DNA of 22,540 nt from a virus. Position numbers and translations under genes: made by a program. This document shows positions 1-22,540 of the stretch, piece by piece. The notes under the pieces are model-generated. The model did no database searches. It saw only the letters and a program-made list of their open reading frames with translations, and was not told where the DNA came from. The DNA lies in the IMG/VR virus record IMGVR_UViG_3300034101_003906, positions 1-22,540 of that record. The stretch is one strand, 5' to 3'. How positions within the stretch are numbered: position 1 is the first letter of the stretch; each line of letters opens with the position of its first letter.

Positions 1-409
1 TCTCACCTTCCCCGCCTTCGGCTTTCGGCTCCGGTTCGGGCAAGATGCCCGTGGCGCGATAGGCGTCCGTCATCGTTTTAATGTCGGGGTTGCCGAGCAA
101 ATCCCTCACGTGTGAGGCTTTTGCCAGTTTCATCCATCGCTGGCACGTTTGCAGGGACACATCGACCCCGCAGCCTTCCATCCAGTTCTCAAACTCCCCG
201 TGCGGCACAATGTCCTTGGCCTTGTTCATGATCTCGCCCGCTTTGATCGCGTAGCGAATCGCCATTTGGCCGTAACCGACCGCCGAAGCGGCCATCTTGT
301 TTGCCTCTCCTGCGGCAACTTTCAGTTGCTCGGCGCAGGCATCGGCGGTTTCAAGTTGCTGGACATCGAAGCCCAGAACTTCGTGAACGAGTTGTTCGGT
401 TGTTTGCAT
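1..409 (-). CDS. DUF3102-like phage protein, partial (runs off left edge)
   Basis: The reading frame opens at ATG 409-407 and stays open for 136 codons to the window edge, so the C-terminus is missing. Residues about 45-100 hold the pattern I recognise as DUF3102: a helix around GYGQMAIRYAIKAGEI, then AKDIVPHGEFENWM (64-77), then VSLQTCQRWMKLA (84-96), which looks like a helix-turn-helix. The family is common in phages and plasmids and has no established reaction; the HTH-like end suggests DNA binding, which is inference. Its start lies 88 bases inside the 3' end of the preceding HTH gene in another frame, an unusually long overlap. It is the last visible gene of the 2331-to-1 transcription block. 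The visible tail is rich in proline and glutamate (PEPEPKAEGGEGE). Confidence 0.72.
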   Translation of the reverse strand, partial: MQTTEQLVHEVLGFDVQQLETADACAEQLKVAAGEANKMAASAVGYGQMAIRYAIKAGEIMNKAKDIVPHGEFENWMEGCGVDVSLQTCQRWMKLAKASHVRDLLGNPDIKTMTDAYRATGILPEPEPKAEGGEGE

Positions 410-933
410 AATTTGGATTTTCTTTCTTTGTGAATCCGCAGAGCGCGGGTTCGATATGATTCGCGGGCGGTGTCAGACTTCATGTGCCGCGCCGTGGGCA
501 GTTGCAGATCGTCCTTGATCGAAACGATGACCTTGGAGACGGCGGCACGGGTCACGCCGTATTTCTTAGCGATCTCGGTCTGCGACTCCGGTTTGCGGTT
601 GATGACGGCGAGATAACATTCCGCCTTCATCGCGGTCTGGCGCGTCTGCGAATTGGTCAACGCTTGCAGGAGGCGAATCGCTGCTTCATCCCCGAAGGTG
701 CGGCTGGCTCCGTGTCCGTGTTCCTGCGCGTCCCACTCGCGCCAAAACTCGCGGAAGACTTCCAGCGACCACCAATTCAGCAGCGCGACTTGCGCGGCAA
801 GCGAGGGCGGCGGCGGGACGCGAAGCCGTGCGTCGAGGAAAACATCCTCGGCGGTGTCGTGTGGTAATTCGGGGCCGCAACTTGCTTCCGCATAGTCGGC
901 GGCATCGGAGAATTTAGTGTCTGGATGGGCCAT
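322..933 (-). CDS. Helix-turn-helix phage protein of unknown role
   Basis: A 203-residue protein. Residues about 117-140 (SQTEIAKKYGVTRAAVSKVI) form a clear helix-turn-helix of the type used by small terminase subunits and by transcription regulators. The N-terminal 100 residues are tryptophan-rich (LNWWSLEVFREFWREW, 52-67) and match nothing I can name. The C-terminal tail after the HTH is basic. A second, better-placed candidate for the small terminase subunit exists at 5531-6226, so I prefer DNA-binding regulator here, but TerS-like cannot be excluded. The ATG at 933 sits 49 bases downstream of the previous stop with no obvious Shine-Dalgarno. Its last 88 bases also encode the start of the DUF3102 gene. 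Confidence 0.75.
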   Translation of the reverse strand: MAHPDTKFSDAADYAEASCGPELPHDTAEDVFLDARLRVPPPPSLAAQVALLNWWSLEVFREFWREWDAQEHGHGASRTFGDEAAIRLLQALTNSQTRQTAMKAECYLAVINRKPESQTEIAKKYGVTRAAVSKVIVSIKDDLQLPTARHMKSDTARESYRTRALRIHKERKSKLCKQPNNSFTKFWASMSSNLKPPMPAPSN

Positions 934-982
934 TACGGCCCCGGAGCGTCACGCGCATGGCGCGAGATATACAGGACGCGAA

Positions 983-1144
983 CTATTTGTCAAGCCCCTC
1001 GTCTCGCTTCTTGCGCCTCGCCTCCCCGGACTTGATCCCGGCCAAGCGGTAATGCTCCTTGCTGCGGGCCTTGGCCTTGCCTGTCCCTGCCTTGCCGCCC
1101 CTCTTGCCGAGGGCGGCGGCGGCTTTGGATATTGCGTCACTCAT
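983..1144 (-). CDS. Small basic glycine/lysine-rich phage protein (53 aa)
   Basis: A short gene read from ATG 1144 to TAG 985-983. The product begins MSDAISKAAAALGKRGGKAG and continues with alternating Lys, Arg, Gly and Ala, then HYRLAGIKSGEARRKK. This 'ALGKRGGKA...' composition recurs in very small phage proteins and suggests a nucleic-acid-associated protein, but no function is known to me. The start overlaps the preceding stop in the ATGA arrangement (1141-1144), which strongly supports this start and reality as a gene. Confidence 0.6.
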   Translation of the reverse strand: MSDAISKAAAALGKRGGKAGTGKAKARSKEHYRLAGIKSGEARRKKRDEGLDK

Positions 1145-1407
1145 AGCTTGATCCAGTTAGGAGCCTGCCACGCCACGCCAAGGGCAGCAAGTTCGGGATG
1201 GGCGCGCTTGCAGTCTTCCAGCGGCTGCGGAATCGCGGTCGGCTGGCCGCGATACATGGGCGTGGCCTCGCCGTCCGCATTGATGCTGATGTAGTCGCGG
1301 GGCAATTCGCGCATCATGGCGAAGACCTTGCGCTGCTCGGCCTCCGGTGCTTTGCCGCTCAAGGCCATCCAAGCGGCCTGCACTTCGTTGAGTCGTGCCA
1401 CGTTCAT
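1141..1407 (-). CDS. Hypothetical phage protein (88 aa)
   Basis: An 88-residue protein of no family I recognise. It starts MNVARLNEVQAAWMALSGKAPE, probably a helical pair, has a central segment with ADGEATPMYRG, and ends QAPNWIKL. No signal peptide, membrane segment or metal motif is visible. It is joined by ATGA overlaps to the gene before (1404-1407) and after (1141-1144), so it is one cistron of a translationally coupled chain. Confidence 0.65.
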   Translation of the reverse strand: MNVARLNEVQAAWMALSGKAPEAEQRKVFAMMRELPRDYISINADGEATPMYRGQPTAIPQPLEDCKRAHPELAALGVAWQAPNWIKL

Positions 1408-1547
1408 ACGGCAGCGGGGCTTGCGGTTACGATATACTCGTCCCGATCAAACTCGACCACGATGATGTTCTGCGGCTCGCCCCCGTCAAGCTCGGCCTTG
1501 GGCGGCACGGGCTTGACCGGGAACGGGATGATCTTGTCGGACTTCAT
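1404..1547 (-). CDS. Small hypothetical phage protein (47 aa)
   Basis: Runs from ATG 1547 to TGA 1406-1404. The product starts MKSDKIIPFPVKPVPPKAEL and has a beta-like core NIIVVEFDRDEYIVTAS. An excellent Shine-Dalgarno, AGGAGGT, sits 6 bases before the ATG and fixes the start. ATGA overlaps link it to both neighbours (1544-1547 and 1404-1407). The function is unknown. Confidence 0.62.
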   Translation of the reverse strand: MKSDKIIPFPVKPVPPKAELDGGEPQNIIVVEFDRDEYIVTASPAAV

Positions 1548-1729
1548 GGCAAGACCTCCTGCGCGTTGAGCGGCAAGACGAGTTGCGGATCGGCCTGCTC
1601 CTTGCGGGCAAGCTGGACGGTGTGTGCGTGTTTGACCGCGACTGTTGCGAATTGAAGAACGGCGTCGAGGCTGTAGTCGTGGTGACTGTTAAACTCGGCG
1701 GCGGCTTGAAGGATTGAGTGGATGTTCAT
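1544..1729 (-). CDS. Small hypothetical phage protein (61 aa)
   Basis: Starts at ATG 1729 (MNIHSILQAAAEFNSHHDYS), chosen over a longer in-frame start at 1837 because it overlaps the preceding stop as ATGA (1726-1729) like its neighbours. The product is mostly predicted helix (LDAVLQFATVAVKHAHTVQLARKEQ) and ends in LVLPLNAQEVLP. It contains several histidines but no recognisable metal-binding pattern. No function can be assigned. Confidence 0.62.
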   Translation of the reverse strand: MNIHSILQAAAEFNSHHDYSLDAVLQFATVAVKHAHTVQLARKEQADPQLVLPLNAQEVLP

Positions 1730-2028
1730 TGTCCAATCTCCTTGTTGTGCGCATCGCACAGGGCTTGCGCCTCGGCCTGTCCGTTTTTGCCAAAGCGAGC
1801 GTAAGCCGTGCCAGACAAGTGGCGGTCGCGCTCGCACTTAACGTAATAGCCTTCGCGCTTGCCGTTGTTCGTTGACCACCAGCAAACGTGCCAAGGTTGA
1901 GCGCGGGCCTCCTCGGCCCTGCGCTCAATGAAGTTGCGGTCGCGCTGCCAATACTGACTGCGAGCGCGATCCGCTAGGTATGCGGCAATCACCTTGTCGG
2001 TGATCGGCGTTGTGTGTTTCGTGTTCAT
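1726..2028 (-). CDS. Hypothetical phage protein (100 aa)
   Basis: A 100-residue protein beginning MNTKHTTPITDKVIAAYLAD. Its core is rich in Trp, Tyr and Arg (WHVCWWSTNNGKREGYYVKC) and resembles a small beta-barrel or beta-sheet fold. No known family comes to mind. It is not coupled to the preceding gene: a 66-base gap holds a 9-bp GC stem-loop and a GAACACAGAAC element ending 3 bases before the ATG. It couples to the next gene by ATGA at 1726-1729. Confidence 0.68.
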   Translation of the reverse strand: MNTKHTTPITDKVIAAYLADRARSQYWQRDRNFIERRAEEARAQPWHVCWWSTNNGKREGYYVKCERDRHLSGTAYARFGKNGQAEAQALCDAHNKEIGQ

Positions 2029-2031
2029 TTG

Positions 2032-2042
2032 GTTCTGTGTTC
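2032..2042 (-). promoter_or_regulatory. GAACACAGAAC start-site element, copy 1
   Basis: Minus-strand GAACACAGAAC ends 3 bases before the ATG at 2028. It is one of five identical 11-base copies placed at gene starts that lack an overlapping upstream gene. No Shine-Dalgarno is seen here, so it may act as a CA-rich translation enhancer or as a binding site. The repetition is directly visible; the role is inference. Confidence 0.5.
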
Positions 2043-2063
2043 GTTGTGGTTCGCCGTCCCATG

Positions 2064-2086
2064 CCGCCCCCGACTTGCGGGGGCGG
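2064..2086 (-). other. GC-rich stem-loop in intergenic spacer
   Basis: A perfect 9-bp stem (CCGCCCCCG with CGGGGGCGG) and a 5-base loop lie between the stop at 2095 and the start at 2028. There is no T-run after it on the minus strand, so it is not a typical intrinsic terminator. It could protect or pause the mRNA. A similar stem precedes the ERF gene at 13029-13052. Confidence 0.5.
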
Positions 2087-2094
2087 GAGGGAGG

Positions 2095-2331
2095 TCAGGC
2101 AGCGCGCTCCGCGCTAAAGATCGGGGCCATACTGTAATCGTCGGGCCGCAGGTATTCGATGCCGCTGCAATCCGTCTTGATCTTCGTGCGGCGAATTTCG
2201 CCGTTGTATTTAATGGTTGCGGTCTTTGCCGTGCGCTTGATGACGAACAACTCAAAAAAGCAGTTGCTATCGCAAATGCTGCGAGTGACGTAACGGGCGG
2301 CGGCTTGGATTTGTGTGTTCTGTGTTCTCAT
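2095..2331 (-). CDS. Hypothetical phage protein (78 aa), first gene of the left-hand block
   Basis: The first gene after the terminase and the likely first cistron of a separate transcript. The product begins MRTQNTQIQAAARYVTRSICDSNCFFELFVIKRTAKTATIKYNGEIRRTKI and looks like a compact alpha-beta protein with no named family. Codons 2-5 coincide with a GAACACAGAAC element. The predicted -10 box at 2341-2346 would put the transcript start about 3 bases before the ATG, so the message may be leaderless or nearly so. That is inference from the box positions. Confidence 0.65.
   Translation of the reverse strand: MRTQNTQIQAAARYVTRSICDSNCFFELFVIKRTAKTATIKYNGEIRRTKIKTDCSGIEYLRPDDYSMAPIFSAERAA
2317..2327 (-). 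promoter_or_regulatory. GAACACAGAAC start-site element, copy 2
   Basis: Here the 11-base element lies just inside the gene, immediately after the ATG at 2331 plus one base. A CA-rich stretch directly downstream of a start codon is known in E. coli to raise translation of leadered and leaderless messages, which would fit the near-leaderless start predicted here. Confidence 0.5.
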
Positions 2332-2340
2332 TACCCCGAT

Positions 2341-2371
2341 AAGATAAAGCCAAGCGCTTGCCTTTGTAAAG
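2341..2371 (-). promoter_or_regulatory. Putative promoter with two operator-like palindromes
   Basis: On the minus strand, TTTACA (2370-2365) and TATCTT (2346-2341) are separated by 18 bases and resemble -35 and -10 boxes. A perfect 10-bp palindrome CAAGCGCTTG (2351-2360) sits in the spacer, a classic operator position. A second dyad, CTTTGTAAAG (2362-2371), covers the -35 box. The same CTTTGTAAAG occurs at 14877-14886 in the divergent RHH control region. The promoter would drive the 2331-to-1 block separately from the terminase transcript. Confidence 0.45.
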
Positions 2372-2401
2372 AAAAAGATTCGCCTTTTTTAATCTTTTTT
2401 T
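2372..2401. terminator. Putative intrinsic terminator after large terminase gene
   Basis: AAAAAGATT (2372-2380) pairs with AATCTTTTT (2391-2399) around a 10-base loop, with T-rich flanks in both directions. The stem is AU-rich and so weak, but its position just after the terminase stop and before the putative promoter fits the end of the terminase transcript. Confidence 0.45.
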
Positions 2402-2432
2402 CCCACCCCCTAACCCCTTGAAAATAGGGGAT

Positions 2433-4229
2433 TTACGCGCTTGCCTTCTCTGAAGGACGCTCGGCGGCGGGGGTAAGAACCTTGGCGAGCAGGGCCGCGA
2501 CGATCTGCATTTTCTCGCAGTCGCGGAGGTGATTCGGGCGGGACTTTACGACTACCCACTTCGACGCGACCGCGCCCGTGACCGGATTCCGAAGGCGTTT
2601 CTTTACGGTGCTTGCAAGGTGTTCGTGCCAATCAAGCGGGAAGTCTTTCGGGAACTCCCAGCGCGGCGGCTCGGTGCGGCGTAGTGCGTCGAGGATGTCT
2701 TCGCACGTTGGCGCGGAAAACTTGATGAGCGGACAAGTGCGACGAGCAAGCGTGCCGCTGTCCCATCTCCCACCGCCCGCAGGATCGCCGCGTTCCGGGC
2801 GAGCGTAAGCGCGTTGCACTTTGCGACCGTTGTCGTTCCACGTGAAACTCTCGTTGTCCGATCCGCGCAGGGCGACATAGCCGAAGCGGCAGCAGGCAAA
2901 ATAAACTTCCCGCGAGGCAAAGGCGGAATCGACGAAGACGCAGGGAGGGCGGATTTCGTTTTCCTCGCGTAGCTTTTCCAAGTCATCCCACGTTTCGATC
3001 CGTCCCGCGAATCTTCCGCGCGAGCGTCCGTCTTTTGACCAATCGCGGATGACGCACCAAAAATGTCGCCCGCCTTGGTCTTGAACGTCCACGGTCATTG
3101 CGGAGAACTCGGCCTCGTCCCAGCGGTCGCCGCTCATGTAATCGCTGGCGCTGGCTTTGACCTCTTGTTCCTTGTCGGCGTCTTCGACCCAAGGCTCGGC
3201 CAGTGCGCCGTTGACGAAATCTTGCAAGCCGAGGAGCGAGGCTTTATCGGCAAGAAACTTCACGGCCAATTCCCCGAAGCTGCACGACTTCCACGGGGCA
3301 TAAAGCGAGTTGAGATGGTAGCTGCGGCGTCCGGGGCTGGCGTTGGGGTTGGTCGGACGCCATTCGCCCTCGCGCAGCATCTTAGTCTTGTGGCCGCTGT
3401 CGATGCGCCCCTTGCAATGTTCGCACTCGTAGTAAGCCGACAGGCGCACGGCTTCCTCGTCCCATTTGCCGTTCTCGTCACGGGCTTTCTCGTCCCACTT
3501 TACGCGGCCCCAGAGCAGACGTTGCTTCTCGCCGCAGTGCGGGCAGGGCACGAAATAGAAACGCTGGTCGCCCGCCAAAAATGCCTGCCAAATTTCGCCG
3601 TCCTCGGTGGTTGGCGTGGATGTCTTGACCCGCAGGGCGTTGGTGAATGACTTCGTTCGGTTCTCGGCAAGGGCCACGGCCCCGGCTTCGCGGGCACTTG
3701 GTTCGGCAAATTTGTCCACCTCGTCGAGTATGAGCAGGCCGATGGGGCGAGAGGCCAAGTTGGCCGGGGAGTTCGACCCGACGAAGTTGACCGTGCAGTC
3801 GCGGAATTGCTGCTCCAGCGTTTTGTAGCGGTGCGGGTTGTAGGGCTTGAGTGTGGCGAGGCGCTTGCAGTCATCGACCATCGGTTGCCAGCGGTTCTCG
3901 GAGAACGAGCGCACGAAGTTTTCATTCGGCGCGACCCACAAAGTCGGGCACGGGTTATTGACCAACCGCCACGCCATGCCGATCAAGACGATGGTGGACT
4001 TGGCCGTCTGTGTTCCGAAGCAAAGCGTCATGTCGCTGACGCGCGGATCGCTGAACGCCGCCAGCGGTTCGCGAACGTAAGGCGTCAAGAGCGTGCTATA
4101 CGGCCCCGGTGTCTCGGTCTGACGGCGGGACAGGACAATCTCATCCTCGGCCCACTGATAAACTTCGCGCGTGTCGATTGGCGCAAAGACATCACGCAGG
4201 CTACGGATGACTTCGGCAGTCAACGTCAT
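2433..4229 (-). CDS. Phage terminase large subunit, GpA family
   Basis: The packaging motor that translocates DNA into the prohead and cuts the concatemer. The 598-residue length is normal for the GpA (lambda-like) family. The ATPase domain shows a Walker-A-like FGTQTAKST (71-79) and Walker B LLILDE (165-170). Two CxxC pairs (229-232 and 269-272) suggest a zinc finger between the two domains. The nuclease domain carries conserved acidic residues in MTVDVQDQ (D381) and VFVDSAF (D434). The start at 4229 lies 29 bases inside the preceding 52-aa gene. Upstream on the same strand are Mom, a ParB-like protein and the small terminase subunit, so modification genes sit inside the packaging module. 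Portal and head genes are not in the window. Confidence 0.93.
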   Translation of the reverse strand: MTLTAEVIRSLRDVFAPIDTREVYQWAEDEIVLSRRQTETPGPYSTLLTPYVREPLAAFSDPRVSDMTLCFGTQTAKSTIVLIGMAWRLVNNPCPTLWVAPNENFVRSFSENRWQPMVDDCKRLATLKPYNPHRYKTLEQQFRDCTVNFVGSNSPANLASRPIGLLILDEVDKFAEPSAREAGAVALAENRTKSFTNALRVKTSTPTTEDGEIWQAFLAGDQRFYFVPCPHCGEKQRLLWGRVKWDEKARDENGKWDEEAVRLSAYYECEHCKGRIDSGHKTKMLREGEWRPTNPNASPGRRSYHLNSLYAPWKSCSFGELAVKFLADKASLLGLQDFVNGALAEPWVEDADKEQEVKASASDYMSGDRWDEAEFSAMTVDVQDQGGRHFWCVIRDWSKDGRSRGRFAGRIETWDDLEKLREENEIRPPCVFVDSAFASREVYFACCRFGYVALRGSDNESFTWNDNGRKVQRAYARPERGDPAGGGRWDSGTLARRTCPLIKFSAPTCEDILDALRRTEPPRWEFPKDFPLDWHEHLASTVKKRLRNPVTGAVASKWVVVKSRPNHLRDCEKMQIVAALLAKVLTPAAERPSEKASA

Positions 4230-4359
4230 GGCTCAACAAATCGCGCAAGGCGTTGCGCTGGCGTTCCAGTTCGCGCGCAAAGTCGGCATCGACTACTTCG
4301 CCGCCCTGCCCCGCGAAGGGTTCAAAAGCCACGGCATCGGTTTCGGGCGTGTCCGTCAT
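4201..4359 (-). CDS. Small hypothetical phage protein between Mom and terminase (52 aa)
   Basis: Reads from ATG 4359 to TAG 4203-4201. The product, MTDTPETDAVAFEPFAGQGG then VVDADFARELERQRNALRDLL, has an acidic N-terminus and a short helix. ATGA overlap with the preceding stop (4356-4359) and a 29-base overlap with the terminase start support it as a real coupled cistron. Function unknown; the position invites a role in packaging, but nothing in the sequence proves it. Confidence 0.55.
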   Translation of the reverse strand: MTDTPETDAVAFEPFAGQGGEVVDADFARELERQRNALRDLLSHDVDCRSHP

Positions 4360-5063
4360 GCCGCTTGAGAGTGGAGCGCTGGGGTCGGTGTCGAGCCGCC
4401 CTCTCCCGCAAGGTTTGCGGGCGTGTCCTTGGTGTCACTTCCAGCGCGTTTTGGGTATGGCCGCGAAAGCGGCAAAATCTTTTTCCTCATCTCGCTGTCA
4501 AGCGGCATGAGGTAGCGGTGCTTTCCGGGCGTGCGAATAATCTGACACTGGCTCGGCTTTAGAGTCTTTCGCTTTGCGCCTTGCTGTATGTTCCAGCCCT
4601 TTTCACTGACTTGTCGTGAGTGTAGCCGCTTGCCGTTGTGCCAGTATTCGCAGCTTGGCGCAGTGCTTCCGACATATATCCAGTTGCCAGCTTGATAGAT
4701 TCCGCCGTGATGTCCTTTGTGCGGATCAGCAAAAGAAACAATGAGCCGCAAGCGAGGGCTGTTTTTGCCGAGAAACATCATTGCCAGCTTAACGATCTTG
4801 CTGACTGATGACTGATGAGTGGTGAGAGCAACGCGCGTTAGCTCACAGCCCTCGTCTTGTTCTAAACCATAAGGCTTGAGCAAGTTTGACGAGGCGCCGC
4901 GCGAGAAGATAACAACGCCAATGAATTTTGCATTTTCCCACACGCCTATTTTTACAAGCGGCGGAACGGGCAAGCTCTCGCTGTAATGCCAATGCTCGCA
5001 CGCATAGCGGGCAGCATCGTGCGTGGCCCAATCAATCTTGAGGTTACATTTGCTCACGGGCAT
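4356..5063 (-). CDS. mom: Mom-like DNA modification protein
   Basis: A 235-residue protein whose first 155 residues match the Mom family: AARYACEHWHYSESLP (17-32), VKIGVWENAKFIGVVIFSRGA (37-57), CELTRVAL (73-80), and VSFADPHKGHHGGIYQAGNWIYVGST (109-134). Mom of phage Mu has an acetyltransferase-like fold and converts adenines in phage DNA to N6-carbamoylmethyladenine, blocking many restriction enzymes. By homology this phage probably masks its own DNA. The tail after about residue 190 is low-complexity and poorly conserved. The gene overlaps the ParB-like stop by 20 bases, so the two are translationally linked. No Com-like translational activator is visible. The family call is firm; the exact modified base is inference. 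Confidence 0.85.
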   Translation of the reverse strand: MPVSKCNLKIDWATHDAARYACEHWHYSESLPVPPLVKIGVWENAKFIGVVIFSRGASSNLLKPYGLEQDEGCELTRVALTTHQSSVSKIVKLAMMFLGKNSPRLRLIVSFADPHKGHHGGIYQAGNWIYVGSTAPSCEYWHNGKRLHSRQVSEKGWNIQQGAKRKTLKPSQCQIIRTPGKHRYLMPLDSEMRKKILPLSRPYPKRAGSDTKDTPANLAGEGGSTPTPALHSQAA

Positions 5064-5556
5064 CGAACTCTTGCTCGCAGTGCGGGCACTTCACTATTTT
5101 CGGCTCCAGCTGATCGAGTTTGCCTTGGTCATCTTCCGTTCCGGGTTGGAAGTCGATAGCCGCGCTGGCCCCAAGATCGGCCAACGCATCCCGGTCAAAG
5201 CCCACATCGACCATCGTGATCCCTTCCGCCGCCAGCCCTTCAAGCTCGGCCATGAGAAGCTCCTCATCCCATTCGGCAAGCTCGGCCATGCGGTTGATGG
5301 AAATGCGGAGTGCCTTGATCTCGGCTTCGCTCAAGTCATCGCAGAGCGCGACCGGAACCTCGGTCATGCCAAGACGCTTGGCAGCTTTGATCCGAAGGTG
5401 GCCGTCGATCAGTGTGCCGTCCGACTTCGCCAGCACAGGCACACGAAATCCGAATCGCTTGATCGCGGCGGCGACCGCCTCGACGGCGTGGTCATTGCGC
5501 CGGGGGTTCCCGGCGTAGGCGATCAGTTTCTCAAGCGGTAGGTTGGTGGTCTTCAT
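5044..5556 (-). CDS. ParB-like N-terminal domain protein
   Basis: A 170-residue protein with the ParB/Sulfiredoxin-type domain over residues 6-90: AGNPRRND (15-22), then GTLIDGHLRIKAAKRLGMTEVPV (47-69), where GHLR is the conserved core, then LRISINRMAELAEWD. In phages such domains often stand beside or fused to DNA methylases and other base modifiers; here the partner is Mom, immediately downstream and overlapping. The C-terminus ends in KCPHCEQEFD (156-165), half of a possible zinc ribbon. It lacks a ParB centromere-binding HTH domain, so plasmid-type partitioning is unlikely. It may help choose or mark DNA for modification, which is inference. Confidence 0.85.
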   Translation of the reverse strand: MKTTNLPLEKLIAYAGNPRRNDHAVEAVAAAIKRFGFRVPVLAKSDGTLIDGHLRIKAAKRLGMTEVPVALCDDLSEAEIKALRISINRMAELAEWDEELLMAELEGLAAEGITMVDVGFDRDALADLGASAAIDFQPGTEDDQGKLDQLEPKIVKCPHCEQEFDAREQM

Positions 5557-6226
5557 AGGTTTCTTTGAAAAGGCTGCGGACGTAGTTCTCCATGACGCCT
5601 TGCGCGTGGTGCGGGTCTTGCGGGTTAAGCTGTGCGGCCAAGGCGGCAGGAGCGGCGACGAGCTTTTGCCGTAACTCGCTGAAGACGGTGCGGAAGGATC
5701 GCTTGGCGGCTTCCGTGGTCATCGTCTTGCCCGTGCGCTCCAAGAGGTCAAGCAGGTCGCGCTCGGTGTCCTTTTGCTTGGGGATGATGTTGTTCATGAT
5801 CTGCGTCCATCGTTGCGCCATCGCTTCGTCGCCGCGCTTGTGGCAGGCGGCGATGCGGCCTGCGGCGTATTGGCGGCTGGATCGCTGGGCGCGCAGCATC
5901 TCCTTGCAGGACGCTTCGCTGGTGATGACTTCCTCCGGGCGCTCGGCTAACTCGACGGCCTGCTTGGTCGCCTGCGGGTCTTCATCGACTTCGACGGAAA
6001 GCTCCGGGGCGGGGTCGGCTTGCGCCATCGGGTCAGCGAGTAGCGATTTCGGGGCCGGGGCGGGGCCGGGGGCGCGTCCCGCGCGGCGGGTGGCGTTCCG
6101 GGCACGCCAGACGCTGCCGCCTTCCAAGTCGGACGGCATCCCGCGCTGCCGCCAGCGGTGGATCAATGACGGGGCCACGCCTTCATGGCGGGCTTGTTCT
6201 CTGACGGATGTGGTGGCCTCGTTCAC
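5531..6226 (-). CDS. Putative terminase small subunit
   Basis: A 231-residue protein starting at GTG 6226. The first 30 residues (TSVREQARHEGVAPSLIHRWRQRGMP) form a helix-turn-helix like those of Nu1-type small terminase subunits, which recognise the packaging site. A proline/alanine linker (50-65) and a helical, charged C-terminus follow (QKDTERDLLDLLERTGKTMTTEAAKR). Position supports the call: it is in the packaging module, upstream of the large subunit, with the HNH nuclease gene before it. The odd feature is that ParB-like and Mom genes lie between the two terminase subunits. It overlaps the ParB-like start by 26 bases. An HTH regulator is the alternative. Confidence 0.62.
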   Translation of the reverse strand: MNEATTSVREQARHEGVAPSLIHRWRQRGMPSDLEGGSVWRARNATRRAGRAPGPAPAPKSLLADPMAQADPAPELSVEVDEDPQATKQAVELAERPEEVITSEASCKEMLRAQRSSRQYAAGRIAACHKRGDEAMAQRWTQIMNNIIPKQKDTERDLLDLLERTGKTMTTEAAKRSFRTVFSELRQKLVAAPAALAAQLNPQDPHHAQGVMENYVRSLFKETYEDHQPTA

Positions 6227-6296
6227 TTGTGGCGTTCACCCTGTCAACATTCGGTGGACACTCAAAAAAATGACGAGAGTCGCGTGCCACACACCC

Positions 6297-6320
6297 TTTG
6301 AAAGCGCGGAAGCCTTCAAA
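6297..6320. other. Inverted repeat between HNH and small terminase genes
   Basis: TTTGAAAGC (6297-6305) and GCCTTCAAA (6312-6320) pair at 8 of 9 positions around a 6-base loop, just after the HNH stop in the 103-base spacer 6227-6329. No T-run follows on the minus strand, so it is either a weak terminator or an operator. Nothing else convincing is seen in the spacer. Confidence 0.3.
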
Positions 6321-6329
6321 CACAACGAC

Positions 6330-7058
6330 TTACAACAAATCAAACTGACCGACAGGCATCCGGTCGCTCTTGGCTCGGTTCTCCTCGCGCCAGAGTGGTT
6401 GCAAATTCGTGTAGTGATTGACCCGCAGCACGTGCGCGTCATTCGACAGGTCGAACGCCGCAATCGGGATCACGTGGTCGATCTCCCACTCGCCCGTGTT
6501 GTGCCAGCCCATGCCCCGCCTAAACTTTGATTCGATCCACGCGCGCGCCTCGGCGTAGCTACAACCAAGCAACTCGTTGGTGGTCAGCGACCGCCGCCCC
6601 ATTAGCTTGAGCGGTTGTTTAATCCTGCGCGCTTGGCATCGCAGCATCCGCTTGATGCGCTGCTCCACAGTCAGCATCCGCTTATGCGATCCGTCCCATA
6701 GCCGCGCCTTGGCCGCAACGCCCGGATGCGTGGCGGGTAGCCCGTGCCTGTTGCGCTCCCGCAGTATCCAATAGCGCCGACCCCCTAACAGTGCTGCCGA
6801 TTGCGTGGTCGGGATGGATAGCAGGGCGTGGCACTTGATGCATGGCCCATATCGTGCGCGCATCGCCTCCTGCTTTAGCCCCATGTTGTAACTTGTAGCG
6901 CATCGGTTGTTGCAGAACTTCTTTGCCGTATGGCCGCGCGCATTGATGTGAAACCCGGCCCCGCATTGCAGGCAATGGCGGCTTGATGGCGTCTTGCGTT
7001 TCGGCCCCCGTTTGCGCGGATGCGCCCACCAAAAGAACGACTCATCCAAGTCCTTCAC
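6330..7058 (-). CDS. HNH endonuclease
   Basis: A 242-residue protein with zinc-binding cysteines in its N-terminal half (C29xxC32, C49xxxC53, C73xxC76) and a C-terminal HNH nuclease: WEIDHVIPIAAFDLS (191-205), HYTNLQPLWREENRAKSD (215-232). The metal-binding and catalytic residues D194, H195, N218 and N227 are present. HNH proteins next to terminase genes often assist cutting of phage DNA during packaging, but free-standing homing-type HNH genes are also common, so the role is not settled. The start is GTG at 7058, overlapping the preceding stop as GTGA. The gene is followed by the only sizeable gap in this stretch. Confidence 0.88.
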   Translation of the reverse strand: MKDLDESFFWWAHPRKRGPKRKTPSSRHCLQCGAGFHINARGHTAKKFCNNRCATSYNMGLKQEAMRARYGPCIKCHALLSIPTTQSAALLGGRRYWILRERNRHGLPATHPGVAAKARLWDGSHKRMLTVEQRIKRMLRCQARRIKQPLKLMGRRSLTTNELLGCSYAEARAWIESKFRRGMGWHNTGEWEIDHVIPIAAFDLSNDAHVLRVNHYTNLQPLWREENRAKSDRMPVGQFDLL

Positions 7059-7249
7059 GCTGTTGCCTCCGGTGTCATCGCCCTCTCCCTGCGCCTCCTC
7101 GCGTCCTCCCGCAGCACCTCGTCGATCAACCCCAAGCTCGCCATCCCCCGGCAGGCCCGCACCACCTTGCTTCGCTGCCTATGCCCGCGCGAGTCACACC
7201 GCCCGCGATAGTCATGCCCCGGCCCTGCCGTCTTATAGGCCGCGCTCAT
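7055..7249 (-). CDS. Small basic hypothetical protein (64 aa)
   Basis: Start chosen at ATG 7249 (MSAAYKTAGPGHDYRGRCDS) because it overlaps the preceding stop as ATGA (7246-7249); a longer start at 7342 would lie inside the neighbour. The product is arginine-rich with SLGLIDEVLREDARRRRE and may bind nucleic acid. No family recognised. Confidence 0.5.
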   Translation of the reverse strand: MSAAYKTAGPGHDYRGRCDSRGHRQRSKVVRACRGMASLGLIDEVLREDARRRRERAMTPEATA

Positions 7250-7437
7250 GCCCCCTCCCGCGTCCGTAGTGCCCGCATATCGCGTTCCACTAACCACCGC
7301 AGGCACTCGCCCCCACTGCCCACGTCCTCGACCTCCACGCACAGGTCAGAGCATTTGCCGTGGTCTTGCAGTTCGTTCATCACCAGCCGGGCGTCGAGGC
7401 CGCAGGCGGCGATGTATGCGCGGAGGGATTCGCTCAT
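7246..7437 (-). CDS. Small hypothetical phage protein (63 aa)
   Basis: Begins MSESLRAYIAACGLDARLVM and continues with ELQDHGKCSDLCVEVEDVGSGGECLRWL. Several cysteines occur (C12, C29, C33, C45) without a standard zinc spacing. Coupled by ATGA to both neighbours (7434-7437 and 7246-7249). Function unknown. Confidence 0.58.
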   Translation of the reverse strand: MSESLRAYIAACGLDARLVMNELQDHGKCSDLCVEVEDVGSGGECLRWLVERDMRALRTREGA

Positions 7438-7913
7438 TCTCGCCCCTCCATGCGCCCAAGCACCTCAGTCTCCCCAATAGTGATTCCCCCCTGCCTCATC
7501 CCCCGCTTCACCGCCGCGCTAATCTCATGCAGCGCATGGAGCATATTACCCCGCTGGCGCGATAGCTCCCAATAGTTCTCGTTGGAACTGGCCTTGAGCT
7601 TGGCGATCTCTCGGCGCGCCTCCTCAAGCTCTTGCTTGGTGTCCTGCAACTCTTGGCCGAGGATTTTGTTATAGTCCTGCAGGATGTTGTTCTGTCTCGC
7701 CAAATCAAGGGAGCATCGTAGCTGCTTTCGCAAGTCCTCCCGCAGTTCCATTAGCTCCTCGGCTTGGCTGAAACCCATGAGGGCTGGTCTTAGCCGCGCA
7801 TTTTCTTTCAACGCATCGTTGAGCTTCCGTTCCACCTTCCGCGCATCCTCAATGGGCACAAAGCCAGTTGGTCCATCGTAGTAAAGCTCTGCAGCGTCAA
7901 TTTCTGGGGTCAT
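7434..7913 (-). CDS. Coiled-coil hypothetical phage protein (159 aa)
   Basis: The start at ATG 7913 (MTPEIDAAELYYDGPTGFVP) is preferred over an in-frame start at 8120 because it has a GGAGGGAGG Shine-Dalgarno and an ATGA overlap with the preceding stop. Residues about 25-120 are a long charged coiled coil (RKVERKLNDALKENARLRPA ... QDTKQELEEARREIAKLKAS). The C-terminal part (MLHALHEISAAVKRG) is helical. It is probably a structural or scaffold-like accessory protein, but nothing specific can be said. Confidence 0.62.
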   Translation of the reverse strand: MTPEIDAAELYYDGPTGFVPIEDARKVERKLNDALKENARLRPALMGFSQAEELMELREDLRKQLRCSLDLARQNNILQDYNKILGQELQDTKQELEEARREIAKLKASSNENYWELSRQRGNMLHALHEISAAVKRGMRQGGITIGETEVLGRMEGRE

Positions 7914-8233
7914 TTCGCCTCCCTCCATTTTCCGACAGTGAACGTTCGCAGGAATGCCTTGGCTCGCTGTTTTGCTGATGCGTGAATGCAGCGAAACTGC
8001 AAGCTGGGCATTAGGCCCGTTTCCTTGCCAACGATAGCGACCAAGTGCGTGTCGTATACGGCTTGCCTGTCTTCTGGAATACGCATCTCGGCTTTGTGCA
8101 TAGCGTTGAGATCGTTGCAATAGTTTGGAACTTCTGTCTGCCCATACATTAGCTTTCCACCCTCATTGACGATTTCGGTGTCCGTCCACCCACACGCTTG
8201 CGCGATGGCGATGTTGATTTCTGCGCTGGTCAT
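7910..8233 (-). CDS. Phage ABA-sandwich-like small protein (107 aa)
   Basis: Starts at ATG 8233 with a strong AAAGGAGG Shine-Dalgarno. The N-terminal pattern INIAIAQACGWTDTEIV ... VPNYCNDLNAMHKAE is typical of the small phage family known as phage ABA sandwich or BC1872-like proteins, which often sit in early regions and have no known activity. The C-terminus (FRCIHASAKQRAKAFLRTF) is helical and resembles the usual 'ATAPQRCLAFLKT' ending. ATGA overlaps join it to both neighbours. Confidence 0.62.
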   Translation of the reverse strand: MTSAEINIAIAQACGWTDTEIVNEGGKLMYGQTEVPNYCNDLNAMHKAEMRIPEDRQAVYDTHLVAIVGKETGLMPSLQFRCIHASAKQRAKAFLRTFTVGKWREAK

Positions 8234-8832
8234 TTCGCCTCCTTTTGGATGTCTGCCAGAGCCTTGCGAGCTATCTGCAGTCCCGTCCAATTTATGCTGT
8301 CTCTGTCCTCGGTGACTCTACGGCTGATGGATTCAGCCCAAAAAACACACATCTGCAACGCCTCCTTGTAAGCATCCCTCTCCCTCCGCAACACACACAT
8401 GGGGCGACTGCAGGAGTCCCCGCAACTGTGGATCGTGGAGGCTTGGAGGTCGTCGATAAGCCTGTTTCGCTCCCGCTTTAGTTCACAAACTTGTTTGTGT
8501 TTAATTCTGGCGTTTTCACACGCATCTTTCCATTTGCTATGCCAATAATCCTGTGCAGCTTGGATCTCGCAAAGTCGTGTTTCGGTCTCTTTGCGAGAAC
8601 GCTCCCGCTGATCGATGGCTTCGTTGGCGAAATCCAACTCGATCTGCAGTTCCTCGACCTTGCGCTGCAGGGTGTTAATTTCCTCTCTGACGAGGCATTT
8701 GTCTGACCTGTAGACGAGTTGTTCTGGTTCGTCTGCGTAGCCGTAGCTCCCGCAGGTAAACCAAATACGCGCTGTGGTTCCGTCCAGTTCTGGTGATTCT
8801 TGCGGCGAACCGCATTTCGGGCAGGTGTTCAT
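8230..8832 (-). CDS. Zinc-ribbon and coiled-coil hypothetical protein (200 aa)
   Basis: Opens MNTCPKCGSPQESPELDG, half of a zinc ribbon (C4xxC7), with a possible second half at FTCGSYG (C27) and DKC (C46). A long coiled coil spans about 48-128 (REEINTLQRKVEELQIELDF onward). A cysteine cluster, SCGDSCSRPMC, occurs near 136-146. The start overlaps the preceding stop as TGATG at 8834-8830, with AAAGGAG upstream. The role is unknown; such proteins are frequent in phage early operons. Confidence 0.62.
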   Translation of the reverse strand: MNTCPKCGSPQESPELDGTTARIWFTCGSYGYADEPEQLVYRSDKCLVREEINTLQRKVEELQIELDFANEAIDQRERSRKETETRLCEIQAAQDYWHSKWKDACENARIKHKQVCELKRERNRLIDDLQASTIHSCGDSCSRPMCVLRRERDAYKEALQMCVFWAESISRRVTEDRDSINWTGLQIARKALADIQKEAK

Positions 8833-9029
8833 CAGTATCTCCTTTGCAGGGTCTTGGTTGTTTGCGTGGTGATGTTGTAGAGCACCACGGTTCTGGAGTG
8901 TCTGGGGAGCAGCGTGTTAAACGCTTCGTTGGCTTCAGCTCCGATGTCGAATGGCTGCTCATGGGGCTTTCCACCTTTGGTATATGTGATCAGACATTCT
9001 TCTGTTGTTGTTATGATTTGGGTTTTCAT
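8832..9029 (-). CDS. Small hypothetical phage protein (65 aa)
   Basis: Start taken at ATG 9029 (MKTQIITTTEECLITYTKGG), 4 bases after the preceding stop; the longer in-frame start at 9080 would overlap the neighbour heavily. The product is a small beta-rich protein (LITYTKGGKPHEQPFDIG) ending TTQTTKTLQRRY. No family recognised. Confidence 0.55.
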   Translation of the reverse strand: MKTQIITTTEECLITYTKGGKPHEQPFDIGAEANEAFNTLLPRHSRTVVLYNITTQTTKTLQRRY

Positions 9030-9033
9030 AAAT

Positions 9034-9570
9034 TCACCAAGAATACTCCGCGCTGGCCGTCTCGGCGTTGGTCGGTGCATCCTTGGGTCGTTCCAGCGTC
9101 AGCGTAGAAAAAGCCCGCAGCGGCCCCTTGTAGCGCCAATGCGGGCGTCCCCCGCCCCTCATGTGCCACTCGTCCGTCATGGCTTCGATTCCGTAGCACC
9201 AGCCCTTGACCTCAAAGCCTGTCATGGGGTCGCAGATGACCAGCACATATCGCCGCCCCGGATCGTCGTTGTCCCGCAGGATCAAGCTCCCGTTGAGGTG
9301 CGGGGTTGACCGCACTTCGATGTCCTCGCCAACGTCTGCTTGATTGTGAAACGTGTTGATCGCCGGGAGAAATGTGCGGCTAAACTTCCGCCCGACTACC
9401 AACTCGGCAAGGATGCCGCCTACGTCACGTGACATGACCTCGACGAAATCGCTCTGGTAGGTCGTGGCGTTATTCATCCCGCCGACCCGCGCTTCCAGAT
9501 AGCGAAGCTCGGCAACCTTGACGGCCTCCATGATCGTTGCGAGACGGAAGGGGCGAAGGGTTTCGCTCAT
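9034..9570 (-). CDS. Conserved phage protein, possibly PD-(D/E)XK nuclease-like
   Basis: A 178-residue protein. The segment GGILAELVVGRKF (51-63), ADVGEDIEVRST (78-89), GSLILRDNDDPGRRYVLVI (94-112) and FEVKGWCYG (119-127) has the layout of a restriction-endonuclease-like fold: an N-terminal helix with E56, then D79, then E85-V-R87 where the usual lysine is arginine, then strands. The Arg substitution makes catalysis uncertain. I have seen the 'EVRST ... VLV ... GW' arrangement in uncharacterised phage proteins. It is coupled by ATGA to the preceding gene (9567-9570). Nuclease activity is inference only. Confidence 0.55.
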   Translation of the reverse strand: MSETLRPFRLATIMEAVKVAELRYLEARVGGMNNATTYQSDFVEVMSRDVGGILAELVVGRKFSRTFLPAINTFHNQADVGEDIEVRSTPHLNGSLILRDNDDPGRRYVLVICDPMTGFEVKGWCYGIEAMTDEWHMRGGGRPHWRYKGPLRAFSTLTLERPKDAPTNAETASAEYSW

Positions 9571-9809
9571 GCTCTTGCCCTCCGTATCCGCGCAAGTTCC
9601 TCGCGCACCTTTGCCAACTCCCGCTCGGCCACGGCAAGATGCGTCTGAGACTCGACGTAATGCGCGACCACGTTGTCCCGCTCCCTCTCAAGGCGCATAG
9701 CGTGCATGGTCAGTGCCACGGCAAGCGGTGTCGTGTCCTTGTCGCGGCGGTATCGACGCACCACCGAATCCGTTTCGGGCGTTTGGCGGCAGTGTGGTTC
9801 GGTCTTCAT
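9567..9809 (-). CDS. Coiled-coil hypothetical phage protein (80 aa)
   Basis: Starts MKTEPHCRQTPETDSVVRRY; the rest is one long charged helix (MRLERERDNVVAHYVESQ, then VAERELAKVREELARIRRARA). It lies directly after the replication protein gene with ATGA overlaps on both sides (9806-9809 and 9567-9570). Function unknown. Confidence 0.6.
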   Translation of the reverse strand: MKTEPHCRQTPETDSVVRRYRRDKDTTPLAVALTMHAMRLERERDNVVAHYVESQTHLAVAERELAKVREELARIRRARA

Positions 9810-10729
9810 GCCGCCACCCCCACCCCGGCTATGCGCTGCCGCATTTCGCTTATGCTTGCCTTGAGCGCCCGCACCTTTGCCATCGGCTCCGCTTTAAGGC
9901 GGCGGTCGAAGCTGTCCTCGACCTGTTCCTTGTTCGACGGGTTAGCTTGGATGCGTTCGATTTCCTTGGTCGCTGCGTCAATGCGCTGTTGTGTAGCCCA
10001 TACGCTCTCTGGCGCGGCTTTTTCGTTCCCGTTAGGTCTGCCTACCCCGTTGCCCCTCCGGGCGCGAATCTGCGAGGCTCGCGCCATCATGTTCGCCTGC
10101 CACTTGACGATGGGGTTGCCGCGATAGTCCGTCCATTGGCCGTAGGGGGTGATGGGTCGGGATTCGTTGTCGTGCCAAATCTCCGTTGCGATGTCGGCTT
10201 CGACTCCGATCTTCTCCGCCTCCGCTAAAAATTCTGCAAGGGCGGGGGTCGATTCGGCTTTTTGCAAGCTCCCCTCTTCCCTTCCATTACATTCCTTTCC
10301 ATTCCCTTCCATTCCCTTCCGTTCAAGGTGTGCTTCAAGCACTCCTTCAAGGTGTGCTTTGCTGTTTGCTTGAAGGTGTGCTTCGTTTTTGCTTCGACGG
10401 CGGGCTTTTCCCGACCGCTTTCCGCCCAATCGGCCTGCCTCGCGGCGGGACTGAACCTCGGCCTCCTTGTCGGACGGGTAGAACGTCACGACAAGGGCTT
10501 CGCCGTCCCATTGCCACAGGTCACACTCCTCGCGGACTTCGGCCAAGGTCACGCCAGCGGTTTGCTGCCACTGACGATCCTTCCATCCCGCGCAGCCTTC
10601 GATGGTTCCCCCGTTTTCCTGCTCGCAGCAGTAGCACAGGAGGTTAAGCCATGTGCCACGCTGCGTTGGTTCGCTCCCGATGTATTCCGGGGCGCGCAGG
10701 GTCGAGGTTTTAAGGTTGAGGTAAATCAT
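9806..10729 (-). CDS. Phage replication initiation / replisome organizer-like protein
   Basis: A 307-residue protein. Residues 1-95 (NLKTSTLRAPEYIGSEPTQR, WLNLLCYCCEQENGG, DRQWQQTAGVTLAEV) match the N-terminal winged-helix-like domain of phage replisome organizers. A basic RLGGKRSGKARRRS (100-113) is followed by a repetitive linker (116-152) in which a 4-residue unit (EAHL, KAHL, EGVL, EAHL) is encoded by a 12-base repeat. The C-terminal part has ITPYGQWTDYRGNPIVKWQANMM (193-215), as in helicase-loader-type proteins. The role is probably to bind the origin and recruit the host helicase. As in lambda O, the likely origin repeats are inside the gene (10325-10383). It is followed by small coiled-coil genes and preceded by an HTH gene, with ATGA overlaps at both ends. 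Confidence 0.72.
   Translation of the reverse strand: MIYLNLKTSTLRAPEYIGSEPTQRGTWLNLLCYCCEQENGGTIEGCAGWKDRQWQQTAGVTLAEVREECDLWQWDGEALVVTFYPSDKEAEVQSRREAGRLGGKRSGKARRRSKNEAHLQANSKAHLEGVLEAHLERKGMEGNGKECNGREEGSLQKAESTPALAEFLAEAEKIGVEADIATEIWHDNESRPITPYGQWTDYRGNPIVKWQANMMARASQIRARRGNGVGRPNGNEKAAPESVWATQQRIDAATKEIERIQANPSNKEQVEDSFDRRLKAEPMAKVRALKASISEMRQRIAGVGVAA
10270..10324 (-). repeat. Polypurine/polypyrimidine tract beside iteron array
   Basis: The plus strand is almost pure C and T with a 10-base CCATTCCCTT-type repeat; the minus strand is a polypurine run. It abuts the 12-bp iteron array and could ease strand opening or form a non-B structure, which is the place an unwinding element takes beside iterons. 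It also encodes the low-complexity linker ERKGMEGNGKECNGREEG. Confidence 0.45.
10325..10383 (+). repeat. 12-bp iteron array, candidate replication origin
   Basis: AAGGTGTGCTT occurs exactly at 10325-10335, 10349-10359 and 10373-10383. An inverted copy with one mismatch lies at 10337-10347, and a degenerate unit (7 of 11 bases) at 10361-10371. All five units are on a strict 12-base period. The array sits inside the replication-protein gene, as the lambda origin iterons sit inside gene O. A pyrimidine tract adjoins it. A pure coding-repeat explanation remains possible. Confidence 0.55.
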
Positions 10730-10968
10730 AGCGAATACTCCGCGATGCGTTTACCGCTGGCCGTCTCGACCGTGCGTTCGATGATCTCCCACTTCTCCCG
10801 CCGCAGTTCATGGATACGCGCGGCCAGACGGAAGCATTGAAAAAGCTCCAATGCTTCCAAGGCCGTGATGCGGTTCCCCTCGCGTAAATACGCGAGGATG
10901 CGGCCCGCTTGTGTCGGGCGTTTGTGCGTCTCGGCAGGCGCAAACGTCAGTTCGGGTTGCCATGTCAT
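10726..10968 (-). CDS. Helix-turn-helix domain protein (80 aa)
   Basis: Start placed at ATG 10968 (MTWQPELTFAPAETHKRPTQ), which overlaps the preceding stop (10965-10968) and has AGGAGG upstream; a longer start at 11040 is rejected. Residues 21-65 (GRILAYLREGNRITALEALE, LFQCFRLAARIHELRREKWEI) match a small phage winged-helix family in which 'ALxLFxCxRLxARIxxLR' is diagnostic (HTH_39-type). It lies directly before the replication gene and may regulate or assist replication. ATGA overlap with the replication gene at 10726-10729. Confidence 0.72.
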   Translation of the reverse strand: MTWQPELTFAPAETHKRPTQAGRILAYLREGNRITALEALELFQCFRLAARIHELRREKWEIIERTVETASGKRIAEYSL

Positions 10969-11144
10969 GGTTCCCTTCCTCCTGCCCGCAGTTTTTCGGT
11001 TGCCTCGATTAGCGCGCGGCTGGTCGATTCCAGTTCCCATGCCAACCGCTCACAGTGTTCCCGCAGCCATTCCATGCTGTCGGCAATCGGAGCGTCATCT
11101 TCCGGTGCGAGGCCGTCACAGATGCGCCGTTCATTTGCGTTCAT
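10965..11144 (-). CDS. Small hypothetical phage protein (59 aa)
   Basis: Runs from ATG 11144 to TGA 10967-10965. The product begins MNANERRICDGLAPEDDAPI and is then mostly helix with heptad-like spacing (DSMEWLREHCERLAWELEST). Coupled by ATGA on both sides. No family recognised. Confidence 0.58.
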   Translation of the reverse strand: MNANERRICDGLAPEDDAPIADSMEWLREHCERLAWELESTSRALIEATEKLRAGGREP

Positions 11145-11362
11145 AGCAGTTCAACCTCCTTTGCGGCTGTTTTGAGTGATTCCCTGCTTTTGCAGCGGCC
11201 TTCCAACTCGGCCATGAACTCCATGACCAAGCCGTCATTGCCGAGCCGATCCGTCAGCGTGTCGATCCATTGAAGCGCCCAAATCAAATCAAGCATAAGG
11301 TTGCTCAATTCAATGCAGGCCGTGACGATGGGATCGTTGTTGCTTTGTTGCGCGGTGGTCAT
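11141..11362 (-). CDS. Small helical hypothetical protein (73 aa)
   Basis: Start at ATG 11362 (MTTAQQSNNDPIVTACIELS) is supported by GGAGGAAGCGAA just upstream and by ATGA overlap with the exonuclease stop (11359-11362); the longer in-frame start at 11392 is less likely. The product is helical and acidic (LMLDLIWALQWIDTLTDRLG). No function can be named. Confidence 0.58.
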   Translation of the reverse strand: MTTAQQSNNDPIVTACIELSNLMLDLIWALQWIDTLTDRLGNDGLVMEFMAELEGRCKSRESLKTAAKEVELL

Positions 11363-12153
11363 TTCGCTTCCTCCGCTTGCTTGTAAGCCCAACCCGGAAG
11401 GTCGAGCGTTTGTTCATCCACGCTGTATGCGGGCCAAAGACCCGCCTCGGTGCATAGCGCGATGGTTTCTAGCGCGTAGTTGAGCGAGTTAAGCCCGACC
11501 TGCAACGCCTTGGGCGATAGCGTATAGACCGCCACTGCAAAGGGCGGGGTCTTTTCCACGGCGATGAAGCTAAACCGCTCCACCCCGGCCAACTGGCAAT
11601 ACATTGCCGCTTGCACGTGGTAGCCGTAGCGGAACACCGCCGCCGCGAAGTTCTGCGTGTCGCCATCCACGGCGGTCTTAACGTCCGCGACGAACCCATT
11701 GCCCAGAACGTCGATCCGTCCTTTGAGCTTGAGTCCGGTGCGATGCCCGGAGAACAGGCTGACTTCGCGCCTGCTTCCATCGAGCAACTTGCGTGCGACC
11801 GGATGGGCGGCGACTGCCGCGCTCATCCCGTCAAGCATAGCCGCTTCCTCGCCGTCGAGGATCGGCTTATCGCCCTGCGCTTCCTTCCATGCCTTTCCGT
11901 CCTTTGTGCGAAGGTCGAGGCCGTCCGGTCGTAGGGCGAATGCCGTAGCGAGCTTGTCGGGTTCCAGCACTGCCAAGTGGCAGAGCGTGCCGATGACCAA
12001 GGCGCGAGTTTCCTCGCGCTTGATCTGGCCCGTCTTGTAAGCGTGATAGTGCGCCGGGGTTTTTGGCGGCAGTATCCACTTAATGTCGCTCGCGCTGATT
12101 GCTTCGTGCGAGCGGTATTGCTCCGCGGGTAGGTCGAAGACTTGTGTAGGCAT
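11359..12153 (-). CDS. RecE/exonuclease VIII-like PD-(D/E)XK exonuclease
   Basis: A 264-residue protein of the DUF3799/exodeoxyribonuclease VIII type. It has the typical opening SHEAISASDIKWILPPKTPAHYH (15-37), GTLCHLAVLEP (55-65), then the catalytic set: E130, GRIDVL (145-150, D148), VADVKTA (155-161, D157 and K159) and the QAAMY motif (181-185) that closes the active site. It should digest double-stranded DNA ends 5' to 3', giving 3' single-stranded tails for the ERF annealing protein encoded two genes earlier. Length is normal for the phage version (much shorter than E. coli RecE). It follows the SSB-like gene by 3 bases. Confidence 0.85.
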   Translation of the reverse strand: MPTQVFDLPAEQYRSHEAISASDIKWILPPKTPAHYHAYKTGQIKREETRALVIGTLCHLAVLEPDKLATAFALRPDGLDLRTKDGKAWKEAQGDKPILDGEEAAMLDGMSAAVAAHPVARKLLDGSRREVSLFSGHRTGLKLKGRIDVLGNGFVADVKTAVDGDTQNFAAAVFRYGYHVQAAMYCQLAGVERFSFIAVEKTPPFAVAVYTLSPKALQVGLNSLNYALETIALCTEAGLWPAYSVDEQTLDLPGWAYKQAEEAK

Positions 12154-12156
12154 AGC

Positions 12157-12444
12157 TTAGAACGGGACGTTATCGTCCGAGTCCTCCGGTTGGTTGTTGC
12201 GGTTGCCGCCGTTGCCGCCCGCGTTGGCCCCTTGGCCCGTGTAGCGCCAGTTGCCAATGATCTTGCCGCGAACGCCTTTGTCGCGGAGTTCCTTGCTCAC
12301 GCCTTGCACAGCGAATCCATCATCGCCGTATTTTCCTCTGCCGTCTTTGTTTTCAAACAGCACCACCGAAACGATTTTGCCGTTCTTTCCGATGATGATG
12401 TGCTCTGGTTCGATCTCGTAGGTTTTGATTGATAGACTGATCAT
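12157..12444 (-). CDS. SSB-like single-stranded DNA-binding protein (95 aa)
   Basis: Start taken at ATG 12444 (MISLSIKTYEIEPEHIIIGK), which abuts a GAACACAGAAC element; the in-frame start at 12480 lies inside the ERF stop region. The core has beta-strand pattern (IVSVVLFENKDGRGKYGDDG). A glycine/asparagine-rich linker (GQGANAGGNGGNRNNQ) leads to the acidic tip EDSDDNVPF, the hallmark layout of SSB proteins, whose DDIPF-like end recruits partner proteins. The OB-fold part is not obviously canonical, so this may be a functional analogue. Between ERF and the exonuclease, the gene completes a recombination set. Confidence 0.68.
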   Translation of the reverse strand: MISLSIKTYEIEPEHIIIGKNGKIVSVVLFENKDGRGKYGDDGFAVQGVSKELRDKGVRGKIIGNWRYTGQGANAGGNGGNRNNQPEDSDDNVPF

Positions 12445-12455
12445 GTTCTGTGTTC
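12445..12455 (-). promoter_or_regulatory. GAACACAGAAC start-site element, copy 3
   Basis: Directly abuts the ATG of the SSB-like gene. The whole 29-base gap from the ERF stop is A/C-rich and without secondary structure, and lacks a Shine-Dalgarno. Confidence 0.5.
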
Positions 12456-12473
12456 GTTTTGTGTTTGTGTTGA

Positions 12474-13016
12474 TTACCAAGGCAGCGCTTCGTCTGCCTC
12501 GTTCGTCGCGACCGCCGCTTTTGCCGAGCGACTGCCGTTAGATTTTTCTGCCGCCTCATCCGTCATGCGCGGGGCGGGCTTGCTTGGTTTTGCATAGGCC
12601 ACGGGCTTCGATGCGGCGTTTCCGTCATCATCCTCCGGGGCGATTCCGCAGGCGGACATGAGGCTGTATCGACGCGCATAGGTCAGCGCGCTTCCGTAAC
12701 CCTGTGGGTCTTGCTTGCTCGCGGGAACGTGTAACGGGCCGCTGGTCAGCGTTTCGCCGCTGGCGTGGACGAATACCGTTTCGACCGTGACGCCGCTTTC
12801 GCAAGGCAAGTTGCGCTGAATAAGAGCGATGCCGTTTTGATTGAGCGCGTCGAGGACGGCTTCCACGCAAGCCGCCAAGTCGGCGTATTTGCTTTTGAAG
12901 TGTCCATTGTCGCTGGTTTTAAGCGCGGGGCCAAAAGCCGTCTGCGCCTTGACAAATGCAGAAGCAATAGCCTTACCTATTGGCTGCACTGAGTTGGATG
13001 CTTGTTCTGTGTTCAT
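12474..13016 (-). CDS. erf: ERF-family single-strand annealing protein
   Basis: A 180-residue recombinase of the ERF (essential recombination function) family, which anneals complementary single strands during phage recombination and genome circularisation. Diagnostic segments are AIASAFVKAQTAFGPALKTSDN (17-38), FKSKYADLAACVEAVLDALNQNGIAL (40-65) and GYGSALTYARRYSLMSACGI (106-125), followed by EDDDGN. The C-terminus is a flexible Lys/Ala/Ser linker with the acidic-hydrophobic end EADEALPW, like an SSB tip. The start ATG overlaps a GAACACAGAAC element. A GC stem-loop and a 15-codon open frame precede it. Downstream partners are the SSB-like protein and the RecE-like exonuclease. Confidence 0.9.
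   Translation of the reverse strand: MNTEQASNSVQPIGKAIASAFVKAQTAFGPALKTSDNGHFKSKYADLAACVEAVLDALNQNGIALIQRNLPCESGVTVETVFVHASGETLTSGPLHVPASKQDPQGYGSALTYARRYSLMSACGIAPEDDDGNAASKPVAYAKPSKPAPRMTDEAAEKSNGSRSAKAAVATNEADEALPW
13004..13014 (-). promoter_or_regulatory. GAACACAGAAC start-site element, copy 4
   Basis: The first base is the G of the ERF start codon, so the element encodes the first residues (NTEQ). No Shine-Dalgarno precedes the ATG. Confidence 0.5.
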
Positions 13017-13021
13017 TCGTG

Positions 13022-13069
13022 CTAATCGCGCCGGGGGTTGCCGCCCCCGGCGTCTTTGTTTGTGTTCAT
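13022..13069 (-). CDS. Possible 15-codon upstream ORF before ERF
   Basis: ATG 13069 overlaps the nuclease stop as ATGA. The frame reads MNTNKDAGGGNPRRD and stops at TAG 13024-13022, 5 bases before the ERF ATG. It spans the 9-bp stem-loop at 13029-13052. It could carry ribosomes through the stem to the ERF start, or be chance. There is no conservation evidence available here. Confidence 0.25.
   Translation of the reverse strand: MNTNKDAGGGNPRRD
13029..13052 (-). other. GC-rich stem-loop upstream of ERF
   Basis: A perfect 9-bp stem (CGCCGGGGG with CCCCCGGCG) and a 6-base loop lie in the nuclease-ERF spacer. No T-run follows on the minus strand, so an mRNA stability or translation-control role is likelier than termination. 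It resembles the stem at 2064-2086, which also precedes a GAACACAGAAC start. Confidence 0.5.
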
Positions 13070-13431
13070 GCGGGCGGCGATGCGTCCGGTGACTCCACCA
13101 AGTCGCTGCGCCTGCAAATTCCGAAAAAGTCTTGAGCGGATAAGGTCACAAGCCACGGCCTCGCGCTCGTCTTGTGAAACACGGCAGGGGTCTTTCCGAT
13201 TGCCGCCGCTTTTTCTGCCTGCTCGTAAGCTGCGCGGACGTTGAGCTTTTCCACAAATTTCACTTCGGGCCAAAGGGTAGGCATTTCGGGAATCGTCACA
13301 TCCGCCGCCGCATCCCCCGCAAATGATTGATGCCAGCCCGTGCGCTCGGTCTTCACAAATCCTTGCTCGCGGCACAGGTCGCGGAACATCCGCTCGCCAC
13401 GCTTGCCCTTGTCTCTGGCCGCGCGGCTCAT
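13066..13431 (-). CDS. Holliday-junction-resolvase-like PD-(D/E)XK nuclease
   Basis: A 121-residue protein with the compact PD-(D/E)XK layout: KGKRGERMFRDLCREQGF (8-25, E13), ADVTIP (43-48, D44), PEVKFVEKLNV (55-65, E56-x-K58), then the helix AAYEQAEKAA (67-76, Q71) and FHKTSARPWLVTL (85-97). This order fits archaeal-type Hjc resolvases and phage relatives that cut branched DNA. It stands just before ERF, in a recombination cluster, which supports DNA-branch processing. It ends in ESPDASPPA. It is coupled by ATGA to the preceding gene (13428-13431). Confidence 0.78.
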   Translation of the reverse strand: MSRAARDKGKRGERMFRDLCREQGFVKTERTGWHQSFAGDAAADVTIPEMPTLWPEVKFVEKLNVRAAYEQAEKAAAIGKTPAVFHKTSARPWLVTLSAQDFFGICRRSDLVESPDASPPA

Positions 13432-13613
13432 TTCTTCCGCCTCCCCTTGGCGAGCTTGCTTGCTGCCGCTTTGTAAAAATCCCGCTCTGCCTCGACTTCG
13501 GCCATGCGCAAAAGCAAATCCACAATGCTTTCAGCCATTGCGTCTATGATGGCGGGAGCATGAGCGGGGGCGCAGATCACGCTCCCCAAAACGTAATCCT
13601 TGCCCCCGCTCAT
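13428..13613 (-). CDS. Small hypothetical phage protein (61 aa)
   Basis: Begins MSGGKDYVLGSVICAPAHAP, then a helix (IVDLLLRMAEVEAERDFYKA) and a basic end SKLAKGRRKK. ATGA overlaps with both neighbours. Possibly a small coiled-coil accessory of the next nuclease; no evidence beyond position. Confidence 0.58.
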   Translation of the reverse strand: MSGGKDYVLGSVICAPAHAPAIIDAMAESIVDLLLRMAEVEAERDFYKAAASKLAKGRRKK

Positions 13614-13804
13614 AATTCGTGCGCCCCCTCCTTCATGCCGGGATGTGCTTCGCGGCGGTATTGGCGAGCCAGTGCAAGCGCGTCATCGAGCGCCAGCGTG
13701 AGGCGGCTATTCTGCTCGCGTAGAAGCTGGTTCTGCTCTTCCACCACGGCCAGCTTGCGGCGAACGTCGAGGTAGAAGTCCTCCATTTCCATCTCCGCGC
13801 TCAT
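13610..13804 (-). CDS. Coiled-coil hypothetical phage protein (64 aa)
   Basis: Start at ATG 13804, which shares a base with the preceding TAA (TAATG); a longer in-frame start at 13912 would lie inside the neighbour. Residues 10-50 are a heptad-patterned coiled coil (LAVVEEQNQLLREQNSRLTL). Coupled to the next gene by ATGA. Confidence 0.58.
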   Translation of the reverse strand: MSAEMEMEDFYLDVRRKLAVVEEQNQLLREQNSRLTLALDDALALARQYRREAHPGMKEGAHEL

Positions 13805-14196
13805 TAGTTCAGCCCTCCGTGGTGGCGAATCGTTTGTGTGAAGATGTCCCGCGCTGGCATTTTGCAATCGAGCAGGTCGCAATAGGCTTGCGCTTCGGGC
13901 GACATGAACCACGCCACAAGTTGCTTGTGGTCATTGGGGCCGTGCGAGGAAGCGATGGTGCGGGGAACGCAATGCCAGTAAGTGCCAAGCCTCCCGGTCG
14001 GGCCATACTTGGTAATTTCTTGCATGGTTGTAGGCCACGGCAGGCACTTCCCTTGCGGCGTGATAATTCCGTAGCGCGCAAACAGCGCAAGGTCGCTGAC
14101 GGCTTGTTCCAAAACGGCCCACGCAAGCAATTCCCACGGGCTACGTTCCGGGCGCTGCTGCGTCCATGATGCGGGGGTGAGCGCGTGTATTTTCAT
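13804..14196 (-). CDS. Hypothetical phage protein (130 aa)
   Basis: The start at ATG 14196 (MKIHALTPASWTQQRPERSP) overlaps the preceding stop (14193-14196) and is preferred over 14439. The protein is rich in Trp and aromatic residues (SPWELLAWAVLEQAVSDLAL, then FARYGIITPQGKCLPWP) and is probably a compact helical protein. A late HxxxH-like segment (HGPNDHKQLVAWFM) is present but not convincing as a metal site. No family recognised. Confidence 0.6.
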   Translation of the reverse strand: MKIHALTPASWTQQRPERSPWELLAWAVLEQAVSDLALFARYGIITPQGKCLPWPTTMQEITKYGPTGRLGTYWHCVPRTIASSHGPNDHKQLVAWFMSPEAQAYCDLLDCKMPARDIFTQTIRHHGGLN

Positions 14197-14300
14197 CGCA
14201 GTAGGTTCGCTACCCAATCGGCGATCAAAACGAGCAAGACGGCGAACGCGGTTAAAAGCGCCATTGCGCCGATTGCGTTGTCTGGAGGGGTCGGAGTCAT
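14193..14300 (-). CDS. Small single-pass membrane protein (35 aa)
   Basis: Runs from ATG 14300 to TGA 14195-14193. The product is MTPTPPDNAIGAMALLTAFA then VLLVLIADWVANLLR, essentially one hydrophobic helix. ATGA overlaps on both sides support translation. It could be an early membrane effector such as a superinfection-exclusion peptide, but nothing proves it. Confidence 0.5.
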   Translation of the reverse strand: MTPTPPDNAIGAMALLTAFAVLLVLIADWVANLLR

Positions 14301-14461
14301 TGCGCGAGACGTTTGCGGAGTTGAGCCAAAGCCCTACGAACGCGATCCGCGAATGACGGCGCGTGACCTTCTGCCGCTCGGCGCATTGCCATGAGCAACG
14401 CGGTTTGCGGGATGCAAGGGTTGTTGCCGTTGCGGTCAATGACTGTCGGGCGGATGCTCAT
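14297..14461 (-). CDS. Small hypothetical phage protein (54 aa)
   Basis: Starts at ATG 14461 (MSIRPTVIDRNGNNPCIPQT), overlapping the previous stop as ATGA. The second half is a basic helix (SFADRVRRALAQLRKRLAQ). Longer in-frame starts lie within upstream genes. Function unknown. Confidence 0.55.
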   Translation of the reverse strand: MSIRPTVIDRNGNNPCIPQTALLMAMRRAAEGHAPSFADRVRRALAQLRKRLAQ

Positions 14462-14649
14462 TTGCTTTTCCTCCGCGTGCGGGGTTTGCGTTTGTTTTCC
14501 TGCGCGAGCAGGCCAGCTATGCGACGATCCGCGAGTTCGCGTTCGGTGCTGATTCCGTTCGATTGACCAAGCTCGTAACCTCCGAGCCAAGCCAACCCGA
14601 CAACGCTGATTGCCGCCAGCGAGCCGAGGATGATGGTGATGTAGTCCAT
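14458..14649 (-). CDS. Small membrane protein with basic tail (63 aa)
   Basis: An N-terminal hydrophobic segment (ITIILGSLAAISVVGLAWLG, 4-23) is followed by a charged helix and a strongly basic end (ENKRKPRTRRKSK). Topology is probably N-out, C-in. It is the first gene after the RHH repressor gene and has a GAACACAGAAC element 12 bases before its ATG. Function unknown. Confidence 0.6.
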   Translation of the reverse strand: MDYITIILGSLAAISVVGLAWLGGYELGQSNGISTERELADRRIAGLLAQENKRKPRTRRKSK

Positions 14650-14661
14650 GTTGTTTTGTTT

Positions 14662-14672
14662 GTTCTGTGTTC
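14662..14672 (-). promoter_or_regulatory. GAACACAGAAC start-site element, copy 5
   Basis: Starts in the stop codon of the RHH gene and ends 12 bases before the ATG at 14649. The remaining spacer is A/C-rich (AACAAAACAAC). No Shine-Dalgarno is present. Confidence 0.5.
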
Positions 14673-14841
14673 ACTGCTCGGCCGCGCCGTTAAGGCGTTG
14701 CATGAGCAAAAGTCGGACGAAAAGCGAAAGGCTCATCCCCTGCGCGAAAGCGGCTTTGCGCGCTTCGCGGATGATGTCGGGGGGAAGGGAAATGCCAGCG
14801 GGTTTGCTGTGCTTGTGCGGTGGGATTTTACGGCGCGCCAT
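14671..14841 (-). CDS. Ribbon-helix-helix DNA-binding protein (56 aa), divergent switch partner
   Basis: Reads from ATG 14841 to TGA 14673-14671. The sequence SKPAGISLPPDIIREARKAA then FAQGMSLSLFVRLLLMQRL is a ribbon-helix-helix fold: a beta strand (AGISLP), helix A (DIIREARKAAFAQG) and helix B after SLS. It is preceded by a basic arm (MARRKIPPHKHSK). RHH dimers bind palindromic operators through the strand. It is divergent from a second RHH protein at 14974 that shares SxPAGIxLPxD, so the two are probably paralogues. It is the first gene of the long minus-strand early operon, the position of a cro-like or autorepressing regulator. It is too short for most gene finders. Confidence 0.72.
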   Translation of the reverse strand: MARRKIPPHKHSKPAGISLPPDIIREARKAAFAQGMSLSLFVRLLLMQRLNGAAEQ

Positions 14842-14973
14842 AGGTAATATGGGCGCATCTTCTAAAGTTTAACAAACTTTGTAAAGGTAAAAAATAGGGG
14901 ATTCCCCCCATACAAATAAAATTGTTAAGAATTGCCAAAGTGTGCTACTTTACGTGGGTAGCTCACTACGCAC
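14842..14973. promoter_or_regulatory. Divergent control region between the two RHH genes
   Basis: A 132-bp AT-rich spacer with several dyads: AAAGTTT-AAC-AAACTTT (14864-14880), CTTTGTAAAG (14877-14886), GGGGATTCCCC (14897-14907) and AAAGT-N5-ACTTT (14937-14951). For the rightward gene, TTGTTA (14922-14927) and TACTTT (14946-14951) lie 18 bases apart. For the leftward gene, the clearest box is TTTACA inside the CTTTGTAAAG dyad. These would be operators for one or both RHH proteins. CTTTGTAAAG and AAAATAGGGGATT also occur near 2362-2433. Dyads are seen; binding is inference. Confidence 0.55.
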
Positions 14974-15237
14974 ATGAACACACGAAAGACTGACGGGGAG
15001 AAGTCTCAGCCCGCAGGCATTGCCCTGCCCCGCGACTTAATCGAGGTCGGACGGGAATACGCCAAGCGGCACGGGTATGGTGGCCTTAGTGGCCTTACGC
15101 GCCATTTGCTGACCACCTACTTGGCAAAGGCCGCACAAGCTGCGGAGGACGCGAGCCAAGCAACCAAGGCCGAAGGCAAGAAGAAGGTAACAAGCGCCCG
15201 CCGCAAACTCGGTAGCGCCCGAAAGAATGAGCAATGA
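14974..15237 (+). CDS. Ribbon-helix-helix DNA-binding protein (87 aa), divergent switch partner
   Basis: An 87-residue protein with an RHH core at about 12-52: SQPAGIALPRDLIEVGREYA then KRHGYGGLSGLTRHLLTTYL, with strand AGIALP, helix A DLIEVGREYAKRHG and helix B from LSGL. The N-terminus is short and polar (MNTRKTDGEK) and the C-terminus is a long Ala/Lys tail (ATKAEGKKKVTSARRKLGSA) that may add nonspecific DNA contacts. The core resembles the divergent 56-aa protein. It lies directly upstream of the integrase on the same strand, which favours a lysogeny-maintaining repressor, an integrase regulator or an excisionase-like factor. The ATGAACACA start context echoes the GAACACAGAAC starts elsewhere. 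Confidence 0.75.
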   Translation: MNTRKTDGEKSQPAGIALPRDLIEVGREYAKRHGYGGLSGLTRHLLTTYLAKAAQAAEDASQATKAEGKKKVTSARRKLGSARKNEQ

Positions 15238-15251
15238 TTTTTTCATGTCGT

Positions 15252-15270
15252 GGGGTATTCATATTGAGCG
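15252..15270 (+). repeat. 19-bp direct repeat, left copy (upstream of integrase)
   Basis: GGGGTATTCATATTGAGCG. It recurs with one mismatch at 16501-16519, beyond the attP core. The two copies bracket the integrase-attP cassette at 1249-base spacing. They may be recombination boundary sequences or binding sites for integrase or an accessory factor. Confidence 0.6.
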
Positions 15271-15291
15271 GCGTAGGACATCCGCAGTCTG

Positions 15292-15306
15292 CCCCCCCCC
15301 CCCCCC
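15292..15306 (+). repeat. Run of 15 C residues before integrase
   Basis: Fifteen consecutive C lie 18-32 bases upstream of the integrase ATG. An in-frame TAA at 15318-15320 shows the tract is not translated as part of the integrase. Such tracts change length by slippage and could alter promoter spacing or leader folding. They are also prone to assembly error. Confidence 0.7.
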
Positions 15307-15323
15307 GCAAGCAACAATAACAA

Positions 15324-16385
15324 ATGAATAGCGAAATCGTCCGGGTTGGCGGGTTCACCTGTCGCCTGTGGCGCGGATCGGACGGGCGTTGGAAATGGCA
15401 CGCGCGCCGGGGCGGCAAACGGGTCATGTGCGCTGCCAAGGAATTGACTAAGGCCAAGGCGCGAGCAAAGGAACAACTTGCCCTCCTGCGAGACGGGCGC
15501 AGCCAGTTAGGCAACCTCGACCCCGCCCTGCTCTCCGAGTTCCTTGCGTGGAAAGGCCAGCGCACGGATAGCCCCCCGACCGCCGAGGCTGCACGTAATT
15601 ACGTGCGTCACCTCATCGAGCGAAAGGTTCAGACCCGCACCATCGAGGGCGACCTTGCTCACTTTACCGCCAAGCACCCCGGCCCGATTGCCGATGTGAC
15701 CGCCGCGCAAGTCAAGCTGCACCTTGACTCACTGGGGGTCGGGCCTCGCCGCTACAACAACGTGCGGGCCACGCTGGTCAGTTTCTTCGTATGGGCGCGC
15801 AAGCAGTCCTATCTCCCCGATTCCATGACCGCCCCGCAGCGGACTCACGCCCTGCCCGTCCCGAAAAAGCGCCCTCCGATTTACACGCCTTCCGAATTTC
15901 GTGCCTTGCTCGCCGCCGTTGCCCCGGAATGGCGTTTGCCGCTGGCGATTTGTGGTCTGGCGGGGCTACGCACTTGCGAGACGGAAAAGCTGCTGTGGCG
16001 CGAAGTAAAACTCGGCAAAAAGTTGATCGAGGTTCTGCCCGACAACGCGAAGAACACGGGCCGCAGGCGGCTTGTTCCGATTCATCCCGCTCTGATGACT
16101 TGGTTTCGCAAAGCAAAAGACTTTGCCCCGGACGATCATGTTTGCCCGCAGGATGTGCGGATCGACAACTTGGCAAAGCGCGTGAGGCGCAAGGGGGTCA
16201 AGTGGGTCAAAAACGGGCTGCGGCATGGTTACGGCTCCTACCGCTGCGCGGTCGTGAAATCCGCCGCACAGGTCGCCTTGGAGATGGGCAACTCCGAGAA
16301 CACAGTGCGCTCAAATTACCTCGATTATGTCGAAAGACCCGCCGCGACAAAGTGGTTTCAATGTGGTTACTTTTCGCCCCCTTAA
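15324..16385 (+). CDS. int: Tyrosine recombinase / phage integrase
   Basis: A 353-residue site-specific recombinase that would join attP to the host tRNA-Leu gene. The N-terminus (6-45) resembles an arm-binding domain, the SAM-like core-binding domain spans about 60-165, and the catalytic domain about 185-340. Catalytic residues: R216 (GLRTCE), K243 (NAKNTGRRRL), R300 and H301 (NGLRHGYGSY), and nucleophile Y332 (SNYLDYV). The usual first His of HxxR is Asn297, and the His/Trp before the nucleophile is Asn323; both resemble a variant I associate with PVC-bacterial integrases. An in-frame TAA just upstream supports the ATG at 15324, though no Shine-Dalgarno is seen. The 3' end of the gene contains the left attP arm repeats, and a strong terminator follows 3 bases later. 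Confidence 0.93.
   Translation: MNSEIVRVGGFTCRLWRGSDGRWKWHARRGGKRVMCAAKELTKAKARAKEQLALLRDGRSQLGNLDPALLSEFLAWKGQRTDSPPTAEAARNYVRHLIERKVQTRTIEGDLAHFTAKHPGPIADVTAAQVKLHLDSLGVGPRRYNNVRATLVSFFVWARKQSYLPDSMTAPQRTHALPVPKKRPPIYTPSEFRALLAAVAPEWRLPLAICGLAGLRTCETEKLLWREVKLGKKLIEVLPDNAKNTGRRRLVPIHPALMTWFRKAKDFAPDDHVCPQDVRIDNLAKRVRRKGVKWVKNGLRHGYGSYRCAVVKSAAQVALEMGNSENTVRSNYLDYVERPAATKWFQCGYFSPP
16352..16373 (+). repeat. Left attP arm-type repeats (two 11-bp units)
   Basis: GTGGTTTCAAT and GTGGTTACTTT lie in tandem, in phase by 11 bases, within the last codons of int. The second unit is identical to the first unit of the right arm (16528-16538). They lie 47 bases from the tRNA-derived core, as do the right-arm units on the other side. 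They are probably sites for the N-terminal domain of integrase. Confidence 0.6.
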
Positions 16386-16388
16386 AAA

Positions 16389-16417
16389 CTTAACCCCCTC
16401 AAAATGAGGGGGTTAAG
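16389..16417. terminator. Intrinsic terminator after integrase
   Basis: A perfect 12-bp stem (CTTAACCCCCTC with GAGGGGGTTAAG) around the loop AAAAT, starting 3 bases after the integrase stop. It lacks a long T-run but is very stable and symmetrical, so it could act in both directions. It sits between the left arm repeats and the attP core. Confidence 0.75.
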
Positions 16418-16420
16418 ATA

Positions 16421-16481
16421 TGCCGACGGAGGGGGTCGAACCCACACTCCCTTGCGGGAAACGGATTTTGAGTCCGTCGCG
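16421..16481 (-). other. attP: attP core: 3' fragment of tRNA-Leu(CAA)
   Basis: On the minus strand the sequence reads as the 3' part of a tRNA: anticodon stem ACGGA/TCCGT (16473-16477 and 16461-16465) with loop CTCAAAA and anticodon CAA (16470-16468), a long class II variable arm TTCCCGCAAGGGAGT, T-loop TTCGACC and the acceptor strand CGTCGGC plus discriminator A (16421). The D-arm and 5' acceptor strand are absent, so it is not a functional tRNA. Temperate phages carry such fragments to rebuild the host gene after insertion. The T-stem has a U-U mismatch. Confidence 0.85.
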
Positions 16482-16500
16482 GACAGAGGAAAGCAGTTAA

Positions 16501-16519
16501 GGGGTTTTCATATTGAGCG
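16501..16519 (+). repeat. 19-bp direct repeat, right copy (beyond attP core)
   Basis: GGGGTTTTCATATTGAGCG, 18 of 19 bases identical to the copy at 15252-15270. It lies between the tRNA-derived core and the right arm repeats. Confidence 0.6.
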
Positions 16520-16527
16520 AAAGCAAG

Positions 16528-16549
16528 GTGGTTACTTTCTGGTTACTAT
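16528..16549 (+). repeat. Right attP arm-type repeats (two 11-bp units)
   Basis: GTGGTTACTTT and CTGGTTACTAT in tandem, 11-base phase, same orientation as the left pair. Distance to the core is 46 bases, nearly equal to the left side. Confidence 0.6.
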
Positions 16550-16593
16550 TTGACCCATAAAGCGCCCCGTCATTGACATAATCCGCGCCTTCA

Positions 16594-17334
16594 ATGGCGG
16601 CAATCACTCGACGTTGGAGAAAATGGATGGCCGTGTCCTGCACTCACGGACATTTAGCCGATCCAAGGGCCACCAAGGCAATGCTCAAATTCCGCGAGGC
16701 ATACAAGCCCGCAACCGTCCTGCATCTCGGCGACTTTACCGATATGGCTGCGCTTCGTGCCGGGGCAAGGCGTGATCCCGATGACCCCGACCGCGCGGAA
16801 AGCATGGCCGATGACTTGCTTGCGGGATTGAGCTTCTTGCGAGAGTTGGAACCTTCCGTGATTCACCTCGGAAATCACGAGGACAGGCTTTGCGGCCTCG
16901 CGCACAGCGGCAACGCGGTCGTGAGCTACGCGGCGGGGCAAGTCCTTGGCAAGATTGAGGACGCTGCCAAGAAAATGAAAGCGAAGGTCGTTCCGTATGC
17001 TGGCCTGCGTCCGGAGGCTTGCACGCAGTTAGGCGATACGCTGTTTCTGCATGGCGTCCTCTACAACGTGTCCGCTGCTCGCGATCACGCGGAAGCCCTC
17101 GGCATGAATTGTGTTTTCGGGCATACGCATCGCGTTATGCAAGAGGCTGGTCGCTGCCAGCGCCCCGTTGTCGGTTACAACATCGGCTGCGGCGTTGATC
17201 TGAATGTCGGGTATGCAAAATCTCGCCGCGCCACGTTGGGATGGGCTCACGGATTTGCGTTCGGTGAATACAACGATCAAGCCTGCACGGTTAACCTCGT
17301 CACCCTTTCCCCCCATTACAGGCTCCCGCTATGA
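16594..17334 (+). CDS. Calcineurin-like metallophosphoesterase
   Basis: A 246-residue phosphoesterase of the calcineurin-like superfamily. Motifs in order: SCTHGH (15-20), LHLGDFTD (43-50, D47 and D50), HLGNHEDR (91-98), LFLHG (150-154, H153) and VFGHTHR (174-180). In motif I the usual DxH is CTH, so a metal-binding Asp is Cys16; I believe I have seen this in related phage proteins. Substrate unknown: nucleotides or phosphorylated proteins are possible. It starts the plus-strand unit next to attP. An alternative start at 16627 has a GGAG at good spacing. The gene couples to the next by ATGA. Confidence 0.85.
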   Translation: MAAITRRWRKWMAVSCTHGHLADPRATKAMLKFREAYKPATVLHLGDFTDMAALRAGARRDPDDPDRAESMADDLLAGLSFLRELEPSVIHLGNHEDRLCGLAHSGNAVVSYAAGQVLGKIEDAAKKMKAKVVPYAGLRPEACTQLGDTLFLHGVLYNVSAARDHAEALGMNCVFGHTHRVMQEAGRCQRPVVGYNIGCGVDLNVGYAKSRRATLGWAHGFAFGEYNDQACTVNLVTLSPHYRLPL

Positions 17335-17615
17335 AGTCGCGGCCCTCAACCGCAAAGGCTGGCGGCAATTTGCCCCCCTCCCTTGATCCCGATCTCGCCA
17401 AGTGGTGCGCGGCCCTCGCAGCCCCTGCCGTGACGGACGTTGTGCCGCCCGGCTGGTTCACCACGAAGACGTTGGCCGACAAGCTCGGCAAGACGCGCCC
17501 CACGATGGCCCGACTGCTTGCTGATGCCGTAGCGGCTGGCCGCTGCGAGGTTCAGAAATTTCGCGTTAACGTGGGCAGTTTTTCGCGGGCGACTCCGCAC
17601 TACCGACCGCGATGA
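17331..17615 (+). CDS. Winged-helix-like phage protein (94 aa)
   Basis: Begins MKSRPSTAKAGGNLPPSLDP and contains a likely helix-turn-helix at GWFTTKTLADKLGKTRPTMARLLADAVAAG (41-70), followed by a strand EVQKFRVNVGSF and the end PHYRPR. The layout is that of small phage wHTH proteins ending in 'xxPHYRP'. It may control its own unit. Coupled by ATGA at both ends (17331-17334, 17612-17615). Confidence 0.68.
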   Translation: MKSRPSTAKAGGNLPPSLDPDLAKWCAALAAPAVTDVVPPGWFTTKTLADKLGKTRPTMARLLADAVAAGRCEVQKFRVNVGSFSRATPHYRPR

Positions 17616-17956
17616 AAAAGCCCGCCAAAGGCCAACGTCGGCGCAAGAAACCCGCTCCGACCATGCGCTTCAAGCTCGACGGCCAATGGTGGCGCGTCCG
17701 GGTGGAACGTCCACCCGACAAAGAAAAGCTCGACGGCCTGTGCCACTACAAGAAGCGCACCGTATGGCTAAACCCCGAAGCGGTGAAAGGCGATTTGCTC
17801 GGCATCGTCACGCACGAACTGACGCACGCCTGCATCCCGCCAACCGACGAAACACACGTTCGCGATCTGGAACGGCTGGTCTGCGCGGTTGTTCGGTGGG
17901 CGGCGACTCGATGCAATGACGGAAAGATCAGCATCGGGAGGCATAAGGCTTCGTGA
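17612..17956 (+). CDS. Small HExxH metallopeptidase-like protein (114 aa)
   Basis: A basic N-terminus (MKKPAKGQRRRKKPA) precedes a small domain: WRVRVERPP (27-35), the strand-turn TVWLNPEA (50-57), and the zinc motif IVTHELTHACIP (65-76) with H68, E69 and H72. A third ligand may be E80 or H82 in DETHVRD. The pattern is that of short SprT/ImmA-like phage proteins. It is much shorter than SprT and its target is unknown. Coupled by GTGA to the membrane protein gene. Confidence 0.75.
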   Translation: MKKPAKGQRRRKKPAPTMRFKLDGQWWRVRVERPPDKEKLDGLCHYKKRTVWLNPEAVKGDLLGIVTHELTHACIPPTDETHVRDLERLVCAVVRWAATRCNDGKISIGRHKAS

Positions 17957-18099
17957 CTTTCTGGCCCTTACTCGCCTGCACCGGCCTCTACGTCCTCACG
18001 GCGGCAGGCTTCCTCCGCGACGGCAACGGGCCGATGGCCGTGGCCTTCGGCGGGTATGCCCTGGCGAATGTCGGCTTCCTTTGGCTTACTTGGCGTTAA
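17953..18099 (+). CDS. Two-helix membrane protein (48 aa)
   Basis: Starts at GTG 17953 overlapping the previous stop. The product is VTFWPLLACTGLYVLTAAGF, LRDGNGP, then MAVAFGGYALANVGFLWLTW: two hydrophobic helices joined by a short polar turn. The layout 'one helix, DGNxP, second helix' is familiar from small phage membrane proteins of unknown function; a holin-like role is possible given the nearby lysis genes on the other strand. Confidence 0.65.
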   Translation: MTFWPLLACTGLYVLTAAGFLRDGNGPMAVAFGGYALANVGFLWLTWR

Positions 18100-18111
18100 T
18101 GTTGCACCAAG

Positions 18112-18128
18112 CTGTCACTTTCTGACAG
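18112..18128 (+). terminator. Weak terminator-like hairpin in convergent gap
   Basis: CTGTCA and TGACAG form a 6-bp stem with loop CTTTC, followed by TTTGTGT. It lies 12 bases after the membrane protein stop, in the 147-base gap 18100-18246 between converging genes. Nothing else is evident in the gap. Confidence 0.4.
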
Positions 18129-18246
18129 TTTGTGTCTACGTTTTGCAGAAACTTCGACACATCCCGCCAACGCGTCTAAGCCATCGACACGTTGCCGTTG
18201 TATTATTAAACGATACCGCCCCTCGCTTGAATAGCAGTGCGCGCTA

Positions 18247-18891
18247 TTAAAGAGCCGCAGCAAGATACGTCCGAAATCGCGCCAGTTCGCTCGGCCTCAA
18301 ATCATCCTTCCGCCCCGGCGAAACAGTGCGGTGGTCTGTTACATCTTTGAGGCCAAGTTTATAACGGCGCATAACGGGCACCAGATACTCGGCCATGCTC
18401 GCCATCGCCGCATCGGCCAGCGGCTCTTTGTTCGTGTCGCCCGCGAAGCTCGCCCCGACCGACCAGCTATTCAGATCACGCTTTCCCCGCCAAGAGGAAA
18501 CGCCAGCGTGCCACGTTCGCTGTTCTGGAACGGCGAACACGGCGCGCTTGCCGTCAGGCGCAACGAGCACATGGTAGCTGACGCGGCTCTGTGGGTTCTT
18601 TATCCACGCCACCCCGCCCGCGTAGCTGCCGCCGCTGTGATGAAGGACGATAGCCTTCGGGATGATGGGCTTGGCCGAGACGTTCGGCGTCTTGGCTTTA
18701 GTTTCGGGGTAGCTTTTTGGTGTGGCGCTTTTTGATTTCGGCTTCGACGCCTCCGCCTTTGCGGTGGTGTTCGGCGCGGGCGTGGAGTTCTTCGTGGACG
18801 AGGCCGAGGAGCTTGGCGAGGTCGGCAGACGGCCAACCTTGGACGCCTTTAAAAAAGGAAGAGACAGCAGGCATTTTCGTAACCAGTTCAC
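18247..18891 (-). CDS. Endolysin: N-acetylmuramoyl-L-alanine amidase (amidase_2 type)
   Basis: A 214-residue cell-wall hydrolase. The catalytic domain (about 77-212) has IVLHHSGGS (81-89), SYHVLVAPDG (105-114), TWHAGVSSW (126-134), WSVGASFAGD (143-152) and DVTDHRTVSPGRKDDL (183-198). Zinc ligands are probably one of H84/H85, H187 and D197, with K195 nearby. The N-terminal 75 residues are a short hydrophobic start (CLLSLPFL) and a Ser/Thr/Pro/Lys/Ala linker, which may reach through the envelope or act as a signal. It starts at GTG 18891, overlapping the lipoprotein stop. It is last in the lysis cassette. Confidence 0.9.
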   Translation of the reverse strand: MNWLRKCLLSLPFLKASKVGRLPTSPSSSASSTKNSTPAPNTTAKAEASKPKSKSATPKSYPETKAKTPNVSAKPIIPKAIVLHHSGGSYAGGVAWIKNPQSRVSYHVLVAPDGKRAVFAVPEQRTWHAGVSSWRGKRDLNSWSVGASFAGDTNKEPLADAAMASMAEYLVPVMRRYKLGLKDVTDHRTVSPGRKDDLRPSELARFRTYLAAAL

Positions 18892-19028
18892 TTCTTGTGG
18901 CCGCTCTCAAGCGGCTTTTCCAAATTGACGAAAAACTGTTTCGTCTCGAAATTGTAGCCCCCGCCGAGCTTCATCCCCGCGCAGCCCGTGAGGGCCAGCG
19001 CGGCCAGCGCCAATAGTGCGAGGCGCAT
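18888..19028 (-). CDS. Small lipoprotein in lysis cassette (46 aa)
   Basis: Runs from ATG 19028 to TGA 18890-18888. The first 15 residues (MRLALLALAALALTG) are a signal peptide ending in a lipobox LTGC, so Cys16 should be lipidated and the mature part about 31 residues (CAGMKLGGGYNFETKQFFVN...). The position between holin-like protein and amidase suggests an outer-membrane spanin or related lysis factor. It lacks the proline richness of classic Rz1. Confidence 0.65.
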   Translation of the reverse strand: MRLALLALAALALTGCAGMKLGGGYNFETKQFFVNLEKPLESGHKK

Positions 19029-19031
19029 GGA

Positions 19032-19190
19032 TTACTTCTTTGCGTCGGCTGCGAAGATAAGACCGATCCCGGCCAGCGCGGCGGGGATCAGGGCGGGATC
19101 AAACGGTTGCCCGTTGATGAGCGCTTTCGCTATTCCGAGAGCGGCACAAACTGCCGTGATAATGCCCGTGGCGGTGGTCTTCCAGTTCAT
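19032..19190 (-). CDS. Holin-like membrane protein (52 aa)
   Basis: Start at ATG 19190 (MNWKTTATGIITAVCAALGI); the longer in-frame start at 19241 runs into the terminator region. It has two hydrophobic segments, TATGIITAVCAALGIAKAL and ALIPAALAGIGLIFAAD, around NGQPFDP, ending in a basic DAKK. This is the layout of a small class II holin. It is 3 bases upstream of the lipoprotein gene, giving a holin-lipoprotein-amidase order. The family name is not certain. Confidence 0.65.
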   Translation of the reverse strand: MNWKTTATGIITAVCAALGIAKALINGQPFDPALIPAALAGIGLIFAADAKK

Positions 19191-19251
19191 ACCCCGCGCA
19201 GGGGTGTCAAAGCCTACCCATTCGCTATTCGCGCATAGCAAAAATGCGAGA

Positions 19252-19271
19252 GCCGCCCGGTGAGGGGCGGC
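19252..19271. terminator. Intrinsic terminator between tail and lysis genes
   Basis: GCCGCCC (19252-19258) pairs with GGGCGGC (19265-19271) around a 6-base loop; outer A and T runs (AAAA ... TTTT) flank it, with CATTTTTGC after the stem on the minus strand. It would end the tail-fibre transcript or reduce read-through into the holin gene. Confidence 0.65.
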
Positions 19272-19301
19272 CCTGCGTTTTCCAAGGAGGAGGTATGGAA
19301 A

Positions 19302-19733
19302 TTAAGATTGCAGTGCTTGGACAGCCTCCGCACTCGCCTCCGCAAAGCTCGCCTGCGGCTGGCCGAAAGACTCCTGTGGTGCGGGTGTCGGGGATGCGGC
19401 CCATGAAAGCATCACGGTTTCCAGCCATGTCTTGCAGGCGGTCATCTTTTGACCGAGGGGCTTGCCTGCTTGCACCAAGGCCATTTCAAATCTTTGCAGG
19501 GCGGCGATTTGGTAGGCGCTGAAGTATTGGCTGACAGCCTCTTCAGCGGTCATCGTCGCCACAGGCGGCACGATCCAAGCACCATCCTGCCACACGGCAT
19601 CCGCTGACGGCGCTGCGGGTTGAACGGCCCAATCGTCGGCTTTCGGGTTGCCCGCCGTCACCCAAGCAGCCATCTGGTCGCCAAGGTCGCGGACATCGGA
19701 GGGATCGGAGATGCGGTAGTATAAGTTAGGCAT
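19302..19733 (-). CDS. Tail-fibre-associated hypothetical protein (143 aa)
   Basis: Begins MPNLYYRISDPSDVRDLGDQ. The middle has VWQDGAWIVPP and TAEEAVSQYFSAYQIAALQR, then KTWLETVMLSW, and it ends PTPAPQESFGQPQASFAEAS then AEAVQALQS. This arrangement is common in small proteins encoded directly after tail fibre genes, some of which assist fibre assembly, but I cannot assign it firmly. It overlaps the LamG protein gene by 8 bases. Confidence 0.65.
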   Translation of the reverse strand: MPNLYYRISDPSDVRDLGDQMAAWVTAGNPKADDWAVQPAAPSADAVWQDGAWIVPPVATMTAEEAVSQYFSAYQIAALQRFEMALVQAGKPLGQKMTACKTWLETVMLSWAASPTPAPQESFGQPQASFAEASAEAVQALQS

Positions 19734-20397
19734 AAACTCGCGGGTGGTTGGCGACGGTGGCGTTGCCGCTTGTATTGGTCAAAGCGTTTGCCGCTACAAC
19801 GTCTTGCAAATTTCTTAAAAGCGGAATGTGAGACAATAGCTTGTCGGGCCTAATGTTTGACGGCGTAAAACCTTTAGAGAGAGATGCGATTTCTTCTGCA
19901 GTCAGTGCATCTTCCCAAGTGGAAAATTCTGCCATCGCTCCAACGCTATAAACATTGTTTGCCCTGTTCCATCCTATGTTAAGCTGTTGGTTAACCGCAT
20001 TGCTGGATAGTGAGGACGGTATACTTCCAGAGAATGTAAGGGACTGCGAAACTCCGTTAACATAGCCATTCAGTCGCGTTGCATTAGTGGGCTGTGTTCC
20101 GTCAAATACCATTGCCCAGTGGTTCCATCCTGTTATGTTTTGCAATGTATTTCCGTTTCCATTTGCTGAAGATCCATTACAAATGACGAAATACATCCTA
20201 TTGTCAGTAAAGTGAGTGATATGCGATCTGTGGCTCGTTTCCGTCACGCCGCTGCCAGAATTGAATCCAACACCTTGCTGAGAGCCTGAAGAATCGCGCC
20301 TTATCCACAGAGCCAATGTGAATTTTGTAAGTCCAAGGTGGCTGGTATAGGTTCCAGTAATGTTTGCCTGTGGGCTGGCTGTAAATCCGTAAGCCAT
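19726..20397 (-). CDS. LamG/concanavalin A-like receptor-binding protein
   Basis: Start at ATG 20397 (MAYGFTASPQANITGTYTSH), 2 bases after the fibre stop; the in-frame start at 20424 overlaps that gene. The 223-residue product has the LamG jelly-roll pattern: KFTLALWIRRDSSGSQQGVG (24-43), GWNHWAMVFDGT, RLNGYVNGVSQSLTFSGS, LNIGWNRANNVYSVGAMAEF and STWEDALTAEEIASLSKGF. LamG-type domains bind sugars. With the fibre upstream, this is probably the receptor-binding tip. Base composition is clearly lower in GC than its neighbours (28 of 60 at 19861-19920 against 37 of 60 at 3181-3240), suggesting recent exchange. Confidence 0.8.
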   Translation of the reverse strand: MAYGFTASPQANITGTYTSHLGLTKFTLALWIRRDSSGSQQGVGFNSGSGVTETSHRSHITHFTDNRMYFVICNGSSANGNGNTLQNITGWNHWAMVFDGTQPTNATRLNGYVNGVSQSLTFSGSIPSSLSSNAVNQQLNIGWNRANNVYSVGAMAEFSTWEDALTAEEIASLSKGFTPSNIRPDKLLSHIPLLRNLQDVVAANALTNTSGNATVANHPRVYA

Positions 20398-20399
20398 AT

Positions 20400-22439
20400 T
20401 TACGCCGCGCTCCTTACTTCGCAAACGACCAACTCCGCATCGCCTGTCATGGTGTCGCTGGCATTGTTCGCATCCCGCGTGACCTTGAGGCGGTAGCCGT
20501 CACCCGCCGTCACGGAGTCGATGGTGGTCAGGGTGATTTCGGTCACGGTCAAGATGCCGCTGGTGCCGTTGGCCGCTGCGGTGCCGCTGGCAATGGTGTC
20601 GAAAGAGTCTGAATCCAAGCCGGTGGTCATGCGTTCCAAAGACACATCCCAGACCACGTTGCCAGAGGTCGCGGTGGTTGCCATCCAGTGCAGGCGGATC
20701 TTGAGGCCGCTGCCGAGTGAGGCACCTTCGGGGATGATGCCCATGAATACAGCGGACTCGTCGGTTGCATCGTCGAAGTCTAAACATGGTATGCTCGACC
20801 TCGTATCCAGTGTCGCAAACGCAGTGCTTGGAGGGGAATTTTCTAATCCTGCCACAAAAACGGCGTAGGTCTTTGATCCGCCGCTGGCTGTAGCCGAAAG
20901 CGTATCCCCCGACACACTCAACCCGCTGCCAATAATAAACCCAATCGCCTTGGATTCCGAATCGTCCCACCCGTAGAGCTTATCGGCAGCCAGATCGTCG
21001 GCCACAAGGTCGCTGCCGCTGACCGAAAGGATGTCCGCGAGGGTCGTGCCGACTGCGGAGATGCCGCCCGACCCCGTAGCCGAAAGCTCCCCCGCCGAAA
21101 GGCTCAAGCCCGATCCGATTTGGATCTCCTCGATGGAGCCTGTGCTGGCGGTTGTTCTTCCGAGGATGCGGGCGGTGGCTTGGGTTAGGCCAGAGGTGGT
21201 GATGGAGCCAGAGGCGGCGAAGGCTGTGGCATCCTCTGTGGCCGCAGTTCCCAAGCCCGCAACATTAGCCGCATCAATGCTAAAGTTGATCAGTGCTCCA
21301 TTTTCAAAATCAATAGATGCGCCAAAGCCAGCAAGCTCCCACACTCCAGTTGAAGCATTCAACGTCAAGTCTCCACCCCCAAAAGTTAGACCGCCATTTC
21401 CTGTATTCAGCCCTACAAAAGTTGGGGTGGCAGTTGTGTTTAAGTCTTGGTCAAAAATCTCATCCGCGCCATCAGGGAGGTGGCTTGCAGCATGAAGATT
21501 CGGGTCGCGGTCATCGCTCAACCGAACATCATCCCCAGCGCAAAAGCTCCCTGCCGTGTTAGAAAATGACCCCGCCTCGATGACGCCATTTGTGCCTGTT
21601 TTTAAGGGGAGGTTGGCGGTGGTGCCGATGGCTCCCGCGTTGGTTAGGTTGCCGTGGGTGTGGTTGCCCTCCGCAAACTGCCCTGCCCCCGTCCCAAAAG
21701 CAGAAGCCTCGACCGCGCCGCCGCTGCCAGTCTTTAGCGGGAGGCCGCTGCTTGTGCCGACCCGCAGCACATCGCCGACAAATTGAAATTGCTGCGAGGC
21801 CAATGTGCCGAAGTTGGCTACATTGGCGCGCTGCACATTTCCTCCGCTCCATGTGGTCTGGTGTGGAAATGACTCATCATCGTCGGCGCTGCTGCTGACG
21901 ATGTTTGCCGTGAGCGGCGAGTTTTCAAAAATGTGCCACCGCAGACTTTGGAAGAATATTCCGAAAGTGCGGTTGAGTTTGTAAACAGGCTTGCCGTTGA
22001 GCGTTAGATCGGTCGGCCAGTAGATGCCGTTGCGGCCTTCGGCAAAACTTTGGGCAAGCACAGGGCCATACGCTTCGTCATCGGTTAGAAAAACCTCGGT
22101 GCCATCGTGAGTGTGCGTGGCGGCGGCGGCTCCTACGTCTACCGCGCTCAAGGAAACCGCACCCGTCTCGCCATTCACCGAAGACACACCGCTGGCCGGG
22201 GCTGCGCCCCATTCGGGTATGCCGCTGGCGGCAACTTTAAGAATCTGACCCGCCGCGCCGATAGGGAGGCGGGCATTGGTATTGTTTGCTGCTCGATAAA
22301 GCGTGTCGCCCGTGGTCGTGAGCGGTAGGCCCGCTACATCGCCGGGGTCGCCTTTAGGGCCAACTGGCCCCTGCGGGCCTTGCGTGATTACTTCGACCGC
22401 CTCGCTGGCGATGGTCTTAATCTCGATGACCTCACTCAC
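20400..22439 (-). CDS. Phage tail fibre with collagen-like and HxH segments
   Basis: A 679-residue fibre starting at GTG 22439. After an N-terminal strand (MSEVIEIKTIASEAVEVITQ) comes a short collagen-like run GPQGPVGPKGDPG (21-33), then repetitive fibre sequence: SSVNGETGAVSLSAVDVGA (86-104), two HTH triplets (109-111 and 260-262) that can bind iron in trimeric fibres, LPLKTGSGG and LPLKTGTNG repeats (about 233 and 277), and GSGLSLSAGELSATGSGG / GSGLSVSGDTLSATASGG repeats. The C-terminal about 150 residues look like a separate beta-sandwich domain (LKIRLHWMATTATSGNVVWD). It should trimerise and project from the tail. It is followed by the LamG protein. Confidence 0.85.
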   Translation of the reverse strand: MSEVIEIKTIASEAVEVITQGPQGPVGPKGDPGDVAGLPLTTTGDTLYRAANNTNARLPIGAAGQILKVAASGIPEWGAAPASGVSSVNGETGAVSLSAVDVGAAAATHTHDGTEVFLTDDEAYGPVLAQSFAEGRNGIYWPTDLTLNGKPVYKLNRTFGIFFQSLRWHIFENSPLTANIVSSSADDDESFPHQTTWSGGNVQRANVANFGTLASQQFQFVGDVLRVGTSSGLPLKTGSGGAVEASAFGTGAGQFAEGNHTHGNLTNAGAIGTTANLPLKTGTNGVIEAGSFSNTAGSFCAGDDVRLSDDRDPNLHAASHLPDGADEIFDQDLNTTATPTFVGLNTGNGGLTFGGGDLTLNASTGVWELAGFGASIDFENGALINFSIDAANVAGLGTAATEDATAFAASGSITTSGLTQATARILGRTTASTGSIEEIQIGSGLSLSAGELSATGSGGISAVGTTLADILSVSGSDLVADDLAADKLYGWDDSESKAIGFIIGSGLSVSGDTLSATASGGSKTYAVFVAGLENSPPSTAFATLDTRSSIPCLDFDDATDESAVFMGIIPEGASLGSGLKIRLHWMATTATSGNVVWDVSLERMTTGLDSDSFDTIASGTAAANGTSGILTVTEITLTTIDSVTAGDGYRLKVTRDANNASDTMTGDAELVVCEVRSAA

Positions 22440-22540
22440 CGCACGACCTCCCGCGAGACTTTGGCAATACCCTCAACAAGACGGCGGATTTTAGATGAAG
22501 GATCAGTTACTTCGATCGCATAGACGTAACTCCCCGCCGT
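22436..22540 (-). CDS. Tail-associated protein, partial (C-terminal 34 aa)
   Basis: The frame is open from the right window edge to TGA 22438-22436 and reads TAGSYVYAIEVTDPSSKIRR then LVEGIAKVSREVVR. The end of a small beta-sandwich protein is likely (AGSYVYAIEVTD). Its stop overlaps the fibre start as GTGA. The position just before the fibre suggests a tail or baseplate component, but most of the protein is outside. Confidence 0.6.
   Translation of the reverse strand, partial: TAGSYVYAIEVTDPSSKIRRLVEGIAKVSREVVR

Follow-up and report, generated by a model that had tools for sequence, protein, structure and literature searches.

A probable tRNA-Leu(CAA) attachment site with paired 11-bp arm units in uncultured phages of Verrucomicrobia

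Comparison of uncultured viral contigs with bacterial tRNA genes indicated that an uncultured phage family very probably (probability about 0.9) uses the attP described here as its attachment site for a tRNA-Leu gene of Verrucomicrobia. The stretch studied (hereafter named the window) comprises positions 1–22,540 of the IMG/VR contig IMGVR_UViG_3300034101_003906, with the focus on positions 15,324–16,549, and its genes include a terminase, an ERF recombinase, an endolysin, and a tyrosine integrase (int). The close relatives of this integrase are uncultured viral contigs without exception; a first scan yielded 15 of them and a profile scan about 35 with ≥45% identity. The nearest isolated phages by integrase are Akkermansia and Thermus phages with 26–31% identity. 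A four-unit attP is retained across relatives whose integrases share 45–94% identity. The type of site is already known, but about 30 relatives reveal with unusual clarity what stays constant in it, what shifts by one helical turn, and what flips as a block.

Four 11-bp arm units claimed in a preliminary description of this DNA, two on each side of a tRNA core, were all located at the coordinates listed in Table 1, and the inner unit GTGGTTACTTT is identical on both arms. The sequence TGGTTNCNNT was counted 8 times against 2.1 expected, pairs of TGGTT at 11-bp spacing were found twice in the window where 0.03 would be expected, and none of 500 dinucleotide-preserving shuffles placed two pairs of this kind within 250 bp. 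The arrangement as paired 11-bp direct repeats is also kept in the relatives, in which the inner units were present on both sides in all 33 loci compared, with the outer units lying 11 bp farther out and being more variable. Arm-type sites flanking the core, as found here, are a feature of heterobivalent (lambda-type) integrases.

Table 1. Features of the int–attP region, numbered by position in the window
Feature	Position	Strand	Remarks
int, tyrosine integrase, 353 aa	15324–16385	+	N-terminal domain (about 1–63) of predicted arm-binding type; catalytic positions R216, K243, N297, R300, N323, Y332
Outer left arm unit GTGGTTTCAAT	16352–16362	+	Within the int frame, codons Trp344, Phe345, Gln
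Inner left arm unit GTGGTTACTTT	16363–16373	+	Encodes the int tail ...CGYF; relatives keep the unit 26, 36 or 47 nt from the core
Predicted intrinsic terminator	16389–16417		Perfect 13-bp palindrome, 3-nt loop, then TTTTT on the minus strand; -22 kcal/mol; window clade only
attP identity block, 61 nt of tRNA-Leu(CAA)	16421–16481	-	Discriminator base through anticodon stem; one mismatch at 16426
Core part common to all tRNA-Leu relatives, TGCCGRCGGAGGGGGTCGAA	16421–16440	-	Acceptor 3' strand, T-stem 3' strand, T-loop; presumed strand-exchange region
Inner right arm unit GTGGTTACTTT	16528–16538	+	85–88 nt from the 20-nt core in every relative
Outer right arm unit CTGGTTACTAT	16539–16549	+	Outer units on both sides in relatives

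The core had been read as the 3' part of a tRNA-Leu(CAA), and the 61 bases indeed matched complete genes in Verrucomicrobia MAGs with one mismatch. ARAGORN identified a tRNA-Leu(CAA) in 16 of the 16 bacterial contigs (MAGs) matching the core pattern, of which 14 are labelled as Verrucomicrobia or its subgroups, one as "bacterium" (WB5_1B_140), and one as Candidatus Paceibacterota (L041). In addition, searching the 20-mer core in 147 genomes gave 13 matches, every one of them in a tRNA-Leu(CAA). The tRNA-Leu(CAA) of the contig labelled Candidatus Paceibacterota (L041 7899–7982) agrees, together with its flanks, almost base for base with the subdivision 6 contig L040, and L041 may be mis-binned or mislabelled. 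Hand-folding of the tRNA-Leu(CAA) displayed a T-T mismatch in the T-stem (positions 50–64) in all listed verrucomicrobial copies, for example L031 1764–1847.

The identity between attP and tRNA covers 61 bases in the window clade and the last 20 only (TGCCGGCGGAGGGGGTCGAA) in the L012 clade (one mismatch in L012), L101, L102, L104, and L107; contigs L007 and L009 break within the core. In at least 19 tRNA-Leu relatives, nothing beyond these 20 nt of the tRNA 3' end is retained. Because such relatives keep these last 20 bases alone and the distance beyond them is unchanged, we infer that strand exchange occurs in the acceptor/T-arm end rather than in the anticodon region. The preliminary description had further proposed a symmetrical site with arms equally distant from the core. 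The equal distance held when measured to the 61-base block (gaps of 47 and 46) and failed when measured to the conserved core at 16421–16440 (47 and 87), and the symmetry was abandoned, since the conserved core comprises the terminal 20 or so nt of the tRNA and the arms are unequally distant from it; the site looks symmetrical only because the identity block is so long in the window clade. It is very unlikely that the 61-base core is functional throughout, with the crossover in the anticodon loop of a symmetrical site, as might be read from the 61 bases and near-equal gaps of the window clade, given that the relatives with only 20 nt still place the right arm 85–88 bp from there.

For the 20-nt core with unequal arms, no relative departed from a spacing of 85–88 bp to the inner right unit, and this also held for L015, L016, and L108 when read in the direction of the tRNA. 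The spacing from the core to the inner left unit was 47 in 11 loci, 36 in 18 loci, and 26 in 4 loci, with no other value among the 33 loci; the values lie 10 and 11 bp apart, consistent with one turn of the helix per step. A left gap of 26 was found in L104/L107 and L015/L108, and one of 36 was shared by the L012 clade, L101/L102, and L016; gap class and clade do not correspond strictly, and the deep branches of the tree lack resolution. As the 33 loci correspond to about six independent lineages rather than to 33 independent cases, the variation of the left gap by whole helical turns is suggestive, short of proof. A literature search on arm–core helical spacing in attP found nothing specific.

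Three relatives revealed how the arms and core move together. In L015, L016, and L108, the whole attP (arms and core) is inverted relative to int, and the direction and spacing of the arms relative to the tRNA are unchanged. Two of the three, L015 and L108, carry a tRNA-Pro core that corresponds to the 3' end of tRNA-Pro(CGG) of Verrucomicrobia; the tRNA-Pro pattern had no match in the order of G025 and was later matched at the phylum level. The core of L016 resembles the 3' end of a tRNA-Ser, for which no match was found among 62 genomes. In L009 (1–1600), compared with the window, the segment from the regulator to int has been turned around with respect to attP and the early genes, and the left arm and core have stayed where they were; the integrase, which ends in WFQKK, no longer has the tail encoded by the arm. 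On these comparisons, the arms plus the core behave as one block. Related phages that lacked the arms or integrated elsewhere had been named in the preliminary description as evidence that would speak against the attP, and L009 and L015/L108 correspond to them in part. Neither overturns it, since L009 has no arm at the int end yet keeps one where its attP now sits, and L015/L108 combine the tRNA-Pro core with the same arms.

The left arm was also said to overlap the end of int and to constrain the integrase C-terminus, and the direction of this effect proved right, as the tail reads WFQCGYF in the window and WFDSGSI in L107, whose arm is changed. The residues following Trp-Phe follow the arm DNA, and the tail beyond Trp-Phe seems free to do so; as the left arm doubles as the last int codons, the arm DNA would dictate the integrase tail. 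The int stop codon of L015 and L108 lies within an arm unit. Of the four units, the outer left one is the least certain, and its TGGTT is weaker evidence alone, because the same letters encode the invariant Trp344-Phe345; it is also the most degenerate. This degeneracy would agree with a rival reading, in which the left pair is merely coding (TGGTTT = Trp-Phe), the likeness of the outer left unit is coincidental, and the true attP has at most three arm units, or two right and one left. Trp344-Phe345 is moreover invariant even where no arm is present (L009, L015, L016, and L108), and Trp-Phe also occurs in the distant relative L061, which ends in EWFAIMPPKLT. We nevertheless regard a coding-only left pair as rather unlikely, considering that the inverted attPs have an outer unit on each side without the Trp-Phe coding constraint, that the outer left unit of L107 matches the arm sequence of its own lineage, TGGTTCGAT, and that L009 retains GGTTCCAAT beside the inner unit although int moved away.

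Further evidence on the four arm units came from one lineage in which they change together, from TTACTTT to TTCGAT, with clustered changes in the integrase N-domain. L107 carries TGGTTCGAT in all four units (TGGTTCG), and L104 carries TGGTTCG in three of the four and TGGTTCAAT in the fourth. Six of the first 60 integrase residues of L104/L107 are unlike all other aligned rows, and five of these fall at 27–29 and 36–37 in the predicted strands 3 and 4. In comparison, L015/L108 have diverged to the same degree and carry arms of the common TGGTTAC type, and they show no such position in the N-domain and 41 outside it; L101/L102, whose outer units are aberrant, have four N-domain positions unlike the other rows. 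The covariation, based on one lineage, fits a reading of the arms by the N-domain.

The integrase matched the PHROG_1 integrase with an E value of 1.6e-26, and the Pfam Phage_integrase domain was recognized in 16 of 16 aligned members (best E 1.8e-7), with the window protein itself falling short of the Pfam cut-off. In an alignment of 20 rows, R216, R300, and Y332 are invariant and K243 nearly so, and two catalytic His/Trp positions are occupied by Asn (N297 and N323) in all 20 rows, as well as in the distant verrucomicrobial relative L061. The AlphaFold model displayed strands 3–8, 11–17, 23–29, and 32–38 and a helix 41–63 in the N-domain, with pLDDT mostly 84–92, and its best PDB match was the full-length lambda integrase (structures 1z1b and 5j0n were matched); the catalytic/C-terminal part is poorly predicted, with pLDDT <50 from about residue 300 on. 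By its modelled fold, int is a probable heterobivalent (lambda-type) integrase with a predicted arm-binding N-domain.

The leader of int contains a run of 15 C at 15292–15306, located 17 nt before the start codon. A C run of 8–20 was present at the same place in 25 of the 30 relatives with the leader in the contig, and in two more it was truncated where the contig stops; elsewhere in 299 kb of the same loci, C/G runs of at least 8 were found just twice. Even where the flanks are nearly identical, loci vary in the length of the run, and 14 of 35 contigs terminate no farther than about 100 bp from it. The run could constitute a slippage-prone, phase-variable int leader. L093 and L108 are >90% identical in the int leader and first codons, and the rest of their integrases is far more diverged, which suggests that the leader plus N-domain was exchanged between phages. 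No gene for an excisionase was identified; an 87-aa gene upstream of int (14974–15237) is a candidate regulator, and a sigma-70 promoter scan found none. An exact 13-base direct repeat, TTCATATTGAGCG, lies upstream of int (15258–15270) and in the right attP spacer (16507–16519); it was considered as an extra attP site and rejected, being present only in the window, L002, and L004, with its count reached in 8 of 100 shuffles.

The preliminary description had proposed searching bacterial genomes for the core in a tRNA-Leu(CAA) beside a related prophage. The core was found in complete genes, and no prophage with this integrase was found in the 275 genomes (213 + 62) of two host orders, among which no integrase exceeded about 43% identity; a peptide-pattern scan of genome contigs for the integrase likewise gave none. 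The intact attP pattern had no match in bacterial genomes either, a search that is uninformative because a lysogen would carry attL and attR instead. Since no lysogen was found, we infer recombination from the arms, core, spacing, and conservation, which together support the attP reading of the preliminary description. The lysogen result, and the fact that the window contains no complete tRNA gene, would also be compatible with a remnant or captured piece of a host tRNA beside repeats, constituting no working attP. That is extremely improbable, because a remnant would neither keep its spacing nor covary, and the architecture is held across strongly diverged integrases and a different tRNA, with arm units that change in concert.

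As a working attP, the site can be compared with known systems. Phage lambda has a tyrosine integrase whose N-domain binds arm sites, as predicted for the window; its arms are likewise unequal, with the P' arm near the int end. Its arm sites differ in number and spacing from those of the window, and its target is no tRNA. Paired 11-bp arm sites and arm/N-domain covariation were described for the cluster K1 mycobacteriophages CrimD, Anaya, Adephagia, and Angelica (PMC3203893). As in the window, two 11-bp arm-site pairs flank a core common to a host tRNA-like gene, a stem-loop terminator lies between core and arm, and the arm consensus varies with N-domain residues (PMC3203893). The pairs of cluster K1 are mutually inverted around a tmRNA core in an attP located 5' of int (PMC3203893), whereas the window has four direct units, a tRNA-Leu(CAA) core, and one pair inside the int 3' end. 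The attP of mycobacteriophages Omega and Gaia involves tRNA-Leu-CAA, the same isoacceptor as in the window; the 44-bp core of Omega rebuilds the tRNA, and the attP of Omega/Gaia can be inverted relative to the remaining genome (PMC10865867). These phages differ from the window in hosts and integrase family, and the window carries no phage tRNA. Paired direct arm sites, as in the window, are also known from the attP of L5 and Giles, with additional arm sites in L5, and the integrases and targets of both differ from those of the window (PMC3203893).

These results suggested a likely mechanism. The N-terminal integrase domain would bind the four 11-bp arm units, two per side and all in the same direction, with the long arm gap (about 87 bp) being rigid and the short gap tolerating one helical turn more or less (26, 36, or 47 bp). 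Such a tolerance would fit a folded complex that requires the arm to stay on one face of the DNA. On integration, the 5' part of the host tRNA and the 61-base 3' part from the phage would join on the int side to form an intact tRNA gene, in whose acceptor stem the changed base would make a G5-U68 wobble pair. The phage-supplied terminator would then follow shortly after the tRNA 3' end; its 13-bp hairpin could end the tRNA transcript and, from the opposite side, that of int.

The attP core would link this group of uncultured phages with hosts among the Verrucomicrobia and name the exact gene of insertion. The natural variants, namely the one-turn spacing, the block inversion, the switch to tRNA-Pro, and the concerted arm change, make the geometric needs of a lambda-type integrase complex testable without new sampling, as well as the question of which N-domain residues read the arm. 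Tentatively, at slightly less than even odds, the attP of this family may be a portable, orientation-independent block, whose short gap evolves solely in whole helical turns and whose long gap is frozen, with the arms and N-domain inherited apart from the core and catalytic domain. If this is true, the portable block would provide a readable rule set for how an integrase changes its target tRNA.
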